This document shows, piece by piece, positions 1 through 64,000 of a stretch of DNA of 64,000 nucleotides. Numbering within the stretch: position 1 is the first letter of the stretch; the number at the start of each line of letters is the position of its first letter. Source of the DNA: Halothiobacillus diazotrophicus (GTDB taxonomy: Bacteria > Pseudomonadota > Gammaproteobacteria > Halothiobacillales > Halothiobacillaceae); contig NZ_CP016027.1 of assembly GCF_001663815.1 (NCBI RefSeq), positions 2,542,501 through 2,606,500 on the forward strand. The letters are read 5' to 3'. Under the pieces are notes generated by a model, which saw nothing but the letters and a program-made list of their open reading frames with translations, did not search any database and was not told the origin of the DNA. The translations under genes were made by a program, and so were the position numbers.

Positions 1-96
1 GCCACAGCCTGACAGCGTCAGTGAAAGCAACAGGGCAACCAGGGCAGGGACAATGATCCGGGCAGCGGAACGGATGTGAAGGCCAGTCGAAAGCAT
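1..96 (-). CDS. Lipoprotein, 5' fragment (probable oxidase-cluster protein)
   Basis: Only the first 32 codons are present; the gene runs off the window's left edge. The reading begins with ATG at 96, five bases after a strong GAGGAG ribosome site. It encodes a positively charged N-terminus, a hydrophobic stretch (about residues 14-29) and a lipobox LSGC, so the product should be a lipid-anchored periplasmic protein. It starts nine bases after the ctaG stop, so it is very likely the last visible gene of the oxidase operon. SCO1-type copper chaperones are often found in that position, but nothing of the mature domain is visible, so the function is unknown. Confidence 0.6.
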   Translation of the reverse strand, partial: MLSTGLHIRSAARIIVPALVALLLSLTLSGCG

Positions 97-105
97 AGGT
101 TCTCC

Positions 106-1017
106 TCAGGATGCAGCGATCGGATTCTTGGGCGATTCCGCTTCGCGCCAAGGGTCAGGAAATACAGGGTCGTTCGCCGGCGCGCTGGCCTGCGCCCTTC
201 GTGTCCATTTCACCAGGAGCACCAATGCCCCCAGTACACTCATCATGGCCGCCGGGATCCAGGTCACCAGGCCCCCGAGATGTTGTCCCTCCATTTCGCC
301 GATGGGCAGCACGCGGCCGCACAAGGCATAAATGCTGAACAGGTCCGTGGGACTCAGAGCGATGTACGCGCCCAGCACGATCTGCGGAAACATCACCAGA
401 AAGAGCACCAGCAGACGCACCCCGTAATGGCGTGCGACCGGTTCGCCGGGCCGGTGCAGGTTGAAGATCATCCACCAGAACAGCAGCCCGTCGATGGCCA
501 TGCCCCAGTTCATGGTGTTGTAAAGCGGCAGGCTGAGCATGGCGTAGAAGTGGATGTCCGGCTCCAGCCAGAAATAGATGATGGCGACGAACAAAAATCC
601 CGCGACAAAGGGTTGCTGGATCACCCGTAACGGCCCGCGGATCAGCGGGCTCTGCACGAGTGGATCGACGATACGACTACGGATGGCCAGGGGCAGGCCG
701 GCTTCCAGGATCGGTGCCGGGGCGGACACCGCGATCAGGAACGGTCCCAGGTGATGCAGCACCAGATGTTGCAGTCGGTGAATGAAGAAGCTGAACCGCC
801 CGTAGTAGTCCACCTGGGTCTGCAGGACGAGATAGATGCTCACGAGCCCGATCCCGAAGAGCAGGGCCCCCCAACCCGGTCGACGCCTCAGGCGACGCAG
901 GCCGCGAATGTACAGCCAGCCGGCGAGCAGGCAGACGGTCAGCACGGTCGGGGAGAATTCGTACGGCAGCAGGAATGCCGCAAGGGTGCTCAGCTGATGG
1001 TAGAGGGGGTCTAGCAC
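106..1017 (-). CDS. ctaG: Cytochrome c oxidase assembly protein, caa3_CtaG family
   Basis: A 303-residue polytopic membrane protein of the caa3-type CtaG family, which is unrelated to Cox11 despite the shared name and is implicated in copper-centre assembly of aa3/caa3 oxidases. About seven hydrophobic segments are visible. The histidine-rich patch FIHRLQHLVLHHLGPFL (about residues 77-93) is characteristic of the family and plausibly binds metal. It lies about 100 bases after ctaB on the same strand and just before a lipoprotein gene. Family assignment is from sequence pattern; the copper role is from family knowledge. Confidence 0.85.
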   Translation of the reverse strand: MLDPLYHQLSTLAAFLLPYEFSPTVLTVCLLAGWLYIRGLRRLRRRPGWGALLFGIGLVSIYLVLQTQVDYYGRFSFFIHRLQHLVLHHLGPFLIAVSAPAPILEAGLPLAIRSRIVDPLVQSPLIRGPLRVIQQPFVAGFLFVAIIYFWLEPDIHFYAMLSLPLYNTMNWGMAIDGLLFWWMIFNLHRPGEPVARHYGVRLLVLFLVMFPQIVLGAYIALSPTDLFSIYALCGRVLPIGEMEGQHLGGLVTWIPAAMMSVLGALVLLVKWTRRAQASAPANDPVFPDPWREAESPKNPIAAS

Positions 1018-1119
1018 CGATCGGTCACCCTGCTCATGTCCCGATCCGGGCGCGCCGGATTCCGGATCGGTGCCTGATGGCTGAATTCGCCCGGCTTCAT
1101 GGGAATCGTACCGGTCCGG

Positions 1120-2040
1120 TTACCAGGCCCAGCCATGGACCGGCAGGTAATGATCGACCAGCAACAGGGCGAACAGCAGGGTCAGGTAGGTGATCGAGAA
1201 GCCGAACAGGCGCATGGCCAGCTGATCGCTGTCGACATACATCAGCTTGTAGGCACGAACGGCGAACATGCCGCCCAGGATGGTCGCGCCGATCAGGTAG
1301 AACGGGCCGCTCAGTCCCACGGTGACCGGCAGGTAGCTCACCGGGATGAGGAACAGGGCATAGGCGAAGATACTGTGCTTGGTGTAGGGGACACCATGCG
1401 TCACCGGCAGCATCGGTACGCCGGCCTTGGCGTATTCCTCGCGACGCGCTACCGCCAGGGCCCAGAAGTGCGGCGGGGTCCAGACGAAGATGATCAGGAA
1501 GAGGGCAAACGCCTCCCAGCCGATCGTTCCGGTAATCGCGCTCCAGCCGAGCATGGCCGGCGCGGCGCCGGATGCCCCGCCCAGCACGATATTCTGGGGC
1601 CCGATCCATTTGAGGTAACGGGTGTAGACCACGGCATAGCCGATCAGCGTCAGCAGCGTCAGCACGGCGGTGAACGGGTTGACCATCGTCCAGAGGATGA
1701 GCATGGCCAGGGCGCCGAGCGTGGTGGCGAATACCGTGGCCGAAGTTCGGGAGATATTGCCGCTGGGCAGGGGCCGATTCTGCGTGCGGCCCATCACCTG
1801 ATCGATATCGCGATCGGCGATATGGTTGAATGCCGCAGCGGAGGCGCCCGCGAGCGCAATCCCGATGGTGGCGGCCAATACGGTGACCCAGGGCAGATTG
1901 CCCGGTGGCGACGCGAGCACCATGGCCACCAGGGCCGTGAATACGACCAGCGAGACGACCTTGAGCTTGCACAGTTTCAGATAGCAGCGCCAAGCGGAGG
2001 GCGGCGCGAGGGTCAGGCTTTCGGTACGGACTGTTGTCAT
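1120..2040 (-). CDS. ctaB: Heme O synthase (protoheme IX farnesyltransferase)
   Basis: Integral-membrane UbiA-family prenyltransferase (ctaB/cyoE) that farnesylates protoheme to heme O, the precursor of heme A for aa3 oxidases. The protein is 306 residues, the usual length. The polyprenyl-diphosphate/Mg2+ motif NHIADRDID (residues 72-80, N-x3-D-x3-D) is intact and is followed by RTQNRPLPSG. Multiple hydrophobic helices fill the rest. It is the fifth gene of the oxidase cluster. A heme A synthase gene (ctaA), expected as its partner, is not found between coxB and the window edge. Confidence 0.95.
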   Translation of the reverse strand: MTTVRTESLTLAPPSAWRCYLKLCKLKVVSLVVFTALVAMVLASPPGNLPWVTVLAATIGIALAGASAAAFNHIADRDIDQVMGRTQNRPLPSGNISRTSATVFATTLGALAMLILWTMVNPFTAVLTLLTLIGYAVVYTRYLKWIGPQNIVLGGASGAAPAMLGWSAITGTIGWEAFALFLIIFVWTPPHFWALAVARREEYAKAGVPMLPVTHGVPYTKHSIFAYALFLIPVSYLPVTVGLSGPFYLIGATILGGMFAVRAYKLMYVDSDQLAMRLFGFSITYLTLLFALLLVDHYLPVHGWAW

Positions 2041-2128
2041 TGGATGGCTCCCCTTCGTCTGGTACTACCGCTTTCGAGCGGCGTTGTGTTTTGTTCTGAT
2101 CGAATCCGGCATAGGGACTCTTCGTGGA

Positions 2129-2710
2129 TCACTTGCCCGCCAAACGGAGCAGGCGCTTCAGGTCCTTGAGCAGTCCGGTCGGCTCGAAACCCGGGGGATA
2201 ACGCAAGGCCACGAATCCCTGGGGATCGATGAGATAAACCGATCCCGCCTGCAGCGGCCAGTCCGTTGCCGTGACGACGTTCAGACCCTTGTCGAACTGA
2301 TCCGCGATGCCCGGAACCTGGGCGGCGGACGCCGGCAGAACCAGCACGCGCTGCACCTCACGCATCGAGCGATCCTGGGCGATGCGCACGCGTCGCAGGG
2401 TGTCCATCAGAGCGAGACAATCTGCGTTACAGGCGCTAATCGCGCCGTCTGCATTGGCGTTGCCGCCGTCCGGGGCGCGATAGAGCAGCGTCCACTTGCC
2501 GCGAAACAGATCGGCGGACACCATCCCGCCCTGCAGGTTGTGCATCGGGGGCGGGTCGAGTTGCCTGACCGGCGTGATCAGTTCGCCGTGTTCCAGGCCG
2601 CCCCGGAACGTATCGCCGTAGTAATTGAAGACAAACCACGCCATCAGCAGGGGCAGACCGAAAATCACCAGCAAGCTGGCGACGATGGGGATCTTGCGCT
2701 GAGGCAACAT
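2129..2710 (-). CDS. Membrane-anchored SCO/thioredoxin-like protein of the oxidase cluster
   Basis: A 193-residue protein with one N-terminal transmembrane helix (about residues 8-27) and a periplasmic domain. The start at 2710 was chosen because it lies five bases after the SURF1 stop and has a GGAAGG site upstream; a longer reading would overlap SURF1. The soluble part contains CNADC, a CxxxC arrangement like that of SCO copper chaperones, within a thioredoxin-like pattern ending in a YLIDPQG strand. It lies between SURF1 and ctaB, so a role in oxidase assembly is likely, but the exact function is unproven and overall similarity to SCO1 looks weak. Confidence 0.75.
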   Translation of the reverse strand: MLPQRKIPIVASLLVIFGLPLLMAWFVFNYYGDTFRGGLEHGELITPVRQLDPPPMHNLQGGMVSADLFRGKWTLLYRAPDGGNANADGAISACNADCLALMDTLRRVRIAQDRSMREVQRVLVLPASAAQVPGIADQFDKGLNVVTATDWPLQAGSVYLIDPQGFVALRYPPGFEPTGLLKDLKRLLRLAGK

Positions 2711-2715
2711 GCTGC

Positions 2716-3447
2716 TTACGCCTTCCATTGTTTTTCTTCTCCGATTTTTGCTCTCTTGAATCCATGCAAAAGGTAGATACCGACCAGAATCGCCGCGAAC
2801 CCGAACCACTGGGCGGCATAGCCGTAGTGGCGAGAGGGTCCGAAGGCGTGCATGGATCGATTGCGATCCTTGGCCACCTCCGATCCGTCCGGGTACAGCA
2901 CGACGGGCAGTAACGAATACCCCAGCGCCTTCTCCAGTTGGCCGGGTTGTGCGTTTTGCACGACTTTCGGCCAGCCGGAAGCAAATTCCTGCCGATTCGT
3001 CAGATGGAATGGGGGAGCGTCCGGGGTCAGCGCCAATCCCGTCACAGTTTGGGGCGTTTCCGGCACCGAGACCTTCGGCAGTTTCTGTCGACTCTCGCCC
3101 TGGGGAACCCAGCCGAGATTGACCAGCACGGCCTTGGTATTCGGCCCCGCCCCACCGAGTTGCAGGGGCGCCAGCAGGAAATACCCCACCCGACCGTCAC
3201 GCACCCGGTTATCCAGCAGGAAGAGGTGATGCGTGTCGTACCGACCCTGCGCCTGGGCATGCAGCGAGGGCTTGCCTGTGCTCGCGGCGTCGAGCAATTG
3301 CGGTGCGGCCTGTTCGGCCGCCGCCTCCGCCGCGAACAACTGCTTTTTCTCGGCAGCGCGGTGCATCTGCCAGACGCCGAGCGCGATGAAGCACGGCAAC
3401 AGCAGGACAGTCACCACGGTCTGAACCCGTGCGGGACGAAAACGCAT
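2716..3447 (-). CDS. SURF1 family cytochrome oxidase biogenesis protein
   Basis: SURF1 (Shy1) proteins assist heme A insertion and assembly of aa3 oxidase. The N-terminal helix carries the family pattern MRFRPARVQT...LGVWQ, and a second helix lies near the C-terminus (YAAQWFGFAAILVGIYL), with a periplasmic domain between them. I chose the ATG at 3447 (243 residues) because family members start with this pattern and an AGGGGG site precedes it. A longer form from a TTG at 3495, preceded by AAGGAG, would add 16 residues. It is followed after five bases by the SCO-like gene. Confidence 0.88.
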   Translation of the reverse strand: MRFRPARVQTVVTVLLLPCFIALGVWQMHRAAEKKQLFAAEAAAEQAAPQLLDAASTGKPSLHAQAQGRYDTHHLFLLDNRVRDGRVGYFLLAPLQLGGAGPNTKAVLVNLGWVPQGESRQKLPKVSVPETPQTVTGLALTPDAPPFHLTNRQEFASGWPKVVQNAQPGQLEKALGYSLLPVVLYPDGSEVAKDRNRSMHAFGPSRHYGYAAQWFGFAAILVGIYLLHGFKRAKIGEEKQWKA

Positions 3448-3597
3448 CCCGTTCCCCCTAATCCAGTCCGGCATTTCGGCAAAAAAAGACTTCAATGTGC
3501 CTGACTCCTTGCCATGGCCTGTGTAAACGGTTGGCGGAATCTGCTCCGGACGCCGGGCTGTGGTTCGCCCGGGCTGGCAGGCATTCCTCCAATACCG

Positions 3598-5262
3598 TCA
3601 CTTCTCGTAGGCCTGCGGACCCTCGTCATGGATCTGCTTCGCCGTCGGCGGGGTGGTGAACGTGTGATAGGGCATCGGTGACGGAAGCACCCATTCCAGT
3701 CCGCGCGCACCATCCCAGGGACGTACCGGTGCCGGCTTGCCGCTGCGTATCGTCTGGATGAGCAGCCAGATGAACAGCAGTTGGGAGAAGCCGAACACGA
3801 AGGCACCCACGCTGGAGATCATGTTGAAGTCGGTGAACTGGATCGCGTAGTCCGGAATCCGGCGCGGCATGCCCGCCAACCCGGCGAAGTGCATCGGGAA
3901 GAAAGTGACGTTCATGGAAATGACCGACAGCCAGAAGTGCCACTGTGCCAGTCGCTCGTTGTACATGCGGCCGGACCACTTGGGCAGCCAGTAGTACACG
4001 CCGGCGAAGATGGCGAACAGGGCACCGCTCACCAGGACATAGTGGAAGTGCGCTACCACGAAGTAGGTGTCCTGATACTGGTAGTCCGCCGGTACGTCGG
4101 CCAGCATCAGTCCGGAGAAACCCCCGATGGTGAACAGGATGATGAACGCGATCGCCCAGAGCATCGGTGCCTCGAAGGTCATCGAACCGCGCCACATGGT
4201 GGCAACCCAGTTGAAGATCTTGATGCCCGTCGGGATCGAAATCAGCATGGTCGAGTACATGAAGAACAGCTGACCCCAGACCGGCAGACCCACGGTGAAC
4301 ATGTGGTGCGCCCAGACGATGGTCGACATGAACGTGATTGCCGCGATGGCGTAGATCATCGACTTGCGGCCGAAGATCGGCTTGCGGGCGAAGGCCGGAA
4401 CCACCTCGGAGATCACGCCGAAGGCCGGCAGGATCATGATGTAGACCTCGGGGTGACCGAAGAACCAGAAGATGTGCTGGAACAGCACGGGATCACCGTT
4501 GGCCGCGAAGAAGTGCGTCCCCCAGTGACGATCCGACAGCACCATGGTGGCGGCAATTGCCAGGGTCGGCATGGCCAGCAGCAGCAGGAAGCCCGTGATC
4601 AGCCAGGACCAGGTGAATAGCGGCATGTCCATCAGCTTCATGCCCGGCGTGCGCAGCTTGAGAATGGTCAGGATGATGTTCAGCGCGCCGAAGAACGAGG
4701 AGATCCCCATGATGTGGATCGCGACGATCATCCAGTCGATCGACTCCGGCCCGTAGGTGGTGGACAACGGCGGGTAGAAGGTCCAGCCGCCGGCCGGCGC
4801 GCCGCCATGCATGAAGAAGGTGCTCCAGAGGATGAGCGCCGCGGGCGGCATGGCCCAGAACGCCCAGTTGTTCACCCGCGGCCAGTACATGTCGTCGGCC
4901 CCGACCTGGAGCGGCACCATCCAGTTAGCCAGACCGGTCAGCGCCGGCATGATGGCCAGGAAGATCATGGTCAGACCATGCATGGTGGTCAGTTCGTTGA
5001 AGAATTGCGGCTGCATCAGCTGCATGCCGGGCTGGAACAGCTCGGCGCGGATCATCAGCGCCATGATGCCGCCCACCATCAGACCCACCAGACTGAGGAC
5101 CAGGTACATGGTCCCCACGTCCTTGTGGTTGACGGTCAACAGCCAGCGAAGCCAACCCTTGCGCGGCCCATGATGGGCGTGATCGTCATGGGCGTGGCCC
5201 ACGTGATCGATTGAAGCGCCTGCAGCCGTGTTCTGCATGACCTGTTCGGCTGTTTGATTCAT
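3598..5262 (-). CDS. ctaD: Cytochrome c oxidase subunit I (aa3-type)
   Basis: Catalytic subunit of the proton-pumping heme-copper oxidase, 554 residues with about twelve membrane helices. All diagnostic blocks are present: HPEVYIMILPAFG (CuB histidine and cross-linked tyrosine), WAHHMFTVG (CuB histidine pair) and VAHFHYVLV (heme a and a3 ligands). The N-terminus is histidine-rich (residues 20-32). The start codon overlaps the coxB stop by four bases (ATGA), so the two are translationally coupled. No subunit III gene follows; the next gene downstream is SURF1 after a gap of about 150 bases. Confidence 0.97.
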   Translation of the reverse strand: MNQTAEQVMQNTAAGASIDHVGHAHDDHAHHGPRKGWLRWLLTVNHKDVGTMYLVLSLVGLMVGGIMALMIRAELFQPGMQLMQPQFFNELTTMHGLTMIFLAIMPALTGLANWMVPLQVGADDMYWPRVNNWAFWAMPPAALILWSTFFMHGGAPAGGWTFYPPLSTTYGPESIDWMIVAIHIMGISSFFGALNIILTILKLRTPGMKLMDMPLFTWSWLITGFLLLLAMPTLAIAATMVLSDRHWGTHFFAANGDPVLFQHIFWFFGHPEVYIMILPAFGVISEVVPAFARKPIFGRKSMIYAIAAITFMSTIVWAHHMFTVGLPVWGQLFFMYSTMLISIPTGIKIFNWVATMWRGSMTFEAPMLWAIAFIILFTIGGFSGLMLADVPADYQYQDTYFVVAHFHYVLVSGALFAIFAGVYYWLPKWSGRMYNERLAQWHFWLSVISMNVTFFPMHFAGLAGMPRRIPDYAIQFTDFNMISSVGAFVFGFSQLLFIWLLIQTIRSGKPAPVRPWDGARGLEWVLPSPMPYHTFTTPPTAKQIHDEGPQAYEK

Positions 5263-6392
5263 CGTGCGGCCTCCACTTCTTTCGGCGTAATGAGATCCCC
5301 GGTGTGGTTACTCCAGGCGTTTCGTTCGTAGGTGATGACGGCGGCGATGTCGCGATCGCTCAACTGCTTGCCATAGGCTTGCATGACCGGATTCTTCTTG
5401 CTGCCATGAACCACGATATGGATGTGGTCCTTGACGGATAGCTTCATGCCGTCGAGTGCCGGGAAGGTGCCCTTGATGCCCTGGCCGTTGGCCTGGTGAC
5501 AGGCGGCGCAGATCGAGCCATAGACCTTCTCGCCTTGTGCCATGGCAGTTTTCATGTCCCACGGTCCGGCTGCTTCGGCCTTGGATGCGGCTGCGGCCGC
5601 CTTTTCCTTGTTCACCCATTCGGCAAATGCCGCTGGCGTGACCGCCTTCACCACGATCGGCATGAAGGCATGTCCGGCGCCGCATAGCTCGGCGCATTGC
5701 CCGCGGTACGTGCCCGCTTTCTTGACGACGAAGGTCATGTTGTTGATTTTTCCGGGGATCGCATCTGTCTTGAAGCCCAGCTGCGGCACCCACCAGGAGT
5801 GGATGACATCGTCGCTGGTCACCCGGATCTGCACGGTCTTGCCGACAGGGACGACCATCGGGTGATCGACGTTCAGCAGGTAATACGGTGCGCTGGCAGG
5901 GGATTCCTTGGCGCCCAGCTGACTGGCGTCGCGGCTGGAAGTGGCGAGGTTGCTGAAGAAGGCAATGTCCTGATCAGGATATTTGTAATGCCACTTCCAT
6001 TGTGAACCATGGACATCCACGATCACGTCAGGCTTGGGGGGCTGGGCATTTGCCGCGACCAGTGCCATGGTCGCAGGAACCGCCACGGCAATCAGAATCA
6101 GGGCGGGGACCAGGGTCCAGATGATCTCGATCGTGGTGTGCTCGTGGAATTGGGCGGCCACGGCACCGCGTGAGCGGCGATGTCGTATGAGCGACCACGC
6201 CATGACGCCAAACACGCCCACGCCGATGAGTACGCAGACCCAGAACAGCAGCATGTGCAGATCGAACGCATCATAGCTGGTAGATGTCACCCCATAGGGC
6301 ATGTTGTAACTGAACGGGTCCTGCTCTGCGGCTATTGCTGGCGTAATTGACGTGATTAGCGTCAAAGCCAGCGGTATTAATCGCTTTACCAT
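5259..6392 (-). CDS. coxB: Cytochrome c oxidase subunit II with C-terminal cytochrome c domain
   Basis: Electron-entry subunit of the oxidase, 377 residues. A signal peptide ends near residue 22, two membrane helices follow (about 45-70 and 90-113), then the CuA cupredoxin domain with ligands H198, C233, C237, H241 and M244. A class I cytochrome c domain is fused at the C-terminus with heme site CAACH (295-299) and a later methionine. The fusion makes this a caa3-like enzyme with its own heme c. An AAAAGGAG site precedes the ATG. It is the first gene of the minus-strand oxidase operon. Confidence 0.96.
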   Translation of the reverse strand: MVKRLIPLALTLITSITPAIAAEQDPFSYNMPYGVTSTSYDAFDLHMLLFWVCVLIGVGVFGVMAWSLIRHRRSRGAVAAQFHEHTTIEIIWTLVPALILIAVAVPATMALVAANAQPPKPDVIVDVHGSQWKWHYKYPDQDIAFFSNLATSSRDASQLGAKESPASAPYYLLNVDHPMVVPVGKTVQIRVTSDDVIHSWWVPQLGFKTDAIPGKINNMTFVVKKAGTYRGQCAELCGAGHAFMPIVVKAVTPAAFAEWVNKEKAAAAASKAEAAGPWDMKTAMAQGEKVYGSICAACHQANGQGIKGTFPALDGMKLSVKDHIHIVVHGSKKNPVMQAYGKQLSDRDIAAVITYERNAWSNHTGDLITPKEVEAAR

Positions 6393-6492
6393 CCTGACTC
6401 CTTTTCGATTTATTCGAACTTATCGAGCAATGCAAAAACTAATTATTAATTCCTCGGGTCGCGGCAAGTGCTGTCCGCGATAAAACGAAATC

Positions 6493-6523
6493 ATTCTACA
6501 TTCGGGTTGAAGAAAATTGTCAA
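6493..6523 (-). promoter_or_regulatory. Candidate sigma70 promoter of the oxidase operon
   Basis: Read on the minus strand, TTGACA (6518-6523) is followed after 19 bases by TAGAAT (6493-6498), roughly 100 bases before the coxB start codon. The hexamers are good matches but the spacer is two bases longer than ideal, so this is a candidate only. Confidence 0.45.
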
Positions 6524-7160
6524 TAAAAATATTGAGCATTGCTATTTTAATTTTGTATATCGTTAATTACTAAAGTTAGTTTGCAAGACTATTTAAATAG
6601 AATAATATTCTTATGGATGAATAACTGTATTTAATGTGTGGTTATTCTGCATCAGACAATAATCAACTTCTAATGGATCTTTGTCTGTCTGATTCTGCCC
6701 AGGTTTGCCCTGGTTTGCCCGGGGTTTGAGCTGGGGTTTGTGCTGGCACTTGTGCGGGTGTTACGGTTTTATTTATGACGGATTCAGCTTTTCCGTTGTG
6801 TTTCTGCGTGGGTTTTTCGGGGCTATATTTCTGAGGCGAGTCTGCTTTATACGGTTTCTTGTCGAGATTCCGCTGGGTGGGTTCGCTGATTTTAATTTTT
6901 TAACATACTGTTTCGTAATGTTTTCCGTGATTGCCTGCGGTGTCGTTTTTCGGAAAGTGGTCTGCGTGTTCCTCTCGGGGATAATCCCGACAAGTCACAA
7001 TGCAGAGGGTTGGTGGATTCAAAAAACATTTTATCGGGTGCGGTTGGTCGTCTGGGGTATATAAACCTAATAGCCAGTAGAATTGATATAATTGATAGGT
7101 AATCTTTTGGGCATTGGCTACTATTGTGGCGTGATATGAATCACAAACTGGAGATAGGAT
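6524..7160. other. AT-rich intergenic block upstream of oxidase and DUF2173 operons
   Basis: Divergent intergenic space much richer in A and T than the flanking genes, especially 6520-6660, followed by a G+T-rich stretch (6700-7060) with repeated GGTTTG-like runs. The 119-codon open frame from 6705 has an implausible composition and no recognisable domain, so I do not call it. The segment presumably holds the promoter of the DUF2173 genes; I could not place a convincing -35/-10 pair for them. Confidence 0.5.
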
Positions 7161-7535
7161 ATGCACTACATTGGCAAACTTGCGGAGATGCCAGGAGTCA
7201 TTGCCGCAGGGAGTTTCACCTATAAGGGTGAAGTAATTAAATATGTGGGCCAGTTGAGCCAGAAAGAGGCGCAGCAATTGTCGTCTCTATGTGTCGCAAA
7301 CCTGCGAACGGTTCGAATGCAGGGCAATATGCTTCAAGCGCTCACCGCCTATAAACCGGGTAATGATCGTTGCGGTCTTCACTCCGCGAAGGGGTGGGTC
7401 GTGCATGGCGCACAAACGACGGTATGCGTTGTTTCGGATTCCTTCTGCATCCTCAAGAATCGTGACGGCTCCCTGAACGAAGTTCTTCACTTCATGCTCA
7501 ACGAGAAAAGGAACGCAAAAGACAATCTCATCTAA
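7161..7535 (+). CDS. DUF2173-like small protein, paralogue 1
   Basis: A 124-residue soluble protein with no signal peptide or membrane segment. It shares with the next two genes the order: N-terminal MPGVIAAGSF-type strand, 'G.(x)n LS..EA..L..LC.AN' helix, then a GWVVHGAQTTVCVV strand. This matches DUF2173, a small family of unknown function that I associate with lithotrophic and autotrophic bacteria. A GGAG site lies just before the ATG. It is less GC-rich than its two neighbours. Family membership is by pattern recognition, not a profile search. Confidence 0.7.
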   Translation: MHYIGKLAEMPGVIAAGSFTYKGEVIKYVGQLSQKEAQQLSSLCVANLRTVRMQGNMLQALTAYKPGNDRCGLHSAKGWVVHGAQTTVCVVSDSFCILKNRDGSLNEVLHFMLNEKRNAKDNLI

Positions 7536-7612
7536 TCCAGACATGGCCTGTTCATGAGCGGACTTCAGGCCAAAAGCATAACCGTAGAGCGGACATACCA
7601 AGGAGCACCATC

Positions 7613-7954
7613 ATGGCCACAATGAGTGAATTGACCCAAGTTCCCGGCGCAATTGCTGGGTTCACGTTTTCGCAAACCGGAGAGCTCATCGAATCCGATA
7701 TCAAGCCCGGCAACCATGAACTCGACGAATCAACCCTCGGGCTGCTGGCGCACATCTGTGTCGCCAATATGGCGATCAGCAACATGCAGGCGACCGGATG
7801 GGAAAAATCCAGCGATCTCAAAGGCTTTCATCCCGTCGAGGGATTCACCTTCGTCTGCGTCGATGTGTCGGTCGTCAGCCGGGGCCATCAGGCAATCGTT
7901 CTGATCAACCACGGCGCCGATTACGACAAGGCCTTTCGAGCCCTTGCTGGCTGA
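7613..7954 (+). CDS. DUF2173-like small protein, paralogue 2
   Basis: A 113-residue paralogue of the preceding gene: VPGAIAGFTFSQTGELIES, then LGLLAHICVANMAISNMQATGW and FHPVEGFTFVCVDVSVV occupy equivalent positions. It is soluble and has no cysteine pair or nucleotide motif. An AAGGAG-like site precedes the start. It lies 77 bases after paralogue 1 and 9 bases before paralogue 3, consistent with one transcript. The function is unknown. The alternation of strands and helices is compatible with a roadblock-like fold, but that is only a guess. Confidence 0.7.
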   Translation: MATMSELTQVPGAIAGFTFSQTGELIESDIKPGNHELDESTLGLLAHICVANMAISNMQATGWEKSSDLKGFHPVEGFTFVCVDVSVVSRGHQAIVLINHGADYDKAFRALAG

Positions 7955-7963
7955 GGAGGGCAC

Positions 7964-8302
7964 ATGATCAAGCAACTGAAGAACATTGAGGGTGTCCTGG
8001 CCGTGGTCGTGTTCAGTGAGGGGCTGAATCCGGAACCGATGGCCGTCCATGGCGACATGCCGATTGAAGAAGCCAAGCGCCTGTCCCGTTTCGCCAATGA
8101 CTACATGCGCATGCTGCAGGGCATGGTCGACCAGTTTGCCCACTTTGCCCCGTCCACCCGGTGGAACCCGGTCGACGGCTGGGCCGTGCATGGCCCGATG
8201 TTCTCGGCTTATGGCTGGGGCAATCTGGCCTGTGTGGTCGATAACCGGAAGGTGAATCACAACTTCATTCAGGAGGTCCGGGACGCGTTCGTCAACATGT
8301 AG
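7964..8302 (+). CDS. DUF2173-like small protein, paralogue 3
   Basis: A 112-residue third paralogue: IEGVLAVVVFSEGLNPE, a helix LSRFANDYMRMLQGMVDQF, then WNPVDGWAVHGPMFSAYGWGNLACVV. The WVVHG/WAVHG tryptophan-histidine element is shared with paralogue 1. It starts nine bases after paralogue 2 behind a GAGGAG site and is followed by a strong terminator, so it ends the operon. Three divergent copies in a row suggest a hetero-oligomer or specialised forms rather than recent duplication. No function is known to me. Confidence 0.7.
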   Translation: MIKQLKNIEGVLAVVVFSEGLNPEPMAVHGDMPIEEAKRLSRFANDYMRMLQGMVDQFAHFAPSTRWNPVDGWAVHGPMFSAYGWGNLACVVDNRKVNHNFIQEVRDAFVNM

Positions 8303-8398
8303 GGGTGGATGGTCGAGCGCACGATGTGGCGCTGGCATATAGAGACCAACACCGAACGCTTGCCGCGCCGTCTTCATCCACCGCCCGCTTCATGATTC

Positions 8399-8441
8399 GC
8401 CTGCTTGCATTCAACGGATGCAAGCAGGCTTTCCTTATTTT
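8399..8441 (+). terminator. Rho-independent terminator of the DUF2173 operon
   Basis: A perfect 12-bp stem (8399-8410 with 8418-8429) around a seven-base loop, followed by a T-rich tail. It sits about 100 bases after the last DUF2173-like gene and before the convergent regulator gene. Confidence 0.85.
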
Positions 8442-8564
8442 GGCACCCGATACGCCGCCCCTGGCGATTTCAGGGCGCTCATGTCGAATGAAATCCCAAG
8501 GCACGTTCGTGCCGGTATTACCTTCCCTGTGGGGTTTTGTCCGTCGACTCTGTTGGGGATTGCC

Positions 8565-10244
8565 CTAAACGGCTGGCGTGCCCGAAGGAGGGAGTTTATC
8601 CAGCAATCCCAGTCGCTCCAGGCGGTAGCGGAACTGGCGTGGCGTCATGCCGAGGGTCATGGCCGCGCGGGTCTTGTTACCGCCGGTCAGGCGCAGGGCG
8701 TCGAGCAGGCTTTGCCCCTCGTCGGCGCGCACCCAGCCATAGCTGCGCTGGGCGACGTTCGGCCGGGGATCGAACAGGGGCATCGCAGGCGCCGATGCAG
8801 CGGGCATGACCGGCGCGGGCGGCGGGATGATTTTCTGCTGGGTGCCGGCTTCCAGGTGTTCGCCGATATGCGCCTCGTGCTGGAGGATCAGAATGACGTC
8901 GTCCACGGTGATCTCGCGGTTCTGCGCCACGAGCACCGCGCGCTTGATGACGTTCTCGAGCTGGCGGATGTTGCCTGGCCAGTTGTAGCTTTCCAGGCGC
9001 TCCAGTACGCCCATGCCGAATACGGTGTTGCGATCGAATTCGTGGTTGGCCGTCTGCAGGAAATGCCGGGCGAGGTGACGCACGTCGCCCGCCCGTTCGC
9101 GCAATGGGGGCAGATGGATCGGGAAAACGTTGAGCCGGTAGAAGAGGTCGATCCGGAACCGCCCTTCATTTACGGCCTTCTGCAGGTTCTTGTGGGTGGC
9201 CGCGATGATGCGCACGTTGACCGGAATGTCCTGCGTGCCGCCGACGCGCTTGATGGCCTGTTTCTCCAGCACGTGCAGCAGTTTGGATTGCAGGTCGAGG
9301 GCGAGATCGCCGATTTCGTCGAGGAACAGCGTGCCGTGGTTCGCCAGTTCGATGATCCCCTGCTTGCGCACCACCGCGCCGGTAAACGCGCCTTTCTCAT
9401 GGCCGAAGAGTTCGGATTCGAGCAGGGCCTCGGGGATGGCGGCGCAGTTGATGGCCATGAAGGGGCCGTCGCGGCGCTGGCTCGTGATGTGCACCATGCG
9501 GGCGAAGCGCTCCTTGCCCGTGCCGGATTCGCCAGCCAGTAGCACCGTGGCCTGGGTCGGCGAGACGTGCAGGGCCTGGCGCAGTGCATGCCGCAGGGCC
9601 GGGCTTTCGCCAAGGATGCCGTGGGTGACCTCCGTCTGCTGGTCCAACGCCTGTTTGAGGGCGCGGTTCTCGTCGGCCAGCAGGGCGGTTTTTTCCGCGA
9701 TGACTCGGTTCAGGCTCAGGATCTGCGCGATCAGGGTCGCCAGTACGCGCAGCAGGGTGATGTCCCGGCTGAAGGGGCGTTTGCGCCCCCGAAGGCGATG
9801 GGCGCCCAGCACGCCGAGTCGGGCGTCATTGTGGACGATGGGCACGGCGAGGAAGGCCACCGTTTCCTGGGGGAGCGTGCGACGCTCGACCGCGCGTGTC
9901 AGGTAGACGGGTTCGTCGTCGATGTTCTGGATCACGGCGACCTGGCCTGTCTGCATCACGCGGCCGGTCACGCCTTCGCCGATCACGTAATGACCGCGTT
10001 CCCGTTCCGGCGTCGTGAGGCCATAGGCGTAGCGGATGCTCATGGTTTCAGCGCCCGGGTCCTTGAGCGCGACGCGGCCACGGTTCAGGCCGATCATCTG
10101 CGACATCAGGCGCAGGATGCCGTTGATGGCTTCGTCCGGCGAACCCCCGTGGGTCATCAGTCGGGAGGCTTCGTAGATGATGAGGAGTTCGACATCCTCG
10201 ATATCGGTATCGGTTTCGAGATTCTTGATGGCGGTCAGGGTCAT
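8565..10244 (-). CDS. GAF-AAA+-Fis sigma54-dependent activator (NifA/NtrC superfamily)
   Basis: A 559-residue enhancer-binding protein. An N-terminal GAF sensor domain (about 20-178) is followed by a coiled linker, the AAA+ domain with Walker A GESGTGKE (238-245), the sigma54-contacting GAFTGA (285-290) and Walker [11 protein letters not shown] (304-313), then a proline-rich linker and a Fis-type helix-turn-helix at the C-terminus. The start at 10244 has GGAG eight bases upstream. The longer open frame to 10379 would run through the perfect palindrome at 10322-10338. It is transcribed away from the ABC transporter operon, whose promoter is sigma54-type, so it probably helps control that operon. 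The ligand of the GAF domain is unknown. Confidence 0.88.
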   Translation of the reverse strand: MTLTAIKNLETDTDIEDVELLIIYEASRLMTHGGSPDEAINGILRLMSQMIGLNRGRVALKDPGAETMSIRYAYGLTTPERERGHYVIGEGVTGRVMQTGQVAVIQNIDDEPVYLTRAVERRTLPQETVAFLAVPIVHNDARLGVLGAHRLRGRKRPFSRDITLLRVLATLIAQILSLNRVIAEKTALLADENRALKQALDQQTEVTHGILGESPALRHALRQALHVSPTQATVLLAGESGTGKERFARMVHITSQRRDGPFMAINCAAIPEALLESELFGHEKGAFTGAVVRKQGIIELANHGTLFLDEIGDLALDLQSKLLHVLEKQAIKRVGGTQDIPVNVRIIAATHKNLQKAVNEGRFRIDLFYRLNVFPIHLPPLRERAGDVRHLARHFLQTANHEFDRNTVFGMGVLERLESYNWPGNIRQLENVIKRAVLVAQNREITVDDVILILQHEAHIGEHLEAGTQQKIIPPPAPVMPAASAPAMPLFDPRPNVAQRSYGWVRADEGQSLLDALRLTGGNKTRAAMTLGMTPRQFRYRLERLGLLDKLPPSGTPAV

Positions 10245-10321
10245 GATGCGGACTCCGGGGCGTCGAGGGGCTTTCCCGATACATCGCAAAATGTGCGCCA
10301 ATCTGTCCGGTGCTTTGTAGA

Positions 10322-10338
10322 ACATTGTTCGACAATGT
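10322..10338. promoter_or_regulatory. Perfect palindrome, candidate operator/UAS of the NifA-like activator
   Basis: ACATTGT-TCG-ACAATGT is an exact inverted repeat with seven-base arms and a three-base centre. It lies 78 bases before the activator start codon and about 170 bases before the sigma54 promoter of the transporter. That placement suits a site used for autoregulation and enhancer binding. Confidence 0.55.
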
Positions 10339-10406
10339 GCGGCGGGGTTCAGGCGCGATTGGCAGGCGCGCAAGCGCACCGATTTTCCTCGTTAGGCGGT
10401 CTGGCG

Positions 10407-10423
10407 TGCGCCATATTGGTGCA
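10407..10423. promoter_or_regulatory. NtrC-type binding site
   Basis: TGCGCCATATTGGTGCA differs at one base from a perfect TGCACCA-N3-TGGTGCA dyad, the known NtrC (GlnG) consensus of enteric bacteria. It is centred about 117 bases upstream of the expected transcription start of the sigma54 promoter at 10507-10521, a typical enhancer distance. Confidence 0.7.
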
Positions 10424-10506
10424 TTGTCCGCCGATGGCGCGTCATTCCTTGCTGGCGGCCGGCATTTCCTGATCTTTTTCGGGGCAGTTTGCAACTGGGG
10501 CTTGTT

Positions 10507-10521
10507 TGGCATGGGGCTTGC
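10507..10521 (+). promoter_or_regulatory. Sigma54 (-24/-12) promoter of the nitrate/cyanate-type ABC operon
   Basis: TGGCATG (10507-10513), four bases, then TTGC (10518-10521) match the -24/-12 consensus with GG and GC elements at the correct spacing. It lies 56 bases before the binding-protein start codon, downstream of an NtrC-like site and opposite a sigma54 activator gene. Confidence 0.8.
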
Positions 10522-10576
10522 GTTGTCCCTAGTGCCAACTACCTATTCGCATACTTGTTACCCCGGGAGATCGCCC

Positions 10577-11953
10577 ATGTCTGCATTTAAAAATCCCTTT
10601 GATTCCGCCATCCGACTGAAGGGCGGATGCTCCTGCGGCCAGCACAAGAGTCAGGCCGAGCACGATGCCGAGCGTGTGGCCCAGGCCGTGCCGCAGGACG
10701 AAGAGGCCGGATTGAACCGGGTCATCGAATCCACCCTGGTTCGGGCGATCTTCCCTCATGACGAAACGCGTCGTGCCTTCCTCAAGGCCGTGGGCGCCGG
10801 TACGGCCATGGCGGCCTTGTCGTCGATCTTCCCGCTGGCCTCGGCCCAGGCCCTGGCCGCCGAGGGTGCCGGCGCGCTGGAGAAGACGAAGCTGAACATC
10901 GGCTTCCTGCCGATCACTTGCGCCACGCCGCTGGTGGCCGCCGACCCCCTGGGCTTCTATGGGAAGCAGGGCCTCTCCGTCACCCTGCAGAAAACCGCCG
11001 GCTGGGCCGTGGTGCGCGACAAGACGCTGTCCGGCGCGTTCGACGCCGCGCACATGCTGGCGCCCATGCCGCTGTCGATCAGCCTGGGCGTCGGTGCCGA
11101 TCCGAGCCCGATGATGATGCCGGCCATCGAGAACATCAACGGCAACGCCATCACCCTGCACGTGAAGCACAAGGACAAGCGCGATCCCAAGCAATGGAAG
11201 GGCATGACCTTCGCGATCCCCTTCGATTACTCCATGCACAACTTCCTGCTGCGCTACTACCTGGCCGAGAACGGCCTCGATCCCGACAAGGACGTGAAGC
11301 TGCGCGTAATGGCGCCGCCGGACATGGTGGCCAACTTGCGTGCCGAGAGCATCGACGGCTTTATCGTGGCCGAGCCGTTCAACCAGCTGGCGGTGTACCA
11401 CGGCGTCGGTTTCATCCACATGCTGACGAGCGAGATCTGGAACAACCATCCCTGCTGTTCGCTCTCCGTCTCGCAGAAGTTCGTCACCGAGAACCCCAAC
11501 ACCTTCGCCGCCTTGTTCCGGGCCATCCTGACTTCCACCATGCACTGCTCCGACATGAAGAACCGGCCGGCCGTGGCCGAAGCGATCGGCGGGCCGAAGT
11601 ACCTCAACCAGCCGAAGGTCATCCTGGATCAGGTGCTGCTCGGCAAGTATGCCGACGGTCTGGGCCACGTGAAGGACGATCCGAACCGCATCAACTTCGA
11701 TCCGTTCCCCTGGGACTCCATGGCCGTGTGGATGCTGACCCAGATGAAGCGCTGGGGCTACATCAAGAAGGATATCGACTACAAGGCGGTTGCCGAGCAG
11801 GTGTTCCTCGCGACGGACGCTCGCAAGAAGATGGCCGAACTGGGCTTCACCGCGCCGGAAACCAATTACAAAAAGGACGTGATCATGGGCAAGACCTTCG
11901 ATCCGTCGAAGCCGACCGAATACCTCGAGTCCTTTGCCATCCGGAGAACCTGA
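10577..11953 (+). CDS. CmpA/NrtA-family ABC transporter substrate-binding protein
   Basis: Periplasmic binding component, 458 residues, for a nitrate/nitrite/cyanate-type or bicarbonate-type uptake system. The N-terminus is unusual: a cytoplasmic leader with GGCSCGQHKSQAEHD (16-30), then a twin-arginine signal RRAFLKAVGAG (65-75) ending near residue 92, so export should be by Tat after folding. The mature part begins KLNIGFLPITCATPLVAA, the usual NrtA opening. I chose the ATG at 10577 because GGGAGA precedes it and family leaders start this way. The NtrC site and sigma54 promoter upstream favour a nitrogen substrate over bicarbonate, but no nitrate reductase or cyanase gene is visible to decide. 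Confidence 0.9.
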   Translation: MSAFKNPFDSAIRLKGGCSCGQHKSQAEHDAERVAQAVPQDEEAGLNRVIESTLVRAIFPHDETRRAFLKAVGAGTAMAALSSIFPLASAQALAAEGAGALEKTKLNIGFLPITCATPLVAADPLGFYGKQGLSVTLQKTAGWAVVRDKTLSGAFDAAHMLAPMPLSISLGVGADPSPMMMPAIENINGNAITLHVKHKDKRDPKQWKGMTFAIPFDYSMHNFLLRYYLAENGLDPDKDVKLRVMAPPDMVANLRAESIDGFIVAEPFNQLAVYHGVGFIHMLTSEIWNNHPCCSLSVSQKFVTENPNTFAALFRAILTSTMHCSDMKNRPAVAEAIGGPKYLNQPKVILDQVLLGKYADGLGHVKDDPNRINFDPFPWDSMAVWMLTQMKRWGYIKKDIDYKAVAEQVFLATDARKKMAELGFTAPETNYKKDVIMGKTFDPSKPTEYLESFAIRRT

Positions 11954-11954
11954 C

Positions 11955-12794
11955 ATGCCGCTGTCGCTCAACCTGCGCGCCGTGATCGTTTCCCTGATCT
12001 TTCTGGCCGCATTCATCGGGATCTGGCATCTGGCGACCCTGCCGGAGCAGTCGCAGACCACCTACGCCGATCCGGCCTACGCCGCGCTGATGGGCGGGGC
12101 GTCGCCGGCCAAGTCGGGCATCCCGTCGCCGGGGATGGTCTGGCATACCGCCATGACCAACCTGTCGAATCCGTTCTACGACAATGGGCCGAACGACAAG
12201 GGGGTCGGCCTGCAATTGGCTTACTCCCTGGGCCGGGTGCTGGTGGGTTTTCTGCTGGCGATCGTGATTGGGGTCCCGCTGGGGTTCGTCATCGGCATGT
12301 CGCCGCTGATGCGCAAGGCCATGCATCCGTACATCCAGATCCTGAAACCGATCTCGCCCCTGGCCTGGATGCCGCTGGCGCTGTACACCATCAAGGACGC
12401 GTCGTTCTCGTCGATCTTCGTGATCTTCATCAGCTCGATCTGGCCGATCCTGCTCAACACGGCCCACGGCGTTGCCTCGGTGCGCAAGGACTGGCTCAAC
12501 GTGGCGAGAACGCTTGAGGTAAACCCCGTGCGCACCGCCTTCAAAGTGATCCTGCCCGCCGCGGCGCCGACCATCCTGACGGGCATGCGGATTTCCATGG
12601 GCATCGCCTGGCTCGTGATCGTGGCGGCGGAAATGCTCGTCGGCGGCACCGGGATCGGCTACTTCGTGTGGAACGAGTGGAACAACCTGGATCTGTCGAA
12701 CGTGATCTTCGCGATCTTCGTGATCGGGGCGGTGGGCATGATCCTCGACATGATTCTCGGTGCCATCGCCAAACTTGTGACCTATCAGGAGTGA
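11955..12794 (+). CDS. NrtB/CmpB-family ABC transporter permease
   Basis: Membrane component of the uptake system, 279 residues. It has an N-terminal helix, a periplasmic stretch of roughly 60 residues, then about five helices with the BPD permease coupling loop near the EVNPVRTAFKVILPAAAPTI segment that contacts the ATPase. The start at 11955 follows the binding-protein stop by one base, with GGAG eight bases before it. The ATPase gene follows after four bases, so the three genes form one operon. Confidence 0.9.
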   Translation: MPLSLNLRAVIVSLIFLAAFIGIWHLATLPEQSQTTYADPAYAALMGGASPAKSGIPSPGMVWHTAMTNLSNPFYDNGPNDKGVGLQLAYSLGRVLVGFLLAIVIGVPLGFVIGMSPLMRKAMHPYIQILKPISPLAWMPLALYTIKDASFSSIFVIFISSIWPILLNTAHGVASVRKDWLNVARTLEVNPVRTAFKVILPAAAPTILTGMRISMGIAWLVIVAAEMLVGGTGIGYFVWNEWNNLDLSNVIFAIFVIGAVGMILDMILGAIAKLVTYQE

Positions 12795-12798
12795 TTGA

Positions 12799-13683
12799 AT
12801 GAGCCAGCCTTTCCTCAAAGTCGAAGGACTGAAAAAGGTCTTCCCCGGGGTCGGGGGTGGCGCGGACGTCACCGTATTCGAGAACATCCATTTCGGATTC
12901 GAGAAGGGGGAGTTCGTCTGCATCATCGGCCACTCCGGCTGCGGGAAATCGACGATCCTGAACGTGCTGGCCGGGCTGGATTCCGCCACGGCCGGCAACG
13001 TCTTCATGAACGGGCGCGAGGTATCCGGGCCGAGCCTGGATCGCGGCGTGGTGTTCCAGAGCCACGCCCTGATGCCCTGGCTCACCGTGATCGAGAATGT
13101 GGCTTTCGCGGTTTCGTCGCGCTGGCCGGATTGGTCGCGCGGCAAGGTTCAGACCCAATGCGAGAAGTACCTCGATCTCGTGGGGCTGGGCCACGCCCTG
13201 CACAAGAAGCCGCATCAGCTGTCCGGCGGTATGAAGCAGCGGGTGGGGATCGCCCGAGCTTTTTCCATCGAGCCGAAAATGCTGTTGATGGACGAGCCCT
13301 TCGGGGCGCTCGACGCCCTGACCCGGGGCGTGATTCAGGACGAACTGGTGCGGATCTGTTCGGCCACCCAGCAGACGGTGTTCATGATCACCCACGACGT
13401 GGACGAGGCGATTCTGCTTGCCGACAAGATCGTGCTGATGTCGAACGGACCCGAGGCCAAGATCGCCGAAATCGTGGAGAACCCGCTGGCGCGACCGCGT
13501 CTGCGTTCGATCATCCACCACGAGCCGGATTTCTACCCGCTGCGCAATCATCTGGTGGATTTCCTCGTGACGCGTTCCAAGCGGATTGCGGAGGGGCATC
13601 TGCCCGAGGGCTACGATCCCATGCATCCGCCCCTGGTTCGTCCGACTGCGCCGGCGGAATCGCCGATGGCGGAAGTCGGCTGA
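12799..13683 (+). CDS. NrtD/CynD-type ABC transporter ATP-binding protein
   Basis: Cytoplasmic ATPase of the same transporter, 294 residues. Walker A GHSGCGKST, the ABC signature LSGGMKQR, Walker B MLLMDEPFGALD and the H-loop MITHDVDEA are intact. It is the single-ATPase (NrtD/TauB/SsuB-like) form without the extra binding-protein domain of NrtC. The C-terminal 70 residues extend past the core fold with a proline-rich end. It is last in the operon and converges on the EamA transporter with no clear terminator in the 15-base gap. Confidence 0.92.
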   Translation: MSQPFLKVEGLKKVFPGVGGGADVTVFENIHFGFEKGEFVCIIGHSGCGKSTILNVLAGLDSATAGNVFMNGREVSGPSLDRGVVFQSHALMPWLTVIENVAFAVSSRWPDWSRGKVQTQCEKYLDLVGLGHALHKKPHQLSGGMKQRVGIARAFSIEPKMLLMDEPFGALDALTRGVIQDELVRICSATQQTVFMITHDVDEAILLADKIVLMSNGPEAKIAEIVENPLARPRLRSIIHHEPDFYPLRNHLVDFLVTRSKRIAEGHLPEGYDPMHPPLVRPTAPAESPMAEVG

Positions 13684-13698
13684 TCACCCGGCAGTTAT

Positions 13699-14643
13699 CT
13701 AATCCCCCGGTTCCAGCTCCGTGGGGAAACGATCCCGGTCGGCGACCTCCGTCGGCCGTTCTTTTTTCCGGTTCGGAATCATGGTGATGCTCAACCCGCC
13801 GAGCACGATCGCGCCGCCCACCAGTTGCGCCATCGTCGGCAGGGTGCCGAGCGCGATGCCGGTGAGCATGGCGAACACGGGGACGAGATTCATGAAGATG
13901 GCCGTGCGTCCCGATCCCAGACGCTGGATGCCGATGTTCCAGAACAGATAGAAGCCGACGGTGCCGCCGATGACCATGATGGCCAGCGCCAGGGCCGCTT
14001 CGGCGCTGGGCATGTGGATCGGACCGGCGTGTATGAAGGCACCGCTGGTCAGGATCAGGGCGCCGGCGCCCATGACGAGGGTGGTATTGACGAGGGCGTT
14101 GCTTTCCTTGGGCATGAGCCGCCGGCTCAGCACGTTGTACAGCGCCCAGGCGATGTCCGCGCCCAGCATCAGCCAGTCGCCGTCGACTACCTTGAGACTC
14201 AGCAGGTGCCGGAGATCGCCTTCGGTAATCACGATGGTGACGCCGAACAGGGCGATGGGCAGGGCGATGAGCTGCCGGACGGTGGCCTGTTCGCGCAGGA
14301 TCAGGGCTGCCAGAAGCGTCGTCAGCAGGGGATTGGTGGCCATGATCAGGGCCGCATTGTCGGCGCTGGTCGTGTTCATGGCATCGAAGAACAGCAGGTT
14401 GAACCCGGTGATGCCCACCCCGCCGAGAATGAGATAGGCCAGCCAGTGCCGGCGAATCAGCGACAGGATGGGCGCGCGTTGCCAGAGAATGATGGGCAGC
14501 AGGAACAGTGCCCCCAGCAGGAAGCGCAGCGCCGCCGCCCAGCCGGTCGAAATTTCCGGCAGGATCATGCCGGCCAGCACGAAATTGGCCCCGCCGAAAA
14601 AGGTGGCGGCAATCACCATGGCGTAAACGGGCAAGAGGTTCAT
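13699..14643 (-). CDS. EamA/DMT superfamily transporter
   Basis: A 314-residue inner-membrane protein with ten predicted helices arranged as two EamA repeats, typical of drug/metabolite exporters. The first repeat includes LRFLLGALFLLP and the second the LGSGRTAIFMNLVPVFA segment. The start at 14643 is preceded by GGGAG. A longer frame to 14685 lacks such a site. The substrate cannot be inferred. It converges on the ABC operon and is read in the same direction as the upstream AhpD-like gene, but is separated from it by a terminator. Confidence 0.85.
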   Translation of the reverse strand: MNLLPVYAMVIAATFFGGANFVLAGMILPEISTGWAAALRFLLGALFLLPIILWQRAPILSLIRRHWLAYLILGGVGITGFNLLFFDAMNTTSADNAALIMATNPLLTTLLAALILREQATVRQLIALPIALFGVTIVITEGDLRHLLSLKVVDGDWLMLGADIAWALYNVLSRRLMPKESNALVNTTLVMGAGALILTSGAFIHAGPIHMPSAEAALALAIMVIGGTVGFYLFWNIGIQRLGSGRTAIFMNLVPVFAMLTGIALGTLPTMAQLVGGAIVLGGLSITMIPNRKKERPTEVADRDRFPTELEPGD

Positions 14644-14691
14644 CAGGGGACTCCCTATGAGTCGGATCGTTGGTGGGTAATGCAAGGGACG

Positions 14692-14719
14692 AAAAACGCC
14701 AGCGACAGGGTGCTGGCGT
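14692..14719 (-). terminator. Rho-independent terminator after the AhpD-like gene
   Basis: On the minus strand an eight-base stem (14712-14719 with 14696-14703) and eight-base loop are followed by TTTTT. It lies about 50 bases past the stop of the AhpD-like gene. Confidence 0.8.
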
Positions 14720-14769
14720 CCGGAATCGGGCGAGCGATCCTGTCGTCGCCCGTCTAAGCCTAGCTTAGA

Positions 14770-15303
14770 TCAGAAATCCCGCTCGACCTTGAAGGTGTTG
14801 AAGATGATGTCGGCCGAGACGTTGCGGGCAGCGTGGGCCACGGCGTCGAAGATGTCGCGATCCGTCCAGCCGAGCGCCTTCAGGGCGGCGATATCGTCGG
14901 CGTTCACCGCGAGCGGGGTTTTCACGGACTTGAGCGTGAACAGCAGCATCGCCTTGTCCTTGGGATCCAGGATCGCCTGATTGGGATCCTGTCGCGTCGC
15001 CGCGACCTGCTCCGGGGTCTGTTCGCAGCGATTGATGAGCAGGGCGGCATTGAAGTCCACGCAGTAGTCGCAGTGATGCGCCTGCGAGACCAGCATCCGC
15101 GTGGTCGCCAGCAGCGGCAGGCTGAGGGTGGGGTGGTTGAAGAAGTACCCGAGGACCTCCAGATTCATGCGGAGCTGCTCCGGGCTCGCGCTCATCAGTT
15201 GCATGATGTTGGGCACCCAGCCCAGTCTTTCCTTGAGTTGGTCGTAGCTTTCGGCCAGTGCACCGGTCGCCTGTTCGGGGGGGACGGTTGAGATCAAAGA
15301 CAT
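14770..15303 (-). CDS. Carboxymuconolactone decarboxylase/AhpD-like protein
   Basis: A 177-residue all-helical protein of the CMD family with HHCDYCVDFNA (76-86). The CxxC pair (78 and 81) and the following residues resemble the AhpD redox site, so a peroxide- or electrophile-reducing role is more likely than true decarboxylation. It is monocistronic, with its own terminator. A near-perfect palindrome at 15346-15367, matching one in front of the adjacent tetR, lies 43 bases before the start codon. This suggests TetR-controlled expression in response to an unidentified, possibly electrophilic, inducer. Confidence 0.82.
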   Translation of the reverse strand: MSLISTVPPEQATGALAESYDQLKERLGWVPNIMQLMSASPEQLRMNLEVLGYFFNHPTLSLPLLATTRMLVSQAHHCDYCVDFNAALLINRCEQTPEQVAATRQDPNQAILDPKDKAMLLFTLKSVKTPLAVNADDIAALKALGWTDRDIFDAVAHAARNVSADIIFNTFKVERDF

Positions 15304-15345
15304 GACGGCTCTCCTGTGTTCAACTGCGTATCGGTCATAAAACTG

Positions 15346-15367
15346 TCATACCGACCATTCGGTATGA
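15346..15367. promoter_or_regulatory. TetR-type operator before the AhpD-like gene
   Basis: TCATACCGA-CCAT-TCGGTATGA is a perfect inverted repeat with nine-base arms. The ATACCGACC core recurs at the tetR start region (16097-16110), so the neighbouring TetR protein is the likely binder. Confidence 0.7.
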
Positions 15368-15428
15368 CGCGTGCCCAAAAAAAATCGCGACTCCTTGGGC
15401 GCGATTCCCCGGGTTGGTTGGTGCCGTC

Positions 15429-16085
15429 TCAGCCGCTATGCGGCCCAAGATTCAGCACGTAATTGCGTAACTGCGAAAGGCATTGCTGGAACACGGCCAC
15501 CGATTGGCGGTTCTTGGCCATGCCCCAGCAACCCTCCCAGGCGGAAACGATGAACAGCGCCGCGCTGCCGCAATCGACGTCCGGACGGATCTGGCCCTGG
15601 GCCTGACCCGTGACCAGGGCCTGTTCGATGACGGATTGCCAGGTCTGGAGAATCTCGTTGAGGCGCGCCTTGAAGTCATCGTCCAGGGGGCTCATTTCCT
15701 GCGTCAGGTTATTCAGCGGGCAACCCAGCCGGATCGATTCGTCGGTCATGGTCTCCCGGCGGAACTGCAGGTAGTCGAGCAGGGCCTCCACCGGCCTTTC
15801 GGCGTGGCGAAGGGGATCCAGTATCCGTTCTGCAAGGCTGGGAAGGATGACCTCGTCCACGACGGCCAGCCCCAACTGCTGCTTGGAGGGGAAGTGATGG
15901 TACAGCGCGCCCTTGGTCAGTCCGGTGTCGGAGAGAATCTTGGCGATACTGGCCGCCTGGAAACCGCAGCGATGAATCTCGCTGGCGGCCGACTGCAGGA
16001 TCTTTTCCCGGTTGATGTCGGGCGTCTGATCCCGGGGCTCGTCCGGGGCGGGCGTGCTGCGCGTCTCGTGTGCTGTCTGGTTCAT
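15429..16085 (-). CDS. TetR family transcriptional regulator
   Basis: A 218-residue repressor. The N-terminal helix-turn-helix domain (about 25-75) contains AASIAKILSDTGLTKGALYHHFPSK split over its usual helices, including the signature GALYHHFPSK. The C-terminal ligand domain resembles the TetR_C_6 type of stress-response repressors. The start at 16085 was chosen because the operator-like ATACCG...CGGTAT lies directly upstream, and the longer open frame would run into ampD's upstream region. Presence of the same palindrome here and before the AhpD-like gene implies autoregulation plus control of that gene. The ligand is unknown. Confidence 0.88.
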   Translation of the reverse strand: MNQTAHETRSTPAPDEPRDQTPDINREKILQSAASEIHRCGFQAASIAKILSDTGLTKGALYHHFPSKQQLGLAVVDEVILPSLAERILDPLRHAERPVEALLDYLQFRRETMTDESIRLGCPLNNLTQEMSPLDDDFKARLNEILQTWQSVIEQALVTGQAQGQIRPDVDCGSAALFIVSAWEGCWGMAKNRQSVAVFQQCLSQLRNYVLNLGPHSG

Positions 16086-16096
16086 GGATCGTTTAG

Positions 16097-16110
16097 ATAC
16101 CGACCGGTAT
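16097..16110. promoter_or_regulatory. TetR-type operator before tetR
   Basis: ATACCG-AC-CGGTAT, an inverted repeat twelve bases before the tetR start codon, shares its ATACCGACC half with the operator at 15346-15367. Confidence 0.65.
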
Positions 16111-16244
16111 GTATGTTGGAATGATCTTAGTCTCCGTCCGGTATTTTGGCAAGTCGCACCGCGAACATTCGTGGCTTGACCCCATGCGGGCCCGGCGGTA
16201 ATTTTTTTCGCACGCGACGCCAGCAACAAGGCAGGGAGCAACAG

Positions 16245-16805
16245 ATGATTGTCGATCCGAAAACCGAAACATTGAGTGGCGTGCGCTATGTCCATAGCCC
16301 GCATTGCGACGATCGCCCGCCCGACATGGCGATGACCCTGGTGGTCATTCATGGTATCTCGTTGCCCCCCGAGCAATTCGGCGGACCGGCCATCGAGCAG
16401 CTGTTTCTCGGACAACTCGATCCGGCCGGTCATCCCTATTTTGCGGAAATCGCCGGGCTCAGGGTGTCGGCACACCTGCTGATCCGCCGCGACGGCAGCA
16501 TGGTCCAGTTCGTGCCCTTTACCCGGCGGGCCTGGCATGCGGGCGAATCTCGGCTGGGCGATCGCACCCGCTGCAACGATTTTTCCATCGGCATCGAGCT
16601 GGAGGGCACCGATACGCATCCTTATACTTCGGTTCAGTACGATCAGCTGACGCAGGTGTTGGCTGCCCTGAAGCAACGCTATCCGAGCCTGCGGGACGTC
16701 CGCGGACACAGCGCGATCGCCCCGGGGCGCAAGACCGACCCTGGGCCGGCGTTCGACTGGGGACGACTGGCCAATTATCTGCCGTCCGGTCTGAGTCTGG
16801 CTTAA
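16245..16805 (+). CDS. ampD: 1,6-anhydro-N-acetylmuramyl-L-alanine amidase AmpD
   Basis: Cytoplasmic zinc amidase of murein recycling, 186 residues, which removes the stem peptide from anhydro-muropeptides. Zinc ligands are visible in VVIHGIS, in the RGHSAIAPG segment and in KTDPGPAFDW. The NDFSIGIELEGTD strand is typical of AmpD. There is no signal peptide, as expected. The start at 16245 follows a GGGAG site. The ampE gene follows 170 bases later in the same direction, the classical pair. No ampC or ampR is present in the window, so recycling rather than beta-lactamase control is the safe reading. Confidence 0.95.
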   Translation: MIVDPKTETLSGVRYVHSPHCDDRPPDMAMTLVVIHGISLPPEQFGGPAIEQLFLGQLDPAGHPYFAEIAGLRVSAHLLIRRDGSMVQFVPFTRRAWHAGESRLGDRTRCNDFSIGIELEGTDTHPYTSVQYDQLTQVLAALKQRYPSLRDVRGHSAIAPGRKTDPGPAFDWGRLANYLPSGLSLA

Positions 16806-16977
16806 GATAGTTTCTGGCTTGTGGTTCTTGGCTTCTGGTCCTTGGCTTCGGTCAGGGCGGGTTCGTTTATCCCGAAGTCATGATTCCTCGGCATACTGTC
16901 CGCTGAACGTGCATGAATAAGAAGAATATCCGGTTGCCCTGTCGGGCGGATCAATACCATCAAAGGGACAAGAAACC

Positions 16978-17997
16978 ATGAAACTCATCGTATTGCTGCT
17001 GGTGCTGGCCCTCGAACGCTTCTGGCGCCAACTGGTTTCCTGGCGGGCGGATCGTCAGGCCGAGCGTGCGTTCAATCGCGTGTATCAATCGCTGGGTGAC
17101 GTGATCGGCCGAAAGCCGGCTGCCATCGTGCTCTGGCTGGTGCTGCCGGGGCTCGTGTGGTGGTTCGTCGATACGATCGGCGACGGCTTCTGGGGCGTCA
17201 TCCTGTATATCGTGTTCTCCCTGCTGGTCCTGGTGGCCCTGCTGGCGCCGCGCCAGGCCCATGTACGTGCCCAGGCGCTGGAAGCGGCGTGTCAGACCGG
17301 CGACGAGGCGCAGGCCATGAAGGAGCGCGAGGAACTCACCGCGGACACGAACCTGGATCCGATCTCGGCGCGCCCCCAGCAGCTGGCCGAACGCATCATC
17401 GTGCTCGGTTTTCACGAGTGGTTCGCCGTGCTGTTCTGGTTCGTGCTGGCCGGTCCGGCCGGTGCCTTGCTCTATCGGCTGACGGACTGGTTTGCCCAGC
17501 CCCAGCCGACGTCGACGCCGGTGGAAGACGAGAACGCGGCGGAAGAGGGCGTGCTCGTCGTCGACGACACCCTGACCGACCAGCCGGCGGAATCCCTGGA
17601 CGAATCCTCGGATGAATCGGTACGGACCCCGGCGGCGGAACCCGTTTCCGTCGCCGACGAATTCCGACGGATCCAGGGCTGGCTGGATTGGCCGGCGGCC
17701 CGCGTGTTCGCCCTGTTGCTGCTTCTGGCCGGTGGGTTCAACCGGGGCTGGTCCGCCTGGATCAATGGCGGCACGGGCCTGAGCAGCAGCACGATGTACG
17801 AGCGCAACCAGCACCTCATCGGCCGCGTGGGTCATGCCTCCCTGGAACTGGAACGCGAGGACGACTGCGGCGATGAGCAACCCTGCCTTCTGGATCAGTC
17901 CCGCTGGTACAAGGACGCCTCGGGCATGGTCCTGCGTGCGTTGATGCTGGGCCTGGGCGGCGTGGCGCTGATTACCTTGTCGGGTTGGATTCAGTGA
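16978..17997 (+). CDS. ampE: AmpE-like inner-membrane protein
   Basis: A 339-residue polytopic protein next to ampD. It starts with MKLIVLLLVLALERFWRQ and has about four hydrophobic segments (around 50-80, 145-170, 230-250 and the C-terminus). The FHEWFAVLFWFVLAGPAGALLYRL segment is typical of AmpE/CbiB-like proteins. It is somewhat longer than the E. coli protein because of an acidic loop (about residues 175-220). The role of AmpE is poorly defined, as a proposed regulatory partner of AmpD. Its stop overlaps the next start (GTGA). Confidence 0.85.
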   Translation: MKLIVLLLVLALERFWRQLVSWRADRQAERAFNRVYQSLGDVIGRKPAAIVLWLVLPGLVWWFVDTIGDGFWGVILYIVFSLLVLVALLAPRQAHVRAQALEAACQTGDEAQAMKEREELTADTNLDPISARPQQLAERIIVLGFHEWFAVLFWFVLAGPAGALLYRLTDWFAQPQPTSTPVEDENAAEEGVLVVDDTLTDQPAESLDESSDESVRTPAAEPVSVADEFRRIQGWLDWPAARVFALLLLLAGGFNRGWSAWINGGTGLSSSTMYERNQHLIGRVGHASLELEREDDCGDEQPCLLDQSRWYKDASGMVLRALMLGLGGVALITLSGWIQ

Positions 17998-18686
17998 GTG
18001 GCGCCCAAGCGCCCGGCCAGTCGGATGCCGTGACCCACTTCGACCTGATGCGGCATGGCGAACCGCGGGGCGGTCGTCTGTATCGCGGCGATCGTGTCGA
18101 CGATCCGCTGAGTGAGCTGGGCTGGGTGCAGATGCGCGATCGGGTCGAGCTCTGCCGGCAGACGGGGCAGGACGACTGGACCGCCATCATTTCATCCCCC
18201 CTGTCACGATGCCGGGCTTTTGCCGAGGATCTGTCCCTCGCGCGCAACCTGCCGCTGCATATCGAACCGAACCTGCGCGAGATCGGGTTCGGCGTGTGGG
18301 AAGGACTGGCGCATGCCGAGGTGCCCGAAGTCTATCCGGAACAGTACCGGGCCTTCCGTGCCGATCCGGTTCATGGCCGGCCAGAAGGTGCGGAGGACAT
18401 GACTGCGTTTTTCGAGCGGGTATCCGGCGCCTTGCGCCAATGGTCGGCCACCCTGGCCGGGCAGCGGGTTCTCGTGATCGGCCATGCCGTGGTCATGCGG
18501 GCGGCGCTGGTCTGGGCGACCGAGGCGCCACTGCGTTCCATCACCCAGATCGACACGGAGTACGCCAGCCTGCTCAGTCTGCGCTGGCGAAGTCAGACGG
18601 CGCCTCTCCCCCGGGTGATCGGTCTGCAGAATCATCTCGCCTCCGTAAAGCCGGTGCCCATGCCGCCCCCGGTGCCCCCCGCATGA
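17994..18686 (+). CDS. Histidine phosphatase family protein
   Basis: A 230-residue phosphoglycerate-mutase-fold phosphatase. The catalytic RHG motif is LMRHGEP near residue 19, the second conserved histidine is in VLVIGHAVVMRA, and LREIGFGVWEG is the usual third block. It resembles alpha-ribazole phosphatase (CobC), but no cobalamin genes are nearby, so the substrate is open. I chose the GTG at 17994 that overlaps the ampE stop; a TTG at 17985 is possible. The stop overlaps the next start by four bases, so ampE, this gene and the RpfE-like gene are probably co-translated. Confidence 0.85.
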   Translation: MSGAQAPGQSDAVTHFDLMRHGEPRGGRLYRGDRVDDPLSELGWVQMRDRVELCRQTGQDDWTAIISSPLSRCRAFAEDLSLARNLPLHIEPNLREIGFGVWEGLAHAEVPEVYPEQYRAFRADPVHGRPEGAEDMTAFFERVSGALRQWSATLAGQRVLVIGHAVVMRAALVWATEAPLRSITQIDTEYASLLSLRWRSQTAPLPRVIGLQNHLASVKPVPMPPPVPPA

Positions 18687-19939
18687 GTCGGGCGGTTTCC
18701 GCGCCGACGCCTGCCGAATCCCCCGCGCTGACCCTCACGATTTTCGGCCTGCAGCCCGTCGAGACAGTGCGGGATGCGGATTCGGCACGGCATCACGTCC
18801 ATGCCTTGGCGGCGGTCGATTCCGTCTGGCAATGGCCCCATCCGGAATCCGCCGATCACGAGGGGGCGGATCCCGAGGTTCGTCCCGGGGCGCATCGTCC
18901 CCTGTTGGAAGCCCTGCAACGCCGTCGCCGACGGGCGCCTGCGGCACCTGCAGGCGCCTGTGCCGACGATCTGGCCGCGCTTGCCCGGCTGCGACTGCAC
19001 CAGTCGACGGTCGAGCCGGCGGCGTTGGTTGCGCTGCGGGCGGATCTGGCCGACGATCCGGCATTGTCCGACCTGCTGGCAGGACATCCCGAGTGGGTGG
19101 CTGTCAGCCGCCTGGCGCTGGTGCATCTTCAGGCGGGTACGGACCATGCCCTGGTGTTCGGCCCGCGCTATCTCGATCTCGCCGCAGCAGATTGGGCGTC
19201 GCTGGCCGGCGATCTCAACGACTGGTTGATCGAGGACGGGCTGGCGGCGTTCACGACGCGTTCGGGGCGGCATTATCTCGCGTATACGGCAGCGGGTCTG
19301 TCCCGCGTCGGGCAGCACGATCTGCCGCCGCTGGCCTGCGCCCTCAATCGCAACGTCCAGCCTTTTCTGGCAGGCGACGACGTGCGCCCCCTGCGTCGCT
19401 GGCTCACCGAACTGCAGATGTGGCTGTATGCCCACCCCCTGAATGCCGCCCGGGCGAAACGGGGCCGGCCGGAACTGAACAGCCTGTGGGTGTGGGGACG
19501 AGCGCTGCTCGCGGATTTGCGCGCGCAGCCGAAATCCGCCGAAGGATCCGACCCGGGCGATGGGGTGCTCGTGTACACGGATTCGGCCGAGCTGGCCGGC
19601 GCTCTGTGGGTCGGGCAGGGCGCCGATGCGGCGGTGCTGATGACCGGGGCGCTGCCCGATCTGTCCGACTTGACTCAGCGGGGGGGGCGGCCGGGGGCTC
19701 GCCCCCTCCATGTCGTGTACACGGAACCGGCCTGGTGCTTTCTCGAAGGCGATGTGGCCGGATGGGCAAACGCCCTGGATGCTGCGGACGCGTTCCTGAA
19801 GTCTTGGTTGGCCGCCACCGGGCAGCAGCAGGGCTCGTTCGCACTGGATGACGGGCTGGGGCAATCCTGGCCGTCGGCAGGGAAGGGCTGGCGCAGCTGG
19901 CTGACACGACTGCGCCGGATGCGCTTGTTCCCGGGTTAA
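18683..19939 (+). CDS. RpfE-type / phosphoglycerate-mutase-like hypothetical protein
   Basis: A 418-residue soluble protein. The element RGRPELNSLWVWGRG-like (about 260-272) and the HPLNAARA that precedes it are typical of a conserved protein usually annotated as RpfE regulatory type or as a phosphoglycerate mutase homologue. Its gene often sits directly before recJ, as here. No catalytic metal motif of alkaline-phosphatase-fold mutases is evident, so an enzymatic label is not justified. It overlaps the preceding phosphatase gene and ends 33 bases before recJ. Function unknown. Confidence 0.7.
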   Translation: MSRAVSAPTPAESPALTLTIFGLQPVETVRDADSARHHVHALAAVDSVWQWPHPESADHEGADPEVRPGAHRPLLEALQRRRRRAPAAPAGACADDLAALARLRLHQSTVEPAALVALRADLADDPALSDLLAGHPEWVAVSRLALVHLQAGTDHALVFGPRYLDLAAADWASLAGDLNDWLIEDGLAAFTTRSGRHYLAYTAAGLSRVGQHDLPPLACALNRNVQPFLAGDDVRPLRRWLTELQMWLYAHPLNAARAKRGRPELNSLWVWGRALLADLRAQPKSAEGSDPGDGVLVYTDSAELAGALWVGQGADAAVLMTGALPDLSDLTQRGGRPGARPLHVVYTEPAWCFLEGDVAGWANALDAADAFLKSWLAATGQQQGSFALDDGLGQSWPSAGKGWRSWLTRLRRMRLFPG

Positions 19940-19972
19940 GATGCCCGGCCTGACTTTTCCCGTCCCCCTGCC

Positions 19973-21763
19973 ATGAACGAACTGCCCCTGATCGAACGCC
20001 GACCGATCCCGTCCATCCCCGAGGCGATGGCCGACCTGAACCCGCGGCTGGCCCAGGTGTTGGCGCTGCGCGGGATCACGCATCCCGATCAGCTGGATCT
20101 CGGCCTTTCCCGATTGCTGGCGCCCGCCGACCTGCCGGGCATTGAGGTCGCGGCCGAGCGGATAGCCGCCGCCGTCCAGGCCGACGAACCCATCCTGATC
20201 GTCGGCGATTTCGATGCCGACGGCGCCACCGCGACGACGCTCTGCGTGCGTGCCCTGCGTGCCTTCGGCACGACGCGGGTGGCCTACACGCTGCCGGATC
20301 GCCAGCGTCACGGCTATGGTCTGTCGCCCGCGCTCCTGAGGGATTGGCTGGATGAAGCGGCGGAACCGCCCCGCCTGCTGATCACGGTCGACAACGGCGT
20401 GGCCGCCCATGCGGGTGTGGCTGCCGCGCAGGCAATGGGGACCGAGGTCGTGGTGACCGACCACCATCTGCCCGGTACCGAACTGCCGCCCGCCACGGCC
20501 ATCGTGAATCCGAACCTGGCCGGCTCCGCCTTCGGTTCTCCGTCGCTGGCGGGGGTCGGCGTGGCGTTCTACGTGCTGGCGGCGGTACGTGATGCGCTGA
20601 CCCGCGCGGATTGGTTCACGGATAGCCGTCCCCGGCCGAATTTGGCCCAATGGCTGGATCTCGTGGCTGTCGGCACGGTGGCCGACGTGGTGCCGCTGGA
20701 CGACAACAACCGTCGTCTGGTGGCGCAGGGACTGGCCCGGATCCGGGCCGGGCAATGCCTGCCGGGTATTTCCGCCCTGTTCGCCGTGGCCGGCAAGGAT
20801 CCGCGCCAGGCGGCGAGTACGGATCTGGGCTTCGTCGTCGGCCCCCGGCTGAATGCTGCCGGGCGTCTGGAGGATATGCGCCTGGGGGTGGCCTGCCTGC
20901 TGGCCGACGATCCCGCCGAGGCGCGTCACCGGGCGATCGAACTCGACCGCATCAATCAGGAACGGCGTGCCGTCGAACAGGAAATGCTCGCCAGCCTGGG
21001 GCCGGATGCACGCAGCGATGCGCTGTCGCTGGCCGATCTCCCCCGGCCCGTCAATCCCGCCGATTGGGTGCGCTATGACGTCGGATTCCATCAGGGGGTG
21101 ATCGGTATCGTCGCCGGTCGGCTCAAGGAGCGTTGGCAACGGCCGGTATTCGTGTTCGCACCGGAAGACCCCGAGGCGGGCGACGCGCCCGATGCGCTCA
21201 TCAAGGGCTCGGGGCGTTCGATGCCCGGTGTTCATCTGCGCGACGTGCTGGTGGCCATGGCGACGGCCGAACCCGAGTTGATGCGGGCCTTTGGCGGTCA
21301 CGCCATGGCGGCGGGCGTCAGCATCGAGCGACGGCAGCTCGACCGTTTCCGAGGATTGTTCGCCGGAGAAATGGCGAAATTCGCGGATCGCCTGCCCGAA
21401 CGCCTGGTCATCCCGTCCGATGGCGGGCTCGGTCCCGGGGAACTGACGGTCGATTTTGCCGAGACCCTGCGCGACTGCACGCCCTGGGGGACGGATTGCC
21501 CGGAGCCGGTCTTCGACAATCGCTTCGAGGTGCTGGATCGTGTACCGATGAGTGGTGGAAAGCATTGGCGGCTGACCCTGCGTCTGCGCGATCCCGATCG
21601 GCCCGAGCCGTCCGCGGGCGCGTCGTACACCGCCGTCTGGTTCGGCATCGGCGATCGCCTGCCCGCCAACCGCTATCTGCATCTGGCCTATCGGCTCAAC
21701 ATCAACCACTTCCGCGGTCGGCAAAGCCTGCAGCTGATGGTGGTCGGCGGGCTGGTCGCCTGA
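19973..21763 (+). CDS. recJ: Single-stranded-DNA-specific exonuclease RecJ
   Basis: A 5'-3' ssDNA exonuclease of the DHH phosphoesterase superfamily acting in recombination and mismatch repair, 596 residues. DHH motif I is GDFDADGATATTL, the DHH motif is VVTDHHLPG and the DHHA1 domain carries the ...FGGHAMAAGVSI block. Length and order match the family. It is preceded by the RpfE-like gene and followed by short tandem repeats and a convergent gene. Confidence 0.95.
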   Translation: MNELPLIERRPIPSIPEAMADLNPRLAQVLALRGITHPDQLDLGLSRLLAPADLPGIEVAAERIAAAVQADEPILIVGDFDADGATATTLCVRALRAFGTTRVAYTLPDRQRHGYGLSPALLRDWLDEAAEPPRLLITVDNGVAAHAGVAAAQAMGTEVVVTDHHLPGTELPPATAIVNPNLAGSAFGSPSLAGVGVAFYVLAAVRDALTRADWFTDSRPRPNLAQWLDLVAVGTVADVVPLDDNNRRLVAQGLARIRAGQCLPGISALFAVAGKDPRQAASTDLGFVVGPRLNAAGRLEDMRLGVACLLADDPAEARHRAIELDRINQERRAVEQEMLASLGPDARSDALSLADLPRPVNPADWVRYDVGFHQGVIGIVAGRLKERWQRPVFVFAPEDPEAGDAPDALIKGSGRSMPGVHLRDVLVAMATAEPELMRAFGGHAMAAGVSIERRQLDRFRGLFAGEMAKFADRLPERLVIPSDGGLGPGELTVDFAETLRDCTPWGTDCPEPVFDNRFEVLDRVPMSGGKHWRLTLRLRDPDRPEPSAGASYTAVWFGIGDRLPANRYLHLAYRLNINHFRGRQSLQLMVVGGLVA

Positions 21764-21777
21764 CCGATTCTGATTGA

Positions 21778-21834
21778 CCCGGGGGAATTCTGGGGAATTC
21801 TGGGGAACCTTTGTTAATCCCGGGGAATCCGGGG
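21778..21834. repeat. Short GGGGAA-type direct repeats after recJ
   Basis: Between recJ and the convergent small gene, the unit GGGGAATTCT occurs twice in tandem, followed by GGGGAACC and, after a short gap, two more GGGGAATC/CGGGG copies. No stem with a T-run is formed, so this is not an obvious terminator. Confidence 0.6.
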
Positions 21835-21873
21835 CGTGTTAGGTCGCCCCGAACGCTCAGCCGGGCGGAATGA

Positions 21874-22314
21874 TCACCCCTTGACGACCAGCCAGGCAAC
21901 CACGGCCAGCGCAATCAGAACGGCGATCACGATCGCGGCCCGTCCCATGCCGCCGGACGAGCCCTGAGCGGCCCCGTTTTCGTCCCGGTCCATCCAGTTG
22001 GCGGCCCAGGTGGACGTCCAGGGGACGCATTGCTTCCATTCGTCATCCTGCGCGAAAAAGTGCAGGAATACCCCGATGACCTCGTCCTCGGTCAGGTTCG
22101 GGTTCTCGCAGCTGTAATGCTGGTCTGGCGTCCCGTCTCGATATTCCAGTACGTAGCCGTCCTGCGGAGTGCCGGCGACCTGCACGTAGGTCTGCGTGCT
22201 GAGCGAGAGGATGACGAAACCCTCTTCCTGGTCGGCGAGACCGCGAATCGCGCCCTCGATGGCCTCGGCCGTGACGGCGCCCGAGTATTCCGTTCCACTG
22301 ATCGTCAATTGCAT
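21874..22314 (-). CDS. Hypothetical tail-anchored membrane protein
   Basis: A 146-residue protein with an N-terminal soluble domain and a single C-terminal hydrophobic helix (about 123-143) ending in a lysine-glycine, i.e. tail-anchored. The soluble part alternates strands and one helix and includes YVLEYRDG, then LTEDEVIGVFLHFFAQDDEWK. This strand-helix pattern loosely resembles small Imm1-like immunity folds, but I cannot support that assignment. AGGAG lies nine bases before the ATG. It converges on recJ and is divergent from the HD-GYP gene. Function unknown. Confidence 0.7.
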   Translation of the reverse strand: MQLTISGTEYSGAVTAEAIEGAIRGLADQEEGFVILSLSTQTYVQVAGTPQDGYVLEYRDGTPDQHYSCENPNLTEDEVIGVFLHFFAQDDEWKQCVPWTSTWAANWMDRDENGAAQGSSGGMGRAAIVIAVLIALAVVAWLVVKG

Positions 22315-22526
22315 GATCGGCTGCTCCTAGGTTTCCCCGGTGTCGGGGCTTGGGCGCATGGCACCATAATCCGCCGGAGCGGGGAAATAAAAAAGATTAC
22401 CGATGTTTCTGTGTGGTTTATCCCGGGTCGGATGTTCGCGGTGGTATGGTGGGGCACTATCCGCAGACCGGCACAGCGGTCAGCGATGTTCGAAACGATT
22501 GCCCGGTTTTTTGCCGACGAGGTGCC

Positions 22527-23879
22527 ATGTCGATTCCCACGTCCCTGTCCGAACCGGAGCTTCAACTGCGCCAGTCGGAGATCATCGGCGCCCTGTCCCA
22601 TGCCCTGGACCTGACGGAAGGCCTTCCGGCCGGACACGCCCAGCGTTGTTGCTGGATCGGCATGCAACTTGGCCAGGAATGGGGTCTGGGCGATGAGGAA
22701 CTCGCCGACCTGTACTATGCACTGCTGCTCAAGGATGCCGGGTGCTCCAGCAATGCCGCCCGCATCTTCAGCGTGTATGGTTGCGACGACCGGGCATTAA
22801 AGCGGGATTTCAAGCAGATCGACTCCGAGAAGTTTCTTGATGTGGCGAAGTTCGCCTGGTCACACATCAGCCCGGGAGAGTCCTGGCAGGCGAAACTGCC
22901 GCGTCTGCTCAATCTGGTGGCAAAAGGGGAGCAGATCGGCGAGGAACTGTTCCTGACCCGCTGCGAGCAGGGTGCGGAGATCGCGGAGCGGCTGGGGTTT
23001 TCCGGCCGGGTCTGCGAGGCGATCCGGGGGCTGGACGAACATTGGGACGGGCAGGGTAGCCCGAGAAAACTGGCGGGCGAGGCGATTCCGCTCTTTGCGC
23101 GCATCGCCCTGCTGTCCCAGGTGGTGGAAATCTTCTTCGCGGATGGCGGTGCGCCGCGGGCAATCGCGACCGTGCGGGCTCGGCGGGGCAGCTGGTTCGA
23201 TCCCGCCCTGGTCGATGTCTTCGAGCGGATTGCCGTCCGGCCCGAACTGTGGGACGGGCTGCGCGACCCGGACATCGGCGCGCGTCTGGTCGCGCTGGAA
23301 CCGGCCGAGTATGCCCATGGCGTGGACGACGACGAATTGGATCGCCTGGCAGGCGCCTTCGCCGCGGTCATCGACGCGAAAAGCCCCTACACCTTCGGCC
23401 ACAGCAGCCGCGTCAGCCAGTACGCGCAGCTGATCGGCGCGGAAGTCGGCCTCACCGACCGGCAACTTCTGTGGCTGCGCCATGCCGCCCTCCTGCACGA
23501 CATCGGCAAGCTGGGCGTCAGCAACAGCATTCTCGACAAGCCGGGCAAGCTCACCGATGCGGAATTCGATCAGGTGAAACTCCACCCGGTGTATTCGATG
23601 GACATTCTCTCGAAAGTTGGGATCTTCAATTCCCTGGCGCCGGTGGCGTCCGGCCATCACGAACGGCTGGACGGCCGGGGCTACCCCTGGGGCCTGAAGG
23701 GCGAACAGATCGATTTCGCCACCCGCATTATCAGCGTGGCGGACGTCTTCGATGCCGTGTCGGCGGAACGGCCGTACCGGGGCGCCATGCCATTGGATCA
23801 GGCGCTGGCCATTCTGGACGAGATGGCGGGGCCGGCGCTGGATGGGGATCTTGTGGCCGCCCTGCGGCGGACCTTATGA
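22527..23879 (+). CDS. HD-GYP domain phosphohydrolase (cyclic-di-GMP-related)
   Basis: A 450-residue soluble protein. The C-terminal half holds a full HD-GYP domain: HDIGKLGVSN, then HHERLDGRGYPWGLKG and IISVADVFDAVSAERPYR, the signature of c-di-GMP (or cGAMP) phosphodiesterases. The N-terminal half looks like a second, degenerate HD domain (HAQRCCWIG, LLKDAGCSSNA, LDEHWDGQGSP), giving a tandem-HD architecture. No signal peptide or receiver domain is present. The ATG at 22527 is preceded by GAGG. It may oppose the diguanylate cyclase encoded at 34266, but they are not linked in an operon. Confidence 0.85.
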   Translation: MSIPTSLSEPELQLRQSEIIGALSHALDLTEGLPAGHAQRCCWIGMQLGQEWGLGDEELADLYYALLLKDAGCSSNAARIFSVYGCDDRALKRDFKQIDSEKFLDVAKFAWSHISPGESWQAKLPRLLNLVAKGEQIGEELFLTRCEQGAEIAERLGFSGRVCEAIRGLDEHWDGQGSPRKLAGEAIPLFARIALLSQVVEIFFADGGAPRAIATVRARRGSWFDPALVDVFERIAVRPELWDGLRDPDIGARLVALEPAEYAHGVDDDELDRLAGAFAAVIDAKSPYTFGHSSRVSQYAQLIGAEVGLTDRQLLWLRHAALLHDIGKLGVSNSILDKPGKLTDAEFDQVKLHPVYSMDILSKVGIFNSLAPVASGHHERLDGRGYPWGLKGEQIDFATRIISVADVFDAVSAERPYRGAMPLDQALAILDEMAGPALDGDLVAALRRTL

Positions 23880-23942
23880 TCGGGCACATTCCATTTCCAG
23901 ATTGAATTCTCTCGACAGAAACTCGCCAGGGAGGCGCCTCGA

Positions 23943-24887
23943 ATGAGCCAAGCAGTCGATCTTTCCACACAACCGGCCGACGACGTTGCCCGAGCCGGGC
24001 AGCCGCACGACATGGGAGGCTTTGTGGCCGGTACCCTGGTGCATACCGAGGACGGACTCAAGCCGATCGAGCAGATCAAGGTGGGCGATCGGGTGCTTTC
24101 GCGGCACGAGTCGGGCGAAGGCGAGCTGTGTTATCAACCGGTGACGCAAACCTTCCAGTACGAAGACCGGGAACTCTATTACGTGTCCTGGCAGGTGCTG
24201 GATAAAGAGACGCTCAAGCCGAAACAAATCCGTGGGGAAATGGCGGTGACCGGTGCCCACCCCATCTGGGTCAGGCGGGTGGTGGAAGAGCGCATGGATG
24301 CGGAGTGCGTTGATCTTGAGGAGACCCCACATGAAATCAACCGCTGGATGAGCATTGAAGAGATTTACCTATGGTATTGGAAGGCCTATTGGGACTTCGA
24401 ATGGAACCGTGGCAAGGGGGGTGGGGCAAACGTCTATGTCGAGCTGGCCGATGGGCCCGCCTTGTTCGGGTACATTCAACCCATCTTGCAAAGCGACGAT
24501 CCCGATGTCGGGGTGGGATTTGATGATGAAATACAATGGCTAAGAAATGCAGATACGGAGGGGTGCCGGGTTGATTTCAGGAGCGAGGAAGGGGTTCCCC
24601 GCAACGGATTGTCCTCGTCGGAATACGGCACCTTAGATAACGATCGTGTCGCAGCTATGTTGATCGATGATTTACAAGAAGCCTACGATCATCCGGATGC
24701 CTTGAATTTTACCAAGCGCTCGGGAGGCTACTTGCCCATGCGCCGGCGGGTGTACAACCTGGAGGTGGCCAATACCCATACCTATTTCGTCGGTGATCTC
24801 GGCTTGTGGGTGCATGACAGCAGCGTCCTTTCTTGTACCCAAATCAGACGATCTCCGCGCATAAACCCTGAACATTTAGATGGCTGA
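23943..24887 (+). CDS. Orphan Hint-domain protein with lost catalytic residues
   Basis: A 314-residue protein built around a Hint (hedgehog/intein) module of the pretoxin type. The opening GGFVAGTLVHTEDG and IEQIKVGDRVLS (25-53), the block-B TGAHPIW (103-109) and the closing NTHTYFVGDLGLWVHD (277-292) are clear. Active members begin with Cys at the position of G26 and end with VHN where this has VHD292. Each is a one-base change, so self-cleavage should be impaired. About 150 residues of unrelated, less GC-rich sequence interrupt the module. Only 25 residues precede it and 22 follow, so neither the toxin N-terminal delivery region nor a toxin warhead is present. GGGAGG precedes the start. Probably a remnant of a polymorphic toxin system. 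Confidence 0.78.
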   Translation: MSQAVDLSTQPADDVARAGQPHDMGGFVAGTLVHTEDGLKPIEQIKVGDRVLSRHESGEGELCYQPVTQTFQYEDRELYYVSWQVLDKETLKPKQIRGEMAVTGAHPIWVRRVVEERMDAECVDLEETPHEINRWMSIEEIYLWYWKAYWDFEWNRGKGGGANVYVELADGPALFGYIQPILQSDDPDVGVGFDDEIQWLRNADTEGCRVDFRSEEGVPRNGLSSSEYGTLDNDRVAAMLIDDLQEAYDHPDALNFTKRSGGYLPMRRRVYNLEVANTHTYFVGDLGLWVHDSSVLSCTQIRRSPRINPEHLDG

Positions 24888-24997
24888 CCCGCTGATGGGC
24901 CGATTCATACGGCAAACGGCAGGCGGTCGCGACGTTACCCCGAATTTGAGTAGCACAGGCATTTAGAGTCCAATCCCATGAATCAAGGAGATTGGAT

Positions 24998-25060
24998 GTG
25001 GAGAAACGCTACAGCGAAGAACAGATCATTTGGTTATTGAAGGAGGCGGACACCGGTGTC
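24998..25060 (+). pseudogene. IS3-family transposase OrfA remnant
   Basis: Starting at GTG 24998, the reading VEKRYSEEQIIWLLKEADTG matches the N-terminus of IS3-family OrfA (helix-turn-helix) proteins. After about 21 codons the similarity stops and the frame runs into unrelated sequence. The upstream segment, including an AAGGAGATTGG site, also looks like an IS3 left end. No OrfB or right end is present, so only a small fragment remains. Confidence 0.65.
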
Positions 25061-25092
25061 CCGATCATTGATCATCGCTTGTACGGAAGCAT

Positions 25093-26379
25093 TCACTCTA
25101 GTTCACCGTTCTTGTTGAGCCGAAAAATCCAGGCGTCGCCGAAGCCCGCGCCCTTGGACGAGGTATAACCGGCCACGGTGAAGCCGCCGTCGACGTTCTG
25201 CACGACGGCAGAGGCCCAATCCACCTTGCGGCCGCCGAAGGTGCGATCCCATCGCAGCTTCCCTTGAGCATCCAGGCGGATGACCCAGGCGTCGCCCTTG
25301 CCCGCGCCCTTGGACTGGGTGCTGCCGGCCACGGCGAAGCCGCCGTCGGCGGTGCGCACGATGGTAGTGGCCCAATCCTCCTTGCGGCCGCCGAGGGTGC
25401 GATCCCACAGCGCCCGGCCTTGCGCATTCAGGCGGATGACCCAGACGTCGGATGAGCCCGCGCCTTTGGAGTGGGTCTCGCCGGCCACGGCGAAGCCGCC
25501 GTCGGCGGTCTGGACCATGGCGCCGGCCCAATCATTTTCGCTGCCGCCGAAGGTGCGATCCCAGAGCACGTGACCTTGAGCATCCAGACGGATGACCCAG
25601 ATGTCGGCCTTGCCCGCGCCTTTGGACTGGGTATCGCCGGCGACGGCGAAGCCGCCATCGGCGGTCCGCACGAGGGCGGTTGCCTCGTCCTCCTCGCTGC
25701 CGCCGAAGGTGCGGTCCCAGAGCACCTGGCCGTGAGCATCCAGGCGGATGACCCAGGCGTCCCCCTTGCCCGCGCCTTTGGACCGGGTGCCGCCGGCCAC
25801 GGCGAGGCCGCCGTCCGCGGTCTGCACGACGGCAGAGGCCCAATCGTCCTTGCGGCCGCCGAGGGTGCGATCCCAGAGCACCTCGCCTCGGGCATCCAGG
25901 CGGACGACCCAGAAGTCGATGTTGCCCGCGCATGTGGCATCGTCCTGGTTCGCGCATGTGGCATCGCCCTGACCCACGCCCTTGGCATCGCCCTGGTCCG
26001 CGTCCTTGGACCCGATATCGCCGGCCACGGCGAAGCCGCCATCGGCGGTCCGCACGATGGCGTTGGCCGCGTCGTCCTCGCTGCCGCCGTAGGTGCGATC
26101 CCACAGCGCCTCACCGTGAGCATCCAGGCGGATCACCCAGGCGTCCACCTTGCCCGCGCCTTTGGAATCGGTGTAGCCGGCCACGGCGAAGCCGCCGTCG
26201 GCGGCCCGCACGATGGCGGTTGCACCGTCATCCTCGCCGCCGCCGAACAGGTGTTTCCAGAGCAAGGCCTCAGCCCTCGGCGGCTCCGCCTTGATCCTCA
26301 ACGGCGGCGGCTGCGCATGGCTCGGCATTGCGACAGACAGGGCGCAGAGAAAGTATGCAACGGTGGCGAGTTTTTTCAT
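25093..26379 (-). CDS. Secreted seven-repeat beta-propeller protein
   Basis: A 428-residue exported protein: an N-terminal signal peptide (MKK...SHAQ, about 23 residues), then seven near-identical repeats of about 52 residues, each built on 'LWDRTFGGSEDDWA..IVRTADGGFAVAG.T.SKGAGK.DAWVIRLDA.G'. Seven units fit a closed seven-bladed propeller. Blade 2 carries an extra 25 or so residues with a GQGDATCANQDDATCAG mini-repeat, which contains the only cysteines of the propeller. The start at 26379 was chosen for the signal peptide. There is no membrane anchor or sorting signal. Function unknown; such repeats occur in surface and periplasmic proteins. Its neighbours are the IS3 remnant and dacB. Confidence 0.82.
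   Translation of the reverse strand: MKKLATVAYFLCALSVAMPSHAQPPPLRIKAEPPRAEALLWKHLFGGGEDDGATAIVRAADGGFAVAGYTDSKGAGKVDAWVIRLDAHGEALWDRTYGGSEDDAANAIVRTADGGFAVAGDIGSKDADQGDAKGVGQGDATCANQDDATCAGNIDFWVVRLDARGEVLWDRTLGGRKDDWASAVVQTADGGLAVAGGTRSKGAGKGDAWVIRLDAHGQVLWDRTFGGSEEDEATALVRTADGGFAVAGDTQSKGAGKADIWVIRLDAQGHVLWDRTFGGSENDWAGAMVQTADGGFAVAGETHSKGAGSSDVWVIRLNAQGRALWDRTLGGRKEDWATTIVRTADGGFAVAGSTQSKGAGKGDAWVIRLDAQGKLRWDRTFGGRKVDWASAVVQNVDGGFTVAGYTSSKGAGFGDAWIFRLNKNGELE
25110..26290 (-). repeat. Tandem repeats of about 156 bp encoding propeller blades
   Basis: The seven blades are also repeated at DNA level with a period of about 156 bases. Blocks such as ACGGCGAAGCCGCCGTCGG and CCCGCGCCTTTGGA recur almost unchanged. 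The DNA identity points to recent expansion or ongoing homogenisation, and makes the copy number liable to vary. Confidence 0.8.
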
Positions 26380-26682
26380 GACGAATGGATCTCGGGTATT
26401 TCGAGCGTGTAGACCTCCGATTGTCACCACCGGATAGGTTATGCGAACAGGGGGGTGATCGTCACCATTCGGCTAGATTTGCTCCAGCTTTGTTTGTGGT
26501 GACGTCGCTCGTAGTCTCCGGGCGACATCAACTCTTTAGAACCGAGACGACGTCGGGATAAATTGGGTCATAGTTTTTGATCATAGGTTATACGGCTTAG
26601 GGGCAATACTCATTCCGAGTACTCGATCATTGTTCGGGTCACTAACCGCTATGCGCGGCCGAACCACTAATCGCCGCAACCA
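26380..26682. other. Intergenic region between propeller gene and dacB
   Basis: About 300 bases with no credible open frame, RNA structure or insertion-sequence match. It is less GC-rich than its surroundings (especially 26540-26660). It presumably contains the promoter of the propeller gene; no confident element could be placed. Confidence 0.4.
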
Positions 26683-28143
26683 TTACCCATTGTGGTAGAG
26701 CCAGTCGAGCAGGGCGTCCTGTACCCGGCTGCCGCCGCCGTTCTGCACGTTGGGTTCGTTCTGGAGGATGACGACCACGTAGCGGCGGCCAGATTCGGTG
26801 ATCATGTAGCCCGCCCCCGCGCGGACGTCGCGCAGCGTGCCGGTCTTGAGGTGGATCATGCCGCGGGCGGGTTCGCCGCGCAGGCGTTTGCGCATGGTGC
26901 CGTCCACGCCGGCGATGGGCAGGGAGGCCATCAGCTCGGGCATGATCGGACTATCCCAGGCATAGCGAAGCAGCTCACCCATCTGCCGGGGTGAGATGCG
27001 TGCCTTGCGCGACAGGCCGGAGCCGTTCTCAATGTCGAACCCCTGCCAGTTCATGCCGATTTCCTTGAGCCAGGCGTCGATGGCGGCCTTGGCCTTCAGC
27101 GGGGTGCCGGGCGGACCTTTGATCTCGGCGCCAATGGTCAGGAAGATCTGCCGGGCCATCAGGTTGTTCGACCACTTGTTCTGCAGATACAGGTACTGGG
27201 TGAGGTTTTCCGAATTGTGCTGGGCGAGAAAGACCGCCGAGGACGGCGTGATGCCCTCGCTCCACAGACCGTCGATCTTGCCGCCCTGCTGGGTGAGCAT
27301 GTGCTTGAAGGCGTAGTAGATGGCGTCGTTCGCGTTGCCGGCCACGAAGTAGTACTGGTCGGGCGTGCATTGGGCGCTGTAGGTGCCGTTCACGTCGATG
27401 CTGGGCGTGTTGGTGTCCGAGCCTTGCACGACGATGCTGGGTTGGTTGGCGCGCCCGGTACACGGCCCTTTCACGAGCTTGAGGTCGTTTTGCACCTGCA
27501 GGTTGGGGTTCGGCGGCCAGGCGCGCACGACGGCACTGCCGCCGGTGCGATCCGGCGGCGTGATGAGTACGCGGGTGGCGCGGTTGTCCAGCAGTAGGGC
27601 TTGCGGCAGGGCGTTGTAGACCCGTTCGGGATGGTTGTCGAAATCGGCGGGATCGGCCGGGCCCGGATCGAAGTAGCTGTTGTCGATAATCAGCTTGCCG
27701 GTGATTTCGCGCACGCCGAGGTCGTTGAGTTGGCGCATCAGGTCCCAAAGGTCTTCGCTGCGGAACCAGGGATCGCCGGATCCCTTGATGTAGACGTTCC
27801 CGTGAATGACGCCGTTCACCGGCAGGGCGTCGGCGTAGACACGGGTCGGCCATTGGAAATTGGTGCCCAGAATGTCGAGCGCCGCCACGGAGGTGACGAG
27901 TTTCATCACCGAGGCGGGGTTGTACAGATTATCGGGCAGATGGGCGAGCAGCGGTTTCTTGCTGTCGACGGCCTGGATCCAGATGCCCAGATCCTTGGCG
28001 CTGAGCTTCTGCTGGCGCAGGGTGTCCACCACCGACTTGGGCAGATCCGAATCGGCAGCCAGCGCCGCGGGCGGCACGCCGAGGCAGAGACCGATCAGGC
28101 CGGCGATGACAAGATTTCTGAACGATAAATCGAATCGGTGCAT
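26683..28143 (-). CDS. dacB: D-alanyl-D-alanine carboxypeptidase/endopeptidase (PBP4, DacB)
   Basis: Periplasmic class C low-molecular-mass penicillin-binding protein, 486 residues, cleaving the terminal D-Ala or peptide cross-links of murein. A signal peptide ends near residue 30. The serine motif is SVMK (78-81) within NPASVMKLVTS, the second motif is SNN in KWSNNLMARQ and the third is HLKTGTLRD. A large insert between motifs 1 and 2 (about 100-300) is usual for DacB. It is read toward the propeller gene and away from ppnP's start, and appears monocistronic. Confidence 0.94.
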   Translation of the reverse strand: MHRFDLSFRNLVIAGLIGLCLGVPPAALAADSDLPKSVVDTLRQQKLSAKDLGIWIQAVDSKKPLLAHLPDNLYNPASVMKLVTSVAALDILGTNFQWPTRVYADALPVNGVIHGNVYIKGSGDPWFRSEDLWDLMRQLNDLGVREITGKLIIDNSYFDPGPADPADFDNHPERVYNALPQALLLDNRATRVLITPPDRTGGSAVVRAWPPNPNLQVQNDLKLVKGPCTGRANQPSIVVQGSDTNTPSIDVNGTYSAQCTPDQYYFVAGNANDAIYYAFKHMLTQQGGKIDGLWSEGITPSSAVFLAQHNSENLTQYLYLQNKWSNNLMARQIFLTIGAEIKGPPGTPLKAKAAIDAWLKEIGMNWQGFDIENGSGLSRKARISPRQMGELLRYAWDSPIMPELMASLPIAGVDGTMRKRLRGEPARGMIHLKTGTLRDVRAGAGYMITESGRRYVVVILQNEPNVQNGGGSRVQDALLDWLYHNG

Positions 28144-28202
28144 GGTGCGACTGCTCTGCGGATCTGCTCTGGGGGTGTCGTCTATGGCCGTTCAGCCTGC
28201 GA

Positions 28203-28487
28203 TCACGCGTGAAACTTGCAGTGGTAGGCAACGTCCGCCGTGCAGCGCATCTGCAGGTTGCTGTTGGCCGGTGCTTCGAACACGGTGCCAGCGGGCGCCT
28301 TGAATTCAGCGGCATCGTCGATGGTAACAAACATTTCGCCGTCGATGACCGTCATGGTTTCGGCCGCCTTGAGGGGGAACAGGTAGGTGCCGGGCTGGAG
28401 AACGCCGACGCTGGCGCCGTTCTGGCCGTTGTCGAAGCGGAGGGATTGAACGGCGTCGTCGTGGTAGCGGCTGTGCTTGATGGTCAT
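28203..28487 (-). CDS. ppnP: Pyrimidine/purine nucleoside phosphorylase PpnP
   Basis: A 94-residue single-domain cupin of the PpnP (formerly YaiE) family that phosphorolyses several nucleosides. LQPGTYLFPLKAAETMTVIDGEM and FEAPANSNLQMRC-type segments are diagnostic, and length is exactly that of the family. AGGAA lies shortly before the ATG. It stands alone between dacB and the divergent prfB. Confidence 0.93.
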   Translation of the reverse strand: MTIKHSRYHDDAVQSLRFDNGQNGASVGVLQPGTYLFPLKAAETMTVIDGEMFVTIDDAAEFKAPAGTVFEAPANSNLQMRCTADVAYHCKFHA

Positions 28488-28682
28488 GGAAGTTCCTGAA
28501 ACGGTGGGATGGAAAAACGGATTGTCGGAAGACGAACGCCCCCAGCGGGGGCGGTGCGTTTCGGTGACGCAGTCTAGCTGAAACCCGGGGGTTTTTTTAG
28601 TGGGTGTTTCATTGCGGTGACCGCATCTAGGCGTCGATGCGGTACACTACGCGGCCTTGAAAATGCAACACGAATATTCCCC

Positions 28683-29781
28683 ATGATCGAAATCAATCCG
28701 ATCCTGTTCAAGATCAAAGACCTGTCAGCGCGCGCCGCCGCGCTGAGGGGGTATCTTTGACTTTGACGTCAAGAAAGAACGTCTAGAAGAAGTCGACCGC
28801 GAACTCGAAGCGCCGGACGTCTGGAACGATCCCGCCCGTGCACAGGCACTGGGGCGCGAGCGCGCCTCGCTGGCCCGTGTGGTGGAGACCCTCTCGTCCA
28901 TGGCCCAGGGGCTGCAGGACAACGCCGACCTGCTGGAAATGGCCGCCGAGGAAGACGATGCGGCGACCGTGGATGCCGTCGATCACGACGTGACCGAGTT
29001 CGAGCGGCAGATCGCCGATCTGGAGTTTCGCCGCATGTTCGCGGGCGAGATGGACGAATCCAATGCCTATCTCGACATCCAGGCGGGCGCCGGCGGTACC
29101 GAGGCGCAGGACTGGGCCAGCATCCTCCTGCGCATGTATCTGCGCTGGGGTGACCGGCGCGGATTCAAAACCGAAGTGGTGGAAGTCTCCGACGGCGAAG
29201 TCGCCGGCATCAAGTCCGCAACCATTCGTTTCGAGGGCGAATATGCCTTCGGCTGGCTGCGCACCGAAATCGGCGTGCACCGTCTCGTGCGCAAGTCACC
29301 GTTCGATTCGGACAACCGACGGCACACGTCCTTTGCTTCGGTGTTCGTCTCGCCGGAAATCGACGACAACATCGAGATCGAGGTGAACCCGGCCGACCTG
29401 CGCGTCGACGTCTACCGGGCCTCGGGCGCGGGCGGTCAGCACGTGAACCGGACCGAGTCCGCCGTGCGTTTCACCCACATCCCGACCGGCGTGGTCGTGG
29501 CCTGTCAGGCCGAGCGCTCGCAGATTCAGAACCGCGAGCGGGCCATGAAGATGCTGAAAGCCAAGCTGTACGAAATCGAAGTGCAGAAGCGCAACGCCGT
29601 CAGCCAGGCGCTGGAGGACACCAAGTCGGACGTTTCCTGGGGCAACCAGATCCGCTCCTACGTGCTCGATCAGAGCCGGATCAAGGATCTGCGCACGGGC
29701 TACGAAACCGGCAACACCCAGGCCGTGCTCGACGGGGACCTCGATCCCTTCATCGAGGCCAGCCTGAAGAGCGGCCTGTAA
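28683..29781 (+). CDS. prfB: Peptide chain release factor 2 (programmed +1 frameshift)
   Basis: RF2 recognises UGA and UAA codons and releases the nascent peptide. Translation starts at 28683 and runs 25 codons to an in-frame TGA at 28758-28760, reached through AGGGGGTATCTTTGAC, the conserved autoregulatory shift site with an internal Shine-Dalgarno. Skipping base 28758 gives a 365-residue product, coded by 28683-28757 joined to 28759-29781. The second part holds the SPF anticodon-like tripeptide ([10 protein letters not shown]) and the catalytic GGQ ([10 protein letters not shown]). lysS follows 92 bases downstream, the usual arrangement. Confidence 0.97.
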
Positions 29782-29873
29782 GCCATGGGCGCCTGTCGCC
29801 ATCCGTCTTTCGACCGCACGCCCCGAGCTGTCGTGGGCGCGCCTGAACATTCATCTACCGGAAACTGACCAGC

Positions 29874-31385
<1,512 letters not shown>

Positions 31386-31437
31386 CGTCCGCCACCTGCT
31401 ATGCTATCCGTTCGGATGGCGTGGTAAGGGTCTGTTC

Positions 31438-32256
31438 ATGCACAAGCAACTGTCACTGCAGGAAAAGGCCCGACGGTTCTCGGCCTCGAACCGCCGGCGC
31501 ATCGCTGGCAGCTTCCTCCTGGAAGGTATCGTACTGGAGGGGGACGCGGGGCCGGCCATTGGGCGCGAACCCGATGCCTCCCCCATCATCGCGCACAGAA
31601 TCCAGACCCTGATCGCCCGCTATGGGCTGCGCTACGGCCTGGGCGACGATCCTTACTGCTATGCCGGGACTCGTGTCCTGAAAAATCGCCTGCATATTGC
31701 GGATGCCCAGCTGCTGGGTAAAGTCGAGGGGGAGGTCGCCGCCCTTCGTGCACTGACGCTCACCCCCCAGTTCGAACGCTTCGATGCCGCCCGGTTTCGT
31801 CAGATCCACGCGCATCTGTTCCAGGACGTGTATGCCTGGGCGGGCGAGTATCGGACGGTGGATATCCGCAAGGGGGACAATCTGTTCTGTACGGTTGGAC
31901 GGATCGACGCTGAGTTGAATCGGATTTTTCAGCGGATGAGCAACGAAGCCGGTTTGCCGGGGCGTCCCTTGCCGGATTTTGTTCGCTGTATTGCTGACTA
32001 TTACTGTGAAATCAACGTCATTCACCCATTCCGGGAGGGGAACGGACGGGCGCAACGCCTGCTGTTCGACGAACTGATCGTGCATGCCGGCTTCGATGTG
32101 GATTGGGCCTTGATCGAGGCCGAAGAGTGGATCGCGGCGAATATCGCGGGGCACGCTGGGGACCTTGAGCCCTTGATCGAGTTGTTCCGTCGTGTGGTTT
32201 CCGAGCCCCCGCCCTCTGGCGGGGCGGTCTCTGGGAGCGCAGCCTGCGGAACCTAG
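31438..32256 (+). CDS. Fic family protein with N-terminal inhibitory-helix motif
   Basis: A 272-residue protein with a Fic domain, which transfers AMP (or another nucleotide moiety) to target proteins. The catalytic loop HPFREGNGRAQR (196-207) is intact, with the histidine, the phosphate-binding GNGR and the final arginine. DPYCYAGTRVLKNRL and YAWAGEYRTVDIRKG are the usual flanking blocks. Near the N-terminus, NRRRIAGSFLLEG holds the inhibitory pattern SxxxEG (S25, E29, G30). In VbhA/VbhT-like systems that pattern is on a separate antitoxin; here it appears fused. The gene stands 50 bases after lysS. The proline-rich C-terminal 20 residues look unstructured. Target unknown. Confidence 0.88.
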   Translation: MHKQLSLQEKARRFSASNRRRIAGSFLLEGIVLEGDAGPAIGREPDASPIIAHRIQTLIARYGLRYGLGDDPYCYAGTRVLKNRLHIADAQLLGKVEGEVAALRALTLTPQFERFDAARFRQIHAHLFQDVYAWAGEYRTVDIRKGDNLFCTVGRIDAELNRIFQRMSNEAGLPGRPLPDFVRCIADYYCEINVIHPFREGNGRAQRLLFDELIVHAGFDVDWALIEAEEWIAANIAGHAGDLEPLIELFRRVVSEPPPSGGAVSGSAACGT

Positions 32257-32556
32257 GGGTAGGGGATCCAGCCCCGCATGCCGGAAGCCCGGACCCGGTC
32301 TAGGTGGGGTCCCGATCGATCCCATCGCCCCGTTTCCGCACAAAGGGCTCCGGTCATCCACGGTGCGCCAGGCCCGACATGTCGCCAAGCGTTTGAAAAT
32401 GGGTCAATCCCGATTCATCAACTCTTGCGTCGTGTCGGTTTTCTTCGCCGTGCGCCCCGTGCTGCGGTAGTCTTACCCTAATTTGTTTGCACCCCCGCAG
32501 GATGGTCGGCGGCCGGCCTGCGGGTCGATCATCCGGATCAGTGGGGAGGTTGAGAC
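32257..32556. other. Intergenic region with hairpin before apbC
   Basis: A 300-base gap without a credible gene. Near its end, CCCGCAGG (about 32492-32499) and CCTGCGGG (32515-32522) form an eight-base stem with a loop of about 15 bases, roughly 35 bases before the apbC start. There is no T-run, so it would act in the apbC leader if it is transcribed. The first 100 bases are G-rich and unassigned. Confidence 0.4.
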
Positions 32557-33666
32557 ATGGGCTTGTTTGGCAATAAGGCGGATCCGACGAAATCGGCAGC
32601 CTTGAAAGCGGCGATCGGCGCGCTGGTGGATCCGCACAGTGGGGAATCCCTGGCGACCGCGCAGGCGGTCGAGCGGGCGGAAGTCCGCGGCGATCAGGCC
32701 GAGGTCGACATCGTGCTCGACTACCCCGCGGCGGGTTGGGAAGACGAACTCGTCGGCCTGGTCCAGCAGGTCGCGCGCACGGTGGAGGGCGTCCGGGACA
32801 CGAAGGTGACCGTCGCCTTCGTCAGCCCGCTGGGCAGCCAGTTGCAGGGCAAGGCAATGCCCGGCGTGCGCAACATCATCGCCGTCGCCTCGGGCAAGGG
32901 GGGTGTCGGCAAGTCCACCACCAGCGTCAATCTCGCCCTGGCGCTGGCGGCCGAAGGCGCGCGCGTCGGGCTGCTCGATGCCGACATCTACGGACCCAGC
33001 CAGCCCAAGATGCTGGGGGTGCGTCAGGAACCCGAGATTCAGGACGACCGTTCGATGAAGCCGGTGATGGCGCATGGTCTGCAGACCATGTCCATCGGCT
33101 ATCTGGTCGAGGACGACACGGCCATGATCTGGCGCGGCCCGATGGTGACTTCGGCCCTGATGCAGCTCCTGAACGACACCCGCTGGGATCAGCTCGATTA
33201 TCTGATCATCGACATGCCGCCGGGGACCGGCGATATCCAGATCACGCTCGCGCAGAAGGTGCCGGTCGCCGGTAGCGTGATCGTCACGACCCCCCAGGAC
33301 ATCGCTCTGCTGGATGCGCGCAAGGCCATCAGCATGTTCGAGAAGGTCAACGTGCCGGTGCTGGGCATCGTCGAGAACATGGCCCTGCACGTCTGCTCGA
33401 ACTGCGGCCATATCGAACATATCTTTGGCGCCGGTGGTGGGGCGCGGCTGGCGGCGGACAATCAGGTCGAGCTGCTGGGCAGTCTGCCGCTGGACCTGAA
33501 CATCCGCACCGACGTCGACGAGGGGCTACCAACCGTGGTGCGCGCCCCGGACTCGCCGATCGCCCGTGCCTATCGCGAAACCGCGCGCCGACTGGCGGCC
33601 GCCTTGGGCCGTTCCCAGCGGACGGGCGTCCAGGATCACGGACCGCTGATCACCATCGAGGAATAA
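32557..33666 (+). CDS. apbC: Iron-sulfur cluster carrier protein ApbC (Mrp)
   Basis: Cytosolic P-loop ATPase that carries and transfers Fe-S clusters, 369 residues. An N-terminal MIP18/DUF59-like domain (about 15-90) precedes the deviant Walker A GKGGVGKS (113-120). DADIYGPSQPKML, IIDMPPGTGD and the CxxC of HVCSNCGH, which holds the bridging cluster in the dimer, are all present. A GGGGAGG site precedes the ATG. It is followed immediately by a HAD-family gene. Confidence 0.95.
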   Translation: MGLFGNKADPTKSAALKAAIGALVDPHSGESLATAQAVERAEVRGDQAEVDIVLDYPAAGWEDELVGLVQQVARTVEGVRDTKVTVAFVSPLGSQLQGKAMPGVRNIIAVASGKGGVGKSTTSVNLALALAAEGARVGLLDADIYGPSQPKMLGVRQEPEIQDDRSMKPVMAHGLQTMSIGYLVEDDTAMIWRGPMVTSALMQLLNDTRWDQLDYLIIDMPPGTGDIQITLAQKVPVAGSVIVTTPQDIALLDARKAISMFEKVNVPVLGIVENMALHVCSNCGHIEHIFGAGGGARLAADNQVELLGSLPLDLNIRTDVDEGLPTVVRAPDSPIARAYRETARRLAAALGRSQRTGVQDHGPLITIEE

Positions 33667-34146
33667 GTGCGGATGCTGTCCATTCCGATTCCCGGCGGTC
33701 CTCAATTCGCGCTGGCGCATCTCGTTCTGGACTACAACGGCACGCTGGCCGAGGACGGCCTGTTGCTGGCCGGGGCGGCTGAGCGCATCGCGGTCCTGGC
33801 CGAACAATTGACCGTGCACGTGGTGACGGCGGATACCTTCGGCAGTGCTGCGCAGCAGCTCGACGGTTTGCCCGTTCAATTGCAGGTTTTGCCGGGCAGC
33901 GGACAGGATGTGGCCAAGCGCGCGCTCGTCCAGTCGCTGGGTGCCGCGCAGTGCGTCGCCGTCGGCAATGGGCGTAACGATGCCCTGATGCTCGCCGAGG
34001 CAGGCCTGGGCATCGCCGTGATTCAGGCGGAGGGTGCGGCCCGTGCCGCCATCGATTCGGCCGACATCCTGTGTCGTTCCCTGTGCGATGCGCTGGATCT
34101 GCTGTTGCGGCCCAAGCGGCTGAGCGCAACCTTGCGCAACGCCTAG
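33667..34146 (+). CDS. HAD superfamily hydrolase (soluble P-type-ATPase-like phosphatase)
   Basis: A 159-residue HAD-fold protein with DYNGTLAEDG as motif I (the nucleophile aspartate, with N replacing the usual x before G-T) and VGNGRNDALMLAEAGLGIAV as motif IV. This is the COG4087-type soluble relative of P-type ATPase phosphorylation domains; substrate unknown. The GTG at 33667 directly after the apbC stop has GAGG five bases before it; an ATG two codons later is an alternative. It is probably co-transcribed with apbC. Confidence 0.8.
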   Translation: MRMLSIPIPGGPQFALAHLVLDYNGTLAEDGLLLAGAAERIAVLAEQLTVHVVTADTFGSAAQQLDGLPVQLQVLPGSGQDVAKRALVQSLGAAQCVAVGNGRNDALMLAEAGLGIAVIQAEGAARAAIDSADILCRSLCDALDLLLRPKRLSATLRNA

Positions 34147-34265
34147 TCTTTCCGCGCCCAAGGCGCATCGCTGATCACCGGTTCCCCCGGACGGTTGGCG
34201 TTTTCCGGGTATCTGTTCCGGAGTAAGCTATCCGCACAGGAGCGCACAACCAGGGGAGGTGGGCG

Positions 34266-35168
34266 ATGTCACAGGGAGATTTCCAGACGGCCTTGCAGCA
34301 GCTGAAGCAGGCGCTGTACAGCCACGAGCAATGGCATCGAGACATTATCCGGTCGATCGTGTGCCGGATGCCCTACGATCTTCGGGATACGCAACCGGAC
34401 GCCCATCGGCAATGTCGCTTCGGGCAGTGGTACTACAGCGAGACTTCATCGGTGCTGCGCGTTCAGGCCGGATTCGCCGCGATCGAGACGGAGCACAAGC
34501 GCATGCACGCGTTTGCGGCGCATATGCTGATCACCCTGGCGCAGACGGATCTCATCAAGCCCGAGGATTACGACAACTTCACCAATTCGGTCGAGCGGCT
34601 GCGTCTGGAGATGCAGTCGCTGATCAGTGAGCTGGAATATTCCCTCTACAAGCTTGATCCGCTGACTGGGGCTGAAAACCGTGTCGAGATGCTGCCGGTG
34701 CTTCGACAGGAGTTGGCGCTGGTCCAGCGTAACGCACACGCCAGTTCGATCATGATCATGGATCTGGATCACTTCAAGCGCATCAACGACACCCATGGGC
34801 ATGTGGTGGGGGACAGCGTGCTGGCGACCGCCGTGCGCTACGCCAAGACGATTCTTCGCCCCTACGACCGGATATTCCGTTACGGCGGGGAGGAGTTCCT
34901 GGTGCTTCTGCCCCAGACCAGTCTGGATGAAGCGCAAGCCGTGGCCGAACGCATTCGCGAGGCGCTGCATGATCAAGTGCTGGCACATGACCACGAGGTT
35001 GCCGTCTCCATCACGACCTCCGCCGGGGTCGGCCTGCTCGAGCCCAATCTGACCGTGGAAGAATCGATCACGCGCGCCGACACCGCTCTGTACGCCGCCA
35101 AGCAGGGAGGCCGAAACCAGGTACGGGTGAGCGCGCCGGCATCCCCGTTCACTGCGGGGACCGCTTGA
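34266..35168 (+). CDS. DgcZ-like diguanylate cyclase with N-terminal CZB zinc-sensing domain
   Basis: A 300-residue cytoplasmic GGDEF protein that makes cyclic di-GMP. The N-terminal CZB (chemoreceptor zinc-binding) domain has candidate ligands H20/H24, C50 in CRFGQWYY, and H77/H81 in EHKRMHAF, the 3His-1Cys arrangement by which zinc represses E. coli DgcZ (YdeH). The GGDEF domain has GGEEF (207-211) and the RxxD inhibitory site RPYD (198-201) exactly five residues before it, so product inhibition is expected. A GGGGAGG site precedes the ATG. It stands alone between the HAD gene and a ROK kinase. Confidence 0.9.
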   Translation: MSQGDFQTALQQLKQALYSHEQWHRDIIRSIVCRMPYDLRDTQPDAHRQCRFGQWYYSETSSVLRVQAGFAAIETEHKRMHAFAAHMLITLAQTDLIKPEDYDNFTNSVERLRLEMQSLISELEYSLYKLDPLTGAENRVEMLPVLRQELALVQRNAHASSIMIMDLDHFKRINDTHGHVVGDSVLATAVRYAKTILRPYDRIFRYGGEEFLVLLPQTSLDEAQAVAERIREALHDQVLAHDHEVAVSITTSAGVGLLEPNLTVEESITRADTALYAAKQGGRNQVRVSAPASPFTAGTA

Positions 35169-35229
35169 GGCGCCCTCAATCCTGAATGAGCCCCGGGAAA
35201 GGGACCAGGAAATCGGATGAGGGAATGGG

Positions 35230-35310
35230 CTCAGGCAGTAGGCTGGCGTATGGCAACGGGGGTATGGCCCTGGGATATGGTCCAGGGGTATGGGTCTGGT
35301 CTATCGACGA
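35230..35310. repeat. GGGTATGG-type imperfect repeats
   Basis: In the gap before the ROK gene, variants of TATGG(C/T)CC(A/T)GGG and GGGTATGG recur four or five times in about 80 bases. No open frame or hairpin explains them; they may be slipped-strand repeats. Confidence 0.45.
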
Positions 35311-35372
35311 CACTGCCGCGCCGGCTGCGGTACACTCGACGGGGTTCGTGGTTGAAAGGACGAGGATGACGC

Positions 35373-36275
35373 ATGTTGCGATTAGGCGTGGATCTGGGCG
35401 GCACCAAGATCGAGGTGGCGGTTCTTGACGATCAGGGCACGACGCTGTGGCGTCAGCGGTTGCCGACCCCTCAGGGCGATTACATCGGCACCATCGAGGC
35501 CATGGCCACCCTGATCGCCCGGGCGGAAGACGATCTCGGCCGGGTGGATTCGATCGGCGTCGGTACGCCGGGTACGGTCTCACCGCGCACGGGCCTGATG
35601 AAGAACGCCAACTCAGTCGTGCTGAACGATCGTCCGTTGAAAGGAGATCTGGAGCAGCGCCTCGGGCGGCGCGTCGCCATGGCCAACGATGCCAACTGCC
35701 TGGCCCTGTCCGAGGCGCGCGATGGGGCCGCGGCCGGGGCCAAATCCGTGTTCGGCGTCATTCTCGGTACCGGGGTGGGCGGGGGACTCGTGATTGATGG
35801 TGTCCTGCATGCCGGCCACAACGCGATCGCCGGTGAGTGGGGGCACAATCCCCTGCCGTGGCCTGAGGCGGGCGAGTTTCCCGGCCCGACCTGCTGGTGC
35901 GGCATGAAGGGCTGCATCGAGCGCTGGCTGGCCGGGCCTGGGCTGGCGCGGGATTTTCATGCCGTCACGGGCCGCGACGGGACGGGGCACGACGTGGCCG
36001 TCTGGGCCGGCGAAGGCGATCCCGGCGCGGTGGCGGCGCTGGAGCGGTATACTCACCGCCTGGCCCGGGCCCTGGCCCATCTGATCAATATCGTCGATCC
36101 GGAGGTCATCGTGCTGGGCGGCGGCATGTCGAACGTCGCCAGCCTCTATACGGACGTGCCGAAGCTCTGGGATCGGTTCGTCTTTTCGGACCCGATCACG
36201 ACACGGCTGGTCGCCCCGCAGCATGGCGATTCCAGCGGGGTACGCGGCGCGGCGATGCTGCCGCCGGCGGAATGA
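35373..36275 (+). CDS. ROK family sugar kinase (fructokinase-like)
   Basis: A 300-residue cytoplasmic ATP-dependent hexose kinase. The ATP site is GVDLGGTKIEVAVLD (residues 5-19), the ROK signature segment GVILGTGVGGGLVI, then GEWGHN with the catalytic region, and the zinc motif CWCGMKGCIE. Length and motifs match ROK fructokinases/mannokinases and N-acetylglucosamine kinase, between which I cannot choose. It is monocistronic as far as can be seen. Confidence 0.88.
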   Translation: MLRLGVDLGGTKIEVAVLDDQGTTLWRQRLPTPQGDYIGTIEAMATLIARAEDDLGRVDSIGVGTPGTVSPRTGLMKNANSVVLNDRPLKGDLEQRLGRRVAMANDANCLALSEARDGAAAGAKSVFGVILGTGVGGGLVIDGVLHAGHNAIAGEWGHNPLPWPEAGEFPGPTCWCGMKGCIERWLAGPGLARDFHAVTGRDGTGHDVAVWAGEGDPGAVAALERYTHRLARALAHLINIVDPEVIVLGGGMSNVASLYTDVPKLWDRFVFSDPITTRLVAPQHGDSSGVRGAAMLPPAE

Positions 36276-36382
36276 GTCGGTCGGTGCGGCTTGGGCGGCA
36301 GCGCCCAAACAGGTAGCATACCCAACCTTCCGTTCCGGTTTTCCTTTCCTGACGATAGTTCACGCCACACGGCTCGCCGCAT

Positions 36383-37666
36383 ATGTTGCCTGCAATACTG
36401 ATTTTCCTGCTTACCCTGACGCTCGTGATCTGGCAGCCTCGCGGCCTTGGCATCGGTTGGGGGGCGTCGATCGGTGCCATCCTGGCGCTGCTGGTGGGCG
36501 TCGTGCAGATTTCGGACATCGGGCTTGTCTGGGGCATCGTGTGGAACGCCACTCTGAGTTTCGTGGCGATGATCATCATCAGTCTGCTGCTCGACGAGGC
36601 CGGCTTCTTCGAGTGGGCGGCCCTGCACGTGGCGCGGTGGGGTCGGGGCAGCGGCCGCCGGCTGTTCGTGCTGCTGGTGTTGCTGGGTGCGGCGGTGGCG
36701 GCCCTGTTCGCGAACGACGGGGCGGCGCTGATCCTGACGCCGATCGTCATTGGCGTGTTGCTGGCCCTGCGGTTTTCGGCGGCCACGACCCTGGCCTTCG
36801 TGATGGCGGCGGGATTCATCGCCGATACGGCCAGCCTGCCGCTGGTGGTATCCAACCTCGTGAACATCGTCTCGGTGGATTATTTCCATATTGAGTTTAC
36901 CCGGTACGCCTCCGTGATGTGGCCGGTGAACCTCGTGTCCGTTGCCGCATCCCTGGGCGTGCTGCTCCTGTTCTACCGTCGCGACATTCCCCCCGAATAT
37001 GACGCAGCACTCCTGAAGGATCCCCGCTCGGCGATCGTCGATCACGCCACCTTCCGCATGGGCTGGTGGGTGCTCGGCTGGCTGCTGATCGGCTTCTTCG
37101 GCCTGGATCGCTTCGGCGTGCCGATCAGTCTTGTGGCCGGCATCGGTGCCCTCGCGCTGTACGTCATCGCCTTTCGCGGGCATCACATCGACACGCACCG
37201 GGTATTGCGTCATGCACCGTGGCAGATCGTGGTGTTCTCCCTGGGGATGTACCTCGTGGTGTTCGGACTGCGCAATGCCGGGCTCACCGATATCGTCGGG
37301 CAGTGGTTGGCCGCGTTCGGCCAGCATGGGGTCTGGGGGGCGGCCTTCGGTACCGGTCTGCTGGTCGCCGGGCTGTCGGCGGTGATGAACAACATGCCGA
37401 CCGTGCTGATCGGCGCTCTGTCCATCGATGCGAGCCATGCCGAAGGGGCGACGCGTCTCGCCATGATCTACGCCAACGTGATCGGCAGCGATCTCGGCCC
37501 GAAGCTGACGCCCATCGGCAGTCTGGCGACGCTGTTGTGGTTGCACGTGCTGGCGCGCAAGAACGTGCGCATCGGCTGGGGCTATTACATGCGGGTCGGT
37601 GTGGTGCTGACCCTGCCGGTGCTGCTGGCGACCCTGGCCGCGCTGGCCATCCGGCTGTCGTTCTAG
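36383..37666 (+). CDS. arsB: Arsenite efflux membrane protein ArsB
   Basis: A 427-residue integral membrane protein with about eleven or twelve helices, of the ArsB/NhaD ion-transporter superfamily. [34 protein letters not shown] and [15 protein letters not shown] are the paired conserved hairpins of ArsB, which extrudes arsenite and antimonite by antiport or together with the ArsA ATPase. No arsR, arsC or arsA gene is nearby, which is unusual for an arsenic operon. Confidence 0.9.
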
Positions 37667-37732
37667 GCCGGTGCCTGAATCGGTTCTTGACACGATGATC
37701 GCCCTCATCCGTCCTCCGAATCACCTCATCTC

Positions 37733-39163
37733 ATGAGTACCTCGATTCTCTCCGTCTATTCCCTCAACCAGCTGGCCAAGCAGACGTTGGAGGCGCAGTT
37801 GAGCGGCGTGCAGGTGGCCGGGGAAATCCGCTCGCTCACCCGCGCGGCATCGGGGCATATGTATTTCACGCTCAAAGACGATCAGGCCGAGGTGCGTTGC
37901 GCCCTGTTCCGGGGGCAGGCCCAGCGGATCCGGACGGTGTTCGCGAACGGCGATGCCGTCGTCGTGCTGGGTTCGGTCTCGCTGTATGCCCCGCGCGGGG
38001 ACTATCAGCTCATCGTGCAGGGCGTGGAATTGGCCGGGGATGGTCGCCTGGCTGCCCTATTCGAGGCATTGAAGAAGAAGCTCCTGACCGAGGGCCTGTT
38101 CGATGCGGCCCGCAAGCGCCCGTTACCGATCACGCCCCATCGGATCGCGGTGATTTCCTCCCCGGTGGGGGCTGCGATCCACGACGTGCTGTCGGTACTG
38201 GCGCGGCGCTGGCCCCTGGCCGAGGTCACGCTGTATCCCGTGGCGGTGCAGGGCGAAGCGGCGGCGGGCGAACTGACGGCGGCCGTCTCGTCCATTCGGG
38301 ACGCGATGGCGTGGGACGTGGTGCTGATCGTGCGGGGCGGGGGGTCCATGAGCGATCTCTGGGCCTTCAACGACGAGGCGCTCGCGCGGGCTATTGCCGC
38401 CTGCCCCGTGCCCGTGATTTCCGGCGTGGGCCACGAGGTCGATTTCACCATCTGCGATTTCGTGGCCGACGTGCGCGCCGCGACGCCGACGGCCGCAGCC
38501 GAGCTGGCAACGCCCCAGACACTGGCGGAATGGGCACAGCGCAGCCATTTGCTGCATCAGCGCCTGAATCAGATCCTGAGCCGTCGACTGAACGAGGCGG
38601 GGCAGCACCTCGACCGGCTGACCGGTCGCCTGCGTGCGGCGGCGCAACGCTTTGCGTCCGAGCATCATCGCCGAGTGGCGCTGGAACTGCGCTTGCAGCA
38701 TGCCCTGCGTCAGGATGGCCAGCGGCGGCATCAGGCGTTGCGCGACCTGGCTGCACGCCTGGCGCGACACAGTCCGGTGCGCTGGCTGCGCGAGAATCGG
38801 GGCCGGACGGATCGTACCGTCTGGCGATTGCAACGCGTGTCGGCAACGATGACGGTGGCGCGCGCGCAGCGCCTGCACCTGTTGCAGTACCGATTGCATC
38901 AGGCGGGGCGCCGTCCGTGGCAAAGGGCGCATGATCGTTGGCAGCAGACGGGCGACCTGCTCGCGGCCCTGAGTCCGCAGCGGATTCTCGAGCGCGGCTA
39001 TGTGCTGGTAGAACACGAATCGGCGTTGCTGATGCGCGCGGCGCGGCTGGATGCCCTGATGGCCGAATCCGATCGGACCACCTTGTTGACCCTGCGCTTC
39101 GCGGATGGCGCCAAGCGGATTCTCGCCCGCCCCGACGGATCGGAAGAGGCGGGTGAATCCTGA
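37733..39163 (+). CDS. xseA: Exodeoxyribonuclease VII large subunit
   Basis: XseA, the catalytic large subunit of exonuclease VII that degrades single-stranded DNA from both ends, 476 residues. An N-terminal OB-fold (SVYSLNQLAKQTLEAQLSGVQVAGEI) is followed by the nuclease domain with ISSPVGAAIHDVL, VRGGGSMSDLWAFND and SGVGHEVDFTI, then a long coiled-coil-rich C-terminus. xseB is not adjacent. It converges on the flhX gene. Confidence 0.95.
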   Translation: MSTSILSVYSLNQLAKQTLEAQLSGVQVAGEIRSLTRAASGHMYFTLKDDQAEVRCALFRGQAQRIRTVFANGDAVVVLGSVSLYAPRGDYQLIVQGVELAGDGRLAALFEALKKKLLTEGLFDAARKRPLPITPHRIAVISSPVGAAIHDVLSVLARRWPLAEVTLYPVAVQGEAAAGELTAAVSSIRDAMAWDVVLIVRGGGSMSDLWAFNDEALARAIAACPVPVISGVGHEVDFTICDFVADVRAATPTAAAELATPQTLAEWAQRSHLLHQRLNQILSRRLNEAGQHLDRLTGRLRAAAQRFASEHHRRVALELRLQHALRQDGQRRHQALRDLAARLARHSPVRWLRENRGRTDRTVWRLQRVSATMTVARAQRLHLLQYRLHQAGRRPWQRAHDRWQQTGDLLAALSPQRILERGYVLVEHESALLMRAARLDALMAESDRTTLLTLRFADGAKRILARPDGSEEAGES

Positions 39164-39214
39164 GGGATAGACCGTGGATGAAGCACGCTGGCCGTCGCAC
39201 CTGAACGGCGGGAT

Positions 39215-39559
39215 CTAATCCGCTTCGTCTTCGCTGGTACGGTGCTGCCGTGCTGCGCGCAGTACTTCTTCATGTTTTCCGCTGACGTAAAGGGCGTAGC
39301 TCAATACCTCCGCGACGGCGCGGAACAGCGGTTCGGGAATGCTGTCGCCGAGGTCTAGCTGGCCGAGGGCCTGGGCCAGTGTCGGATCTTCCACCAGGGG
39401 AATGTCCTGTTCCCGGGCCCGTTCGACGATTTCACCGGCGACGAGCCCCTGGCCGGTGGCCACGACCTGCGGCAGGTCGTGGCCGTCGTATTTCAGGGCG
39501 ATGGCCCGGGACGGCTTGGACGCGCCCTTTTTCGGCGGTGTGGGACGGGACGGGCTCAT
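39215..39559 (-). CDS. FlhB-like cytoplasmic-domain protein (FlhX/EscU family)
   Basis: A 114-residue soluble protein equivalent to the C-terminal export-switch domain of FlhB, with no membrane part. IALKYDG...PQVVATGQGLVA and IPEPLFRAVAEVLSYALYV are the usual blocks. The autocleavage site NPTH of full FlhB is absent, as in other stand-alone copies. Its ATG overlaps the stop of the upstream FliK-like gene by four bases, so the two are coupled. Such pairs are common in Gammaproteobacteria, and the role of the extra FlhB domain is unclear. Confidence 0.85.
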   Translation of the reverse strand: MSPSRPTPPKKGASKPSRAIALKYDGHDLPQVVATGQGLVAGEIVERAREQDIPLVEDPTLAQALGQLDLGDSIPEPLFRAVAEVLSYALYVSGKHEEVLRAARQHRTSEDEAD

Positions 39560-40890
39560 ACGCGCCAGCTGTGCCGGGTCGTGTCGTCCGGCCGGGCCGG
39601 TTCCGGACTGAGGCGGGCCTGAACCACCGCCGGCGGCGGGCCGGGGTAGACACTCAGTTGCGGGTTCAGATGGGCGCGGCGCAACTGAGCATCGAGGCGA
39701 TCCAGCGATGCGCTCAGGCGCTGGCGCGCCTCGGTCGCGTCGGCGTAGAGACGAACCGTCAGATCGGCCGATTGCAGGTGCAGGCTGCCGTGCAACGGGC
39801 CCAGTTCCGGCAGGTCGATGGCGAAATCCAGCTGCCAGCCACCGCCACTTCCCGTGCCGTCATGTGCGCCGTCGTTTTCCTCGTCCTGATTCACCGCTAA
39901 CTGCAGACGGCGTGGCTGTTCGGCGACCACCACCGGGAGGTCGACGATCCAGCTCGCTTGCCCCTGAACTTGCTGAAGGGCGGTTCGTAACTGGCTGACG
40001 TCCAGGTTGTTCACCCAGTCGTTGAGGGTGTTGAGCACGTGGGCCTGTTGTGCGGGCCCTGGTGGTGTCGGCATCGGCGCCGTTCGGCCTTCGGTCGTTT
40101 GCGTGCCGGTCGAGGGCGTGTTCAGGCTGGTCTTGATGGCCTGGGCGGCCAGTTTGAGCTGGGTTTTCAGGTCGCCGGTGGCAACATCGCGGGTGGTTTG
40201 GCGATCGCCGAGCGTCGGCAGGCTGTAGGTCGTCACCAGCTTGGCGAGGGTGGTCGCCATCGCTGCCGGGGCGGGTGGGACGTCCAGTCGTGGCAGGGCC
40301 ATCCGGACGGCGGTCGGCAAAGCGGCCAGCGTGAGGTTGGTGCCCCTGGCAATGTTGCCCGACATCAGCCCGCTTAGTGCGGTGCCGCTTCCTGGCTGCA
40401 ACAGGGCAGCGGTCGTCGTTGTGCTCGTCTGCATCTGCCCGGATGAGGTCACGCCCGGTGTCTGGGCGGGATTCGTAGTGGCCATGGACGGCGAGAGCTG
40501 GCCGGAATAAGTGCCGGCCGGGGTGGGGGATACCGTGCCTGTTGACGTGTTCTGCGCGGTCATTTGGCTGGTTCGCTGGAACAGCATCGTCAGCAGTTGG
40601 GTTTGCACGGTCTGCCCGGTGGTCGCCGGACCGGTGCCTCCGGACGTCCCGGGGAGGGGCTGCAGGACCAACGGCGGTCCCAGGGCCCGAACGTTGAGTT
40701 GCAGTGCGGTACCTGCCTGCAGGGGCAGGCGGGTCTGAACGGACAATTGGCCACCGGCCAGGGAAAGGAGGGCCTCGCCCTTGGCATTGTCGCTCCTGAG
40801 GACGATGGCCGCCAGCACCTGTCCCTGCCTGAGCGGCATGCCGCGCAGTTCGGTGCTGGTGCTGGTGATGAGCTGGCTGTCGACCTTCAT
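39556..40890 (-). CDS. FliK C-terminal-domain protein (second FliK-like)
   Basis: A 444-residue protein with a Thr/Ser/Gln-rich, low-complexity middle (about 100-280) and a C-terminal FliK/hook-length-control-like domain (about 345-430: WQLDFAIDLPELGPLHGSLHLQ..., then LDAQLRRAHL). It overlaps flhX and is transcribed divergently from the fleQ-like gene. The window also contains a second fliK at the end of the fliE operon, which is the better candidate for the hook-length ruler. This one may work with FlhX. The CCGxxTGPATT-type repetitive middle may tolerate length change. Confidence 0.82.
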   Translation of the reverse strand: MKVDSQLITSTSTELRGMPLRQGQVLAAIVLRSDNAKGEALLSLAGGQLSVQTRLPLQAGTALQLNVRALGPPLVLQPLPGTSGGTGPATTGQTVQTQLLTMLFQRTSQMTAQNTSTGTVSPTPAGTYSGQLSPSMATTNPAQTPGVTSSGQMQTSTTTTAALLQPGSGTALSGLMSGNIARGTNLTLAALPTAVRMALPRLDVPPAPAAMATTLAKLVTTYSLPTLGDRQTTRDVATGDLKTQLKLAAQAIKTSLNTPSTGTQTTEGRTAPMPTPPGPAQQAHVLNTLNDWVNNLDVSQLRTALQQVQGQASWIVDLPVVVAEQPRRLQLAVNQDEENDGAHDGTGSGGGWQLDFAIDLPELGPLHGSLHLQSADLTVRLYADATEARQRLSASLDRLDAQLRRAHLNPQLSVYPGPPPAVVQARLSPEPARPDDTTRHSWRV

Positions 40891-41180
40891 GGATGCCGGT
40901 TACCTGGGGCAGTGTCAAAGCGGTGGCGCCAAGACGATCACGTATTCATGCGGGTTTATCGGCGCCAAGTCAAGCACCCGGTGGTCGAGCGGGATCGTTC
41001 TTCCCCCGTTCCGCTTGCCGACAAAATTTTGACAGCGCGGGGCTTGTCCGGTTAGGGTTCAGCGTGAATGGCCTCGCGGACATCCCGTACGTATTGTCTC
41101 TGAGTCCATCGTGATGGGCCCTTTGCGCAGGGTCTTCGGTTCCGGCCTCATGGGCACGTCATCTCAGGAAGCTTGCCGTT
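40891..41180. other. Divergent flagellar intergenic region
   Basis: The 290 bases between the fliK-like/flhX pair and the fleQ-like gene contain no credible open frame. On the minus strand, GCCGATAA (40956-40963) is an exact match to the sigma28 -10 element about 65 bases before the fliK-like start, but no TAAA -35 is found at the proper distance. Promoters for both directions must lie here. Confidence 0.4.
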
Positions 41181-42710
41181 ATGTCAGATCTTCAGCCTCA
41201 TGCCGTCATCGCCGCACCGCCCGAAATCGCGTCGGCGCTGCAGGAATGGTTGGCCCTGCTGGGGGTGGCGACCATATCCCGGGCCGATCCGGGTATCGTG
41301 CGTCTGTCCGATCAACTGATCGGCGGCTTCTGTTATGGCGATCTGTGCGGTGACAGCCTGCAGGCTGCGCAGGGCTTGCCCTGGGTGGCACTGGATCCGG
41401 AGCCGGGACGCTGGCTGGGAGAGGCACGTCCGCCGTTTGCCGGTTTGCCCTGGCCTTGCACGTTGTCGGCGTTGCAGGGCGTCACCGGCCGTTTGCTCAG
41501 CCGCTGGCGCAATGCCCAGCTGGTGGCTGCCGGCCGGGGACTGGTCGGGGACAGCCCCGGCATGCGTCGATTGCGGGCCGAGATCGAGCAGGTGGCGCCG
41601 AGCGAAGCCACGGTGCTGATTCTGGGCGAGTCGGGCACCGGCAAGGAGGTCGTGGCCCGGATGATCCACCGGTTGTCGAATCGCGCGAGCAAACCGTTCA
41701 TCCCTGTCAACTGCGGGGCGATTCCGGCGGAACTGCTGGAATCGGAATTGTTCGGGCATGAAAAGGGTGCCTTTACCGGGGCCATCAGTGCACGGGCCGG
41801 TCGCTTCGAACTGGCCGAGGGCGGGACGCTGTTCCTGGATGAGATCGGCGACATGCCCCTGCCGATGCAGGTCAAGATTCTGCGGGTGTTGCAGGAACGG
41901 ACCTTCGAGCGGGTGGGCGGCCGTCAGACCATGACGGCGGATGTCCGGATCATTGCGGCAACCCATCGCGATCTCGAGGCCTATATCGAGGCGGGTACCT
42001 TCCGCCAGGATCTGTACTACCGCCTCAATGTCTTCCCGCTGGAAACCCTGCCCCTCCGTGAGCTTCGGGGGGACATCCCGCTGATCGTCGAGGCGCTGAC
42101 CCGCCGCTTCGCAGCCGATGGCCGGACAGTTGGTCAGCTGACCGAGCGAGCGTTAGCCGCGTTGGCGTCCTTGCCCTGGCCGGGCAACGTCCGCGAGCTG
42201 GGTAACGTGGTCGAACGTCTGGGCATTCTCTACCCTGGGCAGACCATCGATCTGGCGCAGTTGCCGCCGAAACTTCGGGATCAGCTGCCGCCGGAGTGGC
42301 AGGCGGACATGGCGTCGGCTATCGTCGACCCCCCGATCGAGGATGCTGCGCCGACTGAATCTGTCCGGTCGGTCGAAACCGTTGAGGCGACCCTGGAAGA
42401 TCCGGATCCCCGCGATATCTTCGCCATGGGGCGGGTCGAAACGGCCCAAGTCGTTGGCGCCCCTCCGGTTTTGCCGACCGATGCCCTGACGCTGGCGTCG
42501 TTTCAGATCGAGCTGCCGGACGGCGGTTTCGACCTGAAGGGGCAGCTCGAGGCCATCGAGCAGGCCTGGATCGATGCCGCGCTGAATCAGAGCGACGGCG
42601 TCGTGGCCCAGGCGGCGCGCCTGCTGGGCATCCGGCGGACGACCCTTGTCGAGAAATTGCGCAAGTACCAGATGTCCTTCCGTTCCGGCGCTCAGGAAGA
42701 CGACGCCTAA
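41181..42710 (+). CDS. FleQ/FlrA-type sigma54-dependent flagellar activator
   Basis: A 509-residue enhancer-binding protein, master regulator type. It has an N-terminal FleQ-like domain (1-115) without a phospho-acceptor receiver pattern, then the AAA+ domain with Walker A GESGTGKE (149-156), GAFTGA (196-201) and [10 protein letters not shown], and a Fis-type helix-turn-helix at the C-terminus ([19 protein letters not shown]). A 90-residue acidic, low-complexity linker (about 375-460) before the last domain is longer than usual. It lies immediately upstream of the sigma54 promoter of fliE, its probable target. Confidence 0.9.
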
Positions 42711-42731
42711 AACGCCCACCTTGCGGTTTGT

Positions 42732-42747
42732 TGGCACAAACCGTGCT
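42732..42747 (+). promoter_or_regulatory. Sigma54 promoter of the fliE operon
   Basis: TGGCACAAACCGTGCT matches the -24/-12 consensus TGGCAC-N5-xTGCT with correct spacing, 67 bases before the fliE start and 20 bases after the stop of the sigma54 activator gene. Confidence 0.85.
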
Positions 42748-42814
42748 TATCTACTCCCCACAGTGTTCGTCCCGGTTTCTGGCGACAGAAATCGGACAGG
42801 CAAGGAGATTTGAG

Positions 42815-43147
42815 ATGAGCAGTTCGATGTCGGTGGATCAGATTCTTTCCCAGATGCGGGTCATGCGGGCCGAGGCGCAACAGCGTCTTTCGGCGCCGGC
42901 ACCCGTGGCCCCGCCGGCCGGTGGGGACAGTTTTTCCACGCTCCTGTCCCAGGCGGTAGGGCAGGTCAACGCGTTGCAACAGACTTCGGGTCAGTTGAAG
43001 ACCCGCTTCGAACTGGGCGATCCGAACGTGGATCTGACGCAGGTCATGCTGGCGGCACAAAAGGCTTCTCTCGGCTTCAATGCCACCTTGCAGGTGCGCA
43101 ATCGACTGGTTCAGGCCTACCAGGATGTCATGAATATGCCCATCTAG
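42815..43147 (+). CDS. fliE: Flagellar hook-basal body protein FliE
   Basis: FliE links the MS ring to the proximal rod, 110 residues. The C-terminal half carries the family pattern DLTQVMLAAQKASLGFNATLQVRNRLVQAYQDV cut over two helices, ending in MNMPI. The ATG at 42815 was chosen for the AAGGAG seven bases upstream; the longer open frame has none. First gene of the fliEFGHIJK operon, behind a sigma54 promoter. Confidence 0.95.
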   Translation: MSSSMSVDQILSQMRVMRAEAQQRLSAPAPVAPPAGGDSFSTLLSQAVGQVNALQQTSGQLKTRFELGDPNVDLTQVMLAAQKASLGFNATLQVRNRLVQAYQDVMNMPI

Positions 43148-43199
43148 GGCCACCGAGGCATAACCCTTTAGGCATACCCCCACGGATTGAGAGATCGTC

Positions 43200-44984
43200 A
43201 TGGCGCAAAATACCCTTACCCCTACCTCGATGAATCCCGATGCCGGCATGGTGCCGGGCGGCGGCACGCCGCGCTGGATCCAGCAGCTGGACGGGTTCAC
43301 CCAGTCGAACAGTTTCCGGCAGCTCCTGATCCTGGTGGCGCTGGCGGCGACGATCTCCTTCATGGTCGGTTTCTTCCTCTGGGGACAGAAACCCGCACTG
43401 GTGCCGCTGTACAGCAATATCAGCCCCAAGGAATCCGCGACGGTGGTCGATGCCCTGCGTGCCGCCAAGAAGACGTACCAGTTGAGCCCCGACGGCACGG
43501 TCATGGTCGAACCCAGCCAGTTGCCTTCGATCCGCATGCTGCTGGCCGCTCAGGGCCTGCCGGCAAGCGACTCCGTAGGTCTTGAGATGCTGAACAAGGA
43601 TCAGTCGCTCGGCACCAGCCAGTTCGTCGAGCAGGCACGCTACCAGCATGCCATCGAGGTGGAACTGGCCCGGTCGATCGAGACCATTCAGGGCGTACAG
43701 GCTGCCCGCGTTCATTTGGCGACCCCGAAGCAATCCGTGTTCGTACGCGAACGCCAGCCCTCGACCGCCTCGGTGGTGGTTGAACTGGCGCCGGGGCAGT
43801 CGCTTTCCGCGGAGCAAGTCCGGGCGATCGTGCATCTGGTCGCATCCAGCGTTGCGGGCCTGAAGCCGGCAGACGTCAGCGTGATCGATCAGCGTGGGGA
43901 GCTCCTGAGTCAAAATTCCGACGATGCCAGTGGCATGGGATTGACGGATAAGCAGTTTGCCTATCGCCAGCGCGTGGAGCGAGCCTATCAGCGACAGATC
44001 GAATCGCTGCTGACGCCCATCGTCGGTGCCGATCAGGTGCGGGCCCAGGTATCGGCCGACGTGGATTTCAATCGTCAGGAGGGCACGAGCGAAACCTACG
44101 GGCCGAAGCAGGGTGTCGTTCTCAGCGAGCAGACCCAGGATACGGTACGTGCTCTGGGCGATCAGGGTGTCAATGGCGGTGTGCCGGGGTCGCTGAGCAA
44201 TCAGCCGCCGGGCGGCGGTACCGTCACGCCTCAGGCCAGCGGCGGCCTCCAGCCCCCGGGCAACCTGAACGTGCAGCAGTACCAGCAGATCATCCAGACG
44301 CCGGTCAGTACCCAGAAGAACGAGACGCGCAATTTCAATGTCGACAAGGAGATTCGGCACACCCGATACGCCAGCGGTGCGGTTCAGAAGCTCAATGTGG
44401 CCGTGCTGATCAACGAAAAAACCGTCACGGAGAAAGACGGTACCGTCAAGCCGGAACCCATGAGCGATGCGGAAATTGCCCGGATCAAGGATCTGGTCGC
44501 CCAAGCGGTGGGGCTTGACGAGAAGCGTGGCGATAAATTGACGCTGGCCAGCATCCCGTTCGTCGAACAGAAGATCGAGAAAGTTTCGGTGCCGCTCTGG
44601 GAGCAGGCCTGGTTCATGCCGCTGCTCAAGAATCTCGGATTGGGTATCGCGATGCTGCTGATCTTCCTGATGGTCGTCCGCCCCCTGCTGAAGATGCTCG
44701 GCGAAAAGCGTCAGCCGCCTGAGGTCGCGGGTGCGCTGGCAGCACCGGAAGAAGGCGAGGAAGGGAGTTACGAAGAGCGTGGCGAGGTATCGGTCGTCGG
44801 TGGCGAAGGCGGGCGCCAGCCGGGCGCGTTGGGTGTCGAGGATAGCGACGACCTGGAAGGCGTGCCTCAGTTGGTGGGCGCAGCCAGTTATTCCGATAAA
44901 CTACGTCAGCTGAAACAAAGCATCAACCAAGATCCCAAGGCCGTGGCCTCGGTGATCAAGCAGTGGACCCATTCGGAGAGTTAA
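43200..44984 (+). CDS. fliF: Flagellar M-ring protein FliF
   Basis: Subunit of the MS ring of the basal body, 594 residues. An N-terminal helix (about 40-62, LILVALAATISFMVGFFLW) and a C-terminal helix (about 478-495) flank the periplasmic ring-building domains, with YscJ/FliF motifs in the first half (EVELARSIETIQGVQAARVHLA). The glycine/proline-rich loop (around 320-355) and the acidic cytoplasmic tail that binds FliG are visible. It starts 52 bases after fliE and ends two bases before fliG. Confidence 0.97.
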   Translation: MAQNTLTPTSMNPDAGMVPGGGTPRWIQQLDGFTQSNSFRQLLILVALAATISFMVGFFLWGQKPALVPLYSNISPKESATVVDALRAAKKTYQLSPDGTVMVEPSQLPSIRMLLAAQGLPASDSVGLEMLNKDQSLGTSQFVEQARYQHAIEVELARSIETIQGVQAARVHLATPKQSVFVRERQPSTASVVVELAPGQSLSAEQVRAIVHLVASSVAGLKPADVSVIDQRGELLSQNSDDASGMGLTDKQFAYRQRVERAYQRQIESLLTPIVGADQVRAQVSADVDFNRQEGTSETYGPKQGVVLSEQTQDTVRALGDQGVNGGVPGSLSNQPPGGGTVTPQASGGLQPPGNLNVQQYQQIIQTPVSTQKNETRNFNVDKEIRHTRYASGAVQKLNVAVLINEKTVTEKDGTVKPEPMSDAEIARIKDLVAQAVGLDEKRGDKLTLASIPFVEQKIEKVSVPLWEQAWFMPLLKNLGLGIAMLLIFLMVVRPLLKMLGEKRQPPEVAGALAAPEEGEEGSYEERGEVSVVGGEGGRQPGALGVEDSDDLEGVPQLVGAASYSDKLRQLKQSINQDPKAVASVIKQWTHSES

Positions 44985-44986
44985 TC

Positions 44987-46024
44987 GTGGCTGAAGCAGC
45001 AGTATCTGAACCGACGGGCGCGGATCTCATCGCGAACCTCAAGGGGCCGGAACGCGTCGCCATCCTGATGATGGCGCTCGGCGAGGAGTCGGCAGCGCAA
45101 TTGTTCACTCAGCTGGACCCGCGCGAGGTTCAGAAAATCGGTCAGGCTATGGCCGTGTTGCCGAACGTGACGCGTTCGCAGATCCAGGCGGTGCTCGATC
45201 AGTTCGTCGTCGATCTCGGCGATCAGACCGGTTTGGCCCTCGGAACCAGCGATTACATTCGCAATGTGCTGACGAAAGCGCTGGGCGAGGACAAGGCGGC
45301 CGGCCTGCTCGAGCGGATCAGCTCCACCGGCAATCGACGCAACCTGGAATTCCTCAAGTGGATGGATTCCCGCTCCATCGCCGAGATCATCCGCTACGAG
45401 CATCCGCAGATCATCGCGATCGTGCTGTCCCATCTGGAAAGCGACCAGGGTGCAGAGATCCTGCAGATGCTGCCGGAAAACATGCGGTCGGACATCATGT
45501 TGCGCATCGCCCATCTGGATGGCGTTTCTCCTCAGGCACTGATGGAGCTCGACGACATCATGGAGCGTCAGGCTTCCGGCGCCTCGGGCGGCAAGTCCTC
45601 GAAGGTGGGGGGCGTCAAGATTGCCGCCGGCATCATGAACTTCCTCGAAAGCAACGTCGAGGAAACGGTCATGGGCTCCATCAAGAGTGCGGATGCCGAT
45701 CTGGGCGGTCAGATCGAGGATCTCATGTTCGTATTCAGCAACCTGATCGACGTCGACGATCGCGGGATTCAGACGATTCTGCGCGAAGTGCCGTCGGATC
45801 GCCTGCTGCTGGCCATGAAGGGTGCCGATCCGGAACTCAAGGAGAAGTTCTTCAAGAACATGTCGAAGCGTGCGTCCGAAATGATGCGCGACGACCTCGA
45901 GTCCCTGGGCCCGACCCGTCTGTCCGATGTCGAGGGGGCTCAGAAGGAAATCCTGCAGGCCGCCCGGAAACTGGCTGAGGAGGGCAAGATAACGCTGGGA
46001 GGTGGCGGTGAGCAGTTCGTCTGA
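44987..46024 (+). CDS. fliG: Flagellar motor switch protein FliG
   Basis: FliG forms the part of the rotor that interacts with the stator, 345 residues. The N-terminal LKGPERVAILMMALGEE binds FliF, the middle has the EHPQIIAIVLSHLE (EHPQ) motif, and the C-terminal domain carries the charged residues DDRGIQTILREVPSDRL contacting MotA. I chose the GTG at 44987, which lies directly after the fliF stop with GGAGAG before it. Confidence 0.95.
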   Translation: MAEAAVSEPTGADLIANLKGPERVAILMMALGEESAAQLFTQLDPREVQKIGQAMAVLPNVTRSQIQAVLDQFVVDLGDQTGLALGTSDYIRNVLTKALGEDKAAGLLERISSTGNRRNLEFLKWMDSRSIAEIIRYEHPQIIAIVLSHLESDQGAEILQMLPENMRSDIMLRIAHLDGVSPQALMELDDIMERQASGASGGKSSKVGGVKIAAGIMNFLESNVEETVMGSIKSADADLGGQIEDLMFVFSNLIDVDDRGIQTILREVPSDRLLLAMKGADPELKEKFFKNMSKRASEMMRDDLESLGPTRLSDVEGAQKEILQAARKLAEEGKITLGGGGEQFV

Positions 46025-46847
46025 TCCTGCCGCCACGAAGGAATCCCCGGTCATTCGGCCGCTCGATCCGGGGCCGGGCGTGACTGCTTGGTCGTTGCCC
46101 GAGTTGAATCAGGTGATCGAGCCGGTAGCTGCCGACCCCGTGGACGAGGCCTCGGCGCCCGTACCGAGCGAAGCGGATCTCATCGAGGCGCATCGGGCAG
46201 CGGCGCAGAACGGGTATGCCGAGGGAAAGGCCCTCGGGCACAAGGCGGGGTATGAGGCTGGCTACGCCGAAGGCATGGCTGCGGCGCGCGATGAAATCGA
46301 ACGTCTGGAGCGGCGATTGCAGGGCTGGCTGCATACCTTGGCGCAGCCCCTGGCCGACCTGGACAAGGAGGTGAGCGCCCAGTTGGCCCGGCTCTCCATG
46401 CAGATCGCCCGGTCTATCCTCTATCGGGAATTGACCCTCGCACCGGAGCAGATCGAGGTCGTTGCCCGTGAGGCACTGACCGCTTTGCCTGCGGCGGTTC
46501 GCAAGGTCGTGCTGATCTGTCACCCCGAGGATCTCGCGGCGCTGGAAGCTTCGGTACAGGCCGGTTCGCTGGCGCAGGCGCGCGGCCAGTCGTTCGAGAT
46601 CCGATCTGATGAATCGATCCTGCCGGGCGGACTGCGGATCGAGTCCGGAGACTCGGAAATCCAGGCTGCGGTGGACGCCCGTCTGGATGCCCGTTGGGCG
46701 GCGCTAAGTCTGCGCTTGCTGGGTACCGCGGTTCCCGGACCCGGCGAACCCATTCCCGTCGATCAGGCCGACGATCAGCCGACCCATCATTCGGCGCCGG
46801 AAGCGAATGGTCCGTCCGTATCGACGTCCGGAGATACTGCATCATGA
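46008..46847 (+). CDS. fliH: Flagellar assembly protein FliH
   Basis: FliH regulates the export ATPase FliI, 279 residues. A disordered N-terminus leads into a glycine-rich helical repeat with [21 protein letters not shown], the GxxxG pattern diagnostic for FliH, followed by a coiled coil and the conserved C-terminal FliI/FliN-binding domain. The start is GTG 46008 (GGGAGG five bases upstream), overlapping the end of fliG; GTG 46002 is possible. The last codons overlap fliI. Confidence 0.9.
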
Positions 46848-48259
46848 CCGCCCGCCTCGATCCGGCCGTATTCGATGCGCCCGTGACTCAGGGGTTGCCG
46901 CAGGGCCTCGATTGGGCGCGCCAGCTCATGGGGTTGCAGGCACGAGTACAGCGACCGGCATACCAGTCCGAGGGCCGGATCGTCCGGGTGGTCGGCTTGG
47001 CCCTCGAAGCCAGCGGATTGACTGCGGCGATCGGCGATCAGTGCCGCATCTATCTCGACGAACGGGATGCCGAGCGACCGGGTGAGACCTCGGGGCGCTA
47101 CGTCGATGCCGAGGTGGTGGGCTTCACCGAGCGCAATACGTATCTGATGCCCCTGGAAGTCTTGCGGGGCATGGCGCCCGGCTGCCGGGTGGTCAACCAG
47201 GGCGGTTCGGTACGGGTGCCTTTGGGGCTCGAATTGCTGGGTCGGGTACTGGATGCGCGGGGGCAACCCCTGGATGGCGGGGCACCTCTGTTGAGCGATA
47301 CCCCCGTCGACCTGCAGGGCCGCGCCAACAATCCGTTGAAGCGCCGACCGATCCGGGAGCCGCTGGATGTCGGGGTGCGGGCCATCAATGCCCTGTTGAC
47401 GGTGGGCCGGGGGCAGCGCATGGGGATCTTTGCCGGCAGCGGTGTGGGTAAGAGCGTGCTTTTGGGGATGATGACCCGCTACACCGACGCGGACATCATC
47501 GTCGTCGGCCTGATCGGCGAGCGGGGGCGCGAGGTGCGCGAGTTCGTTTCCGAGATCCTGGACGACGAGGCGCGCAGCCGTGCCGTCGTCATCGCCGCGC
47601 CGGCGGACGCCTCGCCGCTGATGCGGTTGCACGGTGCCAGTCTGGCGACGGCGATCGCCGAGCATTTTCGCGAGCAGGGGCTGAATGTCCTGCTGCTGAT
47701 GGATTCGCTGACGCGCTATGCACAGGCGCAACGGGAGATCGGGCTTGCGATCGGCGAGCCACCCGCCACCAAGGGGTATCCGCCGTCGGTGTTCGCCCGG
47801 CTGCCGTCGCTCGTCGAACGGGCCGGCAATGGCGAATCCGCAGACGGGAGCATGACGGCCTTCTATACCGTGCTCGTCGAGGGCGACGATCAGAACGATC
47901 CCATCGCCGATGCGGCTCGGGCGATTCTGGATGGCCACATCGTGCTGTCGCGGGCCATCGCCGAGCGGGGACGTTATCCCGCCATCGATATCGAGGCGTC
48001 GATATCCCGTCTGATGCCGAGTCTCGTGCCGCCCGAGCAGCTGGATCTCATGCAGCGCTTCAAGCAGCTGATGAGCACCTATAATCAAAGCAGGGATCTG
48101 CTTGCCGTGGGCGCGTACCGGCGTGGCCATGACGTCCGATTGGATCGGGCAATCGACGCGCAGCCGGATCTCGAGGCCTTCCTGCGCCAGTCGATGTTCG
48201 AGCGGGCGGATATGGAAAGCAGCGTGCTGCAACTCGAACAACTGATGAATCACGCCTGA
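46844..48259 (+). CDS. fliI: Flagellum-specific ATPase FliI
   Basis: F1-beta-like ATPase energising flagellar protein export, 471 residues. Walker A is [16 protein letters not shown], Walker B is [26 protein letters not shown] with its catalytic glutamate region, and the family signature [18 protein letters not shown] is present. The start at 46844 overlaps the fliH stop (ATGA). Confidence 0.96.
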
Positions 48260-48290
48260 CCGCACAGCGATCGGCAAGGAGTGAACGACG

Positions 48291-48743
48291 ATGAATCAGG
48301 AGCGCATCAACCGCGTCAAGGGCGTGGAGAAGATCACCGAGCACGGCGCCGCCCTGGCGAAGGAAGCGGTGCTGCGGTGCCAGCGGAATCTGGACGAGCA
48401 GCAGGCGCGATTGCAGCAATTGATCCAGTATTTCGAGGAATACGCAGCCGGGATCGGCTTTGCGGCGGGTGGGCGGGCACAGGCGTTCGCATTGCAGAAC
48501 TATCGGGCCTTCATGGAGCGCATTGAGGAAACCATTGCCCATCAGCGGGCAGTATGCGCCCAACTTGAGGCCGAATTGGCAAACCATCAGCGTGCTGCGG
48601 CGGAAGCCAACAGTCAGCATCGTTCCGTGGAAAAGCTGCGCGGCCGCTTCGAGACGGAGCGGGATCGTTTGAACGACAAACTGGAGCAGCGGAACAACGA
48701 CGCCCATGCGGCGCAGAATCACCGCGGTCCTCTGGGTGGATAG
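48291..48743 (+). CDS. fliJ: Flagellar export chaperone FliJ
   Basis: A 150-residue, almost wholly helical coiled-coil protein in the position of FliJ, which couples FliI to the export gate like the gamma subunit of F1. Heptad-like patterns run through residues 5-135 (LDEQQARLQQLIQYFEEY near 37-54). FliJ proteins are poorly conserved, so the call rests on coiled coil, length and position between fliI and fliK. Confidence 0.85.
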   Translation: MNQERINRVKGVEKITEHGAALAKEAVLRCQRNLDEQQARLQQLIQYFEEYAAGIGFAAGGRAQAFALQNYRAFMERIEETIAHQRAVCAQLEAELANHQRAAAEANSQHRSVEKLRGRFETERDRLNDKLEQRNNDAHAAQNHRGPLGG

Positions 48744-48782
48744 TCTGGGTGGGTAGTCTGGGTGGGTAGTAGGTAGGGGGTA
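48733..48782. repeat. G-rich direct repeats between fliJ and fliK
   Basis: The unit TCTGGGTGGGTAG and close variants occur three times in tandem (13-base period), followed by TAGGTAGGGGG. There are at least six runs of three or more G on the coding strand, compatible with a G-quadruplex in the DNA or mRNA just before the fliK start. Confidence 0.6.
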
Positions 48783-48789
48783 TTGAGTC

Positions 48790-50196
48790 ATGGCCGATTT
48801 GAATAGTGGTCCGGTAATGAGTTTGACGTCGGGCACCCGGGTGGATCCGGCGCCGGCGGGCGCATCCGGTATCGGAGGCGGCAAATCCGGGGCGGGTTCC
48901 CAGGGCTTTGCCCAGATGATGGCGGGTGCCATTCAGGCCCGTGCGGCGGTCCAGTCTGCGTCAGACCAGGAGGGATCGAAAAGCGGTACCGTGAACGCGG
49001 CCAAGGATCTGATCAAGAGTCTTCAGGCCCGTATCAGTGAACTGCTGGGGCAATCCGGGCTACCCTCCGATGTGGCCGCCAGCCTGGGGGCGTTGCAAAA
49101 ACAGTTGGCTTCGCTGACAAAGCAGCTTGGGGTGCCGGTTTCTACAACCGGATTGTCCGGTCAGTCTGCCCTGGATGCCCTGATGGCCCGTCTGCAAAAA
49201 ATCGACGACCTGTTGAGTCAGGGAACCGTGGGCGATTCTGCCTGGGGAATGCAACTTCAAGCCGCGGCCGCCGGGTTGATGCCGCCACAATCGGCTGTCC
49301 ATGAGGGACATAAGCAGGTTGTGACGGATAGTGTTGGGGATGGTCGTTCCATCACGGAAGAACACGCCGGTCTTGCTCGGGGGGATCGCAGGGCGGGCTT
49401 GCCCACTGCGGCGGGAGCGGATGTCCGGGGGGGCGGGCATACTGCAACAGGGAGCGTGGCTGCCCAGGATGCAACGGACGGATCCGCAAGCTTTTCCGGC
49501 GATACGGTTTCGTTCGGGCACGGGCAGAGCAATAAAGCGCAAAACGATAAATCCGTAAATAACTTAATACAGCCCTCGGTAATGTCCTCTGGTGACATGA
49601 ATAAAAAGACGGATGAAGTGCTTAACCTTGTTCGTACTGCGGATTCTGTCACGACAAATGCTTCAATTTCGAGTGCCAATTATGCGAGCGCCGGCAATAT
49701 CGGTTCTTCAGTACAAACTAATTCTCCATTGCCCTCCTTGCCTGGCGTGCTGGATTTGAATCAGCCGAAGCTGGCGGACAATATGGGGCAGCAAATTCAG
49801 TGGATGTTGGGTAAAAACATGTCCCGGGCAACGCTGGAATTAAACCCGGCGCAATTGGGGCCGCTGAAAATCACGATCGATATGCAGCAGAACCAGACGC
49901 ATATTCAGGTTCTTGCCGCACACCACCTGACGCGAGATGTGCTGGAGCAGAGCCTGCCCCGCCTCCGAGAATTCCTTCAGGATGCCGGAATCGGCAATGC
50001 GCAGGTCACCGTGGGTCAGGATGGCAGCCAGGGCCAGGGGGCGAATCAAGGGCACATGGCGGATACCGGTGGCCGTTCGGCATCCGGCGGTTCTGCGGCC
50101 GCAACTCCGTCGGGTGGCGGGCAAGCAAGTCCTTCGTCCACAGTCGATCCGGTGGCGACCACGACGACGAATTGGCGATTGGATACCTTCGCCTGA
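48790..50196 (+). CDS. fliK: Flagellar hook-length control protein FliK
   Basis: FliK measures hook length and switches export specificity, 468 residues. It has a Gly/Ser-rich N-terminal and middle region and a C-terminal FliK domain with the conserved LELNPAQLGPLKITIDM and LPRLREFLQDAGIG segments (about 350-405). The tail is Ser/Gly-rich. Codons around 49530-49720 are markedly AT-richer than the rest of the operon. It is the last flagellar gene in this cluster; fliL to fliR are not in the window. Confidence 0.93.
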   Translation: MADLNSGPVMSLTSGTRVDPAPAGASGIGGGKSGAGSQGFAQMMAGAIQARAAVQSASDQEGSKSGTVNAAKDLIKSLQARISELLGQSGLPSDVAASLGALQKQLASLTKQLGVPVSTTGLSGQSALDALMARLQKIDDLLSQGTVGDSAWGMQLQAAAAGLMPPQSAVHEGHKQVVTDSVGDGRSITEEHAGLARGDRRAGLPTAAGADVRGGGHTATGSVAAQDATDGSASFSGDTVSFGHGQSNKAQNDKSVNNLIQPSVMSSGDMNKKTDEVLNLVRTADSVTTNASISSANYASAGNIGSSVQTNSPLPSLPGVLDLNQPKLADNMGQQIQWMLGKNMSRATLELNPAQLGPLKITIDMQQNQTHIQVLAAHHLTRDVLEQSLPRLREFLQDAGIGNAQVTVGQDGSQGQGANQGHMADTGGRSASGGSAAATPSGGGQASPSSTVDPVATTTTNWRLDTFA

Positions 50197-50350
50197 GTTC
50201 GATGGCCTCGGTTCGGGGCATATTTCCGCCGAGTTGGAGCGTTTAATGAATGCCCAAGAGGCGCATTGGGGCATATGCGTTTTATCCTTGTTTTTTCGAA
50301 GGAATTTAATGTGCGCCTTAATTAAATGGTTCGCTTCTTTTGGTGTGGAT

Positions 50351-50378
50351 TTGACGCGCGAAAACATCTTGCTAAAAT
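50351..50378 (+). promoter_or_regulatory. Sigma70 promoter of the H-NS-family gene
   Basis: TTGACG (50351-50356), a 16-base spacer and TAAAAT (50373-50378), 46 bases before the start codon, in an AT-rich intergenic stretch that could itself be bound by H-NS for autoregulation. Confidence 0.65.
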
Positions 50379-50424
50379 ATTACCGTTCTGGATTCATCCA
50401 ATCAGTAATATCAAGGTGAAAATA

Positions 50425-50748
50425 ATGGGTTCCATCGATTTAAACAGTCTGTCTGCTGATGATCTCAAGCAGCTGATGGCGAATGCCGAGCGGACGCTAC
50501 GCGAGCGTCATCAGCAGCGCGTTCTGAGTTTGCGTAAGGAAGCCGAGGAATTGGCTGGGTTATTGAACGTATCTGTTGCCGAGCTTTTCGGTTTGGAAAA
50601 ATCATCCAAGCTCGCCAATAAGAAACTGCCGGCCAAATATGTGAACCCGGCCGATCCGAGTCAGACCTGGTCCGGTCGTGGGAAGCGCCCGCACTGGTTG
50701 GCCGATGCACTGGCACGTGGCGAGTCCCTGTCCAGCTTCGAGGTCTGA
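50425..50748 (+). CDS. H-NS family nucleoid-associated protein
   Basis: A 107-residue DNA-binding protein. An N-terminal helical oligomerisation part (1-55, ADDLKQLMANAERTLRERHQQ) is followed by the DNA-binding domain, with KYVNPADPSQTWSGRGKRPHWL (about 73-94) as the AT-hook-like loop typical of H-NS/HvrA/BpH3-type proteins. The start at 50425 is the first ATG with an AAGGTGAAAATA leader. It has its own promoter and terminator. Such proteins silence AT-rich DNA, and the AT-rich tail of fliK and the leader here are candidate targets. Confidence 0.9.
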   Translation: MGSIDLNSLSADDLKQLMANAERTLRERHQQRVLSLRKEAEELAGLLNVSVAELFGLEKSSKLANKKLPAKYVNPADPSQTWSGRGKRPHWLADALARGESLSSFEV

Positions 50749-50775
50749 TGGAGGCGCCTTTGGCGCGATGCAGTG

Positions 50776-50802
50776 AAAAAGCCGGCATTTGCCGGCTTTT
50801 TT
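50776..50802. terminator. Bidirectional terminator between H-NS gene and TPR gene
   Basis: A-run, GCCGGC-ATTT-GCCGGC stem-loop and T-run are arranged symmetrically, so it can end transcription of the H-NS gene (+) and of the convergent TPR-protein gene (-), whose stop is at 50806. Confidence 0.9.
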
Positions 50803-50805
50803 CGT

Positions 50806-52041
50806 TCATGGGGTGGGTTCGGCCGTGCGCTGCGGATTCGCAGGCAAGTCAAGCCAGGCCGGCGGGGTTTCCAGTTCACTGCGCAATGCTTCGGCCGCCC
50901 GGTCGATGATGCCGTGTTCTCGGTACAGGCGTTGATCTTCAGCCCACAGCTTCACGGCGGCTTCCGGTACACCTTGATGTTTGGCGACACTGATCAGTTG
51001 AACCATGCTGTCCCGGTGCCAGTGGGCACGCTTGATACTGCGCTCGTCGGGGAGTTCGGCGAGTGCCATGGTGGCTGCGGCGATCAGCGGCGCTGACTCG
51101 GTCTGGCGATCCTGGTCCCGCAGCAGCAGATTGGCGGCGAGTGGGGCGGCGACATCGATGGGTGCCCGGTACTTCAGCGCAATGATGAAGGCGATCAGGG
51201 TCAGGTCGCGGTCGCGTGTTGCCTGAGCCTGCTTGTACAGGTATTTGATCAGGGGATCGGGTTTTCCTGTACCCAGGAAAAGTTGGGCGCCGCGATCGAC
51301 GATTTCGGGCGAAAGCTGGTCCGCGAGCCGCATGAAGGCCAGTTCCCAGAGCGCCAACTGGGTGGTAGAGGGCGTGTCCGACAGGAATTCGGCAAGGTTG
51401 TCCCAGGCTTCGTCGGCACCGCCCTGCTCGATGAGCTGTTCCACGAGAAAACGCAGGCCATCGATCAATAGGTCGTCCTGCTGGTCCCGCTGGGCGAGGG
51501 CGATGGCCCGCTTGGCCGGTCCGATGGCCTTGAACAGGGATTTGTTCTGTTGATATAGATGAGCCAGATCGAGCCAGGCCTGGCCGATGTGCGCCAGGGG
51601 CATGCCTTCGGCAACCAGGGCGTCGGGAGCATGGGTTTTCAGGGCATGCTCCAGGGTGGCGATGGCCGCATCCCGCGATCCCTGGGCTGCCTGAGCCAGA
51701 GCCAGCGTATACGAGACGCTGAAGTCGGCGCATTTGGCGAGCATCGCCTCGGCTAATTCAATGGCCTCGGAAATTTTGCCGCTTTCGATCAATTGCACAC
51801 AGACGGCATCGGTGATTTCGGCAAGCGCCGGGTTGTCGCAGGCATCCATCCAGTGGCGAACCCAGGCCAACTCGTTCTGATCCGCGCGCCCGGTGTGCCA
51901 CCGCGCCTCGTAGAACCAGTCTGTCACCGCACGGATTTCCGTGCGGCTGGGCGGATTCGGCGCGCGCCCTTCTTGATTCATGCGTTCAAAAAGGGGGAGC
52001 AGTTCGGCGGGAAGATCGGAAGGTGGGGTAATCGGGGTCAT
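50806..52041 (-). CDS. TPR-repeat hypothetical protein
   Basis: A 411-residue soluble helical protein with no signal peptide. Tandem helix pairs such as AIELAEAMLAKCADFSVSYTLALAQAAQG, cut in repeats of about 34 residues from about residue 75, resemble tetratricopeptide repeats, usually protein-interaction scaffolds. The start at 52041 was chosen because the long open frame upstream would overlap rnpB. It converges on the H-NS gene. No conserved enzymatic motif; function unknown. Confidence 0.7.
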   Translation of the reverse strand: MTPITPPSDLPAELLPLFERMNQEGRAPNPPSRTEIRAVTDWFYEARWHTGRADQNELAWVRHWMDACDNPALAEITDAVCVQLIESGKISEAIELAEAMLAKCADFSVSYTLALAQAAQGSRDAAIATLEHALKTHAPDALVAEGMPLAHIGQAWLDLAHLYQQNKSLFKAIGPAKRAIALAQRDQQDDLLIDGLRFLVEQLIEQGGADEAWDNLAEFLSDTPSTTQLALWELAFMRLADQLSPEIVDRGAQLFLGTGKPDPLIKYLYKQAQATRDRDLTLIAFIIALKYRAPIDVAAPLAANLLLRDQDRQTESAPLIAAATMALAELPDERSIKRAHWHRDSMVQLISVAKHQGVPEAAVKLWAEDQRLYREHGIIDRAAEALRSELETPPAWLDLPANPQRTAEPTP

Positions 52042-52112
52042 ATCGGGTTCATTGTCGGCAATTTGGCGGTAGTTTATCAGGCTTGCGCTGCTGCAACCCG
52101 CCCGCTTTCTGC

Positions 52113-52118
52113 TAGTAT
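52113..52118 (+). promoter_or_regulatory. Extended -10 element of rnpB
   Basis: TGCTAGTAT (TGn plus TAGTAT at 52113-52118) lies nine bases before the 5' end of the RNase P RNA. No clear -35 is seen at 16-18 bases upstream. Confidence 0.5.
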
Positions 52119-52126
52119 GCGCGCCT

Positions 52127-52474
52127 GAGTTGGCCAGACTGTCGCGGCGCAGGAATGCGCGGAGGAAAGTCCGGGCTCCGTAGGGCAGGGTGCCAGGTAA
52201 CGCCTGGGCGGCGTGAGCCGACGGAAAGTGCAACAGAAAACATACCGCCGAACGGTGTCGCAAGACATGCGTGGTAAGGGCGAACCGGTGCGGTAAGAGC
52301 GCACCGCATCCGTGGCAACACGCGATGGCATGGAAAACCCCACCCGGAGCAAGGCCAAATAGGGAAACGATCACGCGGCCCGCGTGGTTTCCGGGTAGGC
52401 TGCTTGAGGTCATCGGTGACGATGATCCCAGATGAATGACAGTTCTCGACAGAACCCGGCTTATCGGCCAACTC
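52127..52474 (+). ncRNA. rnpB: RNase P RNA (catalytic M1 RNA, type A)
   Basis: The catalytic RNA that matures tRNA 5' ends. The P1 helix is formed by GAGTTGGCC (52127) and GGCCAACTC (52466-52474). Conserved core segments are visible: GGAGGAAAGTCCGGGCTCC in CR I, the ACAGAAA-type core around 52230, GCAAGGCCAAATAGGGAA and the terminal ACAGAACCCGGCTTATCGGCC. Length (about 348) and order fit a gammaproteobacterial type A RNA. Confidence 0.97.
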
Positions 52475-52793
52475 TCCCATTTCCCTCCTGGCTGCAGGTT
52501 TCTGCGGCCTGCTCTTGAATCGGGCGTAGCCCCCGCTTCGGCTGCGCCTGTGACGCGATCCTTGCCAAGCGGCAAATGGCTATGAATTTCAATTGGTTGT
52601 GCTTGTTGGTGGTTTTTGCTCCATCGGCCTCTGCACGATTGGCGGGCAAGTTCGGTCCCCCAGGCGACTCTTCGCGCGTTTTCTCATTAATAACGCGTAA
52701 GCTGCTGTTTTAGTCCAAAAATCACACCGCGTCCCTTTGTTTTTTTTATTCCGTAACCCTATGTGATGTAAAGAAAAATAATCAAAAAGGGGG
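52475..52793. other. Intergenic region between rnpB and the dcw cluster
   Basis: About 320 bases without a credible gene. It turns AT-rich from about 52590 on, with runs of T (52740) and A (52770) before the mraZ promoter. No terminator with a U-run is obvious after rnpB. Confidence 0.4.
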
Positions 52794-52822
52794 TTGTTTG
52801 TGTCGATGGGTGTCGATATAGT
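52794..52822 (+). promoter_or_regulatory. Sigma70 promoter of the dcw cluster (Pmra)
   Basis: TTGTTT (52794-52799), a 17-base spacer and TATAGT (52817-52822) place transcription start near 52829-52830, directly before the MraZ boxes. Confidence 0.7.
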
Positions 52823-52830
52823 GCACCCGA

Positions 52831-52865
52831 GTGGGAAAAAGTGGGGATCGGTGGGAAAAAGTGTT
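52831..52865 (+). promoter_or_regulatory. MraZ box (GTGGG direct repeats)
   Basis: GTGGG occurs at 52831, 52841 and 52851 with a ten-base period and degenerates to GTGTT at 52861, the arrangement known to bind MraZ in other bacteria. It lies at the start of the transcript and also overlaps the mraZ translation start, so the repressor could block both. Confidence 0.85.
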
Positions 52866-53310
52866 TCGGGGTATCACCAACCTGAATCTGGATGGCAAGG
52901 GTCGTTTGGCAATGCCGACGCGCCATCGGGCGGCTTTTGCCGAAGATGAGGGACAGATGGTGATTACCATCGATACCGACGAGCGCTGCCTGTTGCTGTA
53001 TCCCCTGTCCACCTGGCTGACGATCGAGCGGCAGATCGATGCGCTGCCTTCCTTCAATAAGACGGCCAATCGCATCAAGCGGATGCTGATCGGTCATGCC
53101 ACGGAAGTGACCCTGGATGGCGCGGGGCGCATTCTGGTTCCGGCTGAATTGCGCGGTCATGCGGAACTGGAGAAAGAGGCGGTTCTGGTCGGCCAGGGCA
53201 AGAAGCTGGAGCTGTGGGCGCAGCCCAACTGGACCCGCCTGACGGACGCCTTCCTGGGCGAAGACGATGATGAGGCCCTGCCTGCCGCGTTGGAGTCGCT
53301 GTCCCTATGA
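52861..53310 (+). CDS. mraZ: Transcriptional regulator MraZ
   Basis: AbrB-like (SpoVT) DNA-binding autoregulator of the dcw cluster, 149 residues. The start is the GTG at 52861 that gives VFRGITNLNLDGKGRLAMP, matching the usual MFRG...LD.KGR.AMP N-terminus; an upstream in-frame GTG would translate the operator itself. Two tandem AbrB-like halves follow (second: ATEVTLDGAGRILVPAELR). It overlaps rsmH by four bases. Confidence 0.95.
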   Translation: MFRGITNLNLDGKGRLAMPTRHRAAFAEDEGQMVITIDTDERCLLLYPLSTWLTIERQIDALPSFNKTANRIKRMLIGHATEVTLDGAGRILVPAELRGHAELEKEAVLVGQGKKLELWAQPNWTRLTDAFLGEDDDEALPAALESLSL

Positions 53311-54236
53311 GTACCGACACCGTCCTGACCCATCAGACCGTGCTTCTGGATGAGGCTGTGGATGCGCTTGACCTACACCCGGGTGGCGTCTATCTGGATG
53401 CGACCTTCGGTCGGGGTGGGCACAGCGCCCTGATGCTGGCGCGTCTGGATGATTCGGCGCAGCTGTACGCGACGGATCGGGATCTACGCGCGATCGAGAC
53501 GGGCGAGGCGCTGGCGGCCCGGGATCCGCGATTCCATATTCGACACGCCCCCTTTTCTGCCGCTGCGGATTGGCTTGCTGAGCTCGGGTTGAGCGGCCGC
53601 GTGGATGGTGTTCTGTTCGACCTCGGCGTTTCCTCGCCGCAGATCGACGAGGCGGCGCGGGGCTTCAGCTTTCAGCAGAACGGTCCCCTCGACATGCGCA
53701 TGAACCAGCAGGCGGGCGAAACGGCGGCCGAGTGGTTGGCCCATGCCGAAGAAGCGGAGATCGCGAATGTCCTGTATCGGCTTGGGGATGAAAAATTCTC
53801 CCGGCGCATTGCGCGGCGGATCGTGGAAACCCGTGATGCACATCCTTTAACGACCACCTTCGATCTCGTGCGGTGCATCGTCGAGGCAACGCCGCGCCGC
53901 GATCCCCACAAGCACCCGGCGACGCGCAGCTTCCAGGCCATCCGTCTCCATATCAACCGCGAACTCGACGAAATCACCACGGCCCTGTCGAAGGTGGTGG
54001 ATCTGCTTGCCATCGGCGGTCGTCTGGTGGTGATCAGCTTCCATTCGCTTGAGGATCGTATCGTCAAGCAGTTCATCCGCGAGGAAAGCTCGGTGGATCG
54101 GGATTTCTTCGGGCAGCCCGTCGGTACGGCGCGCCTGGCGCGCGTGGGTGGCGCCGTGCGGGCCTCCGGGGCCGAGGTGGCGCGCAACCCCCGTGCCCGC
54201 AGCGCGATCATGCGAATCGCGGAGCGTGTGGCATGA
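53307..54236 (+). CDS. rsmH: 16S rRNA (cytosine-1402-N4)-methyltransferase RsmH
   Basis: S-adenosylmethionine-dependent enzyme (formerly MraW) that modifies C1402 of 16S rRNA, 309 residues. The SAM site is LDATFGRGGHSALML, with DGVLFDLGVSSPQ and RVLVVISFHSLEDR-like (RLVVISFHSLEDRIVK) blocks. Both ends overlap neighbours by four bases (ATGA), so translation is coupled. Confidence 0.96.
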   Translation: MSTDTVLTHQTVLLDEAVDALDLHPGGVYLDATFGRGGHSALMLARLDDSAQLYATDRDLRAIETGEALAARDPRFHIRHAPFSAAADWLAELGLSGRVDGVLFDLGVSSPQIDEAARGFSFQQNGPLDMRMNQQAGETAAEWLAHAEEAEIANVLYRLGDEKFSRRIARRIVETRDAHPLTTTFDLVRCIVEATPRRDPHKHPATRSFQAIRLHINRELDEITTALSKVVDLLAIGGRLVVISFHSLEDRIVKQFIREESSVDRDFFGQPVGTARLARVGGAVRASGAEVARNPRARSAIMRIAERVA

Positions 54237-54493
54237 AATTCCTCGTTGCCTTGCTGGGCTTTGCCGTATTCGCTTCGGCGCTGGTCGTGGTCGATCTGGC
54301 CCAGCGTGACCGCGACCTGACCCGGTCGCTCAGCGAGCAGCGGCAGGCCATTCAGAAGCTGAACGTCACCTACGCTGAGTTGCAACTGGAGGAGGGTGCG
54401 TTGGCCGCGCAGGGTCGGGTGGATCAGATTGCGCAGACGCGTCTGGACATGCACATGCCACGTCCTGACCAGATCACGATGGTGTTCCGATGA
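54233..54493 (+). CDS. ftsL: Cell division protein FtsL
   Basis: A small bitopic division protein, 86 residues: short cytoplasmic start, one helix (about 3-22), then a periplasmic coiled coil that pairs with FtsB (leucine-zipper pattern SLSEQRQAIQKLNVTYAELQ). The call rests on topology, length and its fixed position between rsmH and ftsI, since FtsL sequence is poorly conserved. It overlaps both neighbours by four bases. Confidence 0.92.
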   Translation: MKFLVALLGFAVFASALVVVDLAQRDRDLTRSLSEQRQAIQKLNVTYAELQLEEGALAAQGRVDQIAQTRLDMHMPRPDQITMVFR

Positions 54494-56358
54494 GCCGCGC
54501 CGTCACGACGCCCCTGAGGAATCAGAAGAAGGCTGCGCCGACGCCGTCTGCCAAGGATCGGGCGCAGTGGTGGTCCTGGCTGGGTGCGCGCTGGCGGGTC
54601 GCCGTGGTTTCCGGGGTTTTCGGCCTGTCGGCACTGATCCTGGTCGGGCGCGCGGTGCAAATCCAGATCAGCGAACAGGGGTTTTATCTGCAGCAGGGGG
54701 GCGATCGGCAGCAGCGGGTCCAGGTCATTCCTGCGCATCGCGGCATGATAACGGACCGCAACGGCGATCCGCTGGCGATCAGCGTGCCGGTGGATGCCGT
54801 CTGGGTCAACCCAACCGAAATCACCAAGTATTACCAGCAACTGCGAACCGACCCGAATCCGAAATCCAAGAAGGATCCGGATCCCATCAAGACGCTGGCG
54901 GCCTTTCTCGAGATCCCACGATCCGTTCTGCAGGCGCAGATCGACAGCAACCGCAGCAAGCAATTCATCTATGTGCGTCGCCAGTTGCGCCCCAGCGTGG
55001 CACAGCAGATTCGCGCCGCGAAACTGCCGGGCGTCGGACTGCAGCGCGAATACCAGCGCTTCTACCCGACGGGCGACGTCAGCGCACCGCTGGTCGGTTT
55101 CACGAATATCGACGACCACGGGCAGGCGGGTCTGGAGGCCAGCTACAACCAGTATCTGTCCGGGAAGGCCGGACAGCGCCTGATTCTCAAGGATGCCTAC
55201 GGACATGAGATCGACGATCTGGGTGTCATTTCGCCGGCGCAACCGGGCAACGATCTCGCGCTCTCCATCGATCGTCGCCTGCAATATCTGACCTACAGCG
55301 AGCTGGCCAAGGGCGTGGTCGAGACCCAAGCCGAATACGGGTCAGCCGTGCTGATGAATGTGGCGACCGGCGAAGTGCTGGCGATGGCCAGCGTTCCGTC
55401 GTTCAATCCGAACAACCGGGCGACCATGACACCGGCCCTGACCCGCAATCGGGCCATTGTCGATCAGTTCGAGCCGGGTTCGTCCATGAAGCCGTTCACG
55501 ATCCTCGCCGCCTTGGAAAGCGGCCGCTGGCAACCGCAAAGCACCGTGAATACGAGCCCGGGCTGGGTGCGCGTGGGCGGTTTCACCATTCGCGATCACC
55601 GGAATTATGGGGTGCTCGACCTGCGTGGCATTCTGGAAAAATCCAGCAACGTCGGGGCCAGTCACATCGCCGAAGATATCGGCAACAAGGCCCTCTGGAC
55701 CGAGTTTCATGATTTTGGCTTTGGCCAGGATGCCGGCGTGGGTTTTCCGGGTGAAGTGTCCGGGCGAATGGAGAACTGGCGGGACTGGAGCGTCAGCGGA
55801 ACGGCGGCCCATTCCTATGGTTACGGCTTGAGCGTGACGACGCTGCAGCTCGCCACCGCGTATGCCGCCCTGGCCAATCATGGGCGCTACATTCACCCGA
55901 CACTGTTGCGGCGAAGCCAGCCGGCACATGCCGTGCAGGTGGCATCGGCGAAAGATGCCGATACGGTGGTGTCGCTCCTGCAGGCTGTCGTCTCACCGGA
56001 AGGTACTGCGCCGAAGGCGCGCATCCCGGGGTTTCACATTGCCGGCAAGACCGGTACCTCCCGCATGATCGGGCCGGACGGCAAATACTCCACCGACAAG
56101 TACAACACGGTATTTGCCGGGATAGCACCGGCCAGCGACCCGCGTCTGGTGCTCGTGGTGGTGGTGACCGATCCCCAGAAAGGCAGTTACTACGCGGGCG
56201 ATGTTGCGGCACCGATTTTCCAGCACATCATGGCGGGTGCCCTGCGGATGCTGAATATCCGACCGGACGATCTGCCCAACGAGCCGGCACAACTGACGGC
56301 GCAACAGACGACTCGATTGATCCCCATGTCGCTGACCAAGCGGACGGAAGGGGGCTGA
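54490..56358 (+). CDS. ftsI: Peptidoglycan transpeptidase FtsI (PBP3)
   Basis: Septal D,D-transpeptidase, 622 residues. A cytoplasmic N-terminus and single helix (about 38-58) precede the dimerisation domain (RGMITDRNGDPLAIS) and the penicillin-binding domain with SSMK in EPGSSMKPFTI, SSN in LEKSSNVGAS and KTG in IAGKTGTSRM. It is followed by murE after one base. All catalytic motifs are intact. Confidence 0.97.
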   Translation: MSRAVTTPLRNQKKAAPTPSAKDRAQWWSWLGARWRVAVVSGVFGLSALILVGRAVQIQISEQGFYLQQGGDRQQRVQVIPAHRGMITDRNGDPLAISVPVDAVWVNPTEITKYYQQLRTDPNPKSKKDPDPIKTLAAFLEIPRSVLQAQIDSNRSKQFIYVRRQLRPSVAQQIRAAKLPGVGLQREYQRFYPTGDVSAPLVGFTNIDDHGQAGLEASYNQYLSGKAGQRLILKDAYGHEIDDLGVISPAQPGNDLALSIDRRLQYLTYSELAKGVVETQAEYGSAVLMNVATGEVLAMASVPSFNPNNRATMTPALTRNRAIVDQFEPGSSMKPFTILAALESGRWQPQSTVNTSPGWVRVGGFTIRDHRNYGVLDLRGILEKSSNVGASHIAEDIGNKALWTEFHDFGFGQDAGVGFPGEVSGRMENWRDWSVSGTAAHSYGYGLSVTTLQLATAYAALANHGRYIHPTLLRRSQPAHAVQVASAKDADTVVSLLQAVVSPEGTAPKARIPGFHIAGKTGTSRMIGPDGKYSTDKYNTVFAGIAPASDPRLVLVVVVTDPQKGSYYAGDVAAPIFQHIMAGALRMLNIRPDDLPNEPAQLTAQQTTRLIPMSLTKRTEGG

Positions 56359-56359
56359 C

Positions 56360-57892
56360 ATGAGTTTCCTGGTATTGAATCGGCAGACCGTGGCGAGCTT
56401 GCTGACCGCTTGGGGCTTCCCGCTGACGGTGTCCGCGGAAATGGCGGCACAGGAAGTTCGTGCATTGACGGACGACAGTCGGGAAGTGGGGCCGGGTGTG
56501 GTGTTCGTGGCGCGTGCCGGCGTGCATCATCAGGCGACGGATTACATTCCGATGGCTCTGGAGCGGGGTGCCCCGCTGGTGCTTTGCGAGCAACCGTGGG
56601 CAGATGGCCGTTGCGTCCAGGTCCCGAACCTCACCAGTCAGCTCTGGCGTCTCGTGAGCCTGGGTTGCGGCGAGGATCTCTCCTGTCTGCAGATCGTTGG
56701 CGTGACCGGCACGAACGGCAAAACCAGCGTGACCCACTTCATCGCCGGCGCGCTCAAGCGGAGTGGCGCCCAGCATACCGCCGAGATCGGGGTGATCGGT
56801 ACCTTGGGCGCGGGGTTGTGGTCTCCCGGCCTGGACCGTTTGAAGCCGACGGGGAATACGACGCCGGGCCTCTTGGAGATTCTGGCGATCTGCGTCGACT
56901 TCGTCCGTACCGGCGTGCGCTATGTGGCCATGGAGGTCTCGTCCCATGCCCTCGATCAGGGGCGCCTGGACGGCGTGCCGATCACGGCCGCCGTGTTCAC
57001 GAATCTCAGTCGGGATCACCTGGATTATCACGGCGACATGACCCGCTATTTCGCGGCCAAGGCGAAATTGTTCATGCGTCCGGAGCTCAAGGCGGCCATC
57101 GTGAATTTCGACAGTTCAGTGGCCGAGGATTTGCTCGAGGCGATGAGTGGCTCGGCGGCATGCTGGGTGTACGGGCTTGGCGATCCGGACTGGCGCGTGG
57201 CGGATTGCCAGCAGGTAACCGTACGGCACATGGTGGCCAGCCCTGAAGGTTTGCGACTCACGGTGCAGTCGCCGTTGGGCGAACTGTCCCTGGCCACCGC
57301 CCTGATCGGCGCCTTCAATGCCAGCAATCTCCTGGCCGCCCTCACCACCCTGCTTGCGCTCGGCATGCCGCTGGAAATGGCGGTTTCCGGGCTCAATCAG
57401 GCCGAGGCGCCCCCGGGGCGGATGGAGCGTTTCGAGCTGCCCGGGGCGGGACACGCGATCGTCGATTACGCCCACACGCCCGATGCCCTGGATCAGGTGC
57501 TGCGAGCCGTGCGCGACCACCGGGGCGATCGGGGGCGGACGATTTGCGTGTTCGGCTGTGGCGGGGAGCGGGATCGGGGCAAGCGTGCGTTGATGGGTGC
57601 CGTGGCGGATCGCCTGGCGGAGGTCATCGTGCTGACGAACGACAATCCGCGCAGCGAGTCGCCGCAGGCGATCATCGACGACATCATCGCCGGGATCTCG
57701 GTCCATGCCAACGTCACCATCGAACCGGACCGGGCCGCGGCTATTCGCCAAGCACTGGATGCGGCCGGACCTGAGGATTGGGTGGTGATTGCCGGCAAGG
57801 GGCACGAACGTACGCAGGAAATAGCGGGCACGTTCCTGCCGTTCAGCGATGTCGATACGGTCCGGCAGTGGATCGATGGAGGGGCGACATGA
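56360..57892 (+). CDS. murE: UDP-MurNAc-tripeptide synthetase MurE (meso-DAP-adding)
   Basis: ATP-dependent Mur ligase that adds the third amino acid of the murein stem peptide, 510 residues. The ATP loop is GVTGTNGKTSVTHFI, and the central domain contains the carbamylated-lysine region. DNPR in LTNDNPRSESPQ is the motif that selects meso-diaminopimelate, as expected for a Gram-negative cell. Its stop overlaps murF by four bases. Confidence 0.97.
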   Translation: MSFLVLNRQTVASLLTAWGFPLTVSAEMAAQEVRALTDDSREVGPGVVFVARAGVHHQATDYIPMALERGAPLVLCEQPWADGRCVQVPNLTSQLWRLVSLGCGEDLSCLQIVGVTGTNGKTSVTHFIAGALKRSGAQHTAEIGVIGTLGAGLWSPGLDRLKPTGNTTPGLLEILAICVDFVRTGVRYVAMEVSSHALDQGRLDGVPITAAVFTNLSRDHLDYHGDMTRYFAAKAKLFMRPELKAAIVNFDSSVAEDLLEAMSGSAACWVYGLGDPDWRVADCQQVTVRHMVASPEGLRLTVQSPLGELSLATALIGAFNASNLLAALTTLLALGMPLEMAVSGLNQAEAPPGRMERFELPGAGHAIVDYAHTPDALDQVLRAVRDHRGDRGRTICVFGCGGERDRGKRALMGAVADRLAEVIVLTNDNPRSESPQAIIDDIIAGISVHANVTIEPDRAAAIRQALDAAGPEDWVVIAGKGHERTQEIAGTFLPFSDVDTVRQWIDGGAT

Positions 57893-59298
57893 TCACGACG
57901 TCCCTGACGCAAGTGGCGAATTGGCTGTCCTGTGCGCAGGTCCCCGAGGGCCTTGCGGTGCGCGGCGTCAGCACCGATTCCCGTCAGCTGCAGCCCGGAA
58001 ACCTCTTCGTGGCGCTGAAGGGCGCGCGTTTCGACGGCCATGACCATCTGGCCCAGGCCCTGGAGCAGGGTGCGGTGGCTGCGGTCGTATCCACCCGTAA
58101 CGTCAGCATCAATCTGCCGCAGTTAGTCGTGCCCGATACGCTCGAGGCATTGCAGATCCTGGGCACGCGCTGGCGGGAGCAGGTCGATCCGACAGTCATC
58201 GGGGTGACGGGCAGCGCGGGGAAGACCACGGTCAAGCAGCTGCTGGCCGCAATATTTTCTCAGGTCGGTCAGACTCGGGCGACCGTCGGGAATCTCAATA
58301 ACGAGATCGGCGTACCGCTCACCCTGTTGTCGCTGGACGAGCGCGATCAATACGCCGTGATCGAGATGGGCGCGAATCATGTGGGGGAAATCGCCCGTCT
58401 GACGGCAATGGCCAAGCCCGATCTGGGTGTCGTGACGATGGCCGGCAGTGCACATGTCGGCGAGTTTGGCTCCGTGGATGCCATCGTTCAGGGCAAGGGC
58501 GAGCTGTATGTCGGGCTTGCGCCGGATGCGCAGGCACTGATCAACCTCTGCTCTTATGGCGCGGAATACTGGATGGCGCACAGCACGGCAGCCTGGACCG
58601 GTTTTGCGCTGAAGAACTGCCCGCTGGCCGAACGCGCGCGTTGGGTCGGGGATTACGACGAGGCGACGGCGACGCTGACCATTCAGGAAGCGGGGCAGGC
58701 GCTCCTCGCTGGGTGTCCGTTGCCGCTGCCCGGTGCCCACAATGCGGTGAACGTGCTGGCGGCCGTATCCGTGGCGCGCGCCCATGGCCTGGGTGCCGAC
58801 ACGATCGCCGCCGGGCTGCGGGCCTTTGCGCCACCGTCGGGTCGGATGACGCTCATCGCCCTCGATGCCCAGGTGATGCTGATCGACGACAGCTACAACG
58901 CGAATCCCGAATCGATGCGTGCCGCACTGGATTACCTCGTGGGAAGACCAGGGGCTCATATTGCCGTTCTGGGCGACATGGGCGAACTGGGTGCGCAGAG
59001 CGCCGAGCTGCATCAGGCACTGGGCGAGTACGCACGGGGCCTGTCTTTGGATGCGGTTTTTACCCTGGGTACGGACATGTTGGGCATGGTGGCGCACTGC
59101 GTCAGAAAACCGGGCGCGATTGCGGCGTGTGCCTGTTCGTCACCGGAAGAGGTGGTCGAGCGGATATTGCCGTATCTCGCACAATTCCGTCAGGCCAATA
59201 CCCCGTTGACGATCCTGTTCAAGGGGTCCCGCTTTATGAAAATGGAACGGGTGATGCACCTCCTGCAATCCCGAACTCGCACCGAAGGAGCGCTCTGA
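57889..59298 (+). CDS. murF: UDP-MurNAc-tripeptide-D-alanyl-D-alanine ligase MurF
   Basis: Adds D-Ala-D-Ala to the murein precursor, 469 residues. The N-terminal substrate domain has [19 protein letters not shown], the ATP loop is [15 protein letters not shown] and the C-terminal domain has [11 protein letters not shown]. The ATG at 57889 overlaps the murE stop; the longer open frame would be internal to murE. Confidence 0.97.
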
Positions 59299-59299
59299 G

Positions 59300-60382
59300 A
59301 TGTTGTTGGCCCTGTTTGACTGGTTGGCCCATTACCACAGTGTGTTCGGCGTCTTTCACTATCTGACGTTCCGGGCGATGCTGGGGGTGCTCACGGCGCT
59401 GATGATCGCGTTGTGGATCGGCCCGCCCATGATCCGCTGGTTGCAGTCCATCAAGGCGGGGCAACCCATTCGCGGGGACGGCCCGCAAACCCATCTCACC
59501 AAGGCGGGCACGCCGACGATGGGCGGCGCGTTGATTCTTGCCGCCATCGGGGTGGCCATGCTGCTCTGGGGCGATCTGACCAACAAGTACGTGTGGATTG
59601 CCCTGCTGACGACCTTCGGCTTCGGTGTGATCGGCGGTTGGGACGACTACCTCAAGTTGAGTCGGCGGAACAGCAAGGGTCTGGCTTCGCGCTACAAGTA
59701 TTTCTGGCAATCCGTGGTCGCCCTGATCGTGGCGGTGATCCTGTTCACGATCGCCAAGACGCCGCAGGAAACCGGGCTCATCCTCCCGCTGTTCAAGGAT
59801 GCCCTGATCCCGCTGGGGTTCGGTTTCATCCTGCTGACCTATTTCGTGATCGTCGGCAGTTCCAACGCCGTGAATCTCACGGACGGTCTGGATGGGCTCG
59901 CCATCATGCCGACGGTGCTGGTAGCAGGCGGCCTGTCGGTATTCGCCTACGTCACCGGTAACGCGAAATTCGCGCTGTATCTCGGTATTCCCTATGTGCC
60001 GGGTGTGGGCGAGTTGGCGGTGTTCTGCTCGGCCATGGTGGGTGCCGGTCTCGGGTTCCTCTGGTTCAACAGCTATCCCGCCCAGGTCTTCATGGGCGAT
60101 ATCGGCGCCCTGGCGTTGGGTGCGGCACTGGGCGTGGTCGCCGTCATGGTCCGTCAGGAAATCGTGCTGTTCATCATGGGCGGGGTGTTCGTGCTGGAAA
60201 CGGTGTCCGTGATCCTGCAGGTGGCCTCCTTCAAGCTCACCGGCAAGCGGATCTTCCGCATGGCGCCCATCCATCACCATTTCGAGCTGAAAGGCTGGCC
60301 GGAACCGAAGGTGATCGTCCGTTTCTGGATCATCACCGTGATTCTGGTCCTGATTGGTCTGGCCACGTTGAAGGTACGGTAA
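59300..60382 (+). CDS. mraY: Phospho-N-acetylmuramoyl-pentapeptide-transferase MraY
   Basis: Membrane enzyme that makes lipid I from UDP-MurNAc-pentapeptide and undecaprenyl phosphate, 360 residues, ten helices. The Mg2+/substrate motifs [21 protein letters not shown] and [15 protein letters not shown] and the C-terminal [12 protein letters not shown] are intact. It follows murF after one base and precedes murD by two. Confidence 0.97.
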
Positions 60383-60384
60383 CG

Positions 60385-61782
60385 ATGAGCGATACCCTGA
60401 TCATCGGCATGGGCAAGAGCGGATTATCCGTGGCGCGGCATCTCGCCCGCCACGGTGTGCCGTTCCGCGCCGCCGATTCTCGGGGTGACTTCGATTTGCT
60501 CAAGGCTTGGCAGGCAGAATTCCCGTCCTGCACGTGTACGCTTGGGGCCTTGCCGGCCGACCTGGTGACCGGGGCACGGGAAGTCATCGTGAGTCCCGGC
60601 GTGCCATTGACAGGGGCCTGGTATGACATGGCGCTGGCACTGGGTGTTCCCGTGCGCGGCGATATCGACCTGGCCCTGCATGCGGCAAAGCGGGAACGGA
60701 CGCCGACCGTTCTGATCACGGGCTCCAACGGCAAGAGTACCGTGACTGCCCTGGTGGGCGCCTTGATGGACGCGCTGGACATGCAGGTCGGCGTCGGCGG
60801 GAATTTCGGAACGCCGGCACTGGATCTGCTGATGCAGTCAAATGACGTGCTGGTGCTGGAGGTTTCGAGCTTCCAGATCGAGTCCGTGGACTTTTCCGAT
60901 CTGACGCCCACGGCATCGCTTGTCCTGAACATCAGCCAGGATCATCTGGATCGGCATGGCACGATCGAGCGCTATGCAGCCATCAAGGAAAAAATTCTGC
61001 ATCGGGCCGAGGTCGCCGTCATCAATCGGGATGATCCGCTGGTCGCAGCGATGGCCGGTCGAGTCCGGGGTCGTCTGGTTTCGTTTGGACAGCAGGCGCC
61101 GGAACGCCGCGAAGATTTCGGATTGTTGACGACCGACGAGGGCGTCTGGCTGGCACAGGGCCCGCGCAAACTGTTCCCCGTCAACGAGCTGGGCATCCAG
61201 GGGCTGCACAATCAGATGAATGCGCTGGCCGCTCTGGCGCTGCTGCAGGGCGCGTTGCCGGAGATTGACCTCGGGGATGCGCGCATTGCAAGCGTTCTTC
61301 GCCAGTTCACCGGGCTGCCCCATCGTGCGCAGCTGGTGGGCACCGTGGAGGGCATCCGGTTTGTCGATGACTCCAAAGCCACGAATGTCGGTGCGGCCGT
61401 GGCGGCGATCATGGGCATGGATGGGCCGCTGGTGCTGATCGCAGGCGGACAGGGCAAAGGCCAGGCGTTCGATGCGCTGGCGGAAGCCCTCCGGGACAAG
61501 TGCATCGGGATTGTCCTGATCGGGGAAGATCAGGACGTGATCGCCAAAGCAGTCCGTTCGGTTTTGGGCGAAACCCTGCCCATGCGCCGGGTTGAGCGTA
61601 TGGATAGGGCTGTGTTCGAGGCGGCCCGTCTGGCCGTGCCGGGCGCCACCGTTCTTCTGGCGCCTGCCTGCGCCAGTCTGGACATGTTCAAGAGTTACGT
61701 GGATCGGGGCGAGCAGTTTGCGGCTGCCGCCGCGACGCTCGCGGTACGGGGTGTCGAAGCGACACCGGGAGTCGCACCATGA
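60385..61782 (+). CDS. murD: UDP-MurNAc-L-alanine-D-glutamate ligase MurD
   Basis: Adds D-glutamate to UDP-MurNAc-L-Ala, 465 residues. The N-terminal Rossmann-like domain has GMGKSGLSVARHL, the ATP loop is ITGSNGKSTVTAL and the C-terminal domain has VDDSKATNVGA and the lysine/aspartate motif. The stop overlaps ftsW by four bases. Confidence 0.96.
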   Translation: MSDTLIIGMGKSGLSVARHLARHGVPFRAADSRGDFDLLKAWQAEFPSCTCTLGALPADLVTGAREVIVSPGVPLTGAWYDMALALGVPVRGDIDLALHAAKRERTPTVLITGSNGKSTVTALVGALMDALDMQVGVGGNFGTPALDLLMQSNDVLVLEVSSFQIESVDFSDLTPTASLVLNISQDHLDRHGTIERYAAIKEKILHRAEVAVINRDDPLVAAMAGRVRGRLVSFGQQAPERREDFGLLTTDEGVWLAQGPRKLFPVNELGIQGLHNQMNALAALALLQGALPEIDLGDARIASVLRQFTGLPHRAQLVGTVEGIRFVDDSKATNVGAAVAAIMGMDGPLVLIAGGQGKGQAFDALAEALRDKCIGIVLIGEDQDVIAKAVRSVLGETLPMRRVERMDRAVFEAARLAVPGATVLLAPACASLDMFKSYVDRGEQFAAAAATLAVRGVEATPGVAP

Positions 61783-63038
61783 TGCATCATCTCGAACGCC
61801 TGCTGCCCTGGCTTTCCGCGAGTGCCTCGGCCAATCCGGTCAATCCGCGCCACAACGAGGAAGCGATCCGTATCGACCCCATTCTGCTGGTCGCCGTGCT
61901 GGCGCTGTTGGCCTGGGGGCTGGTGATGGTGATGTCGGCTTCCGCCGAACTGGGTGAGCGCTTCGGCAATCCCTTCTATTTCGTGATCCGCCAGAGCGTG
62001 GCGATCGTGATCGGGGTGGTGCTCGTGATGACCGTGTTCCTGCGCCAGCCGATCGCCCGTTGGGTGGAGTTCAAATCGGTGATCCTGATCGGATCGCTGC
62101 TGCTGCTGGTTGTCGTGATGATCCCGGGTATCGGTCATTCGGTGAACGGCGCCAATCGCTGGATTCCCCTGGGGCCGGTGAACATCCAGGCTTCCGAGTT
62201 CGCGCGACAGGGATTCATCCTCTGGATGGCGGGTTATATCGCCACCCATACCATCAAGTTGCAGAACCGCATCACGGGCATGTTCGGCCCGGCTCTGGTG
62301 ATCGGGCTCGCCAGCTTCCTGCTGCTGATGCAGCCGGATTTCGGCACGACCGCCGTACTGGCGACGACCCTGTTCGCCATGGCCTGGCTGGCGCGCGCCC
62401 AGTGGCAGATGATGGTCGGTTCGACCGCGATCCTCGGTTTTCTCGGGGTCATCGTGGTGCTGTCGCAGCAATATCGGGTCGAGCGGCTGCTGTCGTTCTC
62501 GAATCCCTTCGCCGATCCCTTCGGCCATGGCTATCAGCTGGCCAACGCGCTGATAGCGATCGGAACCGGTGGCGTATTCGGGCGGGGTCTGGGCGAAAGC
62601 GTCCAGAAACTCTCCTATCTCCCCGAAGCGCACACGGACTTCATTTTTGCCGTACTGGCGGAAGAACTGGGGCTTGTCGGGGTCATCTGTCTGCTTGCGC
62701 TCTATGGCGTGATCGTGTGGCGGGGGTTCGTCATCGCCGGCATGGCATGGCGCGAACATCAAATCGCGGGTGCGGCGCTGGCCTGGGGCATCAGTTTCTG
62801 GTTCGGCATGCAGGCCCTGATCAACATGGGCGTGAACATGGGTGTCCTGCCCACCAAGGGTCTGACGCTGCCGCTCATGAGTTACGGGGGGTCGGCGATC
62901 ATCGTCGCCATCATCTCTTTGGGCCTCCTGATGCGTGTGCATCACGAGGCAGCACTGGTTATGGAAATGCGGGCGTCGGTCGCATCGAGGCGCCGACAGA
63001 AAGTCACGATGGAGCAGACACAGGAGGTGTTCTCATGA
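61779..63038 (+). CDS. ftsW: SEDS family peptidoglycan glycosyltransferase FtsW
   Basis: Septal glycan polymerase that works with FtsI, 419 residues with ten helices. A longish cytoplasmic start (about 35 residues) precedes the first helix. RWIPLGPVNIQASEFA and the C-terminal block NMGVLPTKGLTLPLMSYGGSA are the SEDS signatures, and the catalytic aspartate lies in EAHTDFIFAV. It overlaps murD and murG. Confidence 0.97.
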   Translation: MMHHLERLLPWLSASASANPVNPRHNEEAIRIDPILLVAVLALLAWGLVMVMSASAELGERFGNPFYFVIRQSVAIVIGVVLVMTVFLRQPIARWVEFKSVILIGSLLLLVVVMIPGIGHSVNGANRWIPLGPVNIQASEFARQGFILWMAGYIATHTIKLQNRITGMFGPALVIGLASFLLLMQPDFGTTAVLATTLFAMAWLARAQWQMMVGSTAILGFLGVIVVLSQQYRVERLLSFSNPFADPFGHGYQLANALIAIGTGGVFGRGLGESVQKLSYLPEAHTDFIFAVLAEELGLVGVICLLALYGVIVWRGFVIAGMAWREHQIAGAALAWGISFWFGMQALINMGVNMGVLPTKGLTLPLMSYGGSAIIVAIISLGLLMRVHHEAALVMEMRASVASRRRQKVTMEQTQEVFS

Positions 63039-64000
63039 ATCCGGCGGGTGGAAAGGCGGCAACGATCTATGTCATGGCGGGGGGAACCGGGGGGCATGTC
63101 ATTCCTGCCCTGGCCGTCGCGAAACGTTTGGCCGACCAAGGGTTCGACATCCGCTGGCTGGGCACCCCGGCCGGTATCGAGGCAAAACTGGTGCCGGATG
63201 CCGGATTCGCCATCGACTGGCTGGCGATCGGTGGACTGCGTGGGAAGGGGTGGATGACTCGGTTGACCATGCCGTTCCGCTTGCTGCGGGCCGTACTGCA
63301 TGCGCGTCAGCTGTTTGCGCGCCACAAGCCGGTGCTGGTTGTGGGGATGGGGGGCTACGCGGCCGGGCCGGGCGGGTTGGCAGCGTGGTGGCTCGGCATC
63401 CCATTGATCGTGCATGAACAGAACGCCGTGGCGGGACTGACAAACCGGGTTCTGGCGCGGTTGGCCCGGGACACGTTGTCGGCCTATGTCGGCGCCTTTT
63501 CGAATCCGCCGAAGCATTTTACGGTGGTTGGCAATCCGGTTCGTCCGGACATCGTCGCTTTGCCGGCACCACGTCAGCGGTTGGCCGACCGAACCGGACC
63601 GGTCCGAATTCTGGTGTTGGGCGGAAGCCTGGGCGCCAAGGCATTGAACGAACTCGTTCCGGCGGCACTGGCGCGGATCGGTCAGTCGATTCCCCTGTCG
63701 ATCCGCCATCAGACCGGACGCCAGCATCTGGACGCAACGCAAGCGAATTACGGCCAGAGCCGTTGGGCGACTCACTGCGACTATCAGGTTTTCGATTTCA
63801 TCGAAGACATGGCGGAAGCCTATGGCTGGGCGGATTTCGTCATTGCGCGATCCGGTGCCCTGACCGTGGCCGAGATCAGCGCGGCGGGAATCGGGGCCTT
63901 GTTCGTGCCGTTTCCCCATGCCGTTGACGACCATCAGACCCGCAATGCCCAAGGGCTCGTACAGGCGGATGCCGCCTATCTCATCCAGCAACGTGATCTG
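63035..64000 (+). CDS. murG: UDP-GlcNAc transferase MurG (3' end outside window)
   Basis: Peripheral membrane glycosyltransferase that converts lipid I to lipid II. The first 322 codons are present. The glycine-rich loop MAGGTGGHVIPALAVA, then GMGGYAAGPGGLAA and HEQNAVAGLTNRVL form the acceptor domain, and VLGGSLGAKALNE and IARSGALTVAEISAAG belong to the UDP-GlcNAc domain. The stop lies beyond base 64000. The ATG overlaps the ftsW stop and has AGGAGG before it. Confidence 0.96.
   Translation, partial: MNPAGGKAATIYVMAGGTGGHVIPALAVAKRLADQGFDIRWLGTPAGIEAKLVPDAGFAIDWLAIGGLRGKGWMTRLTMPFRLLRAVLHARQLFARHKPVLVVGMGGYAAGPGGLAAWWLGIPLIVHEQNAVAGLTNRVLARLARDTLSAYVGAFSNPPKHFTVVGNPVRPDIVALPAPRQRLADRTGPVRILVLGGSLGAKALNELVPAALARIGQSIPLSIRHQTGRQHLDATQANYGQSRWATHCDYQVFDFIEDMAEAYGWADFVIARSGALTVAEISAAGIGALFVPFPHAVDDHQTRNAQGLVQADAAYLIQQRDL

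Follow-up and report, generated by a model that had tools for sequence, protein, structure and literature searches.

The stretch at 10407-10576 of the window, by which we mean the whole 64-kb stretch of DNA analysed, is a real nitrogen-stress promoter of a sulfur-oxidising bacterium, and the genes that it turns on very probably encode a cyanate importer. We are fairly confident in the following overall explanation: the divergent genes cynF and cynABD share one control region, which would receive inputs from both NtrC and CynF, and the cynABD products would import cyanate. The cynF and cynABD genes are a further example of a system type that is already known, and the most novel part of the system is an oxidoreductase operon that is linked to them.

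The cynF-cynA control region

As the earlier note had claimed, the dyad TGCGCCATATTGGTGCA (10407-10423) is 17 bp long and differs at one base from the NtrC consensus TGCACCN5GGTGCA. It was the sole match with one mismatch or fewer when the 64-kb window was scanned, and when the 330-bp intergenic region was shuffled 4000 times with its dinucleotides preserved, an equally good match appeared only 6 times. The correctly spaced -24/-12 promoter that had been described before a CmpA/NrtA-family transporter was also confirmed: TGGCATGGGGCTTGC (10507-10521, plus strand) shows the correct GG/GC spacing and one mismatch from TGGCACGN4TTGC, with equally good matches in 54 of the 4000 shuffles, and the gene for the substrate-binding protein begins at 10577. 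The position of the NtrC-type dyad falls in the range of 80-200 bp 5' of this promoter. From the dyad centre, the distance to the cynA start expected from the -12 element is ~118 bp, and that to the expected cynF start is ~140 bp. A position ~118 bp upstream corresponds to the usual enhancer distance.

On the other side of the region, we found three features that the earlier note had not seen. A cynF-like gene for a sigma54 activator lies at 8565-10244 on the minus strand, and it is preceded by a sigma54-type -24/-12 element of its own, TGGCGCACATTTTGC (10286-10300, minus strand). The third feature is a second conserved dyad, TGTAGAACATTGTTCGACA (10316-10334), with the core GAACATTGTTC at 10320-10330. 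When the control regions of the 18 orthologs from the wider family were aligned, four conserved blocks were observed, namely the sigma54-type element of the activator gene, a dyad of the GRACAWTGTYC type, a GC-N11-GC dyad that has TGGTGC at its end, and the cynABD sigma54 promoter. The GG and GC of the cynABD element were invariant (18/18), and the GG-N10-GC of the cynF element was kept in 17 of the 18. In most of these orthologs the NtrC-type dyad could be recognised by its GC-N11-GC and TGGTGC, often with a left half that is degraded. It has 3 mismatches in the closest relative, a Halothiobacillus MAG whose CynA is 90% identical, and it was lost in some other relatives in the alignment. The GRACAWTGTYC dyad, by its conservation, is a candidate CynF operator.

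The activator gene remains linked to the three transporter genes at each of the 11 orthologous loci read in detail, one of which is from another family, and the other neighbouring genes of the window were not found in 10 of these 11. Three tandem DUF2173 genes (7161-8302) lie between the cox genes and cynF; the closest relative has them at the corresponding position, and they were not found at the remaining 10 of the loci read in detail. On the 3' side of cynABD, a peroxidase-related (carboxymuconolactone decarboxylase-like) gene and a TetR-like regulator gene are located at 14770-16120.

NtrC and CynF as candidate inputs

The earlier reading depended on the presence of NtrC and sigma54. In family searches of the genome of the window, which is complete (2.91 Mb), a full NtrC scored 716 bits, where the cut-off is 558.6, and a single RpoN scored 477 bits, where it is 277. 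With at most one mismatch, the NtrC consensus occurs at 6 sites genome-wide, compared with 1 for a reversed control pattern, and 4 of the 6 precede nitrogen genes: glnA, the nas cluster, a TRAP transporter/gamma-glutamyltransferase operon, and the genes in the window. At glnA, where the earlier note had suggested that the same dyad be sought, the dyad TGCGCCAAATCGGTGCA was indeed present and a -24/-12 element, CGGCACGATTCGTGC, lies between it and the gene. At the nas cluster, the dyad TGCACGCTATTGGTGCA is followed by a -24/-12-like element, TGGCACAGAAAATGC. The NtrC-type dyad TGCGCCATAATGGTGCA and the perfect -24/-12 element TGGCACGACCATTGC stand before the genes for a TRAP transporter (DctPQM) and a gamma-glutamyltransferase (C1:876437-881474); with the gene names read from sequence, these form a probable nitrogen-scavenging operon. 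Two hits were set aside: that at 1004303 lies inside a predicted ORF, and within ~600 bp of that at 2014983 there is no sigma54 GG+GC element at two mismatches or fewer.

Perfect GCACCAN3TGGTGC cores were found at only two places in the genome, ~207 bp 5' of ntrB and beside cynS. The minus-strand core of the window dyad, GCACCAATATGGCGC, and the site upstream of ntrBC, GCACCAATATGGTGC, are one base apart. The perfect core ~40 bp 5' of cynS was given little weight as evidence because the closest relative has none at that place. Another protein with a sigma54-activator domain is encoded in the window at 41181-42710, and it matches the NtrC model in its central part only.

The cynF-like protein (559 aa) is composed of a GAF domain, an AAA+ domain carrying GAFTGA at residue 285 and Walker A at 238, and a Fis-type helix-turn-helix. 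The protein is related to NifA (PDB 9qq6, 1.4e-87). Its identification as NifA was rejected, since its TIGR01817 score of 459.7 bits is below the cut-off of 528.85 and the genome has another NifA candidate. This one, a NifA-like activator of 545 aa, was read from the sequence at C1:355211-362630 beside nifD- and nifH-like genes. The organism is probably a diazotroph, judging from these genes.

The gene at 8565-10244 appears to match Pseudomonas cynF by its arrangement and domain type, and it is on these features, not on direct sequence comparison, that the likeness to Pseudomonas CynF and CynA rests. In the cynFABDS cluster of P. pseudoalcaligenes CECT5344, cynF is divergent from cynA at a distance of 268 bp, a putative sigma54 promoter precedes cynA, and CynF is essential (PMC6627978). 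The cyn genes of this strain are induced by cyanate and repressed by ammonium, for which the authors suggested the Ntr system, and a sigma70 promoter was reported for cynF (PMC6627978). Both systems have a divergent Fis-type sigma54 activator gene 5' of cynABD, a putative sigma54 promoter before cynA, an ABC transporter (substrate-binding protein, permease and ATPase), and a cyanase in the genome. In contrast to the Pseudomonas system, the cynF promoter is of the sigma54 type here, and an NtrC dyad was identified in the control region. This dyad is likely to be the physical basis of the reported ammonium repression of cyn genes.

With a CynF-type sigma54 activator encoded next to the transporter genes as the closest regulator, NtrC probably shares the control with a second input and is not the sole activator. 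The earlier claim of nitrogen regulation was supported, as the genome has both NtrC and RpoN and the dyad recurs at glnA and nas; it was incomplete in that it left out this second regulator. From the arrangement of the sites, we infer that cynABD transcription would require sigma54 at 10507-10521. When nitrogen is limiting, the phosphorylated form of NtrC would bind 10407-10423 and act on cynABD, and perhaps on the divergent cynF promoter as well. CynF may sense cyanate or a related signal via its GAF domain, and it would bind 10316-10334 and activate both cynABD and the linked osmC-to-rhodanese operon. At the shared divergent sigma54 promoters, NtrC would provide the ammonium control and CynF the cyanate induction. 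In the NtrC-NifA cascade of diazotrophs, a global NtrC and a dedicated NifA-like GAF activator likewise both work with sigma54; the system here differs in that cyanate use, not nitrogenase, would be controlled and in that the separate NifA candidate lies beside nifH/nifD.

The TGGTGC dyad might instead be the CynF site, in which case CynF alone would drive the promoter and ammonium control would be indirect. We regard this as unlikely. It would agree with the conserved linkage of cynF, which is encoded next door, and with the variation of the left half of the dyad among relatives; however, the same dyad stands before glnA, ntrBC and the TRAP/gamma-glutamyltransferase operon, none of which adjoins cynF, and CynF could use the other conserved dyad. 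Furthermore, of 49 loci that have a sigma54 promoter and no cynF-like gene detected nearby, 10 carry an NtrC-type dyad at the cynA promoter, against 0.70 expected from shuffles, although the named loci behind this count are related and the counts are not independent. We propose 10407-10423 as an NtrC site on these grounds.

Cyanase and the linked osmC operon

The gene cynS is located at C1:2534241-2534669, ~19 kb upstream of cynA, and its product passes both cyanase models (175 bits against a cut-off of 113.3). This position differs from that in CECT5344: in the Pseudomonas-type arrangement the cyanase gene is within the operon, a feature that we do not hold to be essential, whereas here cynS is distant and divergent from an osmC/ACAD operon. 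A cynS-like gene directly follows the ATPase gene in 63 of the 71 named orthologous loci with enough downstream DNA. Within the family, cyanase was found in all 18 genomes with this cynA, compared with 1 of 10 without cynA. The copy on a Methylobacterium plasmid is annotated as sigma54 regulator, substrate-binding protein, permease, ATPase and cynS (cyanase), with the activator gene divergent. In Guyparkeria, a cyn gene was reported in all genomes (PMC9032823).

The operon divergent from cynS (C1:2535104-2539901, outside the window) encodes OsmC, an acyl-CoA-dehydrogenase-like flavoprotein, a rubredoxin/FAD reductase, a rhodanese and a CopD-like membrane protein. In relatives it lies between cynS and cynF, and in the genome of the window the genes from cox to DUF2173 stand as a block between it and cynF. 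The flavoprotein gene is present in exactly 18 of 28 genomes, which are those with cynA (18/18 vs 0/10). Our literature searches found no paper on the osmC/ACAD/rubredoxin/rhodanese cluster. On a Moraxella osloensis plasmid, a gene of the carboxymuconolactone decarboxylase family adjoins acyl-CoA-dehydrogenase/FAD reductase/cynABD genes.

The core of the second dyad, in the form GGACAWTGTCC, was also found at the promoter of the linked osmC operon, and it recurs there in nearly all family members tested. Often two such cores are present at 32-bp spacing, ~80-120 bp 5' of a sigma54-type promoter. In one Guyparkeria-type genome, the only two GGACAWTGTCC sites both precede the osmC operon; the form of the core differs at cynA in Guyparkeria. 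Hits outside the cyn cluster were taken as chance, as they lie inside predicted genes. The candidate CynF operator would tie cyanate uptake to this uncharacterised oxidoreductase operon. We suggest, tentatively and with less than even confidence, that CynF controls both cyanate import and a second, undescribed oxidative operon through which cyanate is generated or processed from a precursor containing sulfur or a nitrile. In that case, a new pathway would terminate in cyanate use and be coupled to nitrogen status via NtrC and CynF.

The exact co-occurrence of cynA with the flavoprotein of the rubredoxin-reductase/rhodanese operon, and the candidate CynF operator that the two share, could also be explained if the imported anion were a different small pseudohalide or one that contains sulfur, for instance thiocyanate, from which the flavoprotein operon would form cyanate inside the cell. 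This appears quite improbable to us, since the majority of the cynABD-cynS operons of beta- and alphaproteobacteria have no such operon within reach, and since cyanate is what the Pseudomonas system acts on.

The transporter and its substrate

The three genes of the NrtA/CmpA-family transporter form one operon on the plus strand: cynA (10577-11953) encodes a Tat-exported CmpA/NrtA-family substrate-binding protein with an HPCC motif, cynB (11955-12794) a permease scoring above the TIGR01183 cut-off, and cynD (12799-13683) an ATP-binding protein scoring above that of TIGR01184. The best solved homologs of CynA are the substrate-binding-protein-like domain of the nitrate-transporter protein NrtC, and NrtA. 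Lys269 of NrtA contacts nitrate (PMC13204499) and, together with H196, balances the nitrate charge (PMC8786288). When CynA was aligned with 80 named orthologs from beta-, alpha- and gammaproteobacteria (58-90% identity), HPCC was found in 80/80 where NrtA has PEK, so that the lysine is replaced by cysteine and an equivalent of NrtA Lys269 is absent from CynA. A separate canonical nrtABC is encoded beside the nas genes, and its NrtA keeps PEK.

Cyanate is the best-supported reading of the transported substrate because of the cynS linkage, the co-occurrence of cynA and cynS, the HPCC motif and the separate nrtABC with PEK. This would give a concrete substrate to a transporter that is automatically annotated as nitrate or CmpA/NrtA. 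As an ABC importer, CynABD would bring in cyanate, which cyanase would convert to ammonium and CO2. Of the earlier proposal that nitrate, nitrite or cyanate is taken up rather than bicarbonate, the nitrogenous nature of the substrate was retained; the choice was narrowed to cyanate, with nitrate given low weight.

On sequence grounds, nitrate and bicarbonate are both unlikely substrates of CynABD. Import of nitrate or nitrite could be argued from the permease and ATPase, which pass nitrate-transporter models, and from the solved homologs of the binding protein. The transporter shares with NrtABC (2g29; 8w9m) the family of the binding protein by sequence and the model matches of permease and ATPase; it differs in the ligand-contact lysine, which is cysteine in every ortholog, and in its linkage to cyanase and CynF, not to nitrate reductase. 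With the nrtABC that retains the canonical lysine also at hand beside nas, we consider nitrate or nitrite import very improbable. Import of bicarbonate for carbon fixation in the manner of CmpABCD has hardly any likelihood: the organism is probably a chemoautotroph and the family is named CmpA/NrtA, but the NtrC/sigma54 control, the cyanase linkage and HPCC in the ligand-site region (compared with NrtA, not with the CmpA residue) speak against it. As a sequence signature, HPCC may separate cyanate importers from nitrate importers.

The N-terminus of CynA (10577-10766) has ~62 residues ahead of its twin-arginine signal, and these include a CxCGxH motif that is present in 70 of the 80 orthologs.

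Follow-up and report, generated by a model that had tools for sequence, protein, structure and literature searches.

In the window, a 64,000-nucleotide stretch of Halothiobacillus diazotrophicus DNA, we find a stand-alone Hint gene whose product has lost both of the residues that carry out self-cleavage: the first Hint residue, Cys1, is replaced by Gly26, and the terminal Asn by Asp292 (Table 1). As judged from sequence comparisons, this gene (hereafter the Hint ORF) probably encodes an intact, non-cleaving solo Hint protein that retains a role. The loss targets the two cleavage residues; the other conserved Hint positions have stayed. The Hint ORF also has the architecture and residues of the solo-Hint class as we define it in this analysis, a class in which purifying selection is shown for the Psychrobacter members. 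The known uses of Hint domains are self-cutting and self-splicing, and a recurrent, selected, non-cutting class implies a second use of the fold.

Table 1. Features of the Hint ORF and its surroundings (window coordinates).
Feature	Position	Strand	Basis
Stand-alone Hint ORF, 314 aa, ATG start	23943..24887	+	Open frame; PT-HINT; AF2 model; Foldseek
Shine-Dalgarno GGGAGG, 8 nt before ATG	23929..23934	+	Sequence
25-codon leader before the Hint module, predicted to be disordered (pLDDT about 33), without recognised domain	23943..24017	+	Sequence, model
First Hint residue, GGC (Gly26); TGY (Cys1) in nearest relatives	24018..24020	+	Sequence, alignment
Block B T103-x-x-H106, kept (TGAH)	24249..24260	+	Alignment
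Variable insert between blocks B and F (approximate limits); low model confidence; common to nearest relatives	24492..24731	+	Alignment, model
Block F His279, kept (HTYFVG)	24777..24779	+	Alignment
Penultimate His291, kept; GAC (Asp292) in place of terminal Asn	24813..24818	+	Sequence, alignment
22-residue C-terminal tail without toxin domain	24819..24884	+	ORF, Pfam, model
Lineage-specific block that holds the Hint ORF, the IS remnant and a repeat-protein gene	23880..26682	.	Absent between HD-GYP gene and dacB in L252, L253, L254
IS3-type element remnant, 138 bp	24930..25067	+	95.7% identical to element beside own-genome Hint paralogue at L020

The initial annotation described an open Hint frame with these two substitutions, and it is borne out by the sequence on both counts. 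PT-HINT is the sole Pfam domain above the cut-off (E 3.3e-13), the NCBIfam model for the intein C-terminal region (TIGR01443) matches residues 270-285, and the codon score of the Hint ORF is higher in its own frame than in any other. An AlphaFold (AF2) model derived from 17 sequences has a pTM of 0.77, and its top Foldseek matches in the PDB are BIL and intein domains; confidence in the model is high for the Hint portions and low for the insert. The Hint ORF therefore has the profile and predicted fold of a PT-HINT or A-type BIL domain, together with the block B T-x-x-H and block F His of that family, and it departs from the family at the position-1 Cys/Ser nucleophile and at the C-terminal His-Asn, which here reads His291-Asp292. 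Also as annotated, Pfam recognises no delivery or toxin domain, and the Hint ORF is flanked by an HD-GYP gene and an IS remnant, so the architecture is not that of a polymorphic toxin.

To judge the two losses we turn to relatives retrieved by a scan of genome contigs, among which eight (L026-L033) match most of the length of the Hint ORF (residues about 17-294) at 39-45% identity. All eight have Cys1, and the terminal Asn is present in every one that is complete at its C-terminus, except L032, which has His; the L031 sequence is cut short by the end of its contig. Another three stand-alone Hint ORFs, from the same genome as the Hint ORF, likewise all have Cys1. Because the nearest relatives keep Cys1 and, mostly, Asn, both active residues were most likely lost on the lineage of the Hint ORF. 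The search for homologues with intact residues was thus successful, and the initial annotation's caveat, that the family might never carry Cys and Asn at these positions, does not hold. Codons GGC and GAC are each one base from a codon for the active residue, as had been stated, and the Gly has plainly been substituted for Cys (MGGF here, MGCF in L026). In a leave-one-out comparison of 44 near-invariant columns, the Hint ORF protein deviates at one, Cys1, and its relatives at zero to three; the column of Asn292 is slightly less conserved, falls below the near-invariant threshold and so lies outside the 44. The Hint assignment and the specificity of the losses both go beyond chance. An open frame with a single altered conserved column is not the picture of a pseudogene. 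Against L026, from Sulfuritalea, dN/dS is 0.24 for the whole comparison and 0.12 when restricted to the first 55 Hint residues, values in which both branches are mixed.

The insert was misjudged in the initial annotation, where about 150 unrelated residues were said to split the module. The Hint core, at 267 aa, is indeed about 120 aa longer than the minimal Hint of the same genome (148 aa), but this segment aligns lengthwise with that of the nearest relatives, and the insert is therefore a family feature. A homing endonuclease was considered for it and rejected: there is no Pfam or structural support, and the insert is common to family members and poorly modelled.

The Hint ORF was probably acquired horizontally. 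The upstream HD-GYP gene directly abuts dacB in three same-genus genomes, whereas here a 2.8-kb block separates the two; no sampled congener has a copy of the Hint ORF, and its G+C (0.56) lies below that of its neighbours (0.62-0.69). No short direct repeats were found at the edges of the block. The HD-GYP gene and the empty site in congeners also dispose of an upstream toxin exon, which the annotation had raised and of which none was found. Because no sigma-70-like promoter or terminator-like site was found at the Hint ORF, read-through from the HD-GYP gene is likely. The block also contains, at window positions 25093-26430 on the minus strand, a gene for a repeat protein (GGSEDD...VAGYTDSKG units) with a weak match to the DUF5122 beta-propeller. 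Elsewhere in this genome, a Hint paralogue with Cys1 and Asn is followed by an IS3-type transposase and then by an ORF with a matrixin-like (Peptidase_M10) end (L020, 8877-12662), and another Hint ORF immediately follows a gene for a Y1-type (IS200-like) transposase (L022, 7645-9053).

Such surroundings raise the alternative that the Hint ORF is what recent decay has left of a polymorphic toxin or giant adhesin, its function gone and its frame open by chance and recency. The IS remnant, which begins 43 bp downstream, fits a degrading neighbourhood, as do the transposase genes beside the two paralogues; decay would also agree with the patchy occurrence, the missing delivery and toxin domains, the want of a recognisable sigma-70-like promoter and a terminal branch somewhat longer than that of the sister protein (0.32 versus 0.23). 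Nevertheless, we consider this explanation unlikely. Cys1 alone deviates among the near-invariant columns, and the same double loss recurs elsewhere under purifying selection (see below); general decay is disfavoured because the frame, Shine-Dalgarno sequence (with its ATG) and coding signal are intact and there is no erosion elsewhere. Where the initial annotation proposed a decayed polymorphic-toxin fragment, its view of the origin is supported, in that close kin precede toxin-like regions in giant adhesin-like proteins; decay of the Hint ORF itself is unproven.

The conversion seen in the Hint ORF is not an isolated one. Our fetched loci contain 117 Hint modules, 116 of which could be classified as stand-alone (70) or as part of a larger protein (46). 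Cys1 is missing from 52 of the 70 stand-alone Hints and from 2 of the 46 embedded ones, in a 2x2 comparison that ignores phylogenetic non-independence; one of the latter two (L057) has probably been misassigned to the embedded class, because of an in-frame upstream extension. In the 54 modules without Cys1, the replacement is Gly in 51 and Ser in 3, and the Gly codons vary synonymously (GGA 28, GGT 16, GGC 6, GGG 1); these residue counts are biased, because one pattern in the collection scan admitted Cys or Gly only. Genome searches that did not use this pattern yielded 20 modules without Cys1, and Gly is present in all 20. In solos whose start codon lies only a few residues ahead of the Hint module, this Gly could be the -1 Gly, left in place once Cys was lost. 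The same 54 modules preserve the block F His in 53 cases, the block B His in 51, the penultimate His in 37 and the terminal Asn in only 5; the final position is variable, with D, E, N, Q, G, A, V, T, C, S and M all represented. On the other hand, 15 stand-alone Hints keep both cleavage residues, and solo status therefore does not force their loss.

A quick tree of 112 rows has about 14 changes at Cys1. Six independent pairs can be drawn across supported branches: on average, solo status is concordant with Cys1 loss in 4.7 of the 6 and is never opposite (median p 0.06 in a sign test, which is borderline), and Asn loss accompanies Cys1 loss in 5.5 of the 6 (median p 0.03). Three sister pairs are clean, namely the Hint ORF with L026 (branch support 89), L044 with L036 (100) and L100 with the giant protein L171 (99), and they offer natural inactive and active partners for testing. 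We found no description of a class of solo Hints without Cys1 in the openly licensed literature.

These comparisons also bear on residual activity, that is, C-terminal cleavage through Asp292 that would free the short tail, with the N-terminal chemistry alone lost. Inteins ending in Asp or Gln are recorded as splicing (Amitai 2004, as cited in PMC4031507), and the Hint ORF has kept His291, T103 and H106. Against this stand the drift of the last residue in Hints without Cys1, the penultimate His retained by only 37 of the 54, and the 15 such Hints that stop exactly at the last Hint residue, with nothing left to cleave. We regard residual cleavage as very improbable.

Evidence that such proteins are maintained was derived from Psychrobacter, for which two sets of Gly1 genes (11 and 10 sequences) have median pairwise dN/dS values of 0.236 and 0.165. 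The pooled values are 0.252 and 0.184, with minima of 0.126 and 0.079 in the N-terminal scaffold. From these low ratios we conclude that the products are maintained proteins. The other possibility voiced in the initial annotation, that the Hint fold has been retained for a function without cleavage, is thereby supported for the class, through recurrence and through purifying selection in Psychrobacter; for the Hint ORF itself it is unproven.

Solo Hints sit behind unrelated genes, and in Psychrobacter often in tandem behind rtcR. In this genus, Gly1 Hint genes form arrays of two or three copies (L053, 5101-7963; L046, 5122-7836; L064, L081 and L101), in several genomes directly behind rtcR or a mere rtcR tail, with different inserts in adjacent copies. 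The AlphaFold model of the large Psychrobacter insert is of too low a quality for use (pLDDT 43). Elsewhere, stand-alone Hint genes adjoin RelE/ParE toxin genes, in an Acinetobacter variabilis plasmid (L263, 4266-5699; annotated) and in Sulfuritalea (L026, 5600-6903; identified by eye).

The arrays lend themselves to another explanation: a solo Hint gene might be a donor cassette, a store of Hint sequence that recombination could transfer into full-length proteins, in which case its own product would be irrelevant; orphan mafB-CT or rhs tips have been proposed to serve in this way. The different inserts of the tandem copies agree with this, as does the precedent of Neisseria orphan CT cassettes, in which a truncated BIL comes with a start codon of the cassette's own (PMC4287609). 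However, most solos stop 0-10 residues past the Hint module and therefore have no toxin tip to donate, and low dN/dS with a conserved Gly1 is unexpected of a silent donor. In Psychrobacter, moreover, no recipient of the giant type that we searched for was detected: the region that precedes the Hint in the giant had matches in 0 of 105 Psychrobacter genomes (a search with no positive control within that genus). The same query matched 6 of 149 genomes in Acinetobacter, and in 4 of these the frame is longer than 11,500 aa. Hint matches themselves, some of them embedded Hints, occur in 25 of the same 105 and 28 of the same 149 genomes. We therefore hold a donor cassette to be improbable.

From the pre-Hint search and the gene contexts, the solo Hints do not seem to be linked to a resident giant of the type searched for, which fits, but does not show, an immunity or decoy role. 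In Acinetobacter, the giants L171 (12,717 aa) and L176 (12,872 aa) each contain a Hint that has both Cys1 and Asn, a variable region and a matrixin-like segment (in L171, a Pfam match just under the cut-off). The matrixin-like end of the L020 ORF resembles that of these giants.

The non-cleaving solo Hint that we favour can be described as follows. A module of a type that precedes the toxin region in giant adhesin-like proteins, here probably acquired horizontally, stands as an independent gene that has a start codon and a Shine-Dalgarno sequence and lacks exteins beyond short tails. Cys1 has changed to Gly and Asn to Asp, the remaining conserved positions being retained; the same conversion has been repeated in other lineages, with the Psychrobacter product under purifying selection. 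Gly1 should block the N-S acyl shift, and the missing Asn should block normal C-terminal cyclisation; with both blocked the product would be an intact, folded cytosolic scaffold that presents the variable insert. The last step is the weakest: the protein may act by binding, most plausibly as an immunity- or decoy-like partner of Hint-bearing toxins, whether the strain's own or those of competitors. Taken alone, such an immunity or decoy role is a tentative suggestion. It is equally doubtful, though possible, that silenced stand-alone Hints as a whole form a distinct cytosolic class, evolved repeatedly from toxin or adhesin giants as immunity or decoy factors that display a variable insert, with the Hint ORF as one independent instance. 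Two other identities found no place here: PADLOC returned no match for anti-phage defence, and a phage origin had no match in phage records, only six weak loci in viral contigs.

The closest known systems are the PT-HINT and A-type BIL domains. The Hint ORF belongs to their sequence family, has blocks A, B, F and G and the predicted fold, and carries an insert as in intact relatives. It differs in lacking Cys1, the terminal Asn, an N-terminal delivery part and a C-terminal toxin; in PMC3482391 the Hint peptidase is regarded as serving toxin release. Cys1 and His-Asn are present in the Acinetobacter giants L171 and L176, which extend past the Hint into another region, and solo Hints do neither; the Hint of L171 is 78% identical to the solo L100, insert included. 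Neisseria orphan mafB-CT cassettes have their own start codon, a BIL truncated by loss of its first residues, a toxin part and then mafI (PMC4287609). The Hint ORF is similarly a stand-alone gene that has its own start codon and begins at the Hint; in contrast, solo Hints end at the Hint, and neither a toxin nor an immunity gene was recognised for the Hint ORF by Pfam or among its neighbours. Class 2 and class 3 inteins also have no first nucleophile. Nevertheless, we reject both chemistries, for want of the compensating residues: no block F Cys replaces Cys1 as in class 3 (VYN272LEV, with Asn272), and in place of the class 2 set (Ala1, Ser for the block G His, Cys+1) there are Gly1, His291 and Ser293. 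The top Foldseek match of the Hint ORF is an engineered, splicing-dead BIL2 (C1A-N143A; PDB: 6y75), which is altered at the same two positions: those mutations were made for crystallography, whereas the change in the Hint ORF is natural.
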